From positions 1-64,000 of the forward strand of contig NZ_JAIVFQ010000011.1 in assembly GCF_020829495.1 (NCBI RefSeq): a stretch of 64,000 nucleotides of DNA. The letters are read 5' to 3'. Positions 1 to 64,000 of this stretch are shown piece after piece (within the stretch, counting starts at the first letter, position 1; every line of letters starts with the position of its first letter). The notes beneath the pieces are model-generated. The model saw nothing but the letters and a program-made list of their open reading frames with translations. It searched no databases and had not been told where the DNA came from. This DNA is from Nostoc favosum CHAB5714 (GTDB lineage: Bacteria; Cyanobacteriota; Cyanobacteriia; Cyanobacteriales; Nostocaceae). The position numbers and the translations under genes are program-made.

Positions 1-55
1 CCGAATTCAATAAATGACCACCCGAATTCAATAAACGACCACCCGAATTCAATAT
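1..55. repeat. Tandem 21-bp repeat containing EcoRI sites
   Basis: Nearly three head-to-tail copies of a 21-bp unit starting CCGAATTCAATAAA and ending GACCAC. The second copy differs from the first by one base (T to C) and the third is truncated into AT-rich sequence. The array may continue to the left of the window edge. There are no unique spacers, so it is not a CRISPR array. Function unknown. Confidence 0.75.
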
Positions 56-210
56 ATTTATTGCATAAATTCTCAAAACCTCACTTGAAACCTGATTTAC
101 TAAGGTTTTAGCTTTAGTTTTACCCCACCCTAACCATCACTGCGATTAAGTAGGTAATCTTTGGGATTTAAGAAGAAATTCGACTTGTGTGTACACGGTA
201 GCCCCGCTCT

Positions 211-278
211 TTGGGAGGGGAGCGTTTGCGTGAGCAAATGCGGGGTGGGGTTCTTTATTTTTGATTTATGCAAGAGGT
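211..278 (+). repeat. Dispersed repeat, partial copy of the AGACCT element
   Basis: The stretch TTGGGAGGGGAG ... GGGGTGGGGTTCTT followed by ATTTTTGATTTATGCAAGAGGT closely matches 43134-43198. The fuller copy near 43.1 kb has inverted ends; this one lacks a recognisable left end. Noncoding, directly upstream of the glutaredoxin gene. Confidence 0.6.
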
Positions 279-325
279 TTAATGATCTAGGCTAAAGACG
301 TAGTTAAAACTTTGCTTAATAAAAC

Positions 326-640
326 ATGCTAGACTTTCTTAATCCCTTTTTAAATCGCCATCCAGAGCGAGTCAAAGCCAACGTCGAACTTTACACATGG
401 GCAACTTGTCCTTACTGCATTCGTGCCAAAATACTCCTGTGGTGGAAAGGTGTAAATTTTACCGAATATAAAATCGACGGCGACGAAGCAGCCAGAGCTA
501 AAATGGCAGAACGCGCTAACGGCCGTCGTACTGTACCGCAAATTTTTATCAATAACCAGCACATTGGCGGCTGCGATGATCTTTATCAACTAGACACACA
601 AAGTCAACTTGATCGCCTTTTAGCCCAAGCTGCTATTTAG
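326..640 (+). CDS. grxC: Glutaredoxin, dithiol CPYC type
   Basis: A 104-residue dithiol glutaredoxin that would use glutathione to reduce protein disulfides and mixed disulfides in the cytoplasm. The active site CPYC is at residues 28-31 in the context TWATCPYCIRAK. The cis-proline motif TVP is at 69-71 and the GSH-binding GGCDDL at 81-86. The thioredoxin fold fills the protein, with about 18 extra N-terminal residues before the first strand. The gene stands alone between repeat-bearing gaps. No strong ribosome site precedes the ATG, but no better start exists. A monothiol glutaredoxin lies 4.6 kb downstream. Family assignment is firm; the gene symbol is by analogy. Confidence 0.93.
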   Translation: MLDFLNPFLNRHPERVKANVELYTWATCPYCIRAKILLWWKGVNFTEYKIDGDEAARAKMAERANGRRTVPQIFINNQHIGGCDDLYQLDTQSQLDRLLAQAAI

Positions 641-1075
641 CTTCAGATTTCTAGTCCTTGTGATTACCCCCATTTTTGTAACAGTTAAAGTATCGCAGTG
701 ACGCACATCCCGCCTAGAACTTAAGTTCTAGGCTAATAGCTAAAGTCCACTCAAGTGGACTGAAATTCTTGTTTAGTCCTCTTAAGAGGACTTTAGCTAT
801 TAGCCTTGGAATTTATTCCAAGGCGGGATAACAACGAAGCGGATATTGTCAAATGTAAGTAATGACAAGACTTCTAGGCTGTGGGCTATATAGCGTTTTC
901 TAATCATACAAGGTATATCTTAGCCCTCTCTCGAAGAGCGGGGAAGGGCTTGGGGGTGGAGTTTTGTACTTACTCAACCGAGAACCGCTATATACTTTTT
1001 CTTTCTCGTAGGATCGGTGTCTTGCTCGTCCAAAGGCAAGGATAATTTTAAAATTTTTATATTAATAATAAGTAT
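641..1075. other. Intergenic region with a multi-hairpin element
   Basis: A 435-bp gap between grxC and tadA. Its main content is the four-hairpin element at 709-830, described separately. Around 921-965 is a G-rich stretch resembling the common Nostoc sequence found beside CCAACCCC repeats. No ORF with coding character was seen. Confidence 0.6.
709..830. repeat. Multi-hairpin (cruciform-like) repeat, copy 1
   Basis: Inside outer arms CCCGCCT and AGGCGGGA lie the palindromes TAGAACTTAAGTTCTA, AGTCCACTCAAGTGGACT and AGTCCTCTTAAGAGGACT, and the hairpin GCCTTGGAA-TTTA-TTCCAAGGC. A second-tier pairing joins GGCTAATAGCTAAAGTCC with GGACTTTAGCTATTAGCC. The whole can fold as a multi-arm junction. 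Copy 2 is at 5523-5618. It could be a mobile palindromic repeat or an RNA element. Confidence 0.75.
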
Positions 1076-1561
1076 ATGCTAACTAAATACACAGATTATG
1101 TTATACATCAACAATGGATGAGTTATGCCCTAGAATTAGCAAAAGCAGCAGGTGATGCAGGTGAAGTCCCTGTAGGTGCTGTTATCATTGATTCAACAGG
1201 CAAATTGCTAGCACAAGGAGAAAACAGAAAAGAGCGCGACAAAGACCCCACCGCTCATGCAGAAATTCTCGCTCTCAAAAGAGCTGGAACAACTTTACAA
1301 AACTGGCATCTTAATGAATGCACCCTCTACGTAAATCTCGAACCTTGCCCGATGTGTGCAGGTGCTATCGTCCAAGCGCGTCTAGGACTACTTGTATATG
1401 GAGTAGACGATACAAAAACTGGCGCAATTCGTACAGTTATTAACATACCCGATAGCGCTGCTTCTAATCACCGCTTACAGGTAATTGGAGGCGTTCTAGA
1501 GTCAGCTTGTCGTGAACAATTACAGGCTTGGTTTGCTACTAGGCGGCGTAAGGTAAACTAA
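1076..1561 (+). CDS. tadA: tRNA-specific adenosine deaminase TadA
   Basis: A 161-residue cytidine/deoxycytidylate deaminase-fold enzyme. It should convert A34 to inosine in tRNA-Arg(ACG), allowing wobble decoding of CGN codons. The zinc and proton-shuttle motif HAE is at 61-63 and PCPMC at 90-94, with Cys91 and Cys94 as zinc ligands; the spacing and length fit TadA. The N-terminal VPVGAVIID strand is canonical. An internal ATG at codon 15 (MSYALELAK) is an alternative start that would remove a non-conserved extension. The gene is monocistronic as far as can be seen, with PlsC 116 bp downstream on the same strand. Confidence 0.93.
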   Translation: MLTKYTDYVIHQQWMSYALELAKAAGDAGEVPVGAVIIDSTGKLLAQGENRKERDKDPTAHAEILALKRAGTTLQNWHLNECTLYVNLEPCPMCAGAIVQARLGLLVYGVDDTKTGAIRTVINIPDSAASNHRLQVIGGVLESACREQLQAWFATRRRKVN

Positions 1562-1676
1562 CGGACAGAGGTAAAACTGTCCATCTAGTACCATACAAGT
1601 TACGCAAGAGAATCTACGGTGTAACTAATCAGACTTTTCGTTAAATTTTACCCGTCAATCAGCTGCATCCGTCATC

Positions 1677-2432
1677 ATGGAATTTTACTCTTCATCCGAT
1701 ACCTGCCAGCAGACACCAGCAAATCATCAGGTGGCTGATACTACCTCAAGGGTTTCTCCTTGGTTAAGTCCTCTGGCATATTTATTAGGGCGTCACTGCC
1801 TATTACCATTATTCTTTGGGCAAATTAGCATAACCGGACAAAAAAATATCCCTAGAACTGGGCCTGTGATCTTCGCGCCTACTCATCGGGCGCGTTGGGA
1901 TGCATTGCTCGTACCCTACGCTACGGCTGATTGTCGGAGAGAACAAGACTTGCGGTTTATGGTGACTATTGACGAATGCCAAGGTTTACAAGGCTGGTTT
2001 GTCCGACGTTTGGGGGGGTTTGCTGTAAATTCTAAGCATCCGTCAATCCGCACGCTGCGACATGGAGTTGAGCTACTTCAGCAGAAAAAAACCCTGGTCA
2101 TTTTTCCAGAAGGTAACATTTTTCGTGATGGCCAAGTTCACCAGTTGAAGCCAGGAATTGCTCGTCTTGCTTTGAGTGCTGAATCTAGTCATTCGGGGCT
2201 GGGAGTGAAAATTATACCCATAGGCATTAATTACAGCCAACCTTATCCAAATTGGGGTACAGATGTGAGTATTGACATTGGCTCCCCAATTAGAGTAACC
2301 GATTACATGAGTGGTTGTATAAAACAAGATGCTAAAAGCATCACAACTGATTTAGCAAAGGCACTGCAACAATTAACCTATCAAGAAACAAAAATTTCTA
2401 ATCGCGCATTTGCAGAAATTACTAATTCTTGA
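1677..2432 (+). CDS. 1-acyl-sn-glycerol-3-phosphate acyltransferase (PlsC family)
   Basis: A 251-residue lysophospholipid acyltransferase that would transfer an acyl chain to lysophosphatidate in membrane lipid synthesis. The catalytic HX4D motif is HRARWD (His70, Asp75). The substrate-binding FPEGN motif is at 143-147, followed by the conserved PGIARLA block. The first 30 residues are poorly conserved and carry no signal peptide; a hydrophobic stretch near 31-50 probably sits on the membrane. Cyanobacteria usually carry several PlsC homologues, so the exact acyl donor and acceptor cannot be read from sequence. The gene ends 32 bp from the convergent S74-type gene. Confidence 0.88.
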   Translation: MEFYSSSDTCQQTPANHQVADTTSRVSPWLSPLAYLLGRHCLLPLFFGQISITGQKNIPRTGPVIFAPTHRARWDALLVPYATADCRREQDLRFMVTIDECQGLQGWFVRRLGGFAVNSKHPSIRTLRHGVELLQQKKTLVIFPEGNIFRDGQVHQLKPGIARLALSAESSHSGLGVKIIPIGINYSQPYPNWGTDVSIDIGSPIRVTDYMSGCIKQDAKSITTDLAKALQQLTYQETKISNRAFAEITNS

Positions 2433-2464
2433 TCTTGTCAAACGTACCCTCTAGTTTTACCCTT

Positions 2465-3139
2465 TTAAGTGCTTCGAGCTTCTAGCATCTTTACTTTCTC
2501 AACTAATGTTGCTATGGTCTTCTGCTGCTCTTTCACTACTTTAGTTAGTACAGCTACAATATCCATTGAACTTACTGCCTTTTTGTCAAAAGTTGCCACC
2601 ATGTTCGGAACATCTTCCGCAATAAATCCAGTATGTAGATTTTTTTCACTATCCGCTTTGTAACTAAACTTAACGGGTTGGAGGTCTTCTAATGTCTCAA
2701 TCGCCTCCCGACTGGAAAGTTCAGCAATATTTTCTTTCACTTCCCTTGATGAAGAGGTGAAAAACTGAGTCGCACGAATAATCCCAGTTGTATCAACAGT
2801 GACTTTATCTCCTCCAGACCAGAGGCGAGCTATGCCACCCAATGCATACCAAACCCATCGTTGCCCAGCATTTGGAGTTTCTACAAACTCAGGAGTTTCC
2901 CGATTACCAAAAGAAAAACCACCACCAGCACCACCACTATGAATTTCAGTGCCTCTTACGTCTAGTTTCCGAAAAGGATTTGTTGTTCCAATACCAACAT
3001 TTCCAGATACAAAAAGATTATCCAAATTCCCGGTCTGTGCTTGTGCCCGACCATTTACAATTAAGCTAGTAATTATATTTGCGACAACGAAACCGCCAGT
3101 CACTCCGGCAATTTGACGACGAGAAAGACTATTAGACAT
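2465..3139 (-). CDS. Tail-fibre-like protein with C-terminal S74 chaperone domain and Tat-like signal
   Basis: 224 residues. The start carries a twin-arginine-like signal (SRRQIAG at 6-12, a hydrophobic stretch, then a possible cleavage after GRAQA). A fibre-type motif follows: GNVGIGTTNPFRKLDVRG, common in phage tail fibres and bacterial adhesins. The C-terminal ~95 residues match the intramolecular chaperone/peptidase S74 domain: SSSREVKENI with a Ser...Lys dyad, a HTGFIAEDVP block and a terminal coiled coil. In this family the domain drives trimerisation and then cleaves itself off. No phage genes are nearby, so a secreted host fibre is more likely than a prophage remnant. Partner and role unknown. 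Confidence 0.8.
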   Translation of the reverse strand: MSNSLSRRQIAGVTGGFVVANIITSLIVNGRAQAQTGNLDNLFVSGNVGIGTTNPFRKLDVRGTEIHSGGAGGGFSFGNRETPEFVETPNAGQRWVWYALGGIARLWSGGDKVTVDTTGIIRATQFFTSSSREVKENIAELSSREAIETLEDLQPVKFSYKADSEKNLHTGFIAEDVPNMVATFDKKAVSSMDIVAVLTKVVKEQQKTIATLVEKVKMLEARST

Positions 3140-3792
3140 TTTTTACTTCTAAGCTCCTGCACTAGTTCCATTTTTGCAAGCATCAGTAATTTAACATTAA
3201 TATATACTGCCTTAATCAGAATATTTATTGAGAGATATTCAGATTTTTCACACAAAATCAAGCTATATTAAACTCCAAAAACTAAAAAAATAACTGCGGT
3301 ATACTCACATGTCAAAAATAAAAATTGATGGCAGGGAAGCAGAAGTTCTGATTTAAGGAAGGCTGAAGCTTCTGAATTCTCTTTGCGTCTATGCTAGTTG
3401 AGACTGGGAAGCGTGCTATTTGTCATCTGGCTTACTAAAGTTTTAACTAGTTCCGTGGGTTTAAGTCCCCCGGTTCAATAAAAATTTTGTTTTGTGTTGG
3501 GGTTAAATCCCCATTACAAAACTTAATTACGAATTACGAATTACGAATTACGAATTATTTAATCTTGCTTTGAGAAAACTGCACTGTCAAATATCAAACC
3601 TAACCTGAGATAATTATTAGGGAAAAAAGTCGATAGCCGTAAGGACGGACAGTTGGGAACTCTATTAAACCGATTTTCAGTCTAAATCAAAGAAACTTAG
3701 GATGCGGCTTTGCTTTGTCGAAGACCAAAACAGAGTTAAGATACCCGAAGTTTCCATAACTTTTCTGTATAGTCGTTGCACTACTTGACCCC
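3140..3792. other. Intergenic region with a dispersed repeat
   Basis: A 653-bp divergent gap between the S74 gene and the secreted-protein gene, so it should hold two promoters. AT-rich sequence occupies 3180-3310. The 102-nt dispersed repeat and heptamers (ATTACGA units) occupy 3442-3557. No coding signal was seen. Confidence 0.55.
3442..3557 (+). repeat. 102-nt dispersed repeat, copy 1, ending in ATTACGA heptamers
   Basis: The block starts TTTAACTAGTTCCGTGGG and runs through ACTTAATTACGAATTACGAA. It is identical over about 102 nt to 54972-55074, then continues with extra 7-bp ATTACGA units. Internally TTTAAGTCCCC and GGGGTTAAATCCCC form an imperfect inverted repeat. A degenerate right end (ATTTCGTTACAAAACTAAATT plus heptamers) occurs near 17715-17757. 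Confidence 0.85.
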
Positions 3793-4398
3793 ATGAACAC
3801 TGCTGCCGCTGTTACCTTGATGCACCGTACTTTTTTATCAGTCATAGCAGTCCTCAGCCTGCTATCACCTGTGAATGCTCAGGTATCACAGTCACCAGGC
3901 ACTACTAGTCCAAAACCCATTGACCCTAACGATCCTAATAACCTGCGCCCCATAACCCAAAGTAACAGCCTTTTGAGCATTGAAGGTGGCGATCGCCTCG
4001 TCAAAGAGGCAGAACAAGCCGTTTCTGCTCAAAACTACCCCTTAGCTGCCAAGAAACTGCAAGAAGCACGTCAAGTTTATAATCAGCTATCTAATTTTTA
4101 TCAAGAGTTAAACTCTAGCTTTTCGGGAATTGACAACAGAGTTTCTGATTCTCAGCGTCAAAAAGCTCTATTAACAGCCCAAAAGCGAGATGAAGCCACC
4201 TTTCAGCTAGCATTGGTACATCGGGCACAAAATCAGCCAGAATTAGCTGTACCGTTGTTGATTCAAATAATTAAGAGTCAAAATCCGACGCGGGATTTAG
4301 GCAAGAAAGCCTATAAACAGTTGTTTGAATTGGGTTTTGTTGATTCTGCCTATCCTAGAGAAGGTGGTAGTTCATCTTCCTCATCTCCAAAAAAATAA
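3793..4398 (+). CDS. Secreted helical protein of unknown function
   Basis: 201 residues. An N-terminal signal peptide is visible (hydrophobic LSVIAVLSLLS, cleavage probably after VNA at ~29). A Pro/Asn-rich linker follows (PIDPNDPNNLRP), then an alpha-helical region from about 65 to 185. This resembles one to two TPR-like helix pairs (AEQAVSAQNYPLAAKKLQEARQ; ALVHRAQNQPELAVPLL). The tail is low complexity (GGSSSSSSPKK). An internal ATG at codon 10 (MHRTFLSV) would give a tighter signal peptide. I do not recognise a named family. It would act in the periplasm or at the cell surface. Confidence 0.7.
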   Translation: MNTAAAVTLMHRTFLSVIAVLSLLSPVNAQVSQSPGTTSPKPIDPNDPNNLRPITQSNSLLSIEGGDRLVKEAEQAVSAQNYPLAAKKLQEARQVYNQLSNFYQELNSSFSGIDNRVSDSQRQKALLTAQKRDEATFQLALVHRAQNQPELAVPLLIQIIKSQNPTRDLGKKAYKQLFELGFVDSAYPREGGSSSSSSPKK

Positions 4399-4624
4399 AT
4401 TAAATTTTTCTTGTCTGTTTTTCCCCTGCTCTCAATCTCTCTGAGCAGCAGCTTTAGAACGTCCCAGTGCTACGATAGGATTATCTGCCGTACCTTTGAG
4501 CGATCGTCCTCAAAAATCCACCTCAGAGGTGCGTTTATTTCTAGCCTTGCCAAAACCTGAACTTGGCACAGGCATAGCTCCATATCTGTTAATAATAGAA
4601 AAGTAAGTTTTTTCAGGAATAGCG

Positions 4625-4882
4625 ATGATTAGTCCGCAGCAGGTTGAGGCAATGATCAAGGCGGAACTGCCAGACGCCCAGGTTCAGGTGCAAGACTTGA
4701 CTGGTGGCGGTGACCATTATCAGGTAACAGTAGTTTCATCGCACTTTGCAGGTAAGGGACTAGTGCAACAGCACCAGTTAGTTTATGGTGCTTTGGGGCA
4801 AGCTATGTCAACTGAAGCAATTCATGCTTTGGCAGTAAAAACATATACTCCTGAATCTTGGCAAGCAACACCAGCTTCATAA
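4625..4882 (+). CDS. BolA family protein
   Basis: An 85-residue BolA-like protein. It has the class II KH-like fold and the conserved C-terminal [14 protein letters not shown] motif; His67 is in the region that coordinates a shared Fe-S cluster in BolA-Grx heterodimers. It lies 89 bp upstream of a CGFS monothiol glutaredoxin on the same strand. This arrangement occurs in many cyanobacteria and other bacteria and matches the known physical BolA-Grx partnership in iron-sulfur trafficking and iron sensing. The start ATG is preceded by AGGAATAGCG, a reasonable ribosome site. A transcription-regulator role, as proposed for E. coli BolA, cannot be judged here. Confidence 0.9.
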
Positions 4883-4971
4883 ACATAGAGTTAGGAATTA
4901 GGGGTTAGGAGTTATAAATTTTTAACTTCTCACTCGTCATCGTTGAATGTAACATAGGAAACACAAATACC

Positions 4972-5298
4972 ATGACACCAGAACTCAAAGAGAAAATTGA
5001 TAACTTGCTACAACAGAACAAGATTTTGGTTTTCATGAAGGGAAATAAGTTAATGCCCCAATGTGGTTTCTCCAACAACGTTGTGCAGATTCTCAATACT
5101 TTGGGAGTTCCCTTCGAGACAATTGACGTTCTATCAGACTCTGAAATCCGCCAGGGAATTAAAGAATACTCTAACTGGCCGACAATTCCCCAAGTGTATA
5201 TCGATGGTGAATTCGTTGGCGGTTCTGACATTTTGATTGAACTGTACCAAAAAGGTGAATTGCAGGAAAAGGTAGAAGTAGCACTAGCCTCGTCGTAA
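4972..5298 (+). CDS. grxD: Monothiol glutaredoxin, CGFS type (Grx4-like)
   Basis: A 108-residue monothiol glutaredoxin with the CGFS active site at residues 31-34 and the preceding FMKGNKLMPQ loop. This is the signature of Grx4/Grx5-type proteins that bind a [2Fe-2S] cluster with glutathione. The WPTIPQVYIDGEFVGGSDI block holds the cis-proline and GSH-binding GG. It acts in Fe-S cluster transfer rather than general thiol reduction. It follows the BolA gene and is probably co-transcribed with it. A clear intrinsic terminator lies at 5375-5422. Confidence 0.95.
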   Translation: MTPELKEKIDNLLQQNKILVFMKGNKLMPQCGFSNNVVQILNTLGVPFETIDVLSDSEIRQGIKEYSNWPTIPQVYIDGEFVGGSDILIELYQKGELQEKVEVALASS

Positions 5299-5374
5299 TA
5301 TTTCTTTACGCCAACCAGAAGGTATGCTGCTAAATTTGCGCTTCGCAATCAAGGCAATTTGCCATTTTTAACAT

Positions 5375-5422
5375 CCTTGAAAGGTCAGAGAAATAGTATC
5401 TCCCCTTTCAAGGGTTTTTTTT
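5375..5422 (+). terminator. Rho-independent terminator after the bolA-grxD pair
   Basis: The stem CCTTGAAAGG (5375-5384) pairs with CCTTTCAAGG (5404-5413) around a 19-nt loop. A run of eight T follows. It lies 77 bp past the glutaredoxin stop, on the transcribed strand. Confidence 0.85.
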
Positions 5423-5522
5423 AATGGGTTTGTGAAAAAATACCTGTGTTGGGATTGATAAATTTATATCTTGCACCTGCCCAATCTCCTGTCAAGAAAT
5501 AAATTTCACAGGCTTTTTGTCC

Positions 5523-5618
5523 AAGTCCACTCAAGTGGACTAATATCCATGCCACTAATAGGGTTTAGTCCTCTTGAGAGGACTTTAGCTGTTAGCCATA
5601 GGTTTCTAACCTATGGCG
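5523..5618. repeat. Multi-hairpin repeat, copy 2
   Basis: It shares AGTCCACTCAAGTGGACT and TTTAGTCCTCTT-AGAGGACTTTAGCT-TTAGCC with copy 1 at 709-830. Its last hairpin is GCCATAGGTT-TCT-AACCTATGGC, where copy 1 has GCCTTGGAA-TTTA-TTCCAAGGC. The stem sequence has changed but pairing is kept on both sides. Confidence 0.75.
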
Positions 5619-5752
5619 GTTTCTGGGACTAGTGCAAGATATAAGTAAAGAGTTTTTGGTACATACCTCGCCCCTTGTGGGCGAAAAAAACTAATAGATT
5701 AGGACTAATTCAAACCACGTCAAAGAGTGGGCGTAGTATCTCTTGGACTAAT

Positions 5753-5825
5753 GACAAATGACAAATGACAAATGACTAATGACTAATGACAAATGACTAA
5801 TGACTAATGACTAATGACTAATGAC
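5753..5825. repeat. Heptanucleotide array (ACAAATG / ACTAATG)
   Basis: About ten 7-bp units, mixing ACAAATG and ACTAATG, in the gap between convergent genes. Typical of the short tandemly repeated sequences of Nostocales. Confidence 0.9.
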
Positions 5826-6035
5826 TCTCGCGTTGCGCGTTGCGGTTTGATTTCATAGATAGTCAACAATCCCCTCAGTCGCATTGGCAAGACCAATATA
5901 AGGCTGAGGGGATGCGTTTTATCAATACAATATCTCCAAAATCTCACACCACAGTATCAGTTGACCAATACAGATAATATGCTATGCTCATCTGCGGTAA
6001 TTAACGGTTACTATCAACGACTAGGTAAATAGTAC

Positions 6036-6284
6036 TTAGTAGTAATCGCGTAGTGGCTGTGGTTGCGGCACTGCAAAATTTGATCCATCGTACAAGTAGC
6101 GGCTGGCTTCCTCTTCTAAGCGATGAATCAGGATAGGTTCAAGAATGTTGCCATGTCGTAATGCGGCTAGATATCCATCCAAATACATCCGCATATCATC
6201 CGTGCGATAACCGCGATTCCATAACTCGACGAAGGCGTCGGTGAGTCTTTGGTAATAGCGGATACTTTGTGTGTCTTGGAGCAT
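6036..6284 (-). CDS. Small conserved cyanobacterial protein (DUF6761-like)
   Basis: 82 residues, soluble and largely helical (SIRYYQRLTDAFVELWNRGYRTDDMRMYLDGYLAALRH), with a proline-rich tail ending LRDYY. From memory it resembles the cyanobacterial family DUF6761; function is unknown. There are no membrane segments and no metal motif. The start ATG at 6284 is the only sensible one. The 710-bp upstream gap shared with the response regulator must contain its promoter. Confidence 0.7.
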   Translation of the reverse strand: MLQDTQSIRYYQRLTDAFVELWNRGYRTDDMRMYLDGYLAALRHGNILEPILIHRLEEEASRYLYDGSNFAVPQPQPLRDYY

Positions 6285-6996
6285 AACTGCTGTATTAAAC
6301 TCTTTGGAATGAGAATTGTAAATGATTTACGCTCAAATGTGAACTGTAATTTCACTTTGGCATTAACTCAAAGTCAACACATCTACTTTGGGCAGTACCC
6401 TCCTAGCAGCTACAAGCTACTTTAATCCTATTCCAGAAAACATCGATTCTAGTTATCTGCTAAGTTATTTTTATGATTTTCATACTCAACAGCCCAATTG
6501 TATTGGTGATAAGTAGTAGGACAAAAATATTTACAGTCATTGCGAGCGAAGCGAAGCAATCGCAAGGGCTGGGATTGCTTCATTCCGCTTCGCTCCATTC
6601 GTAATGACATTGTGTAATTAATTCTGTCTGACTACTTATATTCGTGGGTCTAGAAGCTAATTTCTGCAAGATAGAATCCACTTTTATTATCAGACTAAAA
6701 AACTGTTGTGGTAAAAGCTAGCTGCTTAGGCTATAGTTTTTGGCAAGATGATATCCATCTAAAAGCAGAATGTTAAGCTAGAAGAACTTTTCATAAGTCT
6801 AACAACACTTTCGATAAATTTAATAAAAATTTAATAATATTTCTAATTGCCTTCGGCAAGGCATAAATTCAAAGATATTGCCACTATTTTTATGAGGAAA
6901 TGTAAAGTTAATAGCTATTGAAGTAACAAAGGCTACAAAACCTTAGAGATGGGCTTGTTACTTTGAAAGTCATCGACGCTAAGGGGTCTTGCCACT
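6285..6996. other. Divergent intergenic region with an inverted repeat
   Basis: 712 bp between the DUF6761-like gene and the response regulator, holding both promoters. At 6538-6607 the arms TCATTGCGAGCGAAGCGAAG and the complement of CTTCGCTCCATTCGTAATGA form a dispersed-type imperfect inverted repeat. The rest is AT-rich without ORFs. Confidence 0.55.
6538..6607. repeat. Imperfect inverted repeat with GAAGCGAAGC motifs
   Basis: The left arm TCATTGCGAGCGAAGCGAAG and right arm ATTGCTTCATTCCGCTTCGC... end in TCATTGCG and CGTAATGA. They can form a hairpin of about 25 bp with one small offset. It resembles REP/MITE-like palindromes seen in many bacteria. Confidence 0.65.
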
Positions 6997-7767
6997 GTGG
7001 GTTCGGTTTGTATAGAAATCATTGAGGGGAATCCCCATCTGAGGTCGTTGCTGGGTTGGCACTTGCAACAACTGGAATACCGTGTGCATCAAGCTGCCAG
7101 CATTTATCAAGCAAGGGAAGTATTTTTAAGCCATCAACCAACACTGGTAGTTTTAGATGCAGACCTGCCTGATGGTGATGGCATTGAGTTTTGTCGTTGG
7201 TTGCATCGTCAGCAGCAGCCTCTAATCTTAATGCTATCTGCCCGTAATAGTGAAAGTGATATCGTCGCAGGTTTAAAGGCGGGTGCAGATGATTATTTGA
7301 GCAAACCTTTTGGAATGCAAGAGTTTTTGGCACGGGTAGAGGCACTAATTCGCCGGAAGCGCACACCTACTGCACCAGCTTACTTGGATTATGGCACTTT
7401 GCAAATCGATTTAGTTCAGCGCCGTGTCCGTTTTCAGGGGGAGTTCATTGACTTAACGCCCCAAGAATTCAGTTTGCTGTACGTTTTGGCACAAGCTGGG
7501 GGAGTGCCTCTGAGTAGGTCAGAATTGCTGCGCCGTGCTTGGCCTGACGCTATCGATAACCCTCGTACCATTGATACTCATGTTTTATCGTTGCGGAAAA
7601 AGGTTGAACTTGATCCTCGCCAACCCAATTTGATTCAAACTATCCGCAATGTAGGATACCGTTTTAACATGGAAATTTTGAATACCAATATTTCACAATC
7701 ACAAACAACAAAGTTAGCTAGAGAGAGATTTAATAATCAACGTTCAACGCTTAGTAGTAGTGTGTAA
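6997..7767 (+). CDS. OmpR-family response regulator with an atypical receiver pocket
   Basis: 256 residues from a GTG start. The receiver domain (about 5-120) has the phosphoacceptor Asp54 in LVVLDADLPDGDG, Ser81 in place of Thr (LMLSARN) and Lys103 in LSKPF. The usual acidic pair near residues 9-11 is Glu10-Gly11 instead of two acids, so Mg2+ binding may be weak. A winged-helix OmpR/PhoB domain follows (about 130-225: PQEFSLLYVLAQ...TIDTHVLSLRKK...GYRF), then a 30-residue Ser/Thr/Asn-rich tail. No kinase gene is adjacent. Cyanobacterial NblR is a known atypical OmpR-type regulator; whether this is its orthologue cannot be decided from sequence alone. Confidence 0.85.
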   Translation: MGSVCIEIIEGNPHLRSLLGWHLQQLEYRVHQAASIYQAREVFLSHQPTLVVLDADLPDGDGIEFCRWLHRQQQPLILMLSARNSESDIVAGLKAGADDYLSKPFGMQEFLARVEALIRRKRTPTAPAYLDYGTLQIDLVQRRVRFQGEFIDLTPQEFSLLYVLAQAGGVPLSRSELLRRAWPDAIDNPRTIDTHVLSLRKKVELDPRQPNLIQTIRNVGYRFNMEILNTNISQSQTTKLARERFNNQRSTLSSSV

Positions 7768-7770
7768 TGG

Positions 7771-7925
7771 GAATGGGGAGTGGGGAATAGGGAGTAGGGA
7801 GTGGGGGATGAGGGAGATGAGGGAGATGAGGGGACAAGGGGACAATTCTTAACTCTTAACTCTTAACTCTTAACTCCTAACTCAGCACTCAGCACTCAGC
7901 ACTCTTAATGCCCAATGCCCAATGA
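7771..7925. repeat. Composite repeat array between convergent genes
   Basis: Successive short arrays: GGGGAGT-like units, a 9-bp GGGAGATGA repeat, AACTCTT heptamers, CAGCACT heptamers and CCCAATG heptamers. At least four unrelated 7-bp units lie side by side in 150 bp. Confidence 0.9.
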
Positions 7926-7943
7926 CGATTGACTAATCCAAAT

Positions 7944-8717
7944 TTAAAATCCAAAATCGTCTTGAGCTTCTGCTTGAATTAAACTTTCTCGTAATTCAAC
8001 CCAGTTTATTTCAGAGACTCTTTGATTTGCCAATAAATGACCTTGGTGTAAGTGTAATAACCGAGTGCAAAATATCTGGGCTAGTTCCAGTTGGTGGTTA
8101 ACCATCAAAATCGTGGTTTGATGAGTTTGACTCAACTGGGTTAAGACTTGCATTAGATGAGAAGCGGTACCAGCATCAAGGGCAGAGGTTGGCTCGTCTA
8201 ATAATAATATTTTAGGCTGGATGACTAAGCCACGAGCGATCGCTACTAGCTGTCGTTGTCCCGCAGAAAGTTGTACCTCTGTGCGCCCCAACCATTCACT
8301 GGGAATATGCAGTTGTTCTATCCAGTGACTGACTCGTTGCTCAATTGTCTGTTTGGACAAACCACGCAAAACTAAAGGATAAGCCAAGGCTTGCCCAACT
8401 GTCATCCCCAACAGCTTTGATTCTTGCAATACAAGTACAAGCATCTGGCGTAGCTGGATGACGGGAATTTGGCGAGATTCTTGGTTTTCTAGATAGATTT
8501 TGCCACTACTGGGTTCAATGAGGCGGTTGAGGAGGTGTAATAACGAAGTTTTTCCAGCACCTACTGGCCCTACAATGGCAATACGATCGCCCTGGAATAC
8601 TTCCAAGGAAATATCTTGCAATATGGGGTATCCTTGCTGATTGCCTGGAAGTTGGGTTTTCAGCTTCGTAAACAGGTTAATTTGCTCTAGCCTGAGTGTG
8701 GCTTTTGCTGTATTCAA
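7944..8717 (-). CDS. ABC transporter ATP-binding protein
   Basis: An ABC ATPase of 257 residues if started at the TTG at 8717. Walker A GPVGAGKT is at 50-57, the Q-loop at Gln98, signature LSAGQ at 150-154, Walker B LLLDEPTSALD at 171-181 and the switch His208 (MVNHQ). The frame stays open to an ATG at 8882. That extension overlaps the upstream gene by 97 bp and encodes a low-complexity stretch derived from GGGGAGT repeats, so I consider it untranslated; a start elsewhere in it is possible. It lies just downstream of an integral membrane protein gene, but no typical permease is adjacent. The substrate is unknown; the fold resembles small YbbL/phosphate-type ATPases. Confidence 0.8.
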   Translation of the reverse strand: MNTAKATLRLEQINLFTKLKTQLPGNQQGYPILQDISLEVFQGDRIAIVGPVGAGKTSLLHLLNRLIEPSSGKIYLENQESRQIPVIQLRQMLVLVLQESKLLGMTVGQALAYPLVLRGLSKQTIEQRVSHWIEQLHIPSEWLGRTEVQLSAGQRQLVAIARGLVIQPKILLLDEPTSALDAGTASHLMQVLTQLSQTHQTTILMVNHQLELAQIFCTRLLHLHQGHLLANQRVSEINWVELRESLIQAEAQDDFGF

Positions 8718-8760
8718 GGGGAGTGGGGAGTAGGGAGTGGGGAGTGGGGAGATGGGGAAG
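8717..8760. repeat. GGGGAGT heptamer array at an ATPase start
   Basis: Units of GGGGAGT/AGGGAGT/GGGGAGA between the PH-like gene stop and the first conserved codons of the ABC ATPase. It has probably separated the original start region from the gene before it. Confidence 0.75.
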
Positions 8761-8785
8761 AAATAACCAGTGCCCCATGCCAATT

Positions 8786-9352
8786 TTAAGTTAATTGTCT
8801 GGTAGTTAAAGCTGTAGCGATCGCCCAGCCATCGACCAATAGTAACAGCAGTGTGAATACTAGTAAAATCAAGTACATCCACGGCTGCGCTAAAGGGCGA
8901 ACATCTGTAGTATCAATGCCCGTCTTTGCTTGGACAATTTGCACGAAACGGGCAAATCCAGCTACACGCATCGGTAGTAAATAAGCTTTCCCATCCTGGC
9001 TGAGAAAGTAATAAACTATTCCTCCTTGACCTGTGGTGCGGGGTTTTAACTCTTTCACCTCTGACCAAGGTAAAAACCAGCCTTTACGAAAAAAGCGAGG
9101 CACCCAGGCGCGGTAAGTAACCTGAATTCCCTGGTCATCTACCGTTACTCGTTCAGTCAATACAGCATACAAGGCAACGAAGCCGATGCTAATCCCTATC
9201 CATAATAATCCTGGGGGTACTGGTGCAGCTGTTACCTGCGATAAGAAGGGTAATGGGACTGTGAGTGCTATGTATAGACTCAGCAGCGTCATCCGAATCA
9301 AAGGAGACAGACGAAAAACAGAAGCTGAAATATTGGCTGAGTTTGCTGTCAC
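8786..9352 (-). CDS. Membrane protein with a PH-like domain
   Basis: 188 residues. Two hydrophobic segments near the N-terminus (about 20-40 and 50-68) are followed by a soluble beta-rich region of about 85 residues (VDDQGIQVTYRAWVPRFFRKGWFLPWSEVKELKP...YYFLSQDGKAYLLP). This looks like a bacterial PH-like (YdbT/DUF304-type) fold. A third hydrophobic segment, WMYLILLVFTLLLLLVDGWAIA, is at the C-terminus. It lies immediately upstream of the ABC ATPase on the same strand, so the two may be co-transcribed; a functional link is only suggested. No catalytic motif was recognised. Confidence 0.65.
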   Translation of the reverse strand: MTANSANISASVFRLSPLIRMTLLSLYIALTVPLPFLSQVTAAPVPPGLLWIGISIGFVALYAVLTERVTVDDQGIQVTYRAWVPRFFRKGWFLPWSEVKELKPRTTGQGGIVYYFLSQDGKAYLLPMRVAGFARFVQIVQAKTGIDTTDVRPLAQPWMYLILLVFTLLLLLVDGWAIATALTTRQLT

Positions 9353-9436
9353 GGCTCAATTACAATGCTTTTCTTCATTGTAGAGTAGGTCTATGTTTTA
9401 CCTCGCCTCTTGCACATAAGCTATGCCACTTTAATA

Positions 9437-9527
9437 ATTCGTAATTCGTAATTCGTAATGACGCTCGATGACTCGCTACCGCTTCTCTACGAGACGCTAC
9501 GCGAACGCTAACGTAATTCGTAATTCT
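9437..9527. repeat. ATTCGTA heptamers flanking a GC-rich module
   Basis: ATTCGTA units on both sides of a module reading GACGCTCGATGACTCGCTA and CTACGAGACGCTACGCGAAC. The same heptamer-module-heptamer pattern recurs at 25268-25325, 54216-54276 and 55902-55977 with variants of the module. Confidence 0.8.
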
Positions 9528-9989
9528 TTAGGGTAAATATTTTTGCACTACAATCCAACCAGTAAGGGATACCCAGGCAAATCCTATAAATAGAATAATA
9601 TTTACACCGACGTGTAAGGGTCTAGCCCAAGGTCGTCTGGCGCTAATTTGCGTCGCACTGAAAGCAGACAGTAAAACTAATGCTACTACTATCAATCCAG
9701 CAACTAAATGTGATGAGTGACCCAAAGAACCAAAGTGACCGAGAGTTCCAACAATGCCGATCGCTAGCAGTAGTAGCACTAAACTTACCATGCTGATGCC
9801 CATTGTATAGTGGAGCGATCGCACCTCTCTATTTCCGCCCAGAAATGGGGTAATAAAAGGGAATTGCTGCGAAGTTCTCGCCCGAAACATCCAAACGCCG
9901 GTGACTGCTAACATCAGATATGCCAGCAGGGACAACCCCATTGACCAGGCGGCTATTTTCCACAACCAAAGAAATGAAGGCAGATTCAT
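9528..9989 (-). CDS. DUF4079-type integral membrane protein
   Basis: 153 residues from the ATG at 9989 (MNLPSFLWLW). It has four predicted membrane helices (about 8-28, 55-78, 88-110, 122-145) and a conserved pair of histidines in a FGSLGHSSHL loop. The pattern recalls small cyanobacterial/plant membrane proteins of family DUF4079. The frame is open to 10178, but the upstream part encodes repeat-derived sequence (WALGIGHWALGIG from CCCAATG heptamers), so the inner ATG is chosen. Function unknown; histidines in or near membrane helices could bind haem, which is inference only. Confidence 0.75.
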   Translation of the reverse strand: MNLPSFLWLWKIAAWSMGLSLLAYLMLAVTGVWMFRARTSQQFPFITPFLGGNREVRSLHYTMGISMVSLVLLLLAIGIVGTLGHFGSLGHSSHLVAGLIVVALVLLSAFSATQISARRPWARPLHVGVNIILFIGFAWVSLTGWIVVQKYLP

Positions 9990-10094
9990 AAGATTGATTG
10001 TAAATGAGATGGGGGAGATGGGGAAGATGAGGGAGCAGGGGAGGCAGGGGGAGCAGGGGAGGACAAAGAAGAAAAGGAGAATAACCAAGCCCGA

Positions 10095-10143
10095 TGCCCA
10101 ATTCCCAATGCCCAATGCCCAATGCCCAATTCCCAATGCCCAA
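10095..10143. repeat. CCCAATG heptamer array
   Basis: About seven 7-bp units CCCAATG/CCCAATT upstream of the DUF4079 gene. Translated backwards they create a spurious WALGIGH repeat. Confidence 0.9.
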
Positions 10144-10202
10144 TAAATAATAAACAAAAAAGGCTGCTGAATTAGCAACCCTTAAATTTAGTAAATTTTT
10201 TT

Positions 10203-10598
10203 TTAATCAACCGATGCTAAACCAACGATTTGTAAGGGTTTTGTACTATCTCCGATTTTTGTATTAATTTGCTGCACTATAGACCTGGTATTAATAAGGT
10301 CTTTTTCATCTGATGAGTCTGTATCAAACTCATAAACGCTGGGTTCGTCGAGCATTAGGCGATCGCACGGAATTTTATCGGATAAAATTGCACTTGCCAT
10401 CATCCCCGTATGAATCTCCACTTGACCTTTTCGCGGAGCTTCAAAGACTAAACGTTGTCCAGGGAAAACAACCCTTTCAAAGTACCAGTTGGGAATATTG
10501 GAGATGCGAGCTACCTGTATTTTGCTCGTGGCATTAATGTAGCAGCAGAGAATTTTCCCCGATTGCTCAGGTGGTAGAGGATCTAATATTTGAGCCAT
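10203..10598 (-). CDS. DUF1830 domain protein
   Basis: 131 residues, soluble. The N-terminal 70 residues contain the recognisable DUF1830 core: KILCCYINATSKIQVARI, then NIPNWYFERVVFPGQRLVFEAP. The C-terminal half is acidic and variable (YEFDTDSSDEKDL). Members occur almost only in cyanobacteria and have no assigned function. The gene is probably transcribed alone; the 590-bp gap upstream separates it from a divergent radical SAM gene. The ATG at 10598 is in the right place before the conserved core. Confidence 0.85.
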   Translation of the reverse strand: MAQILDPLPPEQSGKILCCYINATSKIQVARISNIPNWYFERVVFPGQRLVFEAPRKGQVEIHTGMMASAILSDKIPCDRLMLDEPSVYEFDTDSSDEKDLINTRSIVQQINTKIGDSTKPLQIVGLASVD

Positions 10599-11189
10599 AA
10601 CTGCTGAGGAGCTTTACGCCACAATTTTACATTACACTACCCAAGCCTAGCATTGCCTGATCCCCAGTTGCTGTAGCTCCGACTACCAACTGAACTTTTG
10701 TAGATTATTTTTTCCTTAAGATATATCGCAGGTTATAAAAAATTTGTAAATATTTATGCGTTGTCTGCAATTTTACACTATAAGAACATCTTTGAGTTTT
10801 TAATCTCTGGCAAAAAAGCTTTAACTTCTTTAGGGCAGATAACTCTAAGGTAGGTATAGCGAAGATCCCCTTAGATTGAGCCTAGTTCAAGAATGTATTT
10901 TTGTGTTTCATCTATCCCAGGATTAAAAGCCTGGGATCATCGCTTAATCAATGAACTCGATGTTATCGTAAAGCTATATGAAAAATGTCTTCATAAAGCC
11001 TCTCTTGATGCCATGCGTTTGCTATGGAAAGCAATTTTATTGATTCCTACATCTGTGAACAACAAAAAAATTCAATTATATCAATAATTTGCTTCCATGT
11101 CAAGCAATATTGTCAAAAATTAAGAGCAGCCAAAACAAAAACACGCTTTAAAACTGGAATTTATCTCGCTTTCCCCAAAGATTGGCAAG
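10599..11189. other. Divergent intergenic region
   Basis: 591 bp between the DUF1830 gene (-) and the radical SAM gene (+), expected to hold both promoters. It is AT-rich. Two short overlapping plus-strand ORFs at 10893-11248 have no conserved features and unusual composition, so they are not called. Confidence 0.5.
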
Positions 11190-12779
11190 ATGGAAGTCAA
11201 AACACCCATGATGGAAAATCGAATTCTTTACGTTCGCCTTCCTTGTAACCCTATCTTTCCCATTGGGGTTGTCTACCTGAGCGATCACGTCCACAAACAG
11301 TTCCCTAATATAGAACAGCGCATTTTTGATTTGGGAACAGTACCACCTTTAGACTACAGTTCTGCTCTGGATCGCTGTATCGATGAATTTAAACCGACAC
11401 TGCTAGTATTTTCTTGGCGGGATATTCAAATCTATGCCCCAGTTGGCGGGCGTGGTGGTAACCCACTGCAAAACGCTTTTGAATTTTACTACGCTAAGAA
11501 TCCTCTATTGAAACTACGTGGGGGATTGGGCGGTTTGCGAATCTTCATCGCTTACTATGTAGAATTATGGCGCAATCAGGGCTTAATCAAACGCGGTTTA
11601 AAGCGTGCCCAAAAATATAATTCTAATGCCCGTGTAGTTGTAGGTGGTGGTGCAGTTAGTGTCTTTTACGAACAGTTAGGTAAAAGCTTACCTCAAGGGA
11701 CAATTATTTCTGTGGGTGAAGGGGAAACCCTGCTGGAAAAACTTTTAAGTGGCAGAGATTTTCGAGATGAACGCTGTTACATTGCGGGAGAAACTCAACC
11801 ACGGGAACGGCTAATTCATGAACAACCCACTCCACTAGAAAAAACAGCTTGTAACTACGATTATATCGAAAGCATCTGGCCGGAATTTAACTTTTACCTG
11901 CAAGAAGAAGACTTTTATATAGGTGTACAAACTAAGCGTGGTTGTCCTCATAACTGTTGTTATTGCGTCTACACTGTCGTCGAAGGTAAACAAGTACGCA
12001 TTAACCCAGCAGATGAAGTAGTTGCTGAGATGCGCCAATTATATAATCGCGGCATTCGCAACTTCTGGTTTACCGATGCCCAATTCATCCCAGCCAGAAA
12101 ATTTATCGACGATGCCATAGAACTCTTGCAAAAAATCGTCGATTCTGGTATGACAGACATCCACTGGGCAGCATATATCAGAGCCGACAATTTGACACCA
12201 GAGTTGTGCGAGTTGATGGCGAAAACCGGGATGAACTATTTTGAAATCGGGATTACCAGTGGTTCTCAAGAACTTGTACGGAAAATGCGGATGGGGTACA
12301 ACCTGCGAACCGTCTTGCAAAACTGCCGCGATTTAAAAGCAGCTGGTTTCAACGATTTAGTTTCCGTCAACTACTCCTTTAACGTCATTGACGAACGTCC
12401 CGAAACTATCCGCCAAACCATCGCCTACCACCGGGAACTAGAACGGATTTTTGGTGCTGATAAAGTTGAACCTGCCATTTTCTTTATTGGATTGCAACCC
12501 CATACCCATTTAGAAGAATACGCATTCAAAGAAGGCATCCTCAAACCAGGGTATGATCCAATGAGCTTGATGCCGTGGACAGCCAAAAAACTCCTCTGGA
12601 ATCCCGAACCTCTTGGTTCATTCTTTGGAGAAGTCTGCTTGCAAGCTTGGCAACAAAACCCTAACGATTTCGGACGCGAAGTCATGAAAATTTTAGAAGA
12701 AAAACTAGGTTGTGCCGACTTAGAAGCAGCACTTTCTGCACCAATAGAAAGAAAAGACAAACAGTTAGCAGCTGTTTGA
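11190..12779 (+). CDS. B12-binding-type radical SAM protein
   Basis: 529 residues. The N-terminal domain (about 10-215) resembles the cobalamin-binding Rossmann fold of B12-dependent radical SAM enzymes (PIFPIGVVYLSDHV; VVVGGGAVS; VGEGE), but the usual DXHXXG motif is not evident. The radical SAM core has the [4Fe-4S] ligands Cys252, Cys256 and Cys259 (RGCPHNCCYC). The EIGITSGS strand and a C-terminal extension follow. I recall this cyanobacterial family being annotated as a photosystem II high-light-acclimation radical SAM protein; I cannot verify that here. ATGs at codons 7 and 8 (MMENRILYVRLP) are plausible alternative starts. It stands alone, about 100 bp before the DICT-domain gene. Confidence 0.8.
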   Translation: MEVKTPMMENRILYVRLPCNPIFPIGVVYLSDHVHKQFPNIEQRIFDLGTVPPLDYSSALDRCIDEFKPTLLVFSWRDIQIYAPVGGRGGNPLQNAFEFYYAKNPLLKLRGGLGGLRIFIAYYVELWRNQGLIKRGLKRAQKYNSNARVVVGGGAVSVFYEQLGKSLPQGTIISVGEGETLLEKLLSGRDFRDERCYIAGETQPRERLIHEQPTPLEKTACNYDYIESIWPEFNFYLQEEDFYIGVQTKRGCPHNCCYCVYTVVEGKQVRINPADEVVAEMRQLYNRGIRNFWFTDAQFIPARKFIDDAIELLQKIVDSGMTDIHWAAYIRADNLTPELCELMAKTGMNYFEIGITSGSQELVRKMRMGYNLRTVLQNCRDLKAAGFNDLVSVNYSFNVIDERPETIRQTIAYHRELERIFGADKVEPAIFFIGLQPHTHLEEYAFKEGILKPGYDPMSLMPWTAKKLLWNPEPLGSFFGEVCLQAWQQNPNDFGREVMKILEEKLGCADLEAALSAPIERKDKQLAAV

Positions 12780-12881
12780 TAAAATTTGCAGAATCAGACA
12801 AGAGCAAATTTCATCTTTTTGTCTCTCGCCTGCCCCCTACCCTAATCTCTCCCCCTCTGCGGTTATTTTCTACCCAATCCC

Positions 12882-14270
12882 ATGTTAGAAGGTTCAATTC
12901 TACAAAAGCTAGAAACAGCCCATCGCCACACCACCAGGCCAATTCGATTCGGTGTTTACTACAAAAATACCCTAGTTGCCCTGTGCCATGCTCTAGAAGA
13001 CCATATCTTAACCGACGACGGTACACCCCTAGTCATCACAGCCTTTCAACAGGGGAAATGGTATCTACAAGAAGCTGAACGATATGCAGACATCGCCCAG
13101 CGCAGCCGCGAAATTGCCATCATGGCTGCCTCTGAATCCGGCTTTGCTGAACATCCTACAAGCCTTCTACCCAATGTAGACTTAGTGGCATTAGATTCAG
13201 TCGATCCAGTAGCTCAGGAGTGGCACTTAATTATTTTATCGCCTAAATACACAGCAATGGTAATTTGTCAAGAGTTATCGGAGGCTGATTATGGCAGCAC
13301 TGGAGTACCGACATCAGACTTAGAGCGCAAATTCTATGGCTTGTGGACATTTGAGCCAGAGTTAGTTCAAGATACAGCTGAAATAGCGATCGCTCACATC
13401 AGAAAGTACAACCCAGAACTGGCGGAAAAACTTACAGCCGATAAACAACAAATTGTACCGTCAATGGACAGATCCCAAAATTTAGGTGCAGTTGTCTCCC
13501 GTGTAGTAGATTACCTCCAGACTGGGCAAGATAATTTATCCATCCCTACAGCCCTTCAGCAACAAACCCTAGATCGCAACTTGGTTTCTAACGAAATCCA
13601 AGCCTTTTTGCGAATGGCGCAGCTGATGGATATGGCAGATGTCAACAATCCAATGGCAGCTGCGGAAGTGGTTGTACTTGCTGAAGCGATCGGACAGCTT
13701 TTGGATCTTCCCGCATGGCAAATTAAAAGGTTGCGGCTAGCGGCTTTGTTGCATCGCATAGATCCATTACAAAATGCAGAAAGTGTCCTGAATTCTGGTA
13801 GTATACCGACACGCTACCAAGAAGATGCACCCAGTTGTCCTTTAATACCAGGGGCGCAAGTATTGCGAACAATGCCACGACTGCGAGCAGTTGCCCAAAT
13901 TATCACTCACCAAACCGAGTGGTGGAATGGCGCAGGGGAACCAGCAGGTTTAGCTGGAGATGAAATTCCCCTAGAGTCAAGGATTTTGGCATTATTGGCA
14001 GACTTTCAGTGGCGAGTCAATCAGCAAAAATCGTCAAATCAAAGCCGAGAACAGATATTTACTCAAGCTTTAGATGAGTGCAAACAGCAACAATCTATCC
14101 GCTTTGACCCTAAACTTGTAGATACCCTAGCTTTATTAGTTATGGGTTTACAACAGGGACTTGACTTACCCTTGATGACACCCAAAGTCAGCGCCGGCAT
14201 CTGGATACTTGATTCCCAATGGGATAGCCACAGCAAGATAAGTGAGGAGATTGGTAGTTACTTTACATGA
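12882..14270 (+). CDS. DICT-domain sensor protein with a degenerate HD-GYP-like domain
   Basis: 462 residues. The N-terminal ~170 residues fit the DICT sensory domain, found next to cyclic-nucleotide signalling modules in cyanobacteria (KLETAHRHTTRPIRFGVYYKNTLVALCHALED; LTDDGTPLVITAFQQGKWYLQEAERYA). The C-terminal half resembles an HD-GYP fold. However, the HD pair is His291-Arg292 (LLHRID), and the GYP motif reads GAGEPAGL at 350-357 after His343. Cyclic-di-GMP hydrolysis is therefore unlikely; ligand binding or regulation is more probable. The stop overlaps the pentapeptide-repeat gene by 4 bp (ATGA), implying translational coupling. Confidence 0.8.
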   Translation: MLEGSILQKLETAHRHTTRPIRFGVYYKNTLVALCHALEDHILTDDGTPLVITAFQQGKWYLQEAERYADIAQRSREIAIMAASESGFAEHPTSLLPNVDLVALDSVDPVAQEWHLIILSPKYTAMVICQELSEADYGSTGVPTSDLERKFYGLWTFEPELVQDTAEIAIAHIRKYNPELAEKLTADKQQIVPSMDRSQNLGAVVSRVVDYLQTGQDNLSIPTALQQQTLDRNLVSNEIQAFLRMAQLMDMADVNNPMAAAEVVVLAEAIGQLLDLPAWQIKRLRLAALLHRIDPLQNAESVLNSGSIPTRYQEDAPSCPLIPGAQVLRTMPRLRAVAQIITHQTEWWNGAGEPAGLAGDEIPLESRILALLADFQWRVNQQKSSNQSREQIFTQALDECKQQQSIRFDPKLVDTLALLVMGLQQGLDLPLMTPKVSAGIWILDSQWDSHSKISEEIGSYFT

Positions 14271-14905
14271 ATATTGAAGCCATTAGATTAGGAAAACTCA
14301 AACAACTTCCAGGGGCAAATTTAGAAGACGAGGAACTCTCCCGACTGGATTTAAGCCGAATTAATCTTGCTGGTGCTACCCTTGTCGGCACTAATTTCGC
14401 TGCTTCTAAACTCGAAGGTGGGCATTTGGAGGGGGCAAATTTGATGGGGGCGAACCTCCAAGAAACTGACTTACGGGCGAGTTTGATGGGAGCAAACCTG
14501 ATGCAAGCAGATTTAACAGGCGCTGACTTGCGGGGTAGCAATTTGCGTGGCGCTAACTTGATGGGAGCAAGACTCAGTGATGTGTCATTGGTGGGTGCTT
14601 TCTTGAGTGGTGCCAATTTAATGAATGTGAACTTGCAAGGTGTGGACTTACGAGGTGCTGACTTGCGCGGTGCAAACCTGACTGGGGCAAATCTCAAAGG
14701 TGCAGATTTGAGTCGCGCCGATTTGCAAGGGGCTTTGTTGAGTGAAGCAAACCTTGAAGAAGCTGACTTGCGGGGGGCGAATTTGGCAGGGGCGAAATTG
14801 ACGGGAGCGAATTTACTCTGTGCAGAGTTAGAAGGTACAAATTTGAGCGGCGTTAATTTGAATAAAGCCTGTTTGGTGGGTACTGTTGTGGAGGCTGCGT
14901 TTTGA
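14267..14905 (+). CDS. Pentapeptide-repeat protein
   Basis: 212 residues, almost all of them pentapeptide repeats of form A(D/N)LXX from about residue 25 to 205 (ANLMGANLQETDLRASLMGA, then ADLRGANLTGANLKGADL). This predicts a right-handed quadrilateral beta helix. There is no signal peptide or membrane segment. Pentapeptide proteins are abundant in Nostoc and mostly of unknown function. Its ATG overlaps the stop of the DICT protein by 4 bp, so the two are made together and may interact. The repeated codons give a long antisense shadow ORF, which was ignored. Confidence 0.92.
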   Translation: MNIEAIRLGKLKQLPGANLEDEELSRLDLSRINLAGATLVGTNFAASKLEGGHLEGANLMGANLQETDLRASLMGANLMQADLTGADLRGSNLRGANLMGARLSDVSLVGAFLSGANLMNVNLQGVDLRGADLRGANLTGANLKGADLSRADLQGALLSEANLEEADLRGANLAGAKLTGANLLCAELEGTNLSGVNLNKACLVGTVVEAAF

Positions 14906-14966
14906 ATCGGGGTTAATTTATACAAACTGCGATGAATAATATATTAGACCACTCCAATGTATGCCC

Positions 14967-15239
14967 TCAAAGTAGGCAATTTTCTACGCTTAGACCAGGT
15001 ACGCGCTTAAATTCGCGGACATTTGCTGTAACAAGCGTCAGGTTAAGGACTAGGGCATGGGCAGCAATCAATAAGTCATTAGGGCCGATGGGTTTTCCTG
15101 TTTGCTCCAGGTGTGTACGGATTACCGCATAGTGCTGATCCACTGGAGGCGATAGCGACAAAATAGGTAAAACTTCAAGAATGCTCTCCGCTAGAAAACA
15201 CTACCTCAACTCTTGGTTGATGATACACTTAATAAGCTG
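14967..15239 (-). pseudogene. Remnant of a VapC-type PIN-domain toxin gene
   Basis: The last 64 codons encode the C-terminal half of a PIN ribonuclease. They include the acidic motif NDLLIAAHA and the strand TLVTANVREF followed by RVPGLSVENC, very close to VapC/FitB proteins. Reading upstream in the same frame gives CIINQELR, then a TAG stop (15201-15203), then CFLAESILEVLPILSL. This matches the middle of a PIN domain with about 20 residues missing. The N-terminal strand with the first catalytic Asp is absent. The gene is therefore truncated and stopped. No cognate VapB antitoxin was recognised next to it. Confidence 0.75.
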
Positions 15240-15248
15240 TAAGTTGAA

Positions 15249-15494
15249 CTAGCTTTCCACGGGAGGATATTTGATGCTGCGTGCTGTATTATCAATATAT
15301 TCTTGTGGGAAAATTTGCCTTCCTAATACCAACGCTTCTTGCCTTTCCTCATCTGTCATATAATCATCTCCCTTGAGTCCTCTTGGGGTACGTCGAGGAT
15401 TTCCTCCTGCATCTAAATATCGCTGACGTGCGATCGCAAATAATTCTAATATTCTTTGCGCTTGCTGCTGTTTAATGGTATTAGATTGCTTCAT
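15249..15494 (-). CDS. Small hypothetical protein
   Basis: 81 residues from the ATG at 15494, preceded by GGGA about 8-10 nt upstream; a TTG six codons earlier is an alternative. It is hydrophilic and helical (IKQQQAQRILELFAIARQRYLDAGG), with a GGNPRRTPRG turn and an acidic MTDEERQEALVLGRQIFPQEY segment. I do not recognise it. It starts 4 bp after the stop codon of another small frame (15499-15675) and ends beside the vapC remnant. It could be a partner of one of them, but it does not look like a VapB antitoxin. Confidence 0.6.
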   Translation of the reverse strand: MKQSNTIKQQQAQRILELFAIARQRYLDAGGNPRRTPRGLKGDDYMTDEERQEALVLGRQIFPQEYIDNTARSIKYPPVES

Positions 15495-15498
15495 CGTT

Positions 15499-15675
15499 TC
15501 ATTCCCATCCAAAGGTCACTACTTCGCCGTTTCGTAATATCGTTGCCAAGGGTAAAACAGTACTATGAGTTTGAATATGCCAATACCCTGTGTCTTCATC
15601 ATATAATCTCCAAACAAGTAAATTTAGAGCTTCTAGGGCATTTATTACCAAGTATTGCTCTTCTGTGGGTTCCAC
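15499..15675 (-). CDS. Small ORF, possibly a truncated gene, overlapping the CPBP gene's 3' side
   Basis: The frame reads (V)EPTEEQYLVINALEALNLLVWRLYDEDTGYWHI... and ends ILRNGEVVTFGWE. It has good protein-like composition and an 8-nt distance from its stop to the next start. A GTG at 15675 is the only standard-type start. The frame stays open upstream to about 15757, where it overlaps the end of the CPBP gene in another frame and reads YEGELSDRLSDKISTGLH, which also looks protein-like. The true start is therefore uncertain and the N-terminus may be lost. Product unknown. Confidence 0.45.
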   Translation of the reverse strand: MEPTEEQYLVINALEALNLLVWRLYDEDTGYWHIQTHSTVLPLATILRNGEVVTFGWE

Positions 15676-15712
15676 AAATGGTGAGTGCGTATGTAAGCCA
15701 GTGCTTATCTTA

Positions 15713-16543
15713 TCAGAGAGGCGATCGCTCAGTTCGCCCTCGTATCCACAAAGCTAGTACACTCATTAACAACACCCCCATGACTCCTTGCAAGGGATTA
15801 TTATTCACCCCAGTTACCCAATCAGGAACTTGACCAGAATATTTCACTAATTTCCCAACATTAATAATGTAGTAGCCCCATACAAAACCACCATGCAAAC
15901 CAATTGGTAAACCCAAGCGTCCCCTCCGCCAACGCTTTCCCCATACTTGCGTTAACCCCAGCAGCACTAAAGCTGGAAATTGCGGCAGTGTATGAATAAT
16001 TGCCTCCAAGGGTTTAATAAAGTGCAATGTAGCAAAGGCAGTTGCATCTGTCCACAATGCCACACGCGGACTGTAATCTCGTTGTAATTCATCTAGCAAC
16101 CAGCCTCGGAATAACAATTCCTCAGCAAAACCGATGCCCAAGCCAACAAGTAAACCCTCTAAAATTACTTTCAGCAAAAAAACTTTCGGTTGTTGCCACA
16201 CCAACCAACCCAACAAACTTTCTACCCCAAAAAGTATCAGAATATTAATTATCCCCATAGCCAAACCACGCAGTAAATCCATACCGTTTTGCCGCGTGAC
16301 TTCTAAGCCATAATGCCGCAGAATTTGGGGCTGTTGGTAGACATATTTGCCCCATAGTCTCAGGAGAAAAATAAATATTAAATATAACAATACCAATGTC
16401 AATATACTTTCTAAGTTTGAATCATGCACTAGAAAGTATATTGGTGCAGCCAATGGCAACCATAGCAGCAATAAACTCAAAATAAAAGAACCCAGCCTAA
16501 TAGGGGCAGGGCGTTCAGCTAAACGGACAAGGTTTTTTTTCAT
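15713..16543 (-). CDS. CPBP family intramembrane metalloprotease
   Basis: 276 residues from the ATG at 16543 (MKKNLVRL); a GTG seven codons earlier is open but less likely. About seven hydrophobic segments are visible. The glutamate motif EELLFRG (about residues 162-168) and later histidines (ATLHF; GLHGGFVWG) match the Abi/CPBP (type II CAAX protease, Rce1-like) family. In that family the Glu and His residues form the intramembrane active site. Roles of bacterial members range from bacteriocin self-immunity to protein processing; the substrate here is unknown. The 3' end overlaps a small frame (see 15499-15675). Confidence 0.88.
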   Translation of the reverse strand: MKKNLVRLAERPAPIRLGSFILSLLLLWLPLAAPIYFLVHDSNLESILTLVLLYLIFIFLLRLWGKYVYQQPQILRHYGLEVTRQNGMDLLRGLAMGIINILILFGVESLLGWLVWQQPKVFLLKVILEGLLVGLGIGFAEELLFRGWLLDELQRDYSPRVALWTDATAFATLHFIKPLEAIIHTLPQFPALVLLGLTQVWGKRWRRGRLGLPIGLHGGFVWGYYIINVGKLVKYSGQVPDWVTGVNNNPLQGVMGVLLMSVLALWIRGRTERSPL

Positions 16544-16572
16544 ACTAAATAAGTCACCAATCACCAGTCAAT

Positions 16573-16620
16573 ACTCTAATTTTTGACCAATGACCAATGA
16601 CCAATGACCAATAACTAATG
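16573..16620. repeat. TGACCAA/TGACTAA heptamer array
   Basis: Six or so 7-bp units between clpS and the CPBP gene (both minus strand), starting right after the clpS stop codon. Confidence 0.85.
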
Positions 16621-16621
16621 A

Positions 16622-16903
16622 CTATTCATCAGGTTCAATCGTGCTACTTAAACCGTGACTTTTCAATGTTTCGCAATAGAACTCAGCATGTTCCAGAGCG
16701 CAAGTAATAACTAAAGCTAGCCCATTAGTATGGGCTTCCATCATGATGCTCACAGCCTGGGGTTGGGTAAGGCTTGGCACAGTGGCTATTAATGACTGTA
16801 CAACATGCTCCATCGAGTTGTAGTCGTCGTTATGGAGCAAAACGCGATACCGAGGCGCGAGCTTACGGGTTGTGGAAGGCTTTTCAATGGTTTCAACTGA
16901 CAC
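16622..16903 (-). CDS. clpS: ATP-dependent Clp protease adaptor ClpS
   Basis: A 93-residue N-recognin adaptor. It binds N-terminal destabilising residues of substrates and delivers them to the ClpC/ClpP protease in the cytosol. The core YRVLLHNDDYNSMEHVV carries the Asn25-Asp26-Asp27 triad that contacts the substrate amino group. The MMEAHTNG helix lines the specificity pocket, and ITCALEHAEFYCETLKSHGLS closes the fold. The flexible N-terminal ~15 residues correspond to the part that enters the Clp ATPase. Cyanobacteria carry ClpS1 and ClpS2; this sequence alone does not tell me which one. It is probably transcribed from its own promoter. Confidence 0.93.
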   Translation of the reverse strand: MSVETIEKPSTTRKLAPRYRVLLHNDDYNSMEHVVQSLIATVPSLTQPQAVSIMMEAHTNGLALVITCALEHAEFYCETLKSHGLSSTIEPDE

Positions 16904-17200
16904 GGCTCTTTGCTCTTTTCTTGTTGATTCACTACTACAAAGTATCTGTGTAGCGATCGCTTAACAGTTATTTACCTATTCTATAGTATTTCTGTTCAGA
17001 TACTATGCTAGGAAAACCCTTTGCTGCCAAGGATTGGTCGTATTAGTTTTGCGTAGGCACTTGTGAGGCACATGTCTTAAGACATCGTTGCCGTGAGAGT
17101 GCTACCCTAATGTTACAGAAGCAACATTAAAAGTAGCGCATTCTCACTTTTAAAATTAAGGAAGTTACAAAATAATCCTTGCCCCCGCCCAAACTGCATA

Positions 17201-17548
17201 ATGATGGACATTAGCCTAGATTTTCTTCAACCAGGACAAATTGTGTCTTTAGAGCATGGCGACAGGAATCTGTATGCAGAAGTCATTCAATTTGTAGTTT
17301 CCCGCCAGTTGTGCTGGGTGCGTCCTTTATTAATGGTTACTTTCATTCAAGAATCGCCGCTAATTACCGATTTGCGAGATGCGTCTGACTTGCTTTGGCC
17401 TGCCAATTTATTTCGCCCAGCATTAGACACAGAAGTAATTACCTTCTTGAGCCAAGTTTTAGCAAAAGAACCAAAAACTGAACCTGACTCAGCCGCCAAG
17501 CAGCAACTCAATCAGTTTATTCACCAACTTTGGCAAGCATACCAATAG
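17201..17548 (+). CDS. Conserved hypothetical protein
   Basis: 115 residues, soluble, with a beta-rich N-terminus (PGQIVSLEHGDRNLYAEVIQFVVSRQLCWVRPLLM) reminiscent of a small barrel and a helical C-terminus (SAAKQQLNQFIHQLWQAYQ). No catalytic motif, signal or membrane segment was seen. I do not recognise a named family, although the sequence looks like a conserved cyanobacterial protein. Two ATGs open the frame (ATGATG); the first is given. A heptamer array begins at its stop codon. Confidence 0.65.
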   Translation: MMDISLDFLQPGQIVSLEHGDRNLYAEVIQFVVSRQLCWVRPLLMVTFIQESPLITDLRDASDLLWPANLFRPALDTEVITFLSQVLAKEPKTEPDSAAKQQLNQFIHQLWQAYQ

Positions 17549-17582
17549 TCATTAGTCATTAGTCATTAGTCATTAGTCAGGA
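17546..17582. repeat. TCATTAG heptamer array
   Basis: Five 7-bp units (AGTCATT) starting in the stop codon of the preceding gene (...CAATAGTCATTAGTCATT). Confidence 0.9.
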
Positions 17583-17734
17583 GTTAGAAATTATTATTCT
17601 CCCCCTGCTTTTCCTGCTCCCTTATGCCCAAAAGCAATTAACATTAACTAATTCTGGCGGTTCTAAGTCAAGAAAGCTAAGATTATCAGCAAGTTTTGTA
17701 GCTTTTTATAAAATTTCGTTACAAAACTAAATTA

Positions 17735-17757
17735 CGAATTACGAATTACGAATTATT
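17735..17757. repeat. ATTACGA heptamer array
   Basis: Three ATTACGA units ending at the stop codon of the convergent small gene. They are preceded by a degenerate copy of the right end of the 102-nt dispersed repeat. Confidence 0.85.
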
Positions 17758-17958
17758 CTAATATCCCAAGTTAGGAACCAACTGAATTCTACCAGCATCC
17801 ATCTCTGCCATTAATAATTCCAGAGCTTCGTAGTCAACGTCAGAAATGTAACCCAGTTCCGTCAATTCTGAGTTGATTTCATTTTCTATCTCAGGAGTTA
17901 ATTTTTTAATGTCAAGAGCTTTTTCTACTAATTTACGAATAGCGTACTTAGTTCTCAT
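17758..17958 (-). CDS. Small hypothetical protein
   Basis: 66 residues: an acidic helical body (TPEIENEINSELTELGYISDVDYEALELLMAEMD) with a basic N-terminus (MRTKYAIRKLVEKALDIKK). No known motif. It is flanked by heptamer repeats on its 3' side and by a 459-bp AT-rich gap upstream. Its composition is coding-like and no overlapping alternative gene exists, so it is likely real. Function unknown. Confidence 0.55.
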   Translation of the reverse strand: MRTKYAIRKLVEKALDIKKLTPEIENEINSELTELGYISDVDYEALELLMAEMDAGRIQLVPNLGY

Positions 17959-18417
17959 AAGTAATAACCCAAGTTTATATGATATTAATTATTCTAGATT
18001 TACCTAAGCATAAATAGTGATCCGATAGTCATATAGATCACACTTTAATTAGTTAAATAAATAATTCGCTATGAGGATGTCGTATGCCATCAGCAACGCT
18101 AAAGTGAGAAATTTAACTTAGCGTTAAGACTTGGCTAAATTAGCTTTAGTTATAGACTAAGCAAGTTTTCTCAGCATAGTTACTGATGATTTGTCGTTTC
18201 TACGGCTGTCTATAGTTGATTGTTTTTGAACTAGCATAAAAAAAAAGTATATATAAGCACATTTTAACCTGGAATTATGACAATCTTTAAACAGAGATAC
18301 TAAAGCAATAAAGATTCAGCAAAGAGAACTAAGACATATGGTCGATGCAACAAAATAGAGTTTATGTTCAAATAATTGTTAGCTTGACGCTTCAATAATT
18401 CTCAATAGGATGTAACT
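17959..18417. other. AT-rich divergent intergenic region
   Basis: 459 bp between the 66-residue gene (-) and the STAS gene (+). It must contain their promoters. I saw no conserved motif, repeat or hairpin worth naming. Confidence 0.4.
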
Positions 18418-18747
18418 ATGCAAGCAGTGCTTAACTATCCCAAGATTGCAGTTATTCGCCCCCAAGGCTTTTTGAATGCTACAAACGCCTTGGAATTTGA
18501 ACGAGATATGACCACAGCGTTAGCACAAAATGGTATTTCTATCTTGGTAGTAGACCTCGCAGCAGTAGAATCGTTAGACAGCGCTGGGTTGATGGCATTG
18601 TTATCTATACACAAGCTGGCTCTTAGTTTAGGAAGGGGTTTCCAACTTTGCGCTATTGCTCCGTCAATTAGAATTATTTTTGAACTAACGCAACTCGATA
18701 CGGTGTTTGAAATATTGGATGGTGAAGTTGAGTTGGCTGCAACATAA
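18418..18747 (+). CDS. STAS-domain anti-sigma-factor antagonist-like protein
   Basis: 109 residues that form one STAS domain. The phosphorylatable serine is Ser55 in SLDSAGLMALLS, matching SpoIIAA/RsbV proteins that release a sigma factor when dephosphorylated. The flanking strands ILVVDLAAV and GFQLCAIAPSIRIIFELTQLDTVFEI are canonical. No anti-sigma kinase or sigma factor gene is adjacent, so its partner must be elsewhere. Cyanobacterial STAS proteins of this type can also act as scaffolds in other regulatory pathways. The ATG is preceded by AGGATGTAACT, a usable ribosome site. Confidence 0.88.
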   Translation: MQAVLNYPKIAVIRPQGFLNATNALEFERDMTTALAQNGISILVVDLAAVESLDSAGLMALLSIHKLALSLGRGFQLCAIAPSIRIIFELTQLDTVFEILDGEVELAAT

Positions 18748-18895
18748 CTTTATGTAAAAGCACAAAGGTTCGGGTAGGAAGTGGACTTTATGTAAAGGAG
18801 TTATAAGTTGCAACGAGAAACTATGTTAGAAGACCTAATTCAATGCTAAGGTTGGGTTTGAGTAGCTGTAATTAAGGTAGCTAGAAGATAGCACA

Positions 18896-21622
18896 GTGGC
18901 TGTTGCAGTTGAAAAATTAATAACATCGGATATTTTAAAACCAGGACGTTACCTGGGTAATGAGCGTTTAGCAGTACACAAAGCTTGGGATACGGCAGCA
19001 ATACGCTGGGTATTAACTTATCCAGAAGTATATGAAGTCGGTGCATCCAATTTAGGGCACATCATTCTCTATAACATCCTGAATGCCCAACCGCGTCAAT
19101 TGTGCGATCGCGCCTACCTCCCAGGAAAAGACCTGGCAGCCAAACTACGCGAAACTAATACGCCATTGTTTGCTGTAGAGTCAAAGCGATCGCTCACAGA
19201 ATTCGACATTTTAGGTTTTAGCCTCAGTTACGAACTGGGTGCAACTAATATCCTAGAAATGTTGGATTTGGCTGGAATTCCCAAGACGTGGCGAGAACGG
19301 CAAAAAGCTGGCGTTGCAGGGGGAGAATTTACGAATCTCCAGTCCCAGTTTCCATTGATTTTTGCTGGTGGGCAAACAGCAACATCTAATCCTGAGCCTT
19401 ATGCCGATTTCTTCGACTTTATCGCTCTTGGAGATGGAGAAGAACTGTTGCCAGAAATTGGTTTGGTATTGGAAGAAGGCAAACAAGCAGGATTGAGTCG
19501 GGAACATTTGTTAGTGGACTTAGCACAGATACCAGGTGTATATGTCCCTCAGTTTTACGACATGGCAAAGGATGGCTCGGTTCATCCTCGTCGCCGAGAC
19601 GTACCAAAACGAATTTTGCGACGGGTTGCAACTCCCATACCCGCGTATTCCATTGGGTTAGTTCCATACGTGGAAACGGTACATGACCGCTTGACCATTG
19701 AGATTAGGCGTGGTTGCACTCGTGGCTGTCGCTTCTGTCAACCAGGAATGCTAACTCGACCAGCACGGGATGTGGAACCCAATCAGGTTGTAGAAGCAAT
19801 CGAACAGGGGATGCGGGCAACTGGTTACAATGAGTTTTCCCTATTATCTCTGAGTTGTTCTGATTATTTGTCCCTACCAGCAGTGGGGATGGAAATCAAA
19901 AATCGTTTAAAAAATGAAAATATTTCTCTGACTCTACCAAGCCAACGGGTAGACAGATTTGATGAAAATATTGCCAATATCCTTGGAGGTACGCGGCAAG
20001 GTGGACTGACTTTTGCTCCAGAAGCTGGAACTCAGCGGATGCGAGACATTGTGAATAAGGGTTTGACAAATGAAGAATTGTTGCGGGGGGTGAAAACCGC
20101 TTGGGAGCAAGGCTGGGATAAAATCAAGTTGTATTTTATGATTGGCTTGCCGGGTGAGACAGATGCTGATGTTTTGGGGATTGCCGAAACGGTAAGCTGG
20201 CTACAGCGAGAATGTCGGGGCAAGGGCAGAAAACCCCTAAACTTTAATCTGACGATTTCTAACTTTACGCCGAAGCCCCATACGCCATTCCAATGGCACT
20301 CAGTTTCTACCACTGAATTTAAACGCAAACAAAACCTGTTGCGGCAAGAATTCCGCCGGATAAAGGGAGTGAAGGTAAATTTTACCGATGTTCGCATTTC
20401 GGCAATGGAAGATTTTGTAGGACGAGGCGATCGCAATTTGGGCAAAGTAGTCCGGCGTGCCTGGGAATTGGGTGCAGGTATGGATTCCTGGTATGAAAAT
20501 TTAGATCAGGCTTTTAGCGCTTGGGGGTCTGCGATCGCTCAAGCCGATCTAGACTGGAAATACCGCCAAGTAGAAAATGGCGAATGGAATTTGTTTCACG
20601 CACAAGATCAGACGATATCTAAAGATGCGGTAAATACCCCACTCCCAACTCCTGTACAGACGCGATTAATCGCGTCTCACCCAAGTACAGACGCGATTAA
20701 TCGCGTCTCTCCCAACTCCCTCGATACTCCCCTCCCTTGGGATCATATTGATACCGGAATTGACAAAAAGTGGCTCAAAGAAGACTTGCAACGCGCCTTA
20801 GAAGCTGCAATAGTACCCGATTGCTCTTTTGAAGGTTGTTCCCACTGTGGCGTATGTGGAACCGACTTTGGCCATAACGTTGTGATTGAATCACCAGCTA
20901 TTCCAAAGTTCGCTGGCGAGTTTGTCCCCAACACAACTAAAGTACAAAGACTGCGAGTTTGGTTTGGGAAACAGGGTAATATGGCTTTGGTAAGCCACCT
21001 GGATTTAATCCGTCTGTTTGACCGAGTTGTGCGGCGAGCAGGCTTACCAATCGCTTTCACTGGTGGATTTCATCCAATGCCGCGAATTTCTGTAGCAACT
21101 GCTTTGGCTCTAGGAGCTACTAGTAGTGGTGAAATTGCGGATTTTGAGTTAACTGTACCAGTGGCAGTCAATGCTTTTCGAGAACAGTTGGTTCGGGAAA
21201 TGCCCACAGACATACCTATATATGATGTGGAGCAGATAGATTTAAAAACTCCGGCAGCTACCCAACTGCTAGAAACCGCAGAATATTTAATTACCGTAGC
21301 AGCACTCGAAGAAGTAACACCTATACAATGGCAAGAATGGATTGATACCATCAAAGCAAAAGACGAACTGTGGTACGAGCATACAACAAAGTCAGGCAAG
21401 AGCCAGTTAATAAATCTGCGCGATCGCTTGTTTGAACTGGAATTAGTAGAAACCCGCAAAAGCATTGCAGAATCTATATCTGTTATCCGTTATGTAGGTA
21501 GCTATCGCCAAGATGGTTTTCTATTGCGTCCTGAACAAATCCTGTTTATGCTAGGAATAGTGGCTAGTGGAGAATTTCAACTCCTGCACATCCACCGCAA
21601 TCGGCTAATTTTAGGAGTATAA
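18896..21622 (+). CDS. Two-module radical SAM protein (TIGR03960-like core plus DUF2344)
   Basis: 908 residues from a GTG start. The N-terminal B12-binding-like domain (20-250) is followed by a radical SAM core with Cys274, Cys278 and Cys281 (RRGCTRGCRFC). A C-terminal domain from about 680 resembles DUF2344/TIGR03936 (LRVWFGKQGNMALVSHLDLIRLFDRVVRRA). These domains are separate genes or fused in other bacteria; the reaction is unknown, with links to tRNA/ribosome modification only speculative. A cysteine cluster (CSFEGCSHCGVC) lies near 650. Residues about 580-614 are encoded by repeat DNA carrying two copies of the 20-bp palindrome, kept in frame; this is probably a surface linker. Confidence 0.85.
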   Translation: MAVAVEKLITSDILKPGRYLGNERLAVHKAWDTAAIRWVLTYPEVYEVGASNLGHIILYNILNAQPRQLCDRAYLPGKDLAAKLRETNTPLFAVESKRSLTEFDILGFSLSYELGATNILEMLDLAGIPKTWRERQKAGVAGGEFTNLQSQFPLIFAGGQTATSNPEPYADFFDFIALGDGEELLPEIGLVLEEGKQAGLSREHLLVDLAQIPGVYVPQFYDMAKDGSVHPRRRDVPKRILRRVATPIPAYSIGLVPYVETVHDRLTIEIRRGCTRGCRFCQPGMLTRPARDVEPNQVVEAIEQGMRATGYNEFSLLSLSCSDYLSLPAVGMEIKNRLKNENISLTLPSQRVDRFDENIANILGGTRQGGLTFAPEAGTQRMRDIVNKGLTNEELLRGVKTAWEQGWDKIKLYFMIGLPGETDADVLGIAETVSWLQRECRGKGRKPLNFNLTISNFTPKPHTPFQWHSVSTTEFKRKQNLLRQEFRRIKGVKVNFTDVRISAMEDFVGRGDRNLGKVVRRAWELGAGMDSWYENLDQAFSAWGSAIAQADLDWKYRQVENGEWNLFHAQDQTISKDAVNTPLPTPVQTRLIASHPSTDAINRVSPNSLDTPLPWDHIDTGIDKKWLKEDLQRALEAAIVPDCSFEGCSHCGVCGTDFGHNVVIESPAIPKFAGEFVPNTTKVQRLRVWFGKQGNMALVSHLDLIRLFDRVVRRAGLPIAFTGGFHPMPRISVATALALGATSSGEIADFELTVPVAVNAFREQLVREMPTDIPIYDVEQIDLKTPAATQLLETAEYLITVAALEEVTPIQWQEWIDTIKAKDELWYEHTTKSGKSQLINLRDRLFELELVETRKSIAESISVIRYVGSYRQDGFLLRPEQILFMLGIVASGEFQLLHIHRNRLILGV
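20658..20708. repeat. Two copies of the 20-bp palindrome inside a coding region
   Basis: Perfect copies of AGACGCGATTAATCGCGTCT at 20658-20677 and 20689-20708, 31 bp apart start to start. They lie inside the radical SAM gene and are read as TRLIAS and DAINRVS in two different frames of the palindrome. Confidence 0.95.
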
Positions 21623-22473
21623 TCCCTGTAGGGCAGCTTGCTAGTAGTTGTCCTAACGTGGCATATCGTCGGAATTGATTTTTGGCAAGGTTGCGTTAGA
21701 ATGGGTTGAAGAGAAATTTTCTGGCGCTGCATTGAATTAACTGGTTCACTACCCTGGTGTTCAGGGGACGAAAGCAAAGATATTAGAGTGCAAATTCTAG
21801 GATTTTATCCCAGACAAACTGAGGCAGATTAAAGAACACACACTCTCTCTATAGCTACCTTGTGAATCAGTAACTAACAGCAGGCTCGCTTAGATTCTCT
21901 AAATCCATGCTTTTTAAACAGCTGCTGAATGTTTAATCCCCAGTAGTGCCAAAGAGCTAGTGAGCTACTTTTCTAGAGTTGTTCGCCTTTGGCGTTCTCG
22001 TAGGTTAAACAACTGCCGTCGGTTAGGCCGAATTTGCAGACGTTCACGAGACGCGCAAAGCGCGGCTTAAAGTAGGGTAGCAGGTGGCGTTGCTGAGTAT
22101 AACCCTAAGGATAAATCCGGGGAATGGAAAATAGAAATAGTTTCTTTTTCTTAACGACATTAGTAGGTTACTCTCAAATAAAGCTTCCTGAGTTAAAAAC
22201 TCACTCAGGATTCAGAACTTTTAACTCACAACTCTCTTTATTGAGGGTATTGCATCACAAATCAACCACGGACGGTTGATTTAATTGCTTAAAGATGCAG
22301 CCGTTCTGGAATAATCCACCGTAAAAATGCTCTTAAGAGCGCCAATAGCTATTTAATTTAGAAGCTCAGGTTTGCGATTTTTATTATCAGTAGCACCTTT
22401 TGAGGGTTGCAGGGGCAACAAAGGTATAACAAACCTCCAGACCTATTGGTGCTGCCAATTTTGAGGAAATTGA
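21623..22473. other. Long leader region of the RNase E gene
   Basis: 851 bp between the radical SAM gene and rne. It contains U-rich tracts (TTTCTTTTTCTTA near 22142), GC-rich dispersed-repeat fragments near 21980-22080 (TTTGGCGTTCTCGTAGGTTA), and a perfect 9-bp hairpin at 22259-22282. Cyanobacterial rne leaders are known sites of RNase E autoregulation; that this applies here is inference. Confidence 0.55.
22259..22282 (+). promoter_or_regulatory. Stem-loop in the rne leader
   Basis: AAATCAACC pairs perfectly with GGTTGATTT around the loop ACGGAC, 190 bp before the rne start. It has no T-run, so it is more likely an RNA structure than a terminator. Confidence 0.45.
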
Positions 22474-24621
22474 ATGCCAAAACAAATTATCATCGCGGAG
22501 CAGCACCAAATTGCTGCTGTCTTTTCTGAAGATCAAATACAGGAACTAGTTGTTGCTACGGGTCATCACCAAATAGGTGATATCTACTTAGGAGTAGTAG
22601 AAAACGTATTGCCTGGGATAGATGCGGCTTTTGTCAATATTGGCGACCCGGAGCGCAACGGTTTTATTCACGTCACCGACTTAGGGCCACTGAAGCTAAA
22701 GCGTACCGCAGCAGCAATTACAGAACTACTAGCACCACAGCAGAAAGTTTTGGTGCAAGTAATGAAAGAGCCAACGGGGACAAAAGGCCCCCGGCTTACG
22801 GGTAATATTACTTTACCCGGACGCTACGTAGTACTGATGCCTTATGGTAGAGGTGTAAATTTATCCCGACGGATTAAAAGTGAAAGTGAGCGCAACCGCT
22901 TGCGGGCACTAGCAATTTTGGTCAAACCGGCGGGAATGGGTTTGCTTGTGCGTACAGAAGCAGAAGGCAAACCCGAAGAAGCGATTATGGAAGATTTGGA
23001 ATTGCTGCAAAAGCAATGGGAAGCCATTCAGCAGGAAGCACATTCCACCCGTGCCCCAGCACTACTCAATCGGGACGATGACTTCATTCAGCGCGTATTG
23101 CGGGATATGTACGGCGCGGATGTAAATCGGATTGTCGTGGATTCGAGTACTGGTTTGAAACGCGTGAAGCAGTACTTGCAGAACTGGAGCGGAGGTCAAA
23201 CACCGCAGGGATTGTTAATTGATCATCACCGCGATCGCTCCCCCATTTTAGAGTACTTCCGCATCACTGCCGCCATTCGAGAAGCCCTAAAACCGAGAGT
23301 AGATTTACCTTCTGGAGGCTACATCATCATTGAGCCGACAGAGGCATTAACCGTAATTGATGTTAACTCAGGTTCCTTCACGCGATCGGCAACAGCTAGA
23401 GAAACAGTTTTGTGGACAAACTGCGAAGCTGCAACAGAAATTGCTCGCCAGTTGCGTCTGCGGAATATCGCCGGGGTGATCGTTGTTGATTTTATTGATA
23501 TGGAATCACGACGCGATCAACTGCAAGTTCTCGAACACTTTAACAAAGCACTCAAAGCAGACAAAGCTCGTCCGCAGATTGCCCAACTTACCGAACTGGG
23601 TTTAGTAGAACTGACCCGCAAACGCCAAGGTCAAAACATTTACGAATTGTTTGGTGAAACTTGTCCCACCTGTGGCGGTTTAGGACATATTGTGCGTCTG
23701 CCTGGAGAAATCGAAAACCGATTACCAATACCAGCAGAAACCCCAGAGCGTGAGCGTGAGCGTTTTGTATCCCTACCTCACCGAGAACCACGTCAGCCAT
23801 CTGCCCGCATCCCAGAACCACGAGAAACCTATGATGGATTTGGGGAAGCATTTGACGGCGACCTAGAATCGAGTAACCTAAATCTGATCAATCATCCTAG
23901 TTATCAAGACCTTAATGATAATAAGCGTCGTACCCGCACTCGCCGCAGTCGAATTGCCATCAATGGGTTAAACGGGAAAGATGAAGCTCGGGTTGTAGCC
24001 AATCCACTGGCTTTTGTCAACGAGCCAGACTTAGACCTTGATGTTGAATCAGAACTAGGAGTTGCACCAGAGATCCCCTCACCCACCCTTGGTAAACCAG
24101 GTTGGAGTGAAAGAGTAGAGCGCACTGTAGTAGATCGCACTGTAGACCGGACTGTAGATCGGACTAAAATTATCAAGGCAGAGCCAGTCAAACCAGTGGT
24201 AGAACCACCGGAGATTAGAACTGTAGAAATGAGCCTCCAGGAACAGGATATCTTTGCCTTGATGGGAATATCTCCCTTGGTAAAGTTAGAGCAAGAGGTT
24301 AAAAATCCCAAGTCTGTGATTATTAACGTGATTCAGCCTGGTCAACAGCCAACGACTCCAACTGAATCAACCTCAGAATCAACTATTGTCCAAAAAGCAA
24401 CACCTGAAATAATCCCAAGCAAGATACCAATACCAAAAGTTATTGAGCCAGAACCAAAACCTTTGATAGAAGAGACAACTGAACCATCTGAGTTGACTGC
24501 TAGCCTAACGGGTAGCTTGTCTGCGAAAGCTTCCGCCAACGAAGATGAAAGTGATGCGAACAGCGCCGCCACTGCCAGCCGTCGCCGCCGTCGTCGTTCC
24601 TCAGCGATTGAGGATAATTAG
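22474..24621 (+). CDS. rne: Ribonuclease E/G
   Basis: A 715-residue endoribonuclease for mRNA decay and rRNA/tRNA processing. The S1 domain is at about 35-120. The DNase I-like catalytic region carries Asp296 (VIDVNSGS) and Asp339 (VVDFIDM). The Zn-link CPTC is at 397-400. After about 420 the protein is a low-complexity tail with a VDRTVDRTVDRT run. It contains [10 protein letters not shown] near the end (Arg 703-708), the nonapeptide reported to recruit polynucleotide phosphorylase in cyanobacteria, followed only by IEDN. The tail lacks the long E. coli degradosome scaffold. rnhB starts 8 bp after the stop, so the two genes form an operon. Confidence 0.95.
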   Translation: MPKQIIIAEQHQIAAVFSEDQIQELVVATGHHQIGDIYLGVVENVLPGIDAAFVNIGDPERNGFIHVTDLGPLKLKRTAAAITELLAPQQKVLVQVMKEPTGTKGPRLTGNITLPGRYVVLMPYGRGVNLSRRIKSESERNRLRALAILVKPAGMGLLVRTEAEGKPEEAIMEDLELLQKQWEAIQQEAHSTRAPALLNRDDDFIQRVLRDMYGADVNRIVVDSSTGLKRVKQYLQNWSGGQTPQGLLIDHHRDRSPILEYFRITAAIREALKPRVDLPSGGYIIIEPTEALTVIDVNSGSFTRSATARETVLWTNCEAATEIARQLRLRNIAGVIVVDFIDMESRRDQLQVLEHFNKALKADKARPQIAQLTELGLVELTRKRQGQNIYELFGETCPTCGGLGHIVRLPGEIENRLPIPAETPERERERFVSLPHREPRQPSARIPEPRETYDGFGEAFDGDLESSNLNLINHPSYQDLNDNKRRTRTRRSRIAINGLNGKDEARVVANPLAFVNEPDLDLDVESELGVAPEIPSPTLGKPGWSERVERTVVDRTVDRTVDRTKIIKAEPVKPVVEPPEIRTVEMSLQEQDIFALMGISPLVKLEQEVKNPKSVIINVIQPGQQPTTPTESTSESTIVQKATPEIIPSKIPIPKVIEPEPKPLIEETTEPSELTASLTGSLSAKASANEDESDANSAATASRRRRRRSSAIEDN

Positions 24622-24629
24622 TTTACTTT

Positions 24630-25286
24630 ATGGTAGAAACGTCGCCAACGCCCTTGGAACAATCCAATTGGCTGGAGTTTTCTACCTTGTCAGGGATTCC
24701 AGGGTTGGTTGCAGGTGTGGATGAAGTCGGGCGAGGCGCTCTATTTGGCCCTGTGGTAGCGGCAGCAGTGATCCTACCAGATCATGCTTTGCCAATACTG
24801 ATGGCAGCTAAAATCAAAGATAGTAAAAAGTTATCTAGTTCTCGTAGAACTCAGCTAGCACAGCAGATTTGTGGGCTGGCTATAGACTGGAAAATTGGGT
24901 TTGCTTCTACTGCCGAAATTGACAAGATAAATATTTTGCAAGCGACGCTGTTAGCAATGAAGCGGGCTGTGCTGAAGTTAAAGGTACAGCCTGCACTCTG
25001 CCTGGTTGATGGTAATCAGTCAATCAAAGACTTGCTATTGCCGCAACAAACCCTAATTAAGGGGGACGAGCGATCGCTCGCTATTGCCTCTGCTAGTATT
25101 GTTGCCAAGGTTTGGCGTGACGAACTGGTACTGCGTCTAGCATTAAAATACCCTATGTACAGCCTGGAGTGTAACAAGGGTTATGGTAGCCAGCGGCATT
25201 TGCTGGCTTTGCAACAATACGGGCCCTCGCCCCTACATCGTCAGTCTTTTCGTCCTTGCCAAATCAAAATAATTCGTAATTCGTAA
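24630..25286 (+). CDS. rnhB: Ribonuclease HII
   Basis: 218 residues. It removes single ribonucleotides and RNA primers from DNA. The motif GVDEVGRGALFGPVVAAAVIL supplies the first catalytic Asp and Glu; DSKKLSSSRR, LVDGN and the later IVAKVWRDELV complete the type 2 RNase H site. About 20 extra N-terminal residues precede the core. It is co-transcribed with rne (8-bp spacing). The last residues, IIRNS, and the stop codon are encoded by an ATTCGTA heptamer array, so the original C-terminus has been replaced or extended by repeat DNA. Confidence 0.95.
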   Translation: MVETSPTPLEQSNWLEFSTLSGIPGLVAGVDEVGRGALFGPVVAAAVILPDHALPILMAAKIKDSKKLSSSRRTQLAQQICGLAIDWKIGFASTAEIDKINILQATLLAMKRAVLKLKVQPALCLVDGNQSIKDLLLPQQTLIKGDERSLAIASASIVAKVWRDELVLRLALKYPMYSLECNKGYGSQRHLLALQQYGPSPLHRQSFRPCQIKIIRNS

Positions 25287-25325
25287 TGGGCTACGCCCCG
25301 CTACGCTAACGTAATTCGTAATTAG
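25268..25325. repeat. ATTCGTA heptamers overlapping the rnhB stop, with a GC-rich module
   Basis: ATTCGTA units run across the last codons of rnhB. Then come GGGCTACGCCCCGCTACGCTAACG and more ATTCGTA units. The same pattern is seen at 9437, 54216 and 55902. Confidence 0.85.
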
Positions 25326-25414
25326 AAACAGTTACATAAGCGGATTTAGACACCCGATGAAAACTTAGCCAACTATAGACGTAGATTCCGTATCCGCAGG
25401 AAAGGGGAATTCTA

Positions 25415-25455
25415 GCTGCAAATTACGAATTACGAACTACGAATTACGAATTAGT
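25415..25455. repeat. ATTACGA heptamer array
   Basis: Four to five ATTACGA/ACTACGA units just downstream of the convergent DUF1997 gene. Confidence 0.85.
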
Positions 25456-25462
25456 TAAATAA

Positions 25463-26050
25463 TTACTCAGCATTCAGGATTGGCAATTCAGTACTGTCAC
25501 CGTTAAGTCCTCTATCTTTGGTTTGTGATATCACCCAGTAGCGATAATCCGCCAGAAGTTGATTTAATAACCGTTGCTTGACCGATAACAGCACGCTTTT
25601 GAGCAAAGCATTGCCAGTAGCTTCTAAAATCGGCTTAGGAGTGAAGGAAAATGGCGGTGGCAAATCCACCAGCACTTCTAAATCAGCTTTTCCTTGCAGG
25701 CGAGTGCCAGTGCTTAACTCTTTGGGAGATAGATGCCCTTTTAAATTAAGAGCAAAGCGCTGGTTAATATACTCGAAGCCCAGGATTTCACAGCCTAGCG
25801 ATCGCAAATTAATTATTCCATTTGATTCTGCCCAAACTCTCATGTCTACAGTAGGTTGAATACTCAATGACATAAAAGTTAACGGACGCATTTTCAAGCG
25901 AAATACTTCCTCAGAAAGCTGCTCAATTCTACTGTTGTCAGCCAAAGCCTTAACTAGACGTTGAGGCTGGCGCAAGTAGTGCTGAATGGGAATAGGCTGC
26001 TCTGGAACAGCGATTTCAACCGATTGGGAGGCAGTAAACCGGGTAGCCAT
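25463..26050 (-). CDS. DUF1997 family protein
   Basis: 195 residues, soluble, with the fold pattern of the plant/cyanobacterial DUF1997 family: FRLKMRPLTFMSLSIQPTVDMRVW, then RFALNLKGHLSPKE, then ADLEVLVDLPPPFSFTPKPILEATGNALL. The alternating strands and a long C-terminal helix suggest a START/polyketide-cyclase-like lipid- or pigment-binding fold, which is inference. Function is not established for the family. The gene is monocistronic and convergent with rnhB, with repeats between them. Confidence 0.8.
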   Translation of the reverse strand: MATRFTASQSVEIAVPEQPIPIQHYLRQPQRLVKALADNSRIEQLSEEVFRLKMRPLTFMSLSIQPTVDMRVWAESNGIINLRSLGCEILGFEYINQRFALNLKGHLSPKELSTGTRLQGKADLEVLVDLPPPFSFTPKPILEATGNALLKSVLLSVKQRLLNQLLADYRYWVISQTKDRGLNGDSTELPILNAE

Positions 26051-26473
26051 GAGCGGATAAAAATATCTGTTTCTTAATTTTAATATTTTTTAATAAATTA
26101 AATCTGATTATTGAAAAGTTGAAAATTTATTAACCATAAAAATGATTGTTGCTTATCAGCTATACATCATTAGCAGAAAGTTGGTACGCTTATTACTATC
26201 TTTAGTTCAATAAATATAAATTAAAATTTCATTCTTGACATAAAATCTATAATATGCATTGTAATTAGGTGAGAAACGAATATAATTGTCCTTAAATTTT
26301 CAGAGGAATTTAGCAACAAAACTTTTCCTGGATACATATTTCGGTCTATTTGTTTAGTCCCTAAATTTGAGAGATAAGAGTGTTTTGTAAGAGTAGATGT
26401 TGGATACATTTGCCAAAACCAAAATATCATAATCTCTGTTTACGTATTAAACTCGCAACTCAAGGCTAAAGGT
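26051..26473. other. AT-rich divergent intergenic region
   Basis: 423 bp, strongly AT-rich, between the DUF1997 gene (-) and pheA (+). A 69-codon minus-strand frame at 26221-26430 has no conserved character. Promoters are expected here but none is clear. Confidence 0.4.
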
Positions 26474-27349
26474 ATGACTTTATTGATCGCACATTTAGGG
26501 CCTCCCGGCACTTATGCAGAACAAGCAGCTGTTTTTTATGTCAACTGGCTAACTAAAAGTACGGGATTTGAAGCTACCTTATCTCCCTATCCCACCATTT
26601 CCCAGTCACTGCACGCCGTTGCTGATGGTAAAGCCCACTTGGCTGTTGTGCCAGTGGAAAATTCTATTGAAGGGAGTGTCACTACAACACTGGATACACT
26701 ATGGCAGTTAGACAGTTTGCGAATTCAGTTGGCTTTGGTATTACCCATTGTCCATACGTTAATTTCTTGCGCGTCTAGCTTAGATAAAATTAAAACTGTT
26801 TACTCTCACCCACAAGCTTTGGCACAATGTCAGGGATGGTTAGAGCGGTTTCTGCCGACTGTACAGATTATTCCCAGCAATTCTACAACCGAAGCATTAC
26901 AGCGATTAGAGCAAGAGACAACAACGGCAGCGATCGCATCTAGTAGAGCAGCTCAACTCTACAACCTGCCCATACTTGCTAGTGGTATCAACGACTATCC
27001 AGAAAACTTTACTCGTTTTTGGGTAGTAAGTCAGGGTGAAGCGAACGCTGGATACCAAACATCAAAAGTGCCTACCAGTCACACATCACTGGCTTTCAGT
27101 ATGCCTGCTAACACACCCGGAGCATTACTCAAACCCTTGCAAATATTTGCTCAACTAGGAATTAACCTCAGCCGGATTGAATCTCGTCCGACGAAGCGAT
27201 CGCTAGGCGAATACTTGTTTTTCATGGATTTAGAAGCGGATGCCAAAGAAGCACAAATGCAATCTGCTTTAGCAGAATTAACTATCCACACAGAAATTTT
27301 AAAAATTCTTGGCGCTTACAATGTTTTGCCAATCAGCGCTGTTACTTGA
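26474..27349 (+). CDS. pheA: Prephenate dehydratase
   Basis: A 291-residue enzyme converting prephenate to phenylpyruvate in phenylalanine synthesis. The N-terminal catalytic domain begins LGPPGTYAEQAA and contains VPVENSIEGSV and the catalytic motif NFTRFWVV. The ACT domain from about 210 has the ESRPTKRSLGEYLFFMDLE motif that binds phenylalanine for feedback control. There is no chorismate mutase domain, unlike the E. coli P-protein. It stands alone and converges on a Lon-N gene, with a 50-bp perfect palindrome between them. Confidence 0.95.
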   Translation: MTLLIAHLGPPGTYAEQAAVFYVNWLTKSTGFEATLSPYPTISQSLHAVADGKAHLAVVPVENSIEGSVTTTLDTLWQLDSLRIQLALVLPIVHTLISCASSLDKIKTVYSHPQALAQCQGWLERFLPTVQIIPSNSTTEALQRLEQETTTAAIASSRAAQLYNLPILASGINDYPENFTRFWVVSQGEANAGYQTSKVPTSHTSLAFSMPANTPGALLKPLQIFAQLGINLSRIESRPTKRSLGEYLFFMDLEADAKEAQMQSALAELTIHTEILKILGAYNVLPISAVT

Positions 27350-27362
27350 GAAGTTAGGAGTC

Positions 27363-27412
27363 AAAAGTGAGGAGTACAGACGCGATTAATCGCGTCTGTA
27401 CTCCTCACTTTT
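27363..27412. terminator. 50-bp perfect palindrome between convergent genes (likely bidirectional terminator)
   Basis: Each 25-nt arm is the exact reverse complement of the other. The arms begin AAAAGTGAGGAGTACAGACG and meet at ATT|AAT, giving an A-run on one side and a T-run on the other. It contains a copy of the 20-bp palindrome (27378-27397) and overlaps the stop codon of the Lon-N gene. The shape fits a bidirectional intrinsic terminator. Confidence 0.75.
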
Positions 27413-28052
27413 CATTAAATGTATCTTTGAGAACAGCGCGAGCTGCCAAGTGATTCCGAGTAGAGGTTAAAATTTCCGCTTCCCGCTCTAGACGAGTTGC
27501 AGTATCTTGCATTTCTAGCAATAACTGCTGCTCTGCGGCGACACCATAAAGGTTACTGGCTACCCAATAAGATAACTCTGTTGGTAGGTCAGGCAAATCT
27601 TCTGGCAGTTCGATATTTTGTTCGGTTAATTTAGCTGATAGACGCACAACATCTCGCAGTAGTTGTTCTACTTCAGAAGACAAAGGTCGCAAATCTTTAG
27701 CCGGTGGTTGGTCTTCAATCCACTCAACTAAGCCAACGCGGTATGGCTTTTCACGAACATACTCTAATACCCGAAATCTTTGCTGCCCTAAAGTCAACAT
27801 CTCAATGCGATCATCTGGCAGCCGTTGGTGATGAACGATTTCCGCACAGCAACCAGTGTTTGCAATTGTACCTTTAACAGGATCGACCATCAAAACACCG
27901 AACCTGCGATCGCTCTCCAAAATCGTGTTCATCATGATTCGGTAGCGAAATTCAAAGATGTGCAGAGACAATGGTCTGGTAGGAAACAGCACTACTTCGG
28001 GTAACGGGAACAGAGGTAGTTCACGAACTGCAATTTTAGAAGATGATGTCAT
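27405..28052 (-). CDS. Lon N-terminal-domain protein
   Basis: 215 residues equivalent to the N-terminal substrate-binding (LAN) domain of Lon protease, without ATPase or protease domains. The start RELPLFPLPEVVLFPTRPLSLHIFEFRYRIMM is diagnostic, and a helical C-terminal part includes a conserved YWVASNL block. Such stand-alone proteins are common in cyanobacteria; a role in protein quality control is assumed, not shown. It lies downstream of rpsJ on the same strand but after a terminator, so it probably has its own promoter. Its last codons (NEK-stop) fall in a 50-bp palindrome. Confidence 0.85.
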   Translation of the reverse strand: MTSSSKIAVRELPLFPLPEVVLFPTRPLSLHIFEFRYRIMMNTILESDRRFGVLMVDPVKGTIANTGCCAEIVHHQRLPDDRIEMLTLGQQRFRVLEYVREKPYRVGLVEWIEDQPPAKDLRPLSSEVEQLLRDVVRLSAKLTEQNIELPEDLPDLPTELSYWVASNLYGVAAEQQLLLEMQDTATRLEREAEILTSTRNHLAARAVLKDTFNEK

Positions 28053-28148
28053 TGTTATCTTGGTATAAACTTAATCTTTAAAATTTCTTTTTCTCTGCTT
28101 TTCCCGTATTTTATCTACATTCTATCATTTGTTTCCTAGCTAAATAAA

Positions 28149-28175
28149 AGCCCTGAGACATATTTCTTCAGGGCT
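28149..28175 (-). terminator. Rho-independent terminator after rpsJ
   Basis: On the minus strand AGCCCTGA pairs with TCAGGGCT and is followed by TTTATTTA. It lies about 85 bp past the rpsJ stop and would close the str operon transcript. Confidence 0.75.
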
Positions 28176-28200
28176 ATGTAAAAATTTATACTAATTTCCT

Positions 28201-28257
28201 TTGTCCTTTGTCATTTGTCCTTTGCTAATGACTAATGACCAATGACTAATGACTAAA
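28201..28257. repeat. TCCTTTG and ACTAATG heptamer arrays
   Basis: TCCTTTG/TCATTTG units followed by ACTAATG/ACCAATG units, reaching the rpsJ stop codon. Confidence 0.85.
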
Positions 28258-28575
28258 TTAAAGTTTGACTTCGATATCTACACCCGATGGTAGATCCAAT
28301 TTCATCAGGGCATCAATAGTCTTAGAAGAGGGCTGGTAAATATCAATAATCCGGCGATGAGTACGGGTTTCAAAGTGTTCCCGTGAATCTTTATCTACGT
28401 GAGGCGATCGCAGCACACAATAGATCCGGCGTTTTGTTGGTAAAGGAATTGGGCCTACAGCTGTAGCATTGGTGCGGTTAGCTGTGTCTACAATCTTCTC
28501 GCAAGATGTGTCTAATAAGCGTCGGTCAAAAGCTTGTAAGCGAATTCTAATTTTCTGCTGCTGTAGAGTTGCCAT
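28258..28575 (-). CDS. rpsJ: 30S ribosomal protein S10
   Basis: 105 residues, the standard length. It is a component of the 30S head and, as NusE, a transcription antitermination factor. The motifs [14 protein letters not shown] and [35 protein letters not shown] are characteristic. It is the last gene of the str operon (rpsL-rpsG-fusA-tuf-rpsJ), the cyanobacterial arrangement. The 218-bp gap to tuf contains a strong stem-loop and a copy of the 20-bp palindrome, so rpsJ transcription may be partly uncoupled from tuf. Confidence 0.97.
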
Positions 28576-28624
28576 CTTTAATTTTCCAGGTTCTGCGTAA
28601 TTAGGGGAATGGGGAATGAAGGAG

Positions 28625-28644
28625 AGACGCGATTAATCGCGTCT
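28625..28644. repeat. 20-bp palindrome copy in the tuf-rpsJ gap
   Basis: A perfect AGACGCGATTAATCGCGTCT followed by GTAC, flanked by GGGGAATG and GGGGAGT-type heptamer remnants. Confidence 0.95.
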
Positions 28645-28737
28645 GTACAAAAGTGGGGAGTGGGGGTTAAGGGAGACAAAATTGCTTGGCTTCTTCCTAC
28701 TCGCAACTCCCTACTCCCTTTAATTAAAAAGGAAGAG

Positions 28738-28775
28738 AAAGGAGCAGAGAGGCACTATACCATCTCTGCTCCTTT
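28738..28775 (-). terminator. Stem-loop after tuf
   Basis: AAAGGAGCAGAGA (28738-28750) pairs perfectly with TCTCTGCTCCTTT (28763-28775) around 12 nt, 19 bp past the tuf stop. On the minus strand it is followed by CTCTTCCTTTTT. It is probably a full or partial terminator within the operon. Confidence 0.7.
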
Positions 28776-28793
28776 GTTATGAGCGAAAAGGTG

Positions 28794-30023
28794 CTACTTG
28801 ATAATTTTGGAGACGACACCAGCACCGATGGTGCGGCCACCTTCGCGGATAGCGAAGCGCATTCCTTGTTCAATAGCGATCGCGTTGATCAATTCTACTG
28901 TCATCTTGATGCGATCGCCTGGCATTACCATTTCTACTTCTTTGCCTTCATCAGAAGTGTAGGCTTTGATGGTACCAGTTACATCAGTTGTCCGCACGTA
29001 GAACTGGGGACGGTAGCCAGCGAAAAATGGAGTCTTACGACCACCTTCTTTTTCTGTTAAGACATAAACCTCACCTTCAAATTCATTGTGAGGTTTAATC
29101 GAACCAGGTTTGGCGATGACCATACCCCGTTCAATATCAGCCTTCTGGATACCCCGGAGTAGTACGCCAGCGTTATCCCCAGCCATACCTTGGTCGAGAC
29201 TCTTCTTGAACATCTCAATACCAGTTACGGTAGTGGCGCGAGTATCTCTGATACCCACTAGTTCAACGTTATCGCCAACTTTGACTACACCCCGCTCAAT
29301 CCGACCGGTGGCGACAGTACCACGACCTGTAATTGAGAACACGTCTTCTACAGCCATCAGGAAGGGTTTATCAACATCCCGCTCAGGAGTGGGGATGTAA
29401 GAATCTACAGCATCCATCAGTTCATAGATTTTGTCTACCCACGGATTTTCACCGCGTTGGGTCTTAGGATTCTTGGTCATTGCTTCTAGAGCTTGCAGAC
29501 CAGAGCCTTTGATAATGGGGATATCATCGCCAGGGAAATCGTAGCTGCTTAACAGTTCTCTCAGTTCTAGTTCTACTAGTTCCAAGAGTTCTGGGTCATC
29601 CATCAAATCTTCTTTGTTCAAGAAGACAACCAGACTGGGAACGCCTACCTGTTTTGCCAACAGGATGTGTTCGCGGGTTTGGGGCATAGGCCCATCGGTA
29701 GCAGCAACTACCAGGATACCTCCGTCCATCTGGGCAGCACCGGTGATCATGTTCTTCACATAGTCAGCGTGTCCTGGACAGTCTACGTGAGCATAGTGCC
29801 GACTTGCAGTCTCATACTCTACGTGAGCGGTATTGATAGTAATACCCCGTGCCTTTTCTTCTGGGGCATTATCAATTTGGTCGTAGCCCTTAGCTACAGC
29901 CTGACCCATAGCTGCCAAGGTCATCGTGATGGCTGCTGTCAAGGTAGTTTTACCGTGGTCAACGTGGCCAACTGTACCGATATTAATGTGGGGTTTATTC
30001 CTTTCAAACTTTGCGCGTGCCAT
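28794..30023 (-). CDS. tuf: Translation elongation factor Tu
   Basis: 409 residues. This GTPase carries aminoacyl-tRNA to the ribosome. The P-loop GHVDHGKT is at 19-26, with DCPGHADY and NKEDLMDD as the other G motifs. The insertion between domains 1 and 2 ([21 protein letters not shown]) is the cyanobacterial/plastid type. It lies 23 bp after fusA with AAGGAAATGAGC as ribosome site, so it is co-transcribed. Only one tuf copy is visible in this window. Confidence 0.98.
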
Positions 30024-30046
30024 GAATGCTCATTTCCTTATTTTAA

Positions 30047-32125
30047 CTAAGCGTTCCCTTTGCTTTTTGCAATGATAGTTTCAGCTACGCTGCGAGGCAC
30101 CTCTTCGTAGTGGCTGAACTCCATCGTGAAGGTACCCCGACCTTGCGTTTTTGACCGGATATCAGTGGCGTAGCCAAACATGCTCGCCAGTGGAACTTTG
30201 GATGTTACCTTAGCGAGTCCCTTTTCGGTGCTTTGGCTTTCAATCTGCCCTCGGCGGGTGTTGAGGTCGCCAATGACGTTCCCCATATAGTCTTCAGGAA
30301 CTTCAACTTCAACTTTCATCATAGGCTCTAAGATGACAGGTGAAGCTTTCAGCACAGCCTCTTTCATCGCCATTGAGCCAGCGATTTTGAAAGCCATTTC
30401 TGAAGAGTCTACATCGTGGTATGACCCATCAATTAGCGTCGCTTTAACGTCAATCAACGGATATCCAGCTAGAACACCAGATTCGCAGCTTTCTTTCATC
30501 CCTTGTTCTGCGGGGCCAACGTACTCTTTAGGTACTGTACCGCCAGCAATTTTGGAAACGAATTCAAAGCCACTACCGGGTTCTCCAGGCTCCAAATTGA
30601 TCACAACGTGACCGTATTGACCTTTACCACCACTTTGGCGGATGAATTTGCCCTCAACTTTGTTCACAGCTTTCCGAATTGTTTCTCGGTAAGCTACTTG
30701 TGGCGCACCTACATTCGCTTCCACCTTGAATTCTCGTAACATCCGGTCTACTAGAATTTCTAGGTGTAGCTCTCCCATTCCCGCGATCACGGTCTGGTTT
30801 GTTTCCGGATCGACGCGGACACGGAAGGTGGGGTCTTCTTCTGAGAGAGATTGCAGAGCCTTGGACAGCTTGTCCATATCGTTCTTGGTTTTGGGTTCAA
30901 CCGCCACCGAGATCACAGGCTCAGGAATGAATAGGGATTCCAGAATTACTGGCGATCCATCATCACAGAGCGTGTCACCTGTCAAGGTGTCTTTCAATCC
31001 CAGAGCTGCTCCTAAATCACCCGCTCGCAGTTCATCGACATCTTGCCGATCGTCTGCCTTCATTAGAACTAAGCGGGAAATCCGTTCTTTTTTATTCTTA
31101 CTAGCGTTGAGAACGTAGCTGCCCTTTTTCAGGACACCAGAATAAACGCGAACAAATGTCAGGCGACCGTAAGGGTCAGCCATAATCTTGAATGCCAGAG
31201 CCGCTAGGGGTTCGTTGTCATCAGCTTGCCGCTCAACAGTATCGCCATTGGGCAGTAAGCCTTGAATTGGCGGTACTTCACTTGGCGCTGGCAGGTAATC
31301 TACAACGGCATCCAGCATCAACTGCACGCCTTTGTTTTTGAATGCTGAACCGCAAAGTACTGGTACAATCGTCCCCGCAATTGTGCCTTTACGCAGGGCA
31401 GTCCGAATTTCCTGCTCTGTAAGTTCTTCGCCCTCGAAGTACTTAGTCATCAGAGCATCATCGGTTTCTGCTGCGGCTTCTATGAGCTTGGTGCGGAATT
31501 CGTCTACCTGCGCTTGCAATTCTTCCGGGATATCGGTTTCCTGGATATCGGTTCCTTGGTCATTGGCGTAAATATACGCACGTTGCCGTACTAGGTCAAC
31601 GATTCCTTGGAAGTCGTTTTCGCTACCAATTGGTAGTTGAATGGCGATCGCATTTGCCCGCAGGCGATCGCGGATTTGCTCGTGAACTTTATAAAAGTTC
31701 GCTCCGGTGCGATCCATCTTGTTGATAAAAGCTATCCGAGGAACTTTGTAGCGTTCTGCTTGCCGCCACACTGTCTCAGACTGCGGTTGCACGCCGCCCA
31801 CAGAACAAAATACTGCGATTACACCATCCAACACGCGCATGGAACGCTCAACTTCAATTGTGAAGTCTACGTGACCCGGAGTATCGATAATGTTAATTTG
31901 ATGATCTTTCCAACTGGTACTGATAGCAGCAGCAGTAATGGTAATTCCCCGTTCCCGCTCCTGCTCCATCCAGTCTGTGACGGCAGTTCCTTCATGAACT
32001 TCGCCAATTTTATGAATTATCCCAGAGTAAAATAATATTCTCTCTGTTGTTGTTGTTTTGCCCGCATCTATATGCGCCGCAATACCAATGTTGCGTACTT
32101 TCTCTAGCGGGATCGTGCGTGCCAC
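30047..32125 (-). CDS. fusA: Translation elongation factor G
   Basis: 692 residues. This GTPase drives translocation. It has the P-loop [15 protein letters not shown] near the N-terminus, [13 protein letters not shown], and the five-domain length of bacterial EF-G. It is the third gene of the str operon, 138 bp after rpsG and 23 bp before tuf. The AGGAGGTAGC just before the start is a strong ribosome site. Confidence 0.98.
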
Positions 32126-32263
32126 AGCTACCTCCTATAGTTTTTGCCTCATGATATCTTGTATATTACTCTTTGTTAAGATTCTATACTTTTACGGAAA
32201 ACCGTCTTCTTTTTGTAAATCTACGATATACCGCTTCTGGAGGGCGATATATCGTTTTTCTAC

Positions 32264-32734
32264 TTAGTAACGATAGTGGGCGAATGCTTTGTTAGCTTCC
32301 GCCATCCGGTGCGTTTCTTCACGTTTCCGAATCGCATTGCCAGTTTCGTTGGCTGCATCCATTAATTCATTTGCCAGTTTGCTTGCCATTGTCCGGCCTG
32401 GTCTGGAGCGGGAATATTGCACTAACCAACGCAGTGCTAGGGTTGTACCGCGTTCTGTACGCACTTCCATTGGTACTTGGTAGGTTGCTCCACCAACTCG
32501 CCGAGCCTTTACTTCTACTAAAGGCGTGGCATTTCGCACTGCTCTTTCAAAGGTTTCCAAGGCACCAGCACCAGTGCGTTCTTCAATAGTTTTTAATGCA
32601 TCATAAACAATTCGTGCGGCAAGTGATTTCTTGCCATGACGCATGATCCGCCTGATAATCATGCTCACAAGGCGACTGTTATATACGGAGTCAGACGGAA
32701 CTGGGCGCCTTTGAATAACACCACGACGAGACAT
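32264..32734 (-). CDS. rpsG: 30S ribosomal protein S7
   Basis: 156 residues, the normal length. It nucleates the 30S head by binding the 3' domain of 16S rRNA. It begins [12 protein letters not shown] and contains the conserved blocks [19 protein letters not shown] and [12 protein letters not shown]. It is the second gene of the str operon, but separated from rpsL by an unusually long 550-bp gap. Confidence 0.97.
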
Positions 32735-33284
32735 ACTTCACCTTTAATTCGGAATTGGCAACGAAATTATATGCTATCAGACACCGGAAACTAAAAGTTG
32801 TGGAACTCAACCCTCAGACTTTCTCAATTTTGTTTTCGACTGTTACAGCAATGCTGACTTATTGACTGCCAATTTTGGATTAGAGTTTTTGGTAGATGTT
32901 CCGACCACAAGGATTGGAAAAAATCAAAAGTCTGTAAGCCTCATCCCCTTGTGGGTTCGACCAATCCAAAATCGCAAATCGCTCGACTGAGCTTGGTCGA
33001 AGTCTAAAATCTAAAATTCATTGACTTGCTAGCTGCAACTAAATACTCAAGGCGACAACATTCTAAACCTTAATGTCCAGATTAGAATTCTGCTGTGGGT
33101 TACAGCGTTCTCCTCTGAACTTCTACACTTGCTCGCTTAGTGTAGATGTAGCTTGCTTGATTTTTTTAACAGACTTGAGCAGCTTTCATAACTACTCTTA
33201 GAACACAAACCCCGATCTTTTTTTGTCCTTGAGCGCTTCTAAGGTAGACGATTAATCGTGTTGGATGCGATTAATCGCCTAATC
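32735..33284. other. Unusually long gap between rpsL and rpsG
   Basis: 550 bp within what is normally a tight operon. It holds no ORF. At 33248-33281 lies a degenerate pair of GATTAATCG palindromes (GACGATTAATCGTG, then GCGATTAATCGCC), related to the 20-bp palindrome, just downstream of rpsL. Other text includes scattered repeat-like TCTAAAATCTAAAATTC. An internal promoter or RNA structure is possible. Confidence 0.5.
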
Positions 33285-33668
33285 CTATTTTTTCGCTTCT
33301 TTCGGACGCTTGGTTCCATACTTGGAACGGCCTTGTTTGCGGTCTTTGACTCCGGCTGTATCTAGGGTGCCACGGATAATGTGGTATCTCACGCCTGGTA
33401 GATCCTTAACCCGACCGCCACGAATCATCACAACTGAGTGTTCTTGTAAGTTGTGACCAATACCTGGAATATAAGCTGTGACTTCAAATCCAGAGGTAAG
33501 TCTGACTCTTGCTACTTTACGTAGAGCTGAGTTAGGCTTTTTTGGTGTGGTCGTGTATACTCTGGTACAAACTCCCCGACGTTGGGGGCATTGTTTCAGA
33601 GCCGGGGACTTGGTTTTCTGACGCGCTTGTTCGCGCTCGTTACGTATTAGCTGCTGTATTGTTGGCAT
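33285..33668 (-). CDS. rpsL: 30S ribosomal protein S12
   Basis: 127 residues. It belongs to the decoding centre of the 30S subunit. The conserved [18 protein letters not shown] contains the lysine that mutates in streptomycin resistance; here it is the wild-type [24 protein letters not shown] is also intact. It is the first gene of the str operon on the minus strand. A 550-bp gap follows before rpsG. Confidence 0.97.
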
Positions 33669-33815
33669 GAGTTACAGCGCGTAAAGCTGCTTATATGTCT
33701 AAGTTTTAACAAATCCTAATTATATCGTTTTTTAGGGGTTTATGTCAATTGTAATTTTTCCTTAATTACTTGGTCATTTTTGCTTTGTTATTGGCAAATG
33801 ATCGCTAATTAAGGA

Positions 33816-34145
33816 CTATTGACTAGTTGTGGAGAATGAATTACCACAGCCACAGGTTGCGATCGCCTGGGGGTTGTGGAAGCGAAAACCACCACCCATT
33901 AAGTCTTCTGAATAATCCACCCTCAAACCGTTGAGGTAATTTAAGCTGGCGGCATCTATGATTACTTGAATCTCATCCAAGTTGAAAACCTGGTCGCCAA
34001 TTTTTATTGCTTCATCGAAGGACATCTCATAAAAGAACCCGGAACAACCACCTGGTTTTACTGCCAATCGAAACAAGACATTTGGCTGCTGTTTGGACTT
34101 TATTCGCCCAATCTCACTCGCGGCTGCTTGACTCAGATGAATCAT
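33816..34145 (-). CDS. A-type iron-sulfur carrier protein (IscA/SufA family)
   Basis: 109 residues from the ATG at 34145; a TTG six codons earlier is also in frame. The three cluster ligands Cys34 (PGGCSGF), Cys98 and Cys100 (TCGCGNSF) match IscA/SufA/ErpA proteins, which carry Fe-S clusters to target apoproteins. The YLNGLRVDYSEDLMGGGFRFHNP block is conserved. It lies about 150 bp upstream of rpsL on the same strand. With BolA and the CGFS glutaredoxin it adds to the Fe-S trafficking set in this window. Which A-type subfamily it belongs to needs a phylogeny. Confidence 0.93.
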   Translation of the reverse strand: MIHLSQAAASEIGRIKSKQQPNVLFRLAVKPGGCSGFFYEMSFDEAIKIGDQVFNLDEIQVIIDAASLNYLNGLRVDYSEDLMGGGFRFHNPQAIATCGCGNSFSTTSQ

Positions 34146-34394
34146 GGAACTCGTTTTTTGCAATTGAATACCCCATCTTCATTTTACAGACAGATGGGTT
34201 GACTCTCGCTTCTTGAAAATTCCAAATTCCCAAAGGCAGGAGCGCGATCGCTATTACTACATTTATAACACTAATATGCTTCAGCCCCCACCTTAACTAG
34301 GTAGGGACTTCTGGGGTGCAGTGGTTCCCAAAGACGGTTTGCACAAAAACGTATTGAGTTTTGGGATTAGAGCTTTAATAGCGTTATTTTGGTT

Positions 34395-34814
34395 TTAATC
34401 CTTGGTACGGGCATAGTCATCTTGGTAGCGAATAATATCATCTTCTCCCAAGTATTCGCCATTTTGCACTTCAATCAACACCAAGGGGATCACGCCAGGA
34501 TTCTCTAAACGATGAGATGTACATTGGGGTACATAGGTTGACTCATTATTGCTCAGTAGTACTTCTTTCTCGCCACAAGTTACCCTAGCTGTACCAGATA
34601 CGACAATCCAATGTTCACTGCGGTGGTGGTGCATTTGTAGACTGAGGCGGTGTCCGGGCTTAACTTCAATGCGCTTGATTTTGTATCCGCGCCCTTCTTC
34701 CAAAACTGTAAAAGCACCCCAAGGACGTAACTCAGTTGCAGCAACGCCTCTGGAAGTGATAGTTGAAGGTAGGTGTAGAGTGTCAGTCTGTGTAGTTTCT
34801 TGATATCGAGCCAT
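34395..34814 (-). CDS. Cupin-domain protein (mannose-6-phosphate isomerase type II C-terminal-like)
   Basis: 139 residues from the ATG at 34814, chosen because GAGGT lies 5 nt upstream; an ATG seven codons earlier lacks a ribosome site. The cupin begins RPWGAFTVLEEGRGYKIKRIEVKPG. It has the metal-binding pattern MHHHRSEHWIVVSGTARV and later STYVPQCTSHRLENPG, as in the C-terminal domain of GDP-mannose pyrophosphorylase/phosphomannose isomerase type II. The nucleotidyltransferase half is absent. It could be a stand-alone isomerase or a sugar-binding protein in exopolysaccharide metabolism. No sugar genes are adjacent. Confidence 0.85.
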   Translation of the reverse strand: MARYQETTQTDTLHLPSTITSRGVAATELRPWGAFTVLEEGRGYKIKRIEVKPGHRLSLQMHHHRSEHWIVVSGTARVTCGEKEVLLSNNESTYVPQCTSHRLENPGVIPLVLIEVQNGEYLGEDDIIRYQDDYARTKD

Positions 34815-34835
34815 AGTTACCTCATTTGAAGACAT

Positions 34836-35226
34836 AACAAACCGTTGGTACTCTTAACTATTGATAAAAAATCTGGCGCTATCTTGCAACGTTGGAAATC
34901 AGCAATTTTGTCGCACCTTGATAAACATAGCAAAATCAAACGTGACGGTGTAAATCATTACTACTAAAACTCTTGCATCTACACCAAGTCTTCATCAAGC
35001 AAAATTACAGGTTGCTCTAAACTTTAAAAAAAGGAGTGGGGAGTAGGGCGTTCGTTGGTAATTGAGTTTTTTTCGGCGTTGCTGAATCATGGGATGATTT
35101 CGCTCAATTTGGAACGAGTTTTCAATGGTTTCAAACGCCAATTCATCCCGCATTTATGCAACGCCTTTTTTTCCTATTCCCCATTCCCTATTCCCCATTC
35201 CCTACTCCCTACTTCCTACTCACTCA
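34836..35226. other. Intergenic region with an inverted-repeat element
   Basis: About 390 bp between the phosphodiester glycosidase and the cupin (both minus). It holds an imperfect inverted repeat at 35074-35169 and TCCCCATTCCCTA-type heptamers at 35178-35222. No gene. Confidence 0.55.
35074..35169. repeat. MITE-like inverted repeat with GGCGTTGC ends
   Basis: It begins GGCGTTGCTGAATCATGGGATGA and ends TTCATCCCGCATTTATGCAACGCC. The ends are inverted copies with a few mismatches (GGCGTTGC / GCAACGCC; GGGATGA / TTCATCCC). About 96 bp, noncoding, no flanking transposase. Confidence 0.65.
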
Positions 35227-37287
35227 TTATCGTGGTTTCAGGAAAATACCAATTCCATTATGAACACGAGCAGCGGTACTAGGTGAACGGTCGAGTAGTT
35301 GTCCTCCTAAGTAAAGGCTGGTAGAACTACCACCATCCAAATTTAAGGCATCCACACAGCCCATCTGTTGCATCAGTTGGGCATGTTCTGCCAAATTAGG
35401 CCCATAGCCGCCTGGACGATTATGGACAGCAGTAATCATCAATGTGCCTGTTGCTGTTGTGCAAATACCGCTACGAATAGCCTTTTCGGCAATAAAGGCA
35501 TTGCTGAATTTTTCGCTTTTGGCATCAAGGACAATTTGACGATTTTGGACTAATAGTGGCCCAGCTCCGATAATGTGGGGATAACGGCTAAAATCAGCCG
35601 GAGCAGTGGCGCTAGAAATACTTACTGCGGTTCCAATAGGTAGCTGTGAGGCAGCACTAGCAGCGTTGGCGCGTAAGGTTAGTAGGTAGCCATCCTGGGG
35701 AATGGGAAAGGCCGTCTCACCAACTTTGCCGCCTGGTAACTGTTGAGTAATTTGGTCTTTCTGTACCACTAGAATAATTTCGTTATCCGTCAAGGGCGTA
35801 TAAGTTGATCCCCAAGCTGGGGTGTAACGAGCAATACCACTCTGGACGTAGCCGCTATTGAGGAACAGAATTGGTAGACGCTGGTCATTTGCCGTGATTA
35901 AAGTTTCTTCTAAGGTGAGACGACCGAAGTAAAATTGGCCAGAATCATTCCAAGCGATCGCACCTCGGTTGAGAATGGGGCCTGATAACCACTGACCATC
36001 CCGACGAATTGCACCCAATGGCAATCTGTTATTGCGGTTAAAATAACCACCGTTAATTCCAGCTACTGCTAGGTAACGTTGTGCTGTTTGAATTAAGGGA
36101 GCAGTACCCGCAAGCCCATCAGGACTAGCCCACATAGGTTTCAGCGTTAGCCCAAATTTACGGGGATTAACTTCTAACCAGACCACCGGGAAGCGTTCTG
36201 TGCCTAAGTTGACATAATGCTGTCGCCAGCGCAATCCTGGGGCCCAAGTAATATCTTTTTCTTCTAGAGGATCGGGTCGAATATCGATAATCAGGCGATT
36301 GGGGTTATCTACAGTACTAACTTGAGGCGATAGACCGAAGGGAACGCTCAGACTAATTATGGTTTGGTTTTTCACCACCTCCACTTGTTGAATCAGTGGT
36401 TCAGGGGCTGGGGCTGGTGGTATTGGTTGTGTTGGTGTAACTGGTAATAATTGTTTGAGCAAGTTTGGCAGCAATGTTGGTGCTGCTGCTGGTGGCTGGG
36501 GGGTATAGCGTTCTATCAAAAGCGGATTGGCTATTCCATCCAGGGTAATTGTCCACTCTCGATTTGGCGGTGTAGTGGGTTTGGCAGTTGGTGTGTCTAG
36601 ATCAGAGGATGGAGTTTCAATTTTTTTAATAATTGACCCTTGTGCAACTTGCCAGGGAGTTGGACGATCTAAATCAATAAGAATCCGAGTTTGTTGCAAA
36701 GGGGCACTTGCCTCTGGAGGTTCCTGGCTCTGAATAATATTTGTAATTTGTGCTTTTGGGGTAGCAATCACCAAAATGTTGCCATTGGTTCGGATTTCCC
36801 ATCCAGATGTTTGAGCAAAATTGCTAATATCCAGATAGCGATATGCTCCGAGTAGTCTGGTGGTTAAAACCAATGGCTTTGTCACCGATGAAAACCACTG
36901 TATTGGTTGCCTTGCTGAGTTACTACTGTTTAAGAAATTGACTCCAATTAATTGCCTAAATGCCCCATCACTGATACTGGTTGTCACCTGACCAGATTTT
37001 CCAGAGCGCTGCAACCAAGTTCCTGGTAAAGTGCGACCATTGAGGGAAATTTGATTACCAGAGGATACTACGCCTGTTAAAGCAGGTGCAGGTGACTGGG
37101 AGATAAGCCTTGGTATTGATTGGGCGTTTTTTGGAGACTCCTGGGCGTTGATAGCATAGGTAGTAGTTAAGCATAGTGTTATTAAAAGTACTGGTGACAC
37201 AGTAGCCCGGAAAAATCTGCGTTCGCCCTTGGCGTTGGCTTTGCGATCGCCATTCCCTGATTGGCAATAATTCGGCATTTTTACCAT
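35227..37287 (-). CDS. Secreted phosphodiester glycosidase family protein (NAGPA-like)
   Basis: 686 residues. An N-terminal hydrophobic segment after a basic region (RRFFRATVSPVLLITLCLTTTYAINA) looks like a signal peptide or anchor. A middle part resembles the AMIN/copper-amine-oxidase-like beta repeats that bind cell wall. Pro-rich linkers follow (PTPPNREWT; PTQPIPPAPAPEP). The last ~300 residues match the phosphodiester glycosidase (DUF2233) domain: AVAGINGGYFNRNNRLPLG, NLDGGSSTSLYLGG and ARVHNGIGIF. It would cleave GlcNAc-phosphodiester-type linkages outside the cell. Expression context unknown; an ATG three codons in is an alternative start. Confidence 0.85.
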   Translation of the reverse strand: MVKMPNYCQSGNGDRKANAKGERRFFRATVSPVLLITLCLTTTYAINAQESPKNAQSIPRLISQSPAPALTGVVSSGNQISLNGRTLPGTWLQRSGKSGQVTTSISDGAFRQLIGVNFLNSSNSARQPIQWFSSVTKPLVLTTRLLGAYRYLDISNFAQTSGWEIRTNGNILVIATPKAQITNIIQSQEPPEASAPLQQTRILIDLDRPTPWQVAQGSIIKKIETPSSDLDTPTAKPTTPPNREWTITLDGIANPLLIERYTPQPPAAAPTLLPNLLKQLLPVTPTQPIPPAPAPEPLIQQVEVVKNQTIISLSVPFGLSPQVSTVDNPNRLIIDIRPDPLEEKDITWAPGLRWRQHYVNLGTERFPVVWLEVNPRKFGLTLKPMWASPDGLAGTAPLIQTAQRYLAVAGINGGYFNRNNRLPLGAIRRDGQWLSGPILNRGAIAWNDSGQFYFGRLTLEETLITANDQRLPILFLNSGYVQSGIARYTPAWGSTYTPLTDNEIILVVQKDQITQQLPGGKVGETAFPIPQDGYLLTLRANAASAASQLPIGTAVSISSATAPADFSRYPHIIGAGPLLVQNRQIVLDAKSEKFSNAFIAEKAIRSGICTTATGTLMITAVHNRPGGYGPNLAEHAQLMQQMGCVDALNLDGGSSTSLYLGGQLLDRSPSTAARVHNGIGIFLKPR

Positions 37288-38307
37288 AATTTACTAGGTT
37301 TTTTGAAAACTATCAGCCAAGGTATAAACTAACTAATTATTTGGAAATATAAAAAAAACATGAGTTTATTTTTGAAAAAATATGCTATTCTATATATTGG
37401 CTAGTCATCTCTTTTAAAAGCCAATCAATTTATTTAGACGCTAAAGCCACTGCAATCAAGTGTTTTAACTGGCACTAATTCTAACCACACTATACACGGT
37501 AGTTTTGATTATCAAAACTGGATTAAGATATTTAATCCTGACTGAACGTTGCTACTGTTGTTACTTCAGTAAAATCTAGTTAATAGTAATACATGTGCCA
37601 ACTGGTAAGCGGCAAAACTCTAGACAACAACGATATTTGGGAATTGTCAAATGGGTATATATTGTAATACGCTGATTTTATTGCTGGGTCAGGATAACTA
37701 AATAATTACTAATTCGTAATTCGTAATTCGTAATTAAAAGGGTACAGCAGCCCAGACTAAATCAAAGATTTAGTGGTTAACAAGACAATGGAGGGTACAA
37801 CCCCCCACTGATTGCAACTACGAATTAAGGTAGCGTAGCATAAAGCCTTCTCTACGAGAGGCATCGCCAACGCCAATGCCAACGGCATAGCTTCCCTTAG
37901 AGGGAGTCCTTGATCGTCATGATCAATTACGCATTATTTTGACTTTGGCTTTAAAAAAGAGTAGAGCGTTCAGTTTTAGTTTTGTTTCAGGTGAGCCGAA
38001 ATAGGCTCTATGAGTAGCTAGCGTGCATCTGGAAAAAGGGAATTGAGAAAATACTTAGCTTCACAATATAAAAAAGAAACTGTCAGGGCAAAAATGATGT
38101 CTTGGCGGAGGTAACTTGTCTAACACCGCATAAATACATAAAAAATACGTAAGCATTTTAACACGGGTAAACTAAAAAAGTAAAACCGAAGTTAAAATTT
38201 TTTTTCCCTAAATTTCGGTGTTTGTATATTTTTCCATCGCTGAATTTAGAAGTTTTTTCCCATAACGTAGTGGCAAAATTGGTAACTCAATACTTCAGGA
38301 ACAGGGT
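37288..38307. other. Long divergent intergenic region upstream of the glutamate synthase gene
   Basis: 1020 bp, AT-rich. It contains ATTCGTA heptamers at 37707-37735 and a GC-richer dispersed-repeat fragment at 37828-37917 (TTCTCTACGAGAGGCATCGCC and similar). The remainder probably includes the promoters of both genes. I looked for an NtcA box (GTA-N8-TAC) before the glutamate synthase and found no convincing one. Confidence 0.5.
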
Positions 38308-41300
38308 ATGAATAATAAACCGATGAATCAAGACCAGAAAATCATAGAGGACATAAACTCAAGAGATACCTATCAGGGGCAAAAGTGGTTAGTAGAGGAA
38401 CGAGATGCCTGTGGTGTAGGTTTTATTGCTCATCGCCAAAATCATACCAGCCACGAAATTGTAGAAAAAGCCTTAGCTGCCTTAACTTGCTTAGAACATC
38501 GGGGAGGATGTAGCGCTGATCAAGACTCTGGTGATGGTGCAGGAGTATTGACAGCTATCCCTTGGGAGTTGTTCCAACAAGACTTTGCCCAAAGGGGGAA
38601 GGAATTACCATCCATCAATAATATAGCTGTTGGGATGATATTTCTACCACAAGACCAACAAGCAGCACAAAAAGCTAGGGCGGCAGTTGAGCAAGTGGCT
38701 GCTGAAGAAAAATTCACTGTACTGGGATGGCGAGTTGTGCCAGTGCAACCTGATTTACTTGGGGTACAAGCAAGAGAAAATCAACCCCAGATTGAACAAG
38801 TTTTGTTAGGTTCTGTTGACAAGAGTGGCGATGAATTAGAACGACAGTTGTATATTACTCGCCGCCGAATTAGTAAAGTTGCAACCAACATCTCAGAAGA
38901 ATTTTATATCTGCTCGTTGTCAAGCCGCACAATTGTCTATAAAGGCATGGTGCGTTCTGCCGTATTGGGCAGCTTTTATGACGATTTAAAAAATCCAGCT
39001 TACAAAAGCGCCTTTGCTGTCTATCACCGCCGCTTTAGTACCAACACAATGCCCAAGTGGCCCCTAGCCCAACCGATGCGGCTTTTGGGTCATAACGGCG
39101 AAATCAATACTTTGTTAGGTAACATCAACTGGATGATGGCACGAGAAGCTAGCCTGAATCATCCTGTATGGGATGATCGCATCAAGGAACTCAAGCCATT
39201 AGTTCATATTGATAACAGCGACTCAGCTACCCTAGACAATGTGCTGGAATTGCTCGTGTGTTCTGGACGCAGCCCCTTGGAAGCTTTAATGATTATGGTT
39301 CCAGAGGCCTACCAAAATCAGCCCTCTTTAGGTAACTATCCAGAAATTGTTGATTTCTACGAATATTACAGTGGACTGCAAGAAGCATGGGACGGGCCAG
39401 CACTTTTAGTATTCAGTGATGGCAAAAAAGTTGGTGCAACACTAGATCGTAATGGCTTAAGACCAGCTCGCTACGTGATCACCAAAGATGACTACATCGT
39501 TGTAGCTTCCGAAGCTGGTGTAGTGGGCTTTCCAGAAGCCGATATTGTCGAGAAAGGTAGACTCGGCCCAGGGCAAATGATTGCCGTGGATTTAGTAAAC
39601 CATGAAGTCCTGAAGAATTGGGAGATTAAGCAGCGTATCGCCAAGCAGCACCCTTATGGAGAATGGCTGCAGCAGTACCGTCAAGAATTAAAGTCATTAG
39701 TTATTGGTCATCCGTCATTAGCAAATGGCAATGGCAAAGGACAAATGACAAATAACCCTGGACAATTGCCTATTGACAAGCAAACATTGCTTCAGTTGCA
39801 AACTGCTTTTGGCTACACCACAGAAGATGTAGAAATGGTGATTCATCCAATGGCGATCGCAGGTTCAGAGCCGACTTTCTGCATGGGGGATGATATTCCT
39901 TTAGCGGTGCTGTCAACAAAACCCCACCTGCTGTATGACTATTTTAAACAGCGCTTTGCTCAGGTGACTAACCCAGCGATTGATCCCCTACGGGAAAAGC
40001 TAGTGATGTCTCTGAAAGTCGAACTGGGTGAGCGAGGTAACTTATTAGAACCCAAGCCAGAATATGCTCGGAGATTGAAACTTGAATCGCCAGTGTTAAC
40101 GGATGGTGAGTTAGAGGCAATTAAGCTGTCAGGATTTGCCACGGCTGAGTTATCAACCCGATTTGCGATCGCCAGCGGCCCTGAAGGATTAAAGGCCGCA
40201 GTCCAATCTTTACAAGCACAAGCAGCTGAATCAGTCCGCGCAGGTGCAAAGATTTTAATCTTAAGCGATAAGGCAAATGACGGTATCAGCCCAGAAGATA
40301 CATACATTCCTCCCCTGTTAGCAGTGGGTGCTGTACATCATCACCTGATTCGGGAAGGGCTGCGAATGAAAACATCCCTAATTGTCAATACTGCTCAATG
40401 CTGGAGTACTCATCACTTTGCTTGTCTCATTGGCTACGGTGCTGGTGCAGTTTCTCCGTATATGGCTTTAGATACGGTGCGTGATTGGTGGTCTGATCCC
40501 AAAACTCAAAAGTTAATGGGTGTGCAAAAAATTCCAACCCTCACCCTAGAACAAGCTTTAGGAAACTATCGCAAAGCAGTAGAGTCAGGTTTGCTAAAAA
40601 TTCTCTCCAAGATGGGAATTTCTCTGCTCTCCAGCTATCAAGCAGCCCAAATCTTTGAAGCTATTGGCATCGGTGGAGATTTAATCGAACTGGGATTCCG
40701 TGGTACGACTTCCCGTATCGGTGGTTTGAGTGTTAGCGAACTCGCTGATGAAGTGCTTTCCTTCCACAGCAAAGCTTTCCCAGAAGTGACGGCCAATAAG
40801 TTACAAAACCTGGGCTTTGTGCAGTACCGTCCTGGCGGCGAATACCACATGAATAGCCCAGAAATGGTCAAGGCGCTGCATAAGGCTCTAGATGGCAAAA
40901 ACTATGACCACTACGAAGTTTATAAAAAGCACCTCCAAGGTAGACCAGTAACAGCTTTGCGGGACTTACTAGACTTCCAAGGCGATCGCACCCCAATTTC
41001 TCTAGAAGAAGTAGAGTCGGTAACTGAAATTGTCAAGCGCTTCTGCACCGGTGGCATGTCTTTAGGTGCTTTGTCAAGAGAAGCTCACGAAACTTTAGCG
41101 ATCGCCATGAACCGCATTGGCGGTAAATCAAATTCTGGAGAAGGCGGCGAAGATCCAGTGCGCTATACAGTTCTAGATGATGTAGACGAGTCTGGTCACT
41201 CGCCAACCCTACCTCATTTAAAAGGATTGCGGAATGGTGATAAAGCCTATAGTGCCATCAAGCAAGTTGCATCGGGACGCTTTGGGGTCACGCCAGAGTA

Positions 41301-42993
41301 CCTAGTCAACGCCAAACAAATTGAAATCAAAATTGCCCAAGGTGCCAAGCCTGGGGAAGGTGGACAACTGCCAGGGCCCAAGGTGAGCCAATACATTGCG
41401 ATGTTAAGGCGCTCGAAGCCAGGTGTGACGCTGATTTCACCACCACCGCACCACGATATCTATTCCATTGAAGACCTAGCACAACTGATTTTTGACCTGC
41501 ATCAAATTAATCCCAAAGCCAAGGTATCGGTGAAATTAGTTGCAGAAGTCGGCATTGGCACGATCGCAGCTGGTGTAGCCAAAGCAAATGCTGATATTAT
41601 CCAGATTTCTGGACATGATGGTGGTACAGGTGCATCGCCACTAAGTTCAATTAAACACGCTGGTTCACCGTGGGAACTGGGTTTAAGTGAAGTGCATCGC
41701 GTCTTGATGGAAAATAGCCTGCGCGATCGCGTGATTTTACGCGTGGATGGCGGACTCAAGAGTGGCTGGGATGTGGTAATAGGTGCATTGATGGGCGGTG
41801 AAGAATTCGGTTTCGGCTCCATCGCCATGATTGCTGAAGGCTGTATCATGGCGCGAGTTTGCCACATGAATACCTGCCCTGTGGGTGTTGCTACCCAAAA
41901 AGAAGAACTCCGCAAGCGGTTTACGGGAATGCCGGAACAGGTTGTTAACTTCTTCTACTTCATCGCCGAAGAAGTGCGTAGTTTGTTAGCACGACTTGGC
42001 TACCGTTCTTTGTCAGAAATCATTGGACGTGCAGATTTGTTGAAATTGCGCCCAGAGGCAAAACTCACCAAAACGCGATCGCTCAACCTGGACTGTTTAC
42101 TTAAGCTACCAGATACCAGAGACAATCGTAGTTGGTTGCTGCATGAAGAAGTCCATAGCAACGGCGTGGTTTTGGATGACAAGATGCTTGCCGATCCCGA
42201 CATTCAGACTGCCATTAGGGATCAGTCCACTGTTACCAAGACTTACCCTATTGTTAATACTGACAGAACAGTAGGCACAAGATTAGCCGGAGCGATCGCT
42301 TCTAAATACGGTGACAGCGACTTTGAAGGACAAATTAATCTCAATTTCACAGGCAGTGTTGGGCAAAGCTTTGGTGCGTTCAACCTCCCTGGTATAATTC
42401 TGACACTGAAAGGAGAGGCAAACGACTACGTAGGTAAAGGGATGCATGGTGGTGAAATCATCATCAAGCCTCCAACTGATGCTACTTATGACGGATCACA
42501 AAACGTGATAGTTGGTAATACGTGCCTCTATGGTGCTACTGGTGGCATGTTATTTGCAAACGGTTTAGCAGGAGAGCGCTTTGCTGTAAGAAACTCCAAA
42601 GCCATAGCAGTGATTGAAGGCGCTGGGGATCACTGCTGTGAATACATGACTGGTGGTGTGATTGTCGTCCTCGGCAAAGTAGGACGTAACGTAGCAGCTG
42701 GAATGACTGGTGGACTGGCGTACTTCTTAGATGAAAACGACTCATTTCGTGAGTTAGTCAACCCGGAAATTGTCAAAATCCAGCGGGTGATTACAGAAGC
42801 AGGTACAAAACAACTGCAAGAGTTAATCAAAACTCATGCGGAACGCACTGGTTCACCAAAGGCGAATAAAATTCTGCAAAACTGGGAAGAATTTTTGCCG
42901 AAATTCTGGCAGTTGGTTCCACCTTCTGAAGCTGATAGTCCCGAAGCTGATCCTGAAAAAACAACTGAGTTCAGTTTAGTAAGGAGTCATTAG
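38308..42993 (+). CDS. glsF: Ferredoxin-dependent glutamate synthase
   Basis: 1561 residues. It transfers the glutamine amide to 2-oxoglutarate, completing the GS-GOGAT nitrogen assimilation cycle. The glutaminase nucleophile is Cys35 (ACGVGFIAH), so a 34-residue propeptide must be removed. The FMN/synthase domain is near 900-1250, with [3Fe-4S] ligands Cys1179, Cys1185 and Cys1190 (CX5CX4C). A C-terminal GXG beta-helix domain follows. No small-subunit gene (gltD) is adjacent, so the ferredoxin-dependent form is favoured over the NADPH form. Residues about 464-487 ([11 protein letters not shown]) look like an in-frame insert derived from a heptamer-type repeat. Confidence 0.93.
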
Positions 42994-43081
42994 TAACTGT
43001 AACTGTTCTCCTACTATGCCTTAAGCCATTCTCCCGTTTAGACACCTAAAACAGTCGGCTGAATTTACCCCTCAAAAGACT

Positions 43082-43200
43082 AGACCTTTTGCAAAAGTCC
43101 CTAACACCCCACCCCCAACCCCTAAGAGCTGTTCGGGAGGGGAGACAAAGCGTAGCTTTGGCGGAGTGGGGTTCTTATTTTTGATTTATGCAAGAGGTCT
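43082..43200. repeat. MITE-like element with AGACCT...AGGTCT ends
   Basis: It begins AGACCTTTTGCAAAAGTC and ends GATTTATGCAAGAGGTCT, the two ends being near-perfect inverted copies. The interior has CCCCACCCCCAACCCC and GCGGAGTGGGGTTCTT, which also pair imperfectly. A partial copy lies at 211-278. Confidence 0.7.
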
Positions 43201-43305
43201 ACTGTAGAGAGCAAAATATTCCCCCTTAAAAAGGGGGAATCTCACTAAATGATTCATAACTGGACTTTAGACTAAGTTGATTTGTTCTTTAGTTTTGCAC
43301 TCCTG

Positions 43306-43411
43306 ACTAGTACCGCAAAGCGGAAGTCAAAAGTCAAAAGTCAAAATAATTGTATTTCAAGCTCTTGCGCCATTTGAAATGGTATGTTTTTTTCCGCCAT
43401 GTTGTACTAGT
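43306..43411. repeat. ACTAGTAC element, copy 1 (inverted relative to copy 2)
   Basis: Bounded by ACTAGTACCGCAAAGCGG on the left and CATGTTGTACTAGT on the right. It includes three AAAAGTC heptamers. Its reverse complement aligns over most of its length with 55155-55271 (AACATACCATTT, AAATGGCGCAAGA, AATACAATTAT). Confidence 0.85.
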
Positions 43412-43503
43412 CTAAACTTCAGTCAGAAATAAGGCATTCTAAGCAAAAAATATAATTTTAGTTTTTAGCCAATTACTATTGACTAATTGCCCATAATTAA
43501 TAA

Positions 43504-44412
43504 TTACTTTTTGTTAGCAAGCAGCTTTTGGTCTGCATCTTCCATTTCTAAAAGTTCTGGAATAGTAACAAAGCGATAGCCTTGCTTTTTAAAGTTGCTA
43601 ATAATTTTGGGTAAAGCTTGCACAGTTCTGGAACGGTTCCCACCACCATCATGCATTAGGACAATACCACCAGGTTTTGAATCTCTAATCACGTTATTGA
43701 TCAACTTTGGTACAGTTGGTAACTTGTAGTCTGTGGAATCAGCAGACCACATCACCACAGTATATTTTTGGCCTTTAGCATAAGCAGCTAATCCATTGTG
43801 GAGCATACCACCAGGCGGCCTGAATAGATTTGTTTTAGCACCTGTAATTTGATAAATTAGGTCTGTTGTGCGGTCAATTTCAAAAGCAGCTGCTTGTGGA
43901 TTAAAAGAGTGATACCAGTGATGCCAAGTATGGTTGGCAATGACGTGACCTTGATAGACAATTTGCTTTCCTAACTCTGGATAATTTTTTAGGTTCTGCC
44001 CGACGACAAAAAACGTCCCTTTAATATTATTTGATTTAAGAATATCTAGTACTTGTCCTGTAGTCTGAGGCCAAGGCCCATCATCAAAGGTGAGAGCAAT
44101 TACTTTTTCCTCCTTGGTCAGTTTTGCCGCTTTAACTATTGCCCCTTGAAAACGTGATGGGATGGCGTAGGATAGGCCTTTTGTTTGTGCTTCTTGCTGC
44201 CAACTTGTAAGCATCGCCGCCTTTAATTTCTCAATCCGCTGCTGAGTTCCTACGTTTGCAGCTACATCCTTTACATTTATACTCTGTCTACTCTGAGCCT
44301 CCGAAGGATTTGGCCTTAGAAGCATCATGAAAGCAAGGCTAAAAACACCACATAAGGCAAGCAGTGCAATTAATATTCCTTCTGGCCACAGAAACGACTT
44401 ATTGTTTTCCAC
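43504..44412 (-). CDS. Membrane-anchored polysaccharide deacetylase
   Basis: 302 residues. An N-terminal membrane segment (EGILIALLALCGVFSLAFMMLL at 11-32) places the enzyme outside the cytoplasm. The NodB catalytic domain has Asp110-Asp111 (TFDDGPWP), the metal-binding His161 and His165 (HTWHHW) and the RPPGG motif at 198-202. It should remove N-acetyl groups from peptidoglycan or an exopolysaccharide. The C-terminal VLMHDGGGNRSRTVQAL block completes the fold. The gene is isolated, flanked by repeats and a gene-poor region. Substrate not deducible. Confidence 0.9.
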   Translation of the reverse strand: MENNKSFLWPEGILIALLALCGVFSLAFMMLLRPNPSEAQSRQSINVKDVAANVGTQQRIEKLKAAMLTSWQQEAQTKGLSYAIPSRFQGAIVKAAKLTKEEKVIALTFDDGPWPQTTGQVLDILKSNNIKGTFFVVGQNLKNYPELGKQIVYQGHVIANHTWHHWYHSFNPQAAAFEIDRTTDLIYQITGAKTNLFRPPGGMLHNGLAAYAKGQKYTVVMWSADSTDYKLPTVPKLINNVIRDSKPGGIVLMHDGGGNRSRTVQALPKIISNFKKQGYRFVTIPELLEMEDADQKLLANKK

Positions 44413-46164
44413 CTCATAGCTCCTTCAAAGATCGAACCATCCACCACGTTATGACGGTACGTTATAGCACATTTTTTTAGATATCTTAGATACCAGCGGC
44501 TTTCTGGTAATCCTGAAAATTGGAATTGGGAAAAACGGAAATTCACAATCGAGAAAATAGACTATACAGCTTTAACTTAAATCTAGATGCTCTAGATTTG
44601 GACGAACGTTTATACAATACTTGGTACTGTTTAATGTCAATCCATTTATAAAAGGCAAGGTCTGAACTTCCACATTTTTACCGCTAGCTCTAAAAAGGAG
44701 CGCAATCGGATAATTAATGACACCCCAAAATCCTCTTTATCGGAGTTCTGAATTAGTTTCTGTCTTTCACTTCACCGCTAAGGCAGCATTATCGTTTCAA
44801 GTTTTATAGCTTTGTAAATTAAGATGTAGCTCAACTGTCGCGCCTACAATTTGCATTTTTTGCGGGCTGAAGTTTTTATAACAAGACTTTCTGGCAGGAA
44901 AGCTGTATAATTTGTAGCTAAGTAAATTATTTGATTAACATACAAAACTACTTACAAGGGGTGGGGTATCTTTCAAAAAAGAGTCTAATCAACTATTAGC
45001 TCTATTGTTGATAAGATATATCTTACTGCCTGCTGCCATTGCTTCCTTTTTAAGAAAAAGTTAAATTTTTAACTGACAGAATCTTGCCTCGAACTTTTTA
45101 TGAAATAGACAGACGAAAATTGATTAAATATAGTTTCTCATTGCCAAGGGGCATTTATTCGTTAATCTAGATACTTTTAAATCATTCAGCAAAAATGATT
45201 TTATCAGCAGCTTAACTCTGTTTTTGATGCTGATACTTAAGCCTAAATTGCTAGTACGTTTCTGTCTGTTAATCTTCTTCTTGATAGTAAAAGAGATTTA
45301 TATATTATTAATAATACAATCTAATATATACTGTCACAGTATAATTACGCAACTTATTCACATCTTCATAGCCAAGCTGTTAAAAGTGCAGTTATATAGT
45401 ATCTATGTATACAAAAGTATCAGTCCAGTAGAACTAGTTGACGTAAAATTAAGAATATGGGTAATTTTTGAAATACACGTAGTGGCGTGGCACAGCTAAA
45501 ATGATGCATTAAGCGTAGCTTGGGTTGAGCTACGTAAAACCCAAGATTCACCAAGGTGTTGGGTCTCATGCTTTAAAAACTCGTTTCCAGCCAGAGGCTC
45601 TTGACAAGAAAGACAATCTTTTAAAGCTTTGTCTAGACTGCCTTTCACCTTAAGTTAACACCAATGGGCAATCCCATCCCCCTATCAACGTATTTGTATC
45701 TTTGTATCATTATTAATTATTAAACTGAAATGGTATAACGCACTGTACGAAAGTTTTGGTACGTTAGGACTAATGTTCGTAATGGATCTTACATATTTGC
45801 CACTTAACGACCAATTTTATGCTCAAAGAAAAAACCGACTGGCTGTATCGCTCTACCAATCGGTAACTGCTTTTTTAGCAGTAAGAAGCAAAAGTGAAAA
45901 TCATCTCATAACTTGCCTTATAATTGCAGCAATTAGAATTAAGATTTTTAATTATCTATCTAAAAATCCTAATCATTAGCTTATATTGCCTTAGACAGGT
46001 CATAGTTTATTTACAGCACTTTTGCTTATCTCTGGTAGATGCGATAACTGTATTATTTAATATCTGTGTGGGTTTATGCAGAACCCATATTGTTTATAAG
46101 TATACCTTTTGAGTCAAAATAATCAAGGTATTTGTCCCACTTCTTAAACTGGCTAGAAACTTTT
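44413..46164. other. 1.75-kb gene-poor region
   Basis: AT-rich and without a credible gene; three short plus-strand frames (45224-45499, 45773-45979, 45924-46112) have low-complexity composition and no conserved motif. Visible structures are a stem-loop at about 45514-45533 (CGTAGCT with AGCTACG) and a minus-strand terminator-like hairpin at 45825-45864. It could hold a small RNA or the remains of a decayed gene. Confidence 0.5.
45825..45864 (-). terminator. Terminator-like hairpin on the minus strand
   Basis: On the minus strand ACCGATTGG pairs with CCAGTCGGT (one G-T pair) and is followed by TTTTTTCTTTG. No annotated gene lies upstream on that strand, so it may end a small RNA transcribed from about 45.9-46.1 kb. 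Confidence 0.5.
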
Positions 46165-46737
46165 ATGGTTCCTCACGAAAGTGATGCAAAAGAAGAGCGT
46201 GCGTCGTTAAAAATATGGCGTGGTTGGCAAGAAAATCTGATTTTAATTGCGATCGCATTGTGTTTGGCATTTCTGATCAGGACTTTTATCGCCGAACCCC
46301 GCTATATACCCTCTGATTCGATGCTGCCTACCTTACATACAGGCGATCGCTTGGTAGTTGAAAAAATCTCTTACCATTTTCACCCTCCCATAACCGGGGA
46401 TATTATTGTTTTTCAGCCACCCGCAGAACTACAACGTCGAGGATATCCCAAAGACCAAGCCTTCATCAAGCGGGTTATTGGCCAGCCTGGTGAGGTAATT
46501 AGTGTTGCTTCTGGCAAAGTCTACCTCAACGGTCAACCCTTGGCAGAAGACTACATCGCTGAACCCCCAAATCAGCCATATCGACCAGTGAAAGTTCCAG
46601 AAGATGAGTTTTTTGTTATGGGAGATAACCGCAACGATAGTAATGACTCTCGTTATTGGGGCTTTTTACCCAGAGAAAATGTCATTGGTCGAGCAGCGTT
46701 TCGCTTTTGGCCTCTTGATCGTATTGGGTTTATTTAA
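46165..46737 (+). CDS. lepB: Signal peptidase I
   Basis: 190 residues from the ATG at 46165; the frame is open 11 codons further to a TTG. It cleaves signal peptides on the outer face of the cytoplasmic or thylakoid membrane. One membrane helix (NLILIAIALCLAFLIRTFIA) precedes the catalytic Ser52 (YIPSDSMLPTL). The catalytic Lys103 lies in FIKRVIGQPGE, and the signature MGDNRNDSNDSRYWG follows. This is the single-helix form common in cyanobacteria, which usually have two paralogues. The stop is followed at once by GTTAGGA heptamers. Confidence 0.93.
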   Translation: MVPHESDAKEERASLKIWRGWQENLILIAIALCLAFLIRTFIAEPRYIPSDSMLPTLHTGDRLVVEKISYHFHPPITGDIIVFQPPAELQRRGYPKDQAFIKRVIGQPGEVISVASGKVYLNGQPLAEDYIAEPPNQPYRPVKVPEDEFFVMGDNRNDSNDSRYWGFLPRENVIGRAAFRFWPLDRIGFI

Positions 46738-46738
46738 A

Positions 46739-46786
46739 TAGTTAGGAGTTAGGAGTTAGGAGTTAGGAGTTAGGAGTTAGGAGTTA
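46739..46786. repeat. GTTAGGA heptamer array after lepB
   Basis: Six consecutive GTTAGGA units starting one base after the lepB stop, in the gap to the convergent HhH gene. Confidence 0.95.
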
Positions 46787-46927
46787 TATAGACCTAACCC
46801 CCAACCCCTTCCCTACTAGCGTTGGGGAGTAAGATTCAAAGCCTCTCTCCTAAGAGGAGAGAGGTTTGGAGAGAGGTGAAAATATATTGCATACAAACGA
46901 GAAACCCTATATTTTAAAACTTTTAAC

Positions 46928-47461
46928 TTAAAACCTTAAATAATACATCAGTTGAGCGATCGCATCACCAGTTAACTCCAACCGCCGTTGGAAATCAGCC
47001 AGGTTACGGTAAGGCCCGGCTGATTGCCGATTTTGCACCACTGCTTGCGCTAGAGACAAATTTATAAATGGAATTTCTGCTAAATTTTCAACTGTTGCTG
47101 TATTTGGATTGACTAAATGGATCGGACTTTCTAGAGATTCGTGATCATAGTAAATAAAATTCAGCAGAGGCTTTAATGGTTCCAGGCGCGGTGCTGGTAT
47201 AGCCAAAGCCGCAGCGATATCTTCAATACAGTAAAATTTAACACCCGAATGCGAAAGTTCTACAAGCGATCGCGCTTGGTGAATTGACAAACCTGGTAAG
47301 CGTAACCAATCATCTACAGTCGCTTGATTAGCATCAATGCGAATACCTAATTTAGCCGCTATCTGAATTTCTTCTCCAGATTGTAGGCGATAGTAAGGAT
47401 CGTTGAGGAGCTTGGCCCGGAGTTTTTGCAGCCTGGGGTTCAAAGGTAGCCAGTTATTCAT
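46928..47461 (-). CDS. Helix-hairpin-helix (ComEA-like) protein
   Basis: 177 residues with at least two helix-hairpin-helix DNA-binding modules: IDANQATVDDWLRLPGLSIHQARSLVEL (about 42-70) and LVNPNTATVENLAEIPFINLSLAQAVVQNRQ (about 116-147), the second followed by a ComEA-type YRNLADFQRRLELTGDAI. There is no signal peptide, unlike secreted ComEA, so it probably acts inside the cell. It lies 13 bp downstream of the TM2/SHOCT gene on the same strand and is probably co-transcribed with it. DNA uptake or binding is a family-level guess. Confidence 0.85.
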   Translation of the reverse strand: MNNWLPLNPRLQKLRAKLLNDPYYRLQSGEEIQIAAKLGIRIDANQATVDDWLRLPGLSIHQARSLVELSHSGVKFYCIEDIAAALAIPAPRLEPLKPLLNFIYYDHESLESPIHLVNPNTATVENLAEIPFINLSLAQAVVQNRQSAGPYRNLADFQRRLELTGDAIAQLMYYLRF

Positions 47462-47474
47462 GTTGTCGCTTACC

Positions 47475-47849
47475 TCAAGAAATCTGGTCTAGCAATTGGC
47501 GGCGCTTTTGCTCAAATTCATACTCTGAAATTAGCCCATCCTGGCGTAAAGCATCCAATTCACGCAAAGACTCAGCGATCGCTCCTACCTGATTACTCAC
47601 CCTTTGGGAATTCCTTGTTGCTGACTTGCCCAGATTAAAATTTTGATCAAAAGCTTCTTCGTCTTGGGCTAAATACCAAACTCCCTCGATGGCACTAGCT
47701 ACTTTGGGGATCGGTGTCCATGAAAGCAACACATACAAAACACCCCACAACGGCTGTCCCAGATAAAATTTATGTAATCCTGAAATTGTCAGCGTGCCAG
47801 AAAAAGCTAAAATAGCGGCAACACTTCGGCTTTTGCGCTTAGTCAACAT
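47475..47849 (-). CDS. TM2-domain membrane protein with C-terminal SHOCT motif
   Basis: 124 residues. Two hydrophobic segments with the TM2/NINE pattern (AAILAFSGTLTISGLHKFYLGQPLWGVLYVLLSWTPIP at about 11-48) are followed by a linker. A C-terminal SHOCT helix pair ends the protein (LRELDALRQDGLISEYEFEQKRRQLLDQI). SHOCT tails often mediate oligomerisation. Function unknown. It is the first gene of a two-gene unit with the HhH protein. Confidence 0.85.
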   Translation of the reverse strand: MLTKRKSRSVAAILAFSGTLTISGLHKFYLGQPLWGVLYVLLSWTPIPKVASAIEGVWYLAQDEEAFDQNFNLGKSATRNSQRVSNQVGAIAESLRELDALRQDGLISEYEFEQKRRQLLDQIS

Positions 47850-48038
47850 ATTTCTAATAAATATACTAATACCATAGTTTCTACAATCAGACAGTCAACT
47901 ACCCTGCCTTGCCCTTGGGACTTTTAGATGGGAAGTCCCACACACAATTTAGTATTTGAAGAAATTTGAGTAAGTTTCACATGACTGTGCATTGAGCTTT
48001 GATGCTAATTTTAAGTTTTTAACAGCTTAATTACTACT

Positions 48039-48968
48039 ATGTCACAGACCTTCCTACCGCCAAAATGGCTTCAACAGCTTTGTGATCCTTACGCTGTGCT
48101 AGGAATTTCTGTAATTGCTAACGAGCGTCAGATTTTAAAACGCTATCACACTTTAGCGAAGCTGCTACATCCCGATCGCCATGCCAAAAGCTGCAATCCA
48201 AACCCAGAATTAGCAACGGCAATATTTAGCCATTTAATCAATCCAGCTTATGAACAACTGAAACATCAACAGAAGCGCTTGATTGCCATCGCTATGCTGC
48301 GATCGCAATCAAGAGATTTAGAGCAGAAGCCTTTGTCTTCTCAAAGTGCCATAGCTCAGGAAATTATGGAAATGTCTACACCCCAAGCAGAATTGTTTTA
48401 CGAAGAAGCGATCGCCTGCTATGCAGAAAATCAATACAAATCATTAGAGCAGTTTTATCAGGTGACGCAACAAATTAGTACACTAAATTTAGTATACTTA
48501 CGGTTGCATAAACCAGACCTGCTATTAACGCAAAAAACTGTTAGCATCCTCCCGGAGGTAGAAGTTAAGCCAGGTGAATTGACATCAGATGAAAAAATTG
48601 ATGTCAAACCAGTTTTGACAAACTACGCTCAACGTCACTACCAGCGAGCTATTGAGTATGTCAGGCTAGCCAAGTGGCCCCTAGCCGTGCAAGAATTGCG
48701 CGATGCCATCAAGTTAGAGCCAAATAACAGCGACTATTATGCCTTATTAGGTTTGGTACATCTCCGACAGAAATTTATCGGGATGGCTAGGGTTTACATC
48801 TATCAAGCATTAAAACTGAACCCGCAAAATTCACTAGCTTTGAAATACGCTCCCGAAGTGAAAATTCAATCTGGTGAAAATACCAATCCTAAATCAATGG
48901 CTAAAGCTATGAGTATTGCGGCTTTATTAAGTCGGTTTATTCACGGGAAAGGTTCTCAAGTCAAGTAG
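48039..48968 (+). CDS. J-domain protein with a TPR region
   Basis: 309 residues. An N-terminal J domain (about 15-75) has the HPD motif His44-Pro45-Asp46, which stimulates DnaK ATPase. There is no Gly/Phe-rich or zinc-finger region, so it is a type III (DnaJ-like) co-chaperone. The C-terminal part (about 200-275) has TPR-type helices (HYQRAIEYVRLAKWPLAVQELRDAIKLEPNNSDYYALLGLVHLRQ). It may recruit DnaK to a particular client. DUF1825 follows 128 bp downstream. Confidence 0.9.
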   Translation: MSQTFLPPKWLQQLCDPYAVLGISVIANERQILKRYHTLAKLLHPDRHAKSCNPNPELATAIFSHLINPAYEQLKHQQKRLIAIAMLRSQSRDLEQKPLSSQSAIAQEIMEMSTPQAELFYEEAIACYAENQYKSLEQFYQVTQQISTLNLVYLRLHKPDLLLTQKTVSILPEVEVKPGELTSDEKIDVKPVLTNYAQRHYQRAIEYVRLAKWPLAVQELRDAIKLEPNNSDYYALLGLVHLRQKFIGMARVYIYQALKLNPQNSLALKYAPEVKIQSGENTNPKSMAKAMSIAALLSRFIHGKGSQVK

Positions 48969-49096
48969 TGAAATTTCGGTAACATACCGTACTAAAACCG
49001 AAGCTTCGTTACTAGATTACTCTCCTAGACTAAAATAATAATAGAAGTAAAACTATTAAGCTCCTGAGTCTGGACACTCAGTTTAATATAAGCAAT

Positions 49097-49420
49097 ATGG
49101 GATTCTTCGATTCTGAGATAATTCAGCAAGAAGCAAAACAGCTGTTTGAGGATTATCAAGCTCTAATCAAGCTTGGTAATAACTACGGCAAATTTGACCG
49201 CGATGGCAAAAAGCTATTTATTGAGAAAATGGAAGCCATGATGGATCGGTATCGCATCTTTATGAAGCGCTTCGAGCTATCAGAAGATTTCATGGCACAA
49301 ATGACAGTAGAACAACTGAAAACACAATTAGGTCAGTTCGGTGTCACCCCGCAACAAATGTTTGACCAAATGCACCTCACTTTAGAACGGATGAAAGCCG
49401 AGCTAGAAAAACAGGTCTAA
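49097..49420 (+). CDS. DUF1825 family protein
   Basis: 107 residues, all alpha-helical (IIQQEAKQLFEDYQALIKLGNNYGKFDRDGKKLFIEKMEAMMDRYRIFMKRFELSEDFMAQ). It is a highly conserved cyanobacterial family of unknown function. No signal or membrane segment. The stop is followed by GTTAGGA heptamers and the convergent PBP gene. Confidence 0.88.
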   Translation: MGFFDSEIIQQEAKQLFEDYQALIKLGNNYGKFDRDGKKLFIEKMEAMMDRYRIFMKRFELSEDFMAQMTVEQLKTQLGQFGVTPQQMFDQMHLTLERMKAELEKQV

Positions 49421-49424
49421 CAAA

Positions 49425-49487
49425 AGTTAGGAGTTAGGAGTTAGGAGTTCTCAATAAACTCATAACTCATAACTTATCACTCCTAAC
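49425..49487. repeat. GTTAGGA and related heptamers
   Basis: GTTAGGA units followed by CATAACT/TCCTAAC-type units between the DUF1825 gene and the convergent PBP gene. Confidence 0.85.
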
Positions 49488-49488
49488 T

Positions 49489-51414
49489 TTAATTTGACTT
49501 GGGCCGAGAAAACTGAGAAGGTGACTTGAAGTTTTCTACTGGTACATTCTTAAGTGCCTTCTCCATAAAATCTTTCCAGATGGGAGCAACCATACCGCCG
49601 CCCGTAGCACGGCTAGCTAATTGTCTGTTGTCGTCCCTCCCCACCCAGACAGCAGTTGTTAGTTGTGGCACAGTGCCAACATACCAAATATCCTTTTCTG
49701 AGGAAGTTGTACCCGTCTTCCCAGCGCTTGGACGAGCTATGGCAGCACCTTTACCTGTACCATTAGTAACTACCGATCGCATCACATCGATAATTGCTGC
49801 CGATGCCCAAGGGTCTAAAACTCGCTGGGGTTTAGGGGTGTTATCTAATAACACGTTACCACTACTATCGGTGACACGGGCAATTACAGTGGGTGGGGAC
49901 TGCCAGCCATAATTAGCAAAGGTAGCATAGGCACTAGCCATTTCCAGGGGAGTAACACCAATTGCACCCAGAGGCAGGGAGGTAACAGGTTCCATCGGAC
50001 TCATAATGCCCAAGGTACGGCAACTTTCTATGACTCTATTCATCCCCACAGCCTTACCAATCTTGATCACAGGAATGTTACGTGACTGGGCTAAAGCTGT
50101 GCGGATTGGCATAGCTCCGCTAAAACCCCCATCATAATTTCTGGGAAAGTACCAACCGTCACCATCTCGATAGCTGACTGGGGAATCTACCACCGTTGAG
50201 TCTGGCCCATACTTACCAGTAGCAAAAGCAGTATAATATACAAACGGTTTAAAAGAAGAACCTGGCTGGCGTTGAGCTTGAGTTGCACGATTGAATTCAC
50301 TGATCTTAGGATCTACACCACCCACCAGTGCTTTGATAAAATGTGTGCGCGGATCAATTGCCACCAAGGCGATTTGATTCTTAGATAATCCCTGCCCAAG
50401 CAATGATTTATGCCACTTAGCGACAGTTTCCTCTGCCATGATTTGGAAGTTGGCATCAACTGTAGTTTGCACCCGCATTCCACCTTTGAGCAGTGTTTCA
50501 CGCCCAAACTTTTTAGCCAACTCCTGCGCTACGGTATTGGTTACATAAGGTAAGGCACTACCTTGAAAGGATTTAATTCTACCAAGTTTGATTTCTTGTT
50601 TGAGAGCATTGTCGTACTCTGACTGGTTAATCCAGTTCAATTTCAGCATCCGTCCCAACACTTCTTTTTGTGTCTGTTTTGCCAGCTTCATACTCGCAAA
50701 GGGGCTGAATTCTTCTGGTGCTTGGATCAAACCCGCCATCATTGCTGACTCACCCAAGGTTAAATATTCTGCTGACTTATTAAAGTAACTGCGGGCTGCC
50801 GTTTGTACACCATAATTATTATGACCCCAATAAACTTGATTGAGGTACATTTCTAAAATTTGGTCTTTAGTGAGAATTTGTTCTAACCGAATTGCCAGCA
50901 CGCCCTCCGCTAATTTGCGGGTAAAGGCACGCTTGTGAGACAAAAATAGGTTTTTTACCAATTGCATAGTAACAGTAGAGCCACCCTCTTTGACTCCACC
51001 TGCTACAGCGTTAACTACTACAGCACGGCCAACACCAGTGGGGTTAATACCGTGGTGATCGTAGAAGTGGCTATCTTCACTTGCTAATACTGCCCGTTTT
51101 AAATTCGGGGAAATTCTATCCAAAGGTACGACTTCCCGGTTGGCTTCCCCGTGGATACTCGTTAAAAGTTTACCCTTAAGGTCATAGATGTAAGTTGTTT
51201 CTGAGGGAAAGAAGTTACGTAGCTGTCTCACATCTGGCAAATTGCGGAAACTAATGGCTAAACCAACCAGTCCTCCGGCTACAATGGAACTTGCCAGCAT
51301 GGTGATTGAGAGGAGAGTACCGCCAGCTACCTGACCGACTCCTTTCAAAAACTCAAAACCTGATGAAGCCCGACGTTGTGGCTGTTTATCTTCAAAAGTC
51401 CTAGAAGACGACAC
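49489..51414 (-). CDS. Class A penicillin-binding protein (PBP1A type)
   Basis: 641 residues. This bifunctional peptidoglycan synthase is anchored by one N-terminal helix (about 30-56). The glycosyltransferase domain has catalytic Glu113 in ASEDSHFYDHHGI and the later STVTMQLVKN. The transpeptidase domain has Ser386-X-X-Lys389 (GSSFKPF), Ser444-Arg-Asn446 and Lys566-Thr-Gly (KTGTTS). All catalytic residues are present. It polymerises and cross-links glycan strands in the periplasm; Nostoc has several class A PBPs. Divergent from tyrS, sharing about 170 bp of upstream sequence. Confidence 0.93.
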   Translation of the reverse strand: MSSSRTFEDKQPQRRASSGFEFLKGVGQVAGGTLLSITMLASSIVAGGLVGLAISFRNLPDVRQLRNFFPSETTYIYDLKGKLLTSIHGEANREVVPLDRISPNLKRAVLASEDSHFYDHHGINPTGVGRAVVVNAVAGGVKEGGSTVTMQLVKNLFLSHKRAFTRKLAEGVLAIRLEQILTKDQILEMYLNQVYWGHNNYGVQTAARSYFNKSAEYLTLGESAMMAGLIQAPEEFSPFASMKLAKQTQKEVLGRMLKLNWINQSEYDNALKQEIKLGRIKSFQGSALPYVTNTVAQELAKKFGRETLLKGGMRVQTTVDANFQIMAEETVAKWHKSLLGQGLSKNQIALVAIDPRTHFIKALVGGVDPKISEFNRATQAQRQPGSSFKPFVYYTAFATGKYGPDSTVVDSPVSYRDGDGWYFPRNYDGGFSGAMPIRTALAQSRNIPVIKIGKAVGMNRVIESCRTLGIMSPMEPVTSLPLGAIGVTPLEMASAYATFANYGWQSPPTVIARVTDSSGNVLLDNTPKPQRVLDPWASAAIIDVMRSVVTNGTGKGAAIARPSAGKTGTTSSEKDIWYVGTVPQLTTAVWVGRDDNRQLASRATGGGMVAPIWKDFMEKALKNVPVENFKSPSQFSRPKSN

Positions 51415-51587
51415 GGCGATTTCACTTCCTCACTTGTAAATTTAACTGTAATTGATTGGACGAAGCAAGGCGGTTAATTTTTTGCAATTATAGTAGTTTG
51501 GCAGATGAGAAAGCGGATAAATTGCAAGTGTTTATAACCAACTTAACTTCTAGTGTGCAAAACATAGCTAACAGTGGATTTTCTAGT

Positions 51588-52778
51588 GTGACGCAAGATT
51601 TTGCTTGGCTGCGTCGTGGTGTGGTAGAAGTTTTCCCACAACCAGTTGATGTTAACAGTGAAAGTCTAGAAAAGCGCTTGTTAACTACAAACCAACCTTT
51701 GAGGATCAAATTGGGTATTGACCCTACAGGTACTGATATTCATCTTGGTCATAGCATACCAGTACGGAAACTGCGAGCGTTTCAAGATGCAGGCCATATA
51801 GCAGTTCTGATTATTGGCGATTTTACCGCACGTATTGGCGATCCGACAGGTAAATCTGAAGTGCGTCGTCAGCTTACAGAAGCAGATGTAGCCCAAAATG
51901 CTCAGACTTATCTTGACCAAGTACGTCCTATCTTGGATTTTGACACACCAGGAAGGTTAGAGGTGCGTTATAACTCCGAATGGCTCTCTGGGCTAAACTT
52001 AGAAAAAATTTTGGAGTTACTCTCCACGATGACGGTGGGGCAGATGTTAGCGAAAGAAGGATTTGCCGATCGCTATAGAAAAGAGAATCCGATTTTTATC
52101 CATGAGTTCCTATACCCGTTAATGCAAGGTTTCGATTCCGTTGCTGTTGAGGCAGATGTGGAATTGGGAGGGACTGATCAAAAATTTAACATTGCTGTGG
52201 GCAGAGATTTGCAACGCCATTTTGGTCAAGAGCCACAATTTGGGATGCTAATGCCGATTTTGATTGGCACAGATGGGGTGCAAAAAATGTCCAAGTCTTT
52301 AGGTAATTATATTGGGTTGTCGGAACATCCGGGGCAAAAATATCAGAAGTTGCAAGGGGTTCCAGATAATCTGCTGGAACAGTATTTTGAACTGCTGACG
52401 GATTTACCTTTAGATCAACTGCCAGAAAATCCCCGCGATCGCCAAACACTTTTAGCATGGGAAGTTGTCAAACAGTACTATGGCGAACAAGCAGCTCAAG
52501 AGGCTAAAGAAGCCGCCCAAAGCGGCGGAAAGGAAGGTGCAGTTCCAGAATTCTCTCTAGCTGAGGTATCGCAGTTTCCTAGTAAGTTAGCGTATATTCT
52601 CAATGTCACTGGCTTATGCAAAAGTACGGGGGAAGGAAAGCGGAAAATTCAAGAGGGTGGAGTGCGCTTAGATGGCGATCGCATTACCGATGTTGATACT
52701 ACTTTTGCTTCTGTTGCTGAATTACAAGGTAAGGTTTTACAAGTTGGGAAAAATAAGTTTGTGCGTTTAGTGCCTTAA
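51588..52778 (+). CDS. tyrS: Tyrosyl-tRNA synthetase
   Basis: 396 residues from the GTG at 51588 ([11 protein letters not shown]), chosen because conservation begins there; the frame is open upstream to 51456 but encodes non-conserved sequence. It is a class I aminoacyl-tRNA synthetase. The HIGH-like motif HLGHS is at 52-56, and KMSKSLGNY and a C-terminal S4 RNA-binding domain ([30 protein letters not shown]) are present. It charges tRNA-Tyr. pyrF follows 21 bp downstream on the same strand and may be co-transcribed. Confidence 0.93.
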
Positions 52779-52799
52779 ATGGGGAATGGGGAGTAGGGA

Positions 52800-53531
52800 A
52801 TGGGGAATGGTGAACAGGCAGAACAACGAGTTATTGTGGCATTGGATGTGCCAGATGAACAAAGTGCGATCGCTCTTATAGATCAACTTCCGCAAGTTAA
52901 TTTCTGGAAAGTCGGTTTAGAGTTGTTTACCAGCACTGGCCCAAAAATCCTAGAAGAACTAAAGTCCCGGCAAAAGCGCATTTTCTTGGATTTAAAGTTT
53001 GATGATATCCCCAATACCGTTGCTGGTGCTTGCCGGAGTGCAGCTAGATACGGGGTGGATTTACTGACAATTCATGCTACTGCTGGTAGAGATGCCCTGA
53101 AAGCCGCAACTGAGGCGGCACAGGAAGGGGCTGCAAAAGCAGGTGTACAACCACCAAAGTTAATTGCTATTACTTTGCTAACGAGCATTTCTGCTAGGCA
53201 GTTGGCATTTGATTTAAAAATACCTCTGGAATTGCCAGAATATGCTCTAGAAATGGCCCTGCTGGCTCAAGAATCTGGTTTGGATGGGGTAGTTTGTTCA
53301 CCTCTTGAGGTAGCACAGTTGCGACAAACTTGTGGAGATGACTTTTTGCTTGTTTGTCCAGGGGTTAGACCAACTTGGGCAGAGAAAGGCGATCAAAAGC
53401 GATCGCTCACTCCAGCACAAGCAATTATTGCTGGTGCAGATTATCTCGTGATTGGGCGTCCCATTACTACTGCTACTGAGCCGGAGTTAGCCTGGAAGAG
53501 GATTTCTGAGGAGTTAACCACGGTGGCATGA
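52800..53531 (+). CDS. pyrF: Orotidine 5'-phosphate decarboxylase
   Basis: 243 residues. It catalyses the last step of UMP synthesis. VIVALDVPD opens the barrel, the catalytic network is [13 protein letters not shown], and VCPGVRP and [10 protein letters not shown] complete the site. The ATG lies inside a GGGGAAT/GGGGAGT heptamer array, so the start and the first few residues (MGNGEQ) come from repeat DNA; AGTAGGGA acts as ribosome site. The stop overlaps the next gene by 4 bp (ATGA). Confidence 0.95.
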
Positions 53532-54223
53532 AGCTAAAAGTCAGTAAGAAGCCGGGGGATAGGATGCAGGGTGTAGGGGAGAACAATCTTACCTCTTCGC
53601 TCAAAAAGAAAAATTATAGTTGGCTTTTAGCTTGTGGCTTCTGGGTTTTAGTATCAAATAGCCTTGCTTACCCAGCGTTCTCGATAAACCTCACCCGTAA
53701 CCTCTCTGCACTAGCAGGAAAAGAAAATGTCAACGGTGGGGTGAAGTCTTTGTGTTCTGAGCAAAATTTAGAAACATTAACTATACAGCTACTGCAAGAT
53801 TTGCCTAGTTATACTAATCGCGCTAGTCAACGCGCCCGCCGCCTCAAAAGAAGCAGTGATGTTTACAGTTATATGCTAGTGGCAGGAAGACCTGAGTTTA
53901 TTCCTCTGCCCCTTAACCTTGAAGAATATAGTGCAGACGCGTCTAAAAGTTCTGCATTAGGAGTTGAGCAGGTTTTCTTTACTACCTTGGAGCGGCAGTA
54001 CATAGGAAAGAAAGCGGTAGAATTGCAGGAATTCCACTGGATATTGTTGACTAAAACTAAAACTGGTTGGCGTTTAGTGATGATGTTTTCTCAAATTGGT
54101 TCTTATTCAGGACAGCAGCCAGTATCTCCGCCACGCGATAGTAGTAACGGCACTGTTGCCCAAGGAGTTAAAACCTGGTTACGCGATTGTCAAGCTGGAA
54201 GTGTACGTCACAATAATTCGTAA
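53528..54223 (+). CDS. Secreted or membrane-anchored hypothetical protein
   Basis: 231 residues. After a basic start, one hydrophobic segment ([23 protein letters not shown] at about 30-52) suggests a signal peptide or anchor. The rest is soluble with two Cys ([12 protein letters not shown]) that could pair in the periplasm. It has no recognised domain; such proteins occur after pyrF in related Nostoc genomes as far as I recall. It overlaps pyrF by 4 bp (ATGA), so the two are translationally coupled. The last residues (NNS) and the stop codon are provided by an ATTCGTA heptamer. Confidence 0.65.
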
Positions 54224-54276
54224 TTAATAATGACGCTCGATGACTCGCTAACGCTGCGCTAACGTAATTCGTAATT
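54216..54276. repeat. ATTCGTA heptamers with a GC-rich module
   Basis: ATTCGTA, then GACGCTCGATGACTCGCTAA and CGCTGCGCTAACG, then ATTCGTA. It overlaps the stop codon of the preceding gene. Confidence 0.8.
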
Positions 54277-54359
54277 ACCACATAACTAAAGTCGGAGAGA
54301 AGTTGGATAGCAGGTTTCCTCGGCTCCAAACTTCGGAGGGCTTGAAACAAGTGAATTTA

Positions 54360-54393
54360 TTAATTACGAATTACGAACTACGAATTACGAATT
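54360..54393. repeat. ATTACGA heptamer array
   Basis: Four ATTACGA/ACTACGA units upstream of the DUF29 gene. Confidence 0.85.
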
Positions 54394-54448
54394 ATTCGGT
54401 CAATAAAACCTAATTCCAAATCTTCGTAAATTAGGAGAATATTAAATA

Positions 54449-54898
54449 ATGTCTAAAATACTTACTCAAATTATTTATGAACAGGATTATCACTTGTGGC
54501 TAGAAACTACGTTGAAACAGTTGCAAGAACGAGATTTAGAGCATCTTGATTGGGATCATTTGATTGAGGAGATTGAAAGATTGGGTAATGAACAGAAACA
54601 CAAGCTTGAAAGTTATCTACTGCAACTTCTCAAACATTTGCTTTTGTATCAACATTGGAGTCTTCCTGAATGTAAAAATCATTGGGAAGTGGAAATTGAT
54701 AATTTTCGGGTGGAACTTAGGAAATTAACCAAATCTAAAAACCTCTACAACTATCTGCTCACGGTGCTTGAAGAAGTCTACATTGATGCGCTACGACAAG
54801 CAAAAAAGAAAAGTGGATTGAATTGTTTTCCACAAACTTGCCCTTATAGCATTGAGCAAATTTTAGATGTGGATTATTTACCACCATTTATTTATTGA
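54449..54898 (+). CDS. DUF29 family protein
   Basis: 149 residues. It matches the DUF29 family, common in cyanobacteria: YEQDYHLWLETTLKQLQERDLEHLDWDHLIEEIERLG and then LLQLLKHLLLYQHW. All helical and soluble. Function unknown; members often occur in many copies and near mobile DNA. TAGGAG lies 12 nt before the ATG. It is flanked by heptamers on the left and by the 102-nt dispersed repeat on the right, which suggests a mobile neighbourhood. Confidence 0.9.
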   Translation: MSKILTQIIYEQDYHLWLETTLKQLQERDLEHLDWDHLIEEIERLGNEQKHKLESYLLQLLKHLLLYQHWSLPECKNHWEVEIDNFRVELRKLTKSKNLYNYLLTVLEEVYIDALRQAKKKSGLNCFPQTCPYSIEQILDVDYLPPFIY

Positions 54899-54971
54899 TA
54901 AGGTGTATAAGTAAGAAAAATAAGTAAAAAAATTTTTGATGAATAAACTCAAAAACTCTATTGATAAGAGC

Positions 54972-55074
54972 TTTAACTAGTTCCGTGGGTTTAAGTCCCC
55001 CGGTTCAATAAAAATTTTGTTTTGTGTTGGGGTTAAATCCCCATTACAAAACTTAATTACGAATTACGAATTAT
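54972..55074 (+). repeat. 102-nt dispersed repeat, copy 2
   Basis: Identical to 3442-3543 from TTTAACTAGTTCCGTGGG through ACTTAATTACGAATTACGAA. It lies 74 bp after the DUF29 gene. There is no coding capacity and no flanking target duplication was noticed. Confidence 0.85.
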
Positions 55075-55468
55075 TTAAGAGCTATTTATTACTTTGAAAT
55101 CCTCTTGCGCGGTATAGCCCTTTATTAAAGGTAGGCAAACTTCCAGCATAGTGGACTAGTACAACGGGCGCGGAAATAAACATACCATTTTAAATGGCGC
55201 AAGAAGCTCGGAATACAATTATGCGTGAATGCGTGAATGCGTGATTTTTAACTTCTGCCTTGCGGTACTAGCTTGTATCAGTGTAATTGCGCCTATATCT
55301 ATGGGAAGATTTTGAGGATAAATAGCTGATAAATAGCGAAAAAAAAGCAGACATTATTTAAAAACGAAGGCTGGCTTGAATTTAATCGTTGTGACTCCCG
55401 TTTTTTGGCGATAACATGTAAATAAGTTTACTTCAAGCTTCTCAAACCGCGTTTGGCGTCATTTTTTT
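55075..55468. other. Intergenic region upstream of the RemA-like gene
   Basis: 394 bp. It contains the end of the dispersed repeat and ACTAGTAC element copy 2. The last 200 bp are AT-rich and probably include the promoter of the remA-gmk unit; no clear motif was seen. Confidence 0.5.
55155..55271. repeat. ACTAGTAC element, copy 2
   Basis: It begins ACTAGTACAACGGGCGCGG and ends TGCCTTGCGGTACTAG. The middle contains three GCGTGAAT-like units where copy 1 has AAAAGTC heptamers. It aligns with the reverse complement of 43306-43411. Confidence 0.85.
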
Positions 55469-55735
55469 ATGGAGATTCAGTTAATCAATATCGGTTTTGG
55501 TAACATTGTGTCTGCCAATCGAGTAGTTGCCATTGTCAGTCCAGAGTCTGCCCCGATTAAGCGGATTATTACCGATGCACGGGACAGGGGTCAACTGATT
55601 GATGCAACTTACGGTCGGCGGACTAGGGCCGTAATTATCACCGATTCCAGCCACGTAATTCTGTCAGCGATTCAGCCGGAAACGGTAGCGAATCGCTTTG
55701 TGATTTCCCGCGAGCATCAAACTGTAGATAATTGA
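55469..55735 (+). CDS. RemA-like (DUF370) regulator
   Basis: 88 residues, the full length of the RemA family. The conserved blocks are [30 protein letters not shown] and [28 protein letters not shown]. In Bacillus RemA is a ring-forming DNA-binding activator of matrix and osmoprotection genes; in cyanobacteria the target is unknown. It precedes gmk, an arrangement conserved in many bacteria, but here a mobile-looking element sits in the gap. Confidence 0.9.
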
Positions 55736-55834
55736 TTAAGAGTAGATAACAATCTCACTTCTATTTGCACCACATCAGCAGTACTATGTGAATTAGACAT
55801 GTTTTCTGTCACCCTTGCTACAAATTCTTTAGTC

Positions 55835-55983
55835 ACTAGTACAGCGCGGCGTAAATAAGCCACCCATTTGAAATGTCTAAAACCCTTACGGAACAGTAAT
55901 TACGAATTACGAATTACGAATTACGTTAGCGTAGCGGTAGCGAGGAACGAGCGTCATTACGAATTACGCAAAGCGGTACTAGT
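55835..55983. repeat. ACTAGTAC element, copy 3 (divergent, with inserted heptamers)
   Basis: It begins ACTAGTACAGCGCGGCGTAAATAA and ends CGCAAAGCGGTACTAGT. The interior shares CATTTGAAATG with the other copies but contains ATTACGA heptamers and a GTAGCGGTAGCGAGGAACG module. It lies between remA and gmk. Confidence 0.75.
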
Positions 55984-56046
55984 GGACTTGGCCAGGAACA
56001 TAAGACTAATGAATAATATCTATTGATTGATTCACAGATTGAGGGG

Positions 56047-56646
56047 ATGATGCCAGTTTTACCCATCCAGAGTATTGCTACTACCGAAGAACGCTTACAT
56101 TTAGGCAGGTTGATTGTCTTAACTGGCCCCAGTGGGGTCGGTAAAGGCACTTTAATGCGATCGCTCCTAAAACGTCATCCAGAACTGTATTATTCCGTAT
56201 CCGTGACGACTCGTTCTCCCCGTCCAGGAGAAATCGATGGCAAAGATTATTACTTTATCAGCCGCAGTAAGTTTGAACAATTACTTGCTGAAGGCGAATT
56301 TTTGGAATGGGCAGAATTTGCTGGGAATTATTATGGCACTCCCCGTGAACCTGTGCTTAACCAAATTCACTTTGGCAAGTTGGTGGTGCTGGAAATTGAG
56401 CTAGAAGGGGCAAGACAAATTCGTGCTTCCTTTCCTAGTGCCCTCAGCATTTTTATCTTACCGCCTTCTTTTGATGAATTGGAGAAACGAATACGCTCTC
56501 GTGCCCAAGACTCTGAAGAAGCGATCGCCCGTCGTCTACTCCGCGCCCAAGAAGAAATTAAAGCCGCAAATGAATTTGATATTCAAATCGTTAATGACGA
56601 TTTTGAAACTGCTTTAAATGACATTGAAACGGTTTTGTTTAAATAA
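56047..56646 (+). CDS. gmk: Guanylate kinase
   Basis: 199 residues from the ATG at 56047; the frame is open to a TTG at 56023, but GAGGGG precedes the inner ATG pair. It phosphorylates GMP to GDP. The P-loop GPSGVGKGT, the GMP-binding [19 protein letters not shown] and the lid region [18 protein letters not shown] are intact. It follows the RemA-like gene on the same strand and converges on psaL, with heptamers and a 20-bp palindrome between. Confidence 0.95.
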
Positions 56647-56697
56647 GTTAGGAGTTAAGAGTTAGAAGTTATGAATTTAAACTCCTAACTCCTGTAC

Positions 56698-56717
56698 AGA
56701 CGCGATTAATCGCGTCT
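56698..56717. repeat. 20-bp palindrome copy between gmk and psaL
   Basis: A perfect AGACGCGATTAATCGCGTCT preceded by GTAC, between two convergent genes and adjacent to TAACTCC heptamers. It could form a terminator-like hairpin for both directions. Confidence 0.95.
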
Positions 56718-56742
56718 CTACTGCTAACTATTCATTTCTAAA

Positions 56743-57264
56743 TTAACCAAATAAACCTTGAATTACTCCCAGGTTACTAGTCAAAAAGTAAGCAACTACT
56801 GCACCACCGATACCACCAATTAAGAAAGAACTGGCAAAGTTGTTCCAGCTTTCTTTAGAGTTAAAAGCATCTACCGGAGGGTTGGGTACAGTAACACTGG
56901 CAAGTGCTTTGGGTGGATTGCTATTGGCATACAGAGATAAGCCCGCCGTCAGAACAACAATCAAGCCAATGGCTGCCAATAATCCAGCTAAGTTTGCATT
57001 ATCTGTATCCCGTAGTGGGCCCAATTTAGCAAAGGGGCCAAATATCCAGTAACCATGAGCCATACCAACTTCTAGCCCGCGTCTGGAAGGAGTTATACCA
57101 GGACGATAAGCTGGCAAGTTATTAATGAACCACTTGCTCAAGGGAGAAGCATTAATCGGGGTTTCTAGATTACCCAGTTGTGGATTGCGAAATGCGGGAA
57201 AAACAACTTCCCGATTTCTGGGATCGCTGGGAAGATTCTTTGATGCATCTACTGCTTGTGCCAT
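56743..57264 (-). CDS. psaL: Photosystem I subunit XI (PsaL)
   Basis: 173 residues with the PsaL core: NPQLGNLETPINASPLSKWFINNLPAYRPGITPSRRGLEVGMAHGYWIFGPFAKLGPLR, followed by two to three membrane helices. PsaL holds PSI trimers or tetramers together. It is the last gene of psaF-psaJ-psaL on the minus strand, 241 bp after psaJ, so an extra promoter is possible. Confidence 0.97.
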   Translation of the reverse strand: MAQAVDASKNLPSDPRNREVVFPAFRNPQLGNLETPINASPLSKWFINNLPAYRPGITPSRRGLEVGMAHGYWIFGPFAKLGPLRDTDNANLAGLLAAIGLIVVLTAGLSLYANSNPPKALASVTVPNPPVDAFNSKESWNNFASSFLIGGIGGAVVAYFLTSNLGVIQGLFG

Positions 57265-57505
57265 ATTTTATGTTCGCCTCTAAATTTAAAATGGTGGCAT
57301 TTTTATATTAATAATAATTGTCGCTAAAGATGTTTTTTGCGTAATAAGTTTAGAAAAATTAATTTAGCTGCTGTCAAAACTTTGAAACTCGCAAGCTGGT
57401 TTGAGGATCGCGAGTTTCAAAGAATTAATTTGTTAGTAGTTTAGTTAGTAGTTACTACTTAATTGCCAACTAACGGCTAACAAATTTTTAAATTCTGTCT
57501 TCAAC

Positions 57506-57640
57506 TTATGGTAGTGGGTGGAAAAGTAGGTCAGGAAACCAGTAGTTAAATAAAATCAATAAGACGGCTGTAAAAGACAAATTGACAAAGAGCAAAACTG
57601 GCCCCAAGGATAGATACTTAACAAAGTATTTCTGCTGCAT
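57506..57640 (-). CDS. psaJ: Photosystem I subunit IX (PsaJ), divergent
   Basis: A 44-residue frame between psaF and psaL: a start [20 protein letters not shown], one membrane helix, and the end [10 protein letters not shown]. The C-terminal [10 protein letters not shown] is exactly the diagnostic end of PsaJ. PsaJ stabilises PsaF and binds peripheral chlorophylls. The N-terminal half differs strongly from the usual cyanobacterial sequence (typically MADKADQSSYLIKFISTAPV), and the protein is about five residues shorter. The position 39 bp after psaF matches the canonical psaFJ operon. It is either a fast-evolving PsaJ or a second paralogue. Confidence 0.85.
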
Positions 57641-57679
57641 GAATCATTCTCCCAAATAAATCAAAAGTTGCGGTAAGGG

Positions 57680-58177
57680 TTAGCGTGGCGAAATCGGAAT
57701 TTCTGTATCTTTAGCTGTTAATTCGCCAGACAGAAATTCTTTTATGGCTGCTAGGGGCCAAGTAAAGCCTGAGAGCATAATAGGCAGTGCCAAAGGAACT
57801 TCAATGATTGCTTCTCTCAATTCCACGTCGCCACCTTGTTTCTTGTTCGCTTGGAGGTAGGCACGACCTACCCAGCCAATCCAACCAGCAATATAGAGAA
57901 ACAGAATGCTGGGAATCAGGAAGTCACCAGCATGATCTAGACGGCCATCAACAATCAAGTGGGGGTAACCCTCAGGGCCACACAGCTCTTGAGAATAACG
58001 CTCAAACCGCTTTCTCCCAGATTCGGGATCGGCGGTGGTATTACGGGCATTAGCAGCTAGCTGTTGAAAAGCGGGATTGTCACTGCACGGTGTCAAATTA
58101 GCCCCTAAAGCTTTTGCTGGGGAGGCAAAATTGAACCAAAGACAAATCGCTAAAATCAAAGCAAACAATCGTCGCAT
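57680..58177 (-). CDS. psaF: Photosystem I subunit III (PsaF)
   Basis: 165 residues. A cleavable signal ([22 protein letters not shown], about 1-23) leads to the lumenal domain with the Cys pair (LTPCSDN; ELCGPEG) forming a disulfide. One membrane helix ([23 protein letters not shown]) and a stromal tail follow. PsaF docks plastocyanin or cytochrome c6 weakly in cyanobacteria. First gene of the psaF-psaJ-psaL unit. Confidence 0.97.
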
Positions 58178-58562
58178 AGAGTTGTTTCCTTTTACTACAA
58201 AACAAAAAGTTTTATGTACAAAACGAAGCGGCTTGTACAGTTGTTTATTTGCATAACTAGGAAGTCATCATACTCTTGGGTGGGAACCGAGTAAAGTTTA
58301 AGTAAATAAAAGTTAAAGCTTCTCAACCAAGATGACTGGGGAGTGGGGAGTGGGGAATGGGGAATGGGGAGTGCTGAGGATAATAATTGTTGTAGTAGGG
58401 TAGTTATGGAGTGCTGAGTATAAGAATTTTCATTGTCCGGTAGTAAACAAGCAAGATTTTGTTTGTGCTACTCAAAACTCAGGACTCATAACTCGGAACT
58501 CCCTACTCCCCAGTACAGACGCGATTAATCGCGTCTCTCCTACTCCCCACTCCCCACTCCCA
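58178..58562. other. Divergent region upstream of psaF and tsaD
   Basis: 385 bp. It holds GGGGAGT heptamers (58337-58372), a direct repeat GGAGTGCTGAG(G/T)ATAA near 58366-58415, and a copy of the 20-bp palindrome (58517-58536) followed by CCACTCC units reaching the tsaD start. The psaF promoter should lie near 58200-58320. Confidence 0.55.
58517..58536. repeat. 20-bp palindrome copy upstream of tsaD
   Basis: A perfect AGACGCGATTAATCGCGTCT preceded by GTAC, 26 bp before the tsaD start codon. Confidence 0.95.
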
Positions 58563-59612
58563 ATGACAACCGTTTTAGCAATAGAAACCAGTTGTGATGA
58601 AACAGCAGTCGCAATTGTTAACAATCGTAAAGTTTGTAGCAGTATTGTAGCCTCGCAAATTCCAGTCCATCAGCAGTATGGCGGGGTAGTGCCAGAAGTA
58701 GCGTCTCGTGAACACTTGGAAACGATAAATGTTGCGATCGCTCAAGCCTTAGAGCAAGCCCAACTAGACTGGGAGAAAATTGACGCAATTGCCGCCACTT
58801 GTGCCCCTGGACTCGTAGGAGCGCTATTGGTGGGGTTAACTGCTGCCAAAACCCTAGCGATGGTACACAACAAACCATTTTTAGGAGTTCATCACCTTGA
58901 AGGTCACATTTACGCAACTTATTTGAGCGAACCAAGTTTAAATCCCCCTTTCTTGAGTTTATTAGTTTCTGGCGGACATACAAGCTTGATTTATGTCAAA
59001 GATTGTGGTAGCTACGAAACACTGGGACAAACTCGTGATGATGCTGCGGGTGAAGCCTTTGATAAAGTGGCGCGATTGTTAAAGTTGGGTTATCCGGGTG
59101 GCCCAGTGATTGACAAGTTAGCACAACAGGGGAATCCCCAAGCCTTTGCTCTACCAGAAGGAAAAGTTTCTTTACCTGGTGGGGGATTCCATCGTTATGA
59201 TGCGAGTTTTAGTGGATTAAAAACGGCTGTATTGCGTTTAGTGCAACAGTTAGAGAAAGATGGTGGACAAGTGCCAGTGGCAGATGTAGCAGCTAGCTTT
59301 CAGGAAACCGTCGCGCGATCGCTAACTAAAAGAGCGATCGCCTGTGCCCTAGACTATGGTCTAGACACAATTGCTATTGGTGGCGGTGTAGCAGCTAATA
59401 GCGGCTTGAGAAAAAACCTCCAAGCCGCCGCCGTTCAACATAACCTACGCGTCCTATTCCCGCCTCTAAAATTCTGTACCGATAACGCCGCCATGATCGG
59501 CTGTGCCGCCGCCGAACATCTATCTCATGGTCATACATCCCCCCTCACACTAGGCGTTGAGTCTAGGTTAGCCCTTACCCAGGTGATGAAGTTGTATCAA
59601 CCTGTTGAGTAG
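58563..59612 (+). CDS. tsaD: tRNA N6-threonylcarbamoyladenosine transferase TsaD
   Basis: 349 residues. It adds threonylcarbamoyl to A37 of ANN-decoding tRNAs together with TsaB and TsaE. The N-terminal [16 protein letters not shown], the metal-binding HHLEGH ([11 protein letters not shown]), [13 protein letters not shown], and [13 protein letters not shown] of the ASKHA fold are all present. A universal housekeeping gene. It starts directly after heptamer repeats, with no obvious ribosome site. Confidence 0.96.
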
Positions 59613-59672
59613 TCATTGGTCATTAGTCATTAGTCATTTGTCATTTGTCATTTGTCATTTGTCATTTGTCAG
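59613..59672. repeat. TCATTAG/TCATTTG heptamer array after tsaD
   Basis: Eight 7-bp units beginning right at the tsaD stop codon: first TCATTAG, then TCATTTG. Confidence 0.95.
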
Positions 59673-59758
59673 GAGAGAAGAACTTTCTGTTTGCTCCAAT
59701 GTCCAATGCCCAATACTTCTCTTCTTAGGCTGCGCCAACGGCAACGCTCAGTACAAGT

Positions 59759-59832
59759 GTCCAATGCCCAATGCCCCATGCCCCATGACCAATGACCAAT
59801 GACCAATGACTAATGACTAATGACTAATGACT
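59759..59832. repeat. CCCAATG and ACTAATG heptamer arrays
   Basis: CCCAATG/CCCCATG units, then ACCAATG and ACTAATG units, ending at the stop of the convergent hydrolase gene. Confidence 0.9.
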
Positions 59833-60735
59833 ATTGACTATCGACCGGATGTGAGCAGCCACTGCATCCGGCTGTTCCAACATAGCCAGGTGTCCGCAAT
59901 CAGGAATTTCTAGAACATTGTCACCACAATATTGGAACAGTCTGTGAAAGCTAGCTAAATGGCGCACATACTTGGGTTCCATAACCTTATCTTCAGCACC
60001 AGCCAAAAAATAAACTGGCTGCTTCAATTGGGATACTAGTTCAGGTAAACGATTGATTTCTTCTTCGGTTGTGGAGTCTAACAGACTTCCCAGAGCCGCT
60101 TCTGGGTCAGCCACAACAAAATCTATTACCCGTTGACGTGCCCAATAGCGCCCCAAAGGACGAGCTACATTGGCTCTGGTAAACAGCAAATCAATCAAAG
60201 GTACTTGGGACAGCCAGCGCGGGCGGACTTGCAAAAATTTCTGACCCACCGAGCGAAACTGCTCAAAGGCTTCTTTGAGATAAATACCACCGCCAGCGTT
60301 GATACAGATAACTCCCTTAACACACTCAGGTATTTGATCTGCTCCCCAAAGAGCGATCGTACCTCCCAAGGAGTGGCCAATGAGCCAAGCACTGTTAATA
60401 TTCAGCTGTTTTAGGAGAATTGCTAAATCCTGAGCATACGCAGCAGGAGTATAAAGAGAATCGATTGGTGAGCCAAGCGCACTACTGGAGATGGGCGTCA
60501 GGCTCAAAGACGTTTCTGCCCGACTAAAATCGGTTTTTACCTGGGACTGGGATTCACCAAAACCCCGCAAATCATAGGAAAGGCACTGCAAATCATCTGA
60601 TAGGCGGGAAATCACAGGTTGCCAATATCCACGGCTATTGAGCCAACCGTGGATAAATACTAAAGCATGGGGGCAGGAAGTGGGAGCCGTTAGCTCGTAT
60701 GCGTGTGGAACGCCCAAGATTTCGATAGTTGCCAT
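59824..60735 (-). CDS. Alpha/beta hydrolase
   Basis: 303 residues with a canonical alpha/beta-hydrolase fold. The oxyanion-hole HGW is at about 29-31, the nucleophile Ser122 lies in GHSLGG, and a C-terminal catalytic His is in DCGHLAMLEQP. A longer variable segment lies between residues 62 and 98 (a Ser-rich lid-like insert). No signal peptide, so it is cytoplasmic. The substrate cannot be predicted; epoxide hydrolase, esterase or thioesterase are all possible. Monocistronic. Confidence 0.88.
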   Translation of the reverse strand: MATIEILGVPHAYELTAPTSCPHALVFIHGWLNSRGYWQPVISRLSDDLQCLSYDLRGFGESQSQVKTDFSRAETSLSLTPISSSALGSPIDSLYTPAAYAQDLAILLKQLNINSAWLIGHSLGGTIALWGADQIPECVKGVICINAGGGIYLKEAFEQFRSVGQKFLQVRPRWLSQVPLIDLLFTRANVARPLGRYWARQRVIDFVVADPEAALGSLLDSTTEEEINRLPELVSQLKQPVYFLAGAEDKVMEPKYVRHLASFHRLFQYCGDNVLEIPDCGHLAMLEQPDAVAAHIRSIVNSH

Positions 60736-60784
60736 ACTTATATCGTACCCCGAAGGGCGGGTGCGACTAAATACGGAGTGCGAA

Positions 60785-60866
60785 GAGTTAGGAGTTAGAA
60801 GTTAGGAGTGAGGAGTTGTTAATTTTTAACTCATAACTCATAACTCATAACTCCTAACTCATAACT
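60785..60866. repeat. GTTAGGA and CATAACT heptamer arrays
   Basis: GTTAGGA/GTTAGAA/GTGAGGA units followed by CATAACT/CCTAACT units between two minus-strand genes; the two halves are partly inverted copies. Confidence 0.85.
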
Positions 60867-60869
60867 TTT

Positions 60870-61589
60870 TCATTTATCCAGCAACCTCTGTCGCACCCCT
60901 TCAGCAATTTTGTGACCCAGATATTCAGGAATAAGGCTTTCATTCGGCCCCAACAAGTAGAGAATTAGCCGTGTACGTCCGCGCCAAACCAGTAGATTTG
61001 CATTGACTACCAGCAGGTCTTCCTGCCAGATGGCATACATCACTTTGTAGAATAATCCTGGTTGATTATCGGCTTCAATCATTAGGGCAGGGAGATGAAA
61101 GACCGGATCGACATAGAATTCAGTTTGTACCTGCTCTAAGCCAGTATCGAGATTGAATTCTACTGCCAGCATCTCTTCTACCTCAAACCGACCTCCTAAA
61201 GCTTCGCGAATAGCACGACAGACATTTTCTGCGGTTTTCTCGCTCAAGGCTTTACTACCACGAGATACCAATAGTTTAATAAAAACTAACATTGGCGGAC
61301 GGATCTGACCGTATAGACTCAGACCGTGAATAGTCAACCCATAAGCTGCTAGTACACCAAAAATATCGCTGAGAAGAAAAGACTGGTTGCGGTAAGCAAA
61401 ATGCAGGGCACTTTTGCTACCTTCAGGTTTTAACTCAATAACAGCGCGTCTAGTTTTATAGAGACGGTAGGCTAGCCGCAAATTTTGCAGTTGAATCTCA
61501 CTGCTGACGAATTGCTCATAAAACTGGGGAAACGCTCGGTTAAAGCGTTTTAGGAGTTCCAGTGTCGAAGATTTTAAACCAGAAGCCAT
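60870..61589 (-). CDS. ACT-like tandem-domain protein
   Basis: 239 residues, soluble. Two ACT-like units can be guessed: one at about 75-150 (FLLSDIFGVLAAYGLTIHGLSLYGQIRPPMLVFIKLLV) and one at about 160-235 (ALMIEADNQPGLFYKVMYAIWQEDLLVVNANLLVWRGRTRLILYLLGP). The spacing recalls the GlnD uridylyltransferase tail, without catalytic domains. It probably senses a small molecule such as an amino acid. I do not recognise a named protein; it appears conserved in cyanobacteria. Monocistronic. Confidence 0.65.
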   Translation of the reverse strand: MASGLKSSTLELLKRFNRAFPQFYEQFVSSEIQLQNLRLAYRLYKTRRAVIELKPEGSKSALHFAYRNQSFLLSDIFGVLAAYGLTIHGLSLYGQIRPPMLVFIKLLVSRGSKALSEKTAENVCRAIREALGGRFEVEEMLAVEFNLDTGLEQVQTEFYVDPVFHLPALMIEADNQPGLFYKVMYAIWQEDLLVVNANLLVWRGRTRLILYLLGPNESLIPEYLGHKIAEGVRQRLLDK

Positions 61590-62702
<1,113 letters not shown>

Positions 62703-62997
62703 CGCTTAATCAAAATAAAACCCGATTTACACAATAAAATCAGGTGAAATAGTGAAAATCTACTATTTTGATGTGGTTTTGCTTTTTTTCTGCCGACGAA
62801 GGCGCAAGTATATATCTTGTAAAACTAAGTCGGCAAAAAACCTTTATTGTAAGAATGTAATCTATCTTGTATTTGGCAAAGGATAAAAAAGATTAGGCAT
62901 AAGCGATCTGATGTGATATAGTTACCTTAATGCTTTTGGGAAAGCGCGATCGCTTTGATGGGATAAAACCAAACCACAAAAAGCAGATAAGTCGAAA

Positions 62998-63071
62998 CGG
63001 GATGTAGCGCAGCTTGGTAGCGCGCCTGCTTTGGGAGCAGGATGCCGCAGGTTCAAATCCTGTCATCCCGA
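62998..63071 (+). tRNA. tRNA-Pro (anticodon UGG)
   Basis: A 74-nt cloverleaf. The acceptor CGGGATG pairs with CATCCCG, the D stem GCGC pairs with GCGC around AGCTTGGTA, the anticodon stem CCTGC pairs with GCAGG with loop TTTGGGA (anticodon TGG), and the T arm is GCAGG-TTCAAAT-CCTGT with one G-T pair. Discriminator A. The 3' CCA is not encoded, as is usual in cyanobacteria. Confidence 0.97.
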
Positions 63072-63682
63072 TTTGTTAAATAATTAATATACTTAACAGC
63101 TAAGGCGCATTGACTAAAGGTATCTTGCTAAGATGTGCTATTAAATTGTACATTTTTACCGATAAAAACAAATTGGCTGTTATAGTGTTGAGTTAGGTGT
63201 TGAAGCCTAACAGGCAAATTTCGCTTTTAAGCAGTAAGATATTCCTGGCACTAAGCTTTGTATAAATTTGAGAAGATATTAAAGCAAGCGCGATGGAACG
63301 ATTGATTAAGTAATAGCGTCACCCGATATTAGAGAAAGCCAGATAAAATGGCATTTATCATTTCCAAGGTCGAGAGACAGAGAGACTTTTGAGTGTTTGA
63401 GAAAACATGATAATAAGCATCTACAGGATTTCGTAGTAAATAGCAAAACGAAATCGATAAAAACACAAATTTAGCACAGTCGATTTTTCAAAATGCTACT
63501 ATAGCAACCCTAAATAGTTGTGGAATCTGGATTTTGACCGTTGACGGTTAACACTCAACCTCAACGTGCACAATGAATTTTTTACAATTGAAATAGATTG
63601 CTATATAACTAAAGCTAGTTGGTGCTGTGCAACATCCAACCATTTGTTTAATTTAATTGGACTATTCATGCAAGGAGCAGTC
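63072..63682. other. Intergenic region between tRNA-Pro and the Tic22-like gene
   Basis: 611 bp, AT-rich. Nothing beyond short imperfect repeats (GACCGTTGACGGTTAAC near 63537) was seen. It must contain the promoter of the Tic22-like gene. Confidence 0.45.
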
Positions 63683-64000
63683 ATGAAATCATTTATTCGC
63701 TTAGGCGCAACATTGGGTATAGCTGGCAGTGTATTTTTAACGGGGCTTTCAGGAATAGGCAATCTACCAGGAATAGGCAATCAAGAGGCGATCGCGTTGC
63801 CACAAGATCAGGTAGTGAAAAAGCTCCAAGAAGTACCTGTATTCACGCTCACCAATCCTAAAGGCGAATTCGTAGTACTTTCGAGAAACAACGCATCCAA
63901 GCCAATCTCTCAAGTGGGATTTTTTATTAGCAAGCAAGATGCTCAAAAATTCCTTGACAATCGGCTCAAAAAAGAAAACCCCCAGTTGGCAAGCACCCTA
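63683..64000 (+). CDS. Tic22-like protein, 3' end beyond the window
   Basis: The first 106 codons of a gene cut by the right edge. A signal peptide (FIRLGATLGIAGSVFLTGLSG) ends near an ALP-type cleavage at about residue 37-40. The mature start reads VVKKLQEVPVFTLTNPKGEFVVLS, followed by VGFFISKQDAQKFLDNRLKKENPQLAS. This is the pattern of Tic22, a periplasmic/thylakoid-lumen chaperone needed for outer-membrane biogenesis in Anabaena. AAGGAG 5 nt before this ATG decides the start over an in-frame ATG five codons earlier. A small tandem (GGAATAGGCAATC twice) lies inside the signal region. Confidence 0.85.
   Translation, partial: MKSFIRLGATLGIAGSVFLTGLSGIGNLPGIGNQEAIALPQDQVVKKLQEVPVFTLTNPKGEFVVLSRNNASKPISQVGFFISKQDAQKFLDNRLKKENPQLASTL

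Follow-up and report, generated by a model that had tools for sequence, protein, structure and literature searches.

Inverted pairs of a double-hairpin repeat in Nostoc favosum and their association with a Y1 (HUH) transposase gene

Two intergenic copies of a paired double hairpin

The window (the whole stretch of DNA analysed, 64,000 nt of Nostoc favosum CHAB5714) contains two copies of a multi-hairpin element, both intergenic and both immediately 3′ of glutaredoxin-like genes. A preliminary description had placed them at 709–830 and 5523–5618 on the strength of shared hairpins. All of its letters were located, and both copies fold well as single-stranded DNA (z = −11.0 for copy 1 and −4.8 for copy 2; 0 of 200 shuffles equally good). 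The limits proved too short: an extra hairpin (712–733) and outer repeats also belong to copy 1, and a left hairpin and 13-nt ends to copy 2.

The element is built from a unit of ∼83 nt, two of which stand in inverted orientation in each copy; the unit consists of hairpin 1, a linker (TNATAGC) and hairpin 2 (AGTC..GACT). The left unit of copy 1 occupies 680–761 on the forward strand (R1 model match, 88.6 bits) and comprises hairpin 1, GCCTAGAAC-TTAA-GTTCTAGGC, at 712–733 (from the sequence and the R1 model), the linker TAATAGCTAA at 734–743, which is kept across genomes, and hairpin 2, the 18-nt palindrome AGTCCACTCAAGTGGACT, at 744–761. The right unit lies on the reverse strand at 775–857 (89.0 bits), with hairpin 2, AGTCCTCTTAAGAGGACT, at 775–792 and hairpin 1, GCCTTGGAATTTATTCCAAGGC, at 803–824 (sequence and R1 model). 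As a whole copy 1 is a large inverted repeat, the arms of which (707–764 and 772–829) are 81% complementary.

The left unit of copy 2 (5458–5541, forward strand, 58.8 bits) is diverged: its hairpin 1 was recognized by eye at about 5488–5512 (CCTGT..ACAGG, inner GAAAT..ATTTC), and its hairpin 2, at 5524–5541, is again the 18-nt palindrome. The right unit (5567–5650, reverse strand, 74.7 bits) carries hairpin 2 at 5567–5584 and hairpin 1, GCCATAGGTTTCTAACCTATGGC, at 5595–5617 (sequence and R1 model). Right-hand hairpin 2 has the form AGTCCTCTT[A/G]AGAGGACT in both copies, and the last hairpins, as had been claimed, differ in their letters yet pair completely in each. A weak third unit at 10883–10952 (forward strand; R1 23.2 bits, E 8e-6) is probably a decayed half.

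A terminal-repeat scan showed copy 1 to be enclosed by MITE-type outer inverted repeats that had previously been missed: CTTGTGATTACC, of the beta form, at 657–668 (forward strand) and AGTAATGACAAG at 858–869 (reverse strand). Adjoining these is an imperfect 10-base direct repeat, ATTTCTAGTC at 647–656 and ACTTCTAGGC at 870–879, a possible target duplication; with mismatches at two of ten positions it falls short of what we count as one, and at the orthologous copy in a relative (G025, L166) the mismatch is one in ten. Copy 2 is bounded by a perfect pair of 13-nt terminal inverted repeats of the delta form, TTATATCTTGCAC at 5464–5476 (forward strand) and GTGCAAGATATAA at 5632–5644 (reverse strand); a target duplication was sought beside them and none was found.

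A dispersed family

The 18-nt palindrome occurs 36 times in the 8.5-Mb genome (19 forward, 17 reverse), whereas the same letters read backwards occur not once. Further copies of the unit are plentiful: this genome alone holds at least 150, and the unit is present in 52 of the 59 genomes searched (its own included) and in 123 of the 195 genomes of an order sample. A consensus of 143 units shows that unpaired letters are kept across genomes, namely the T-N-A-A loops of both hairpins, the linker and the AGTC foot; the tetranucleotide GT[AG]G stands at neither hairpin foot of this consensus. The site of copy 1 holds a full pair at six of 30 loci in the genus and part of one at four, and the loci that lack the pair have diverged there too far for an empty site to be recognized. 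More generally, the presence of the unit at a given site varies between close relatives. The window copies are thus members of a dispersed, non-coding mobile family of inverted double-hairpin unit pairs. The literature searched yielded no description of this family and no match to six strings of the palindrome letters.

Stem covariation

Stem changes were compared in two alignments: A1, of unit halves (46 of 53, near-duplicates excluded, plus one from the window), and A2, of units from other genomes (the best 150 of 206 matches, 143 of them distinct). The stems in A2 vary and stay paired at 95.6% of pair cells. Of its 2288 cells, 2177 are paired, 11 are G-T, 36 A-C and 64 other combinations; the corresponding counts in A1 are 716, 4, 13 and 19. 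Double changes occupy 487 cells in A2 against 136.2 ± 8.5 in shuffles, and the covariation score is 0.562 against 0.152 when shuffled and at most 0.085 in slid controls. The compensatory change reported from the two window copies is therefore real and strong, and it holds across copies; the further step, that it implies selection, does not follow from such change alone, since a switch of template during DNA replication is another way in which hairpins can be corrected (PMC8794818).

Template switching, or copying between the arms, would repair imperfect palindromes and keep the stems paired whatever their use, so that covariation would arise without selection. It is a process already described (PMC8794818), and two features of the data are of the kind it would leave: double changes (110 cells in one alignment, 487 in the other) far exceed single-step intermediates, and near-identical gamma copies differ by replacement of whole stems, as in L243 and L261, the latter having a right hairpin 2 that is the reverse complement of its left hairpin 2. 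Against this, mismatches do exist (111 of 2288 cells in A2), and the conservation of loops, linker and hairpin feet across genomes requires either selection or recent common spread. As the full account of the covariation we regard template switching as a serious, if doubtful, possibility; it is compatible with the explanation preferred below and does not exclude it.

Strong covariation, together with the position of both window copies just 3′ of glutaredoxin-like genes, might equally call to mind a transcribed RNA element (a riboregulator, small RNA or processing site) kept for its fold, and the preliminary description had offered an RNA element as one of two readings. This half of the suggestion fits poorly. 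No tolerance of wobble is visible, G-T cells (11 of 2288) being fewer than A-C cells (36), although the comparison is a weak test of selection on RNA because the unit halves lie in opposite sense, and the tRNA control is itself weak (3 G-T of 125 pairs, from six tRNAs only). Since the halves are inverted, one transcript would carry them in opposite sense; inverted-arm copies occur in every orientation and site occupancy differs among close relatives. An Rfam scan of the window found only a tRNA, at 62998–63071, reaching the gathering threshold. We consider an RNA element very unlikely.

Outer inverted repeats and target duplications

Many Nostoc copies of the unit are enclosed by outer inverted repeats with target duplications of 8–12 bp, and the outer ends around it fall into four or more different sets. 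The evidence is clearest for the gamma form, in which two empty sites prove insertion with ISAs1-type ends and a 9-bp duplication; the joined-flank search returned empty sites for at least two of the 16 loci asked, among the matches listed. Duplications of 8–10 bp flank 18 of 21 unit-bearing gamma copies, compared with two of 2000 random flank pairs. They accompany three of six beta forms, five of 13 alpha forms and none of three delta forms. A 1183-bp relative of the ISAs1 family with gamma-type ends is present in the same genome (L273); a loose sequence pattern had flagged it as unit-bearing, but it is counted as lacking the unit, its contig being absent among the at least 150 unit places listed. 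The gamma form is the one for which terminal inverted repeats shared with an insertion sequence were found together with target duplication. Given ISAs1-type ends and target duplications, it follows that many Nostoc copies moved as DDE MITEs: part of the Nostoc unit pairs moved by cut-and-paste with 9-bp duplications.

A Y1 transposase gene flanked by the unit

Of 21 places with a Y1_Tnp domain in this genome, one has units, and has them on both sides; the remaining 20 have none. The association extends well beyond this genome. The unit was found in the locus of all 30 related Y1 genes of the order sample and, by nhmmer, of all 43 clade A genes (on both sides in 29). Among the 300 of 382 matches listed, it was found at 79 of 80 named Y1 loci when these were read by eye and with a covariance model, and at 77 by nhmmer alone. 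These three sets overlap in part, and the named set is the best 80 of 160 confirmed Y1 loci, 77 of the 80 being cyanobacterial. Units are present in all 44 genomes with a clade A gene and in 79 of the 151 others (Fisher p 5e-11); counts of 10 or more are reached in 37 of the 44 and in 37 of the 151 (p 1e-12). These p values are not exact, because the genomes are related. The 44 were assigned by identity (at least 43%; four by partial matches), and 17 further genomes have weaker relatives only.

The gene is mostly single-copy. Its flanks are 88–93% identical across five other Nostoc genomes, in a second group it occupies one site in seven genomes, and dN/dS ranges from 0.09 to 0.42 (15 pairs, six genes): it keeps to a fixed orthologous position and evolves under purifying selection. 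The protein of this genome (147 aa) scores 86 bits against NF033573, the profile of IS200-type transposases (cut-off 55). Its AlphaFold model (pLDDT 83) superimposes on the IS608 transposase with hairpin DNA with Z 14.9 and an rmsd of 2.0 over 106, and on E. coli RayT with Z 10.8. Clades A and B share the signature NHIH or DHIH, WQ and Y---Q--HH, the HuH motif being NHIH in this genome and DHIH in many others. A canonical RAYT was considered and rejected, motif, profile and tree all being against it; with the RAYT profile NF047646 (cut-off 80) L118 gave no match and two relatives scored 26.9 and 25.0 bits, as compared with 179 for E. coli RayT.

Clade B was dropped as a unit-free negative control. 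Although nhmmer found units at none of its six genes, the R1 covariance model gives one weak match at each (16.7–25.5 bits), and by eye these genes carry double hairpins of their own, of the same architecture in other letters; they are for these reasons not a clean control.

These data bear on the view that the elements are plain DDE MITEs, the hairpin pair being mere interior and adjacency to the Y1 gene a product of hitchhiking or of an insertion hotspot, with the Y1 enzyme uninvolved. The empty sites, the gamma duplications (with those of the beta and alpha forms) and the ISAs1-family relative with the same ends all speak for it, as do the many unit-rich genomes without the Y1 gene. It sits badly with the constancy of the Y1 association (30 of 30 loci; 79 of 80 among the matches listed), usually without outer inverted repeats: at a score of at least 12 these enclose four of 42 and 12 of 88 gene-flanking pairs, compared with 24 of 59 dispersed Nostoc pairs. 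Nor would four or more sets of outer ends be expected of an interior derived from one insertion sequence, or clade B genes with the same architecture in other letters. We therefore judge a purely DDE origin unlikely. Less credible still, indeed the least so of the readings weighed, is that the units are host-useful transcription terminators or mRNA stabilizers spread by gene conversion; both window copies do lie 3′ of genes, but the hairpins lack a following run of T, and movement with target duplications and association with a transposase gene both tell against it.

A probable DNA partner of a transposase subclass

The cruciform recognized by a transposase, the other reading first proposed, fits a Y1 gene flanked by units. 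IS200/IS605 Y1 enzymes bind single-stranded DNA hairpins and join DNA without target duplication. From sequence comparison we conclude that the double-hairpin unit is probably the REP-like partner of Y1 (HUH) transposase subclass 1.2. The enzyme would bind the unit as folded single-stranded DNA, through its shape, loops and linker, and would cut and join it; such activity may have spread the unit, or may spread it still, as has been proposed for REP sequences and TnpA-REP. The enzyme's need for a paired stem would then be one reason for the covariation.

Several observations stand against this partnership. Insertions at empty sites carry a 9-bp duplication, unlike the duplication-free joins of IS200-type enzymes; at least 10 units occur in 37 of the 151 genomes that lack a clade A gene; hairpin 2 beside the genome's own Y1 gene (AGTCAGC..GCTGACT) differs in its letters from the commonest dispersed copies; and clade B genes match R1 only weakly, once each. 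No guide or cleavage site was recognized for the unit, and no Y1-type insertion of it was seen.

More tentatively, and with somewhat less than even odds, we propose that the REPtron type arose independently in the IS200 lineage, as subclass 1.2. Its enzyme, domesticated and fixed at its site, would recognize double hairpins by their shape together with their loops and linker. Several unrelated DDE elements would later have captured the cassette between their ends, which would let a repeat of single-stranded DNA spread by double-strand cut-and-paste too, without an enzyme of its own. If this is true, a DNA partner is supplied for an orphan HUH group found in cyanobacteria and in three other lineages represented by metagenome bins, the IS200 side has likewise given rise to REP-like systems, and a large class of intergenic palindromes in Nostocales is explained; the family would also provide a natural test bed for DNA stem covariation, setting selection by an enzyme against templated correction.

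Comparison with known systems

The Nezha MITE, the small dispersed repeats described by Elhai (2008) and the MITEs of Anabaena PCC 7120 (Wolk 2010) are reportedly small repeats of Nostocales, and in this the unit is like them. The gamma form resembles ISAs1-family MITEs in its ISAs1-type ends and 9-bp duplications and differs from them in its interior, a double-hairpin unit pair that is not derived from an insertion sequence and is common to forms with other ends. Among cyanobacterial repeats, 147 MITEs without a matching insertion sequence are recorded for Anabaena sp. 90 (PMC3542288), and GTAG-15 REP dimers within long palindromes, made of GTAG-tagged single hairpins, for Anabaena variabilis (PMC3733652). 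The latter are likewise REP pairs nested in a larger palindromic repeat, but the letters given in the available text of that paper do not match the unit.

With IS200/IS605 elements the system shares the catalytic domain and fold and the presence of hairpins on both sides of the gene. Its ends, in contrast, are inverted double hairpins, and its gene is not multi-copy and is static between the orthologous genomes examined.

REPtrons combine a single-copy, fixed Y1 gene (RAYT) with flanking palindromic units that are dispersed, often as inverted pairs (PMC6006769, PMC8266576). The present system is alike in each respect: a single-copy Y1 gene, which like RAYT genes keeps to one orthologous site and is subject to purifying selection, is flanked by dispersed palindromic units, which often form inverted pairs and also occur in arrays. 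As in REPINs, two inverted palindromic units lie a short distance apart, but these are not the REPs of a RAYT. In the tree the transposase falls on the IS200 side, and its motif is Y---Q--HH where RAYTs have Y---NP; the unit has two hairpins, lacks the GT[AG]G foot and measures ∼83 nt, against 20–40 for REPs.

The REPtron and REPIN kind of system is already known; a DNA partner for subclass 1.2 has not previously been reported, and none was found in the literature searched. Members of TnpA-Y1 subclass 1.2 occur in Cyanobacteria and Bacteroidetes at low copy number, measure about 148 aa and carry the signature DH[IV]H, WQ and Y---Q--HH (PMC6006769). In the available text of Quentin et al. (2018, PMC6006769) they have no REP-like partner and generally no end structures of the IS200 type. 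The Y1 gene described here is like them in its HuH motif, WQ and Y---Q--HH, in its 147 aa, in having mostly one match per genome and in its cyanobacterial host; unlike the subclass as published, the cyanobacterial members examined here do have a hairpin partner.

Architecture and dispersal of the unit

Both copies of the hairpin element (about 709-830, copy 1, and 5523-5618, copy 2) are present in the window as the preliminary description reported, and they exceed chance expectation. On alignment they have in common a unit of about 83 nt, in which hairpin 1 (GCC..TNAA..GGC) is entered from the outer flank through CCCGCC and joined by a 10-nt linker to hairpin 2 (AGTC..TNAA..GACT); one element comprises two such units in facing orientation. 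A model of the unit (R1), trained on 47 units of the N. favosum genome (46 of 53 collected halves plus one window unit), scores 58.8 to 89.0 bits on both copies and finds a weak additional half-unit at 10883. Short tandem repeats occupy 1-57 (CCGAATTCAATAAATGACCAC) and 5746-5826 (ATGACTA/ATGACAA heptamers).

The model search for further copies proposed in that description was productive, in the source genome and in others: R1 recovers at least 150 units in the 8.5-Mb N. favosum genome, units in 52 of the 59 genomes searched (source genome included) and, at E <= 1e-8, units in 123 of the 195 genomes of the order sample. Among plasmids, a unit pair was found in one PLSDB record, from Allocoleopsis franciscana. 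At G000:C164:285503-286604 (loci L040-L044), L150 and L154 units and flank form tandem arrays, with periods of 231 bp, about 95 bp and 245 bp.

Covariation of the stems

The suggestion that stem changes are compensatory held: pairing is kept despite the changes, and double changes lie far above shuffles. Within the 47 N. favosum units 95.7% of pair cells are paired, with double changes in 110 cells (shuffled 38.5) and one-sided changes in only 3. For other genomes we aligned the best 150 of 206 unit matches (143 distinct); 95.6% of pair cells are paired. The alignment was fitted to the structure, which favors this and the following measures. Double changes number 487 versus 136.2 shuffled, with none of 500 shuffles as high, and the covariation score is 0.562 versus 0.152 shuffled and at most 0.085 with the partner slid. 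Further pair types show no excess over shuffles in this alignment (30 versus 34.0). Of the 2288 cells, 11 are G-T and 36 A-C; with units read from the outer end inwards, A-C mismatches are threefold G-T.

Stem positions 80-82 and 41-46 are variable, with 95 different versions of hairpin 1 and 53 of hairpin 2. Near-fixed across genomes are the unpaired T, A and A in each four-base loop and T-A-T-A-G-C of the linker, and also the AGTC foot. The covariation is consistent with a DNA strand being recognized in its folded form. Correction of palindromes from a template can generate it as well, and suggestive evidence that this process contributes comes from loci L243 and L261, where whole stems have been swapped between arms.

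A Y1 transposase gene accompanied by the unit

The N. favosum genome contains 21 Y1_Tnp places, some of them pieces of one gene, and exactly one (locus L118) has units, which sit on both sides of the gene in facing orientation. The gene (L118:1495-1935) encodes a product of 147 aa, IS200/IS605-type by NCBIfam and Pfam and similar to the ISDra2 and IS608 transposases. An AlphaFold model of a homologue scores Z 14.9 against the IS608 transposase with hairpin and Z 10.8 against E. coli RayT. The motifs of the L118-type protein (Y---Q--HH, WQ, NHIH or DHIH) match those listed for subclass 1.2 in PMC6006769, which describes this subclass as low in copy number and generally without IS200-type end structures, with REP entered as 'no' in its table. 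Related genes form a single clade (clade A, support 98/100), and clade A, the related clade B and IS200 are separated from RayT (support 96/98), although fine placement is unsure because the RayT branch is long.

Gene and unit occur together. The unit is present in all 30 homologous loci from the order sample, in 43 of 43 clade A loci by nhmmer (on both sides in 29) and in 79 of the best 80 of 160 named-genome loci; chance expectation, inferred from the N. favosum density, is about 0.06 units per 3.4-kb locus. Some of the 79 come from metagenome bins labeled Chloroflexi, Parabeggiatoa and KSB1, possibly through mis-binning. All 44 genomes that we ourselves assigned to clade A carry units, versus 79 of 151 others.

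Orthologous flanks surround the Y1 gene in two groups of loci, L134 with L194-L198 and L200-L206 (the sequence of L199 stops at a contig edge). Genomes of the second group share the site but differ in how many units lie beside the gene. Six genes of this transposase give dN/dS of 0.09-0.42.

Clade B genes, also placed in subclass 1.2, are relatives at 37-40% identity with the same Y motif. By eye, their loci (L207-L212) carry inverted double hairpins on both sides, with a linker of their own, GGCTACACAGACGAA. No clade B gene was found in the N. favosum genome at E <= 1e-15, and a clade B-like unit occurs there in only 5 places at up to 2 mismatches.

Outer ends and target duplications

Four kinds of outer end enclose unit pairs in the N. 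favosum genome: alpha, CTACGGTGTACACACAAG; beta, CTTGTCATTACC (copy 1); gamma, CAGGGCTATTTC[AG]TTCT; and delta, [T]TATATCTTGCAC (copy 2). A solitary sequence near the left window edge (183-202), ACTTGTGTGTACACGGTAGC, resembles the alpha end. For two gamma insertions, other Nostoc genomes show a clean empty site; the 9-bp target duplications are AGTGAATAT and GTAGCACAG. Of 23 gamma-ended elements read, 21 enclose a unit pair, one (L259) has a different interior, and one is a 1183-bp ISAs1-family element (L273:573-1755) whose transposase is split over two reading frames. Duplications of 8-10 bp flank 18 of the 21 unit-bearing gamma elements versus 2 of 2000 random flank pairs; duplications of 9-12 bp flank 5 of 13 alpha and 3 of 6 beta forms, and none was found at three delta forms. 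The halves of the ten-base direct repeat that flanks copy 1 mismatch at two positions, those beside its orthologue in a related genome (G025) at one. Outer inverted repeats occur at 24 of 59 dispersed Nostoc pairs, whereas most pairs flanking the Y1 gene in other genera have none (present at 4 of 42 and 12 of 88).

A second, unrelated small insertion (893-986; ends GCGTTTTC..GAGAACCGC) adjoins copy 1. The G025 locus, otherwise 97-100% identical, is without it and keeps GCTATATA once; the element of L029 contains similar sequence. Short tandem repeats of host sequence adjoin several delta-like or gene-bearing copies (L008, L014, L016, L025, L031 and the right side of L134).

A proposed two-layered account

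The simplest account has two layers. The unit would be the hairpin partner of a subclass 1.2 Y1 enzyme, presumed active; in Nostoc, the unit pair also travels inside MITEs of DDE elements, presumably after capture by them. Such an account covers the gene link, the unit-rich genomes without the gene and the target duplications alike. Literature searches found no partner for subclass 1.2, and the palindrome letters were absent from the text searched. The repeat as such, though not its connection to the enzyme, may have been described earlier in work on Nezha, on small dispersed repeats or on Anabaena PCC 7120 MITEs.

The proposed partnership is modeled by analogy on REPtrons. The tandem unit arrays resemble BIME arrays of REPs, and the Y1 gene with its fixed site is like TnpA-REP genes, for which PMC8266576 describes the same pattern of a fixed site with varying neighboring units.
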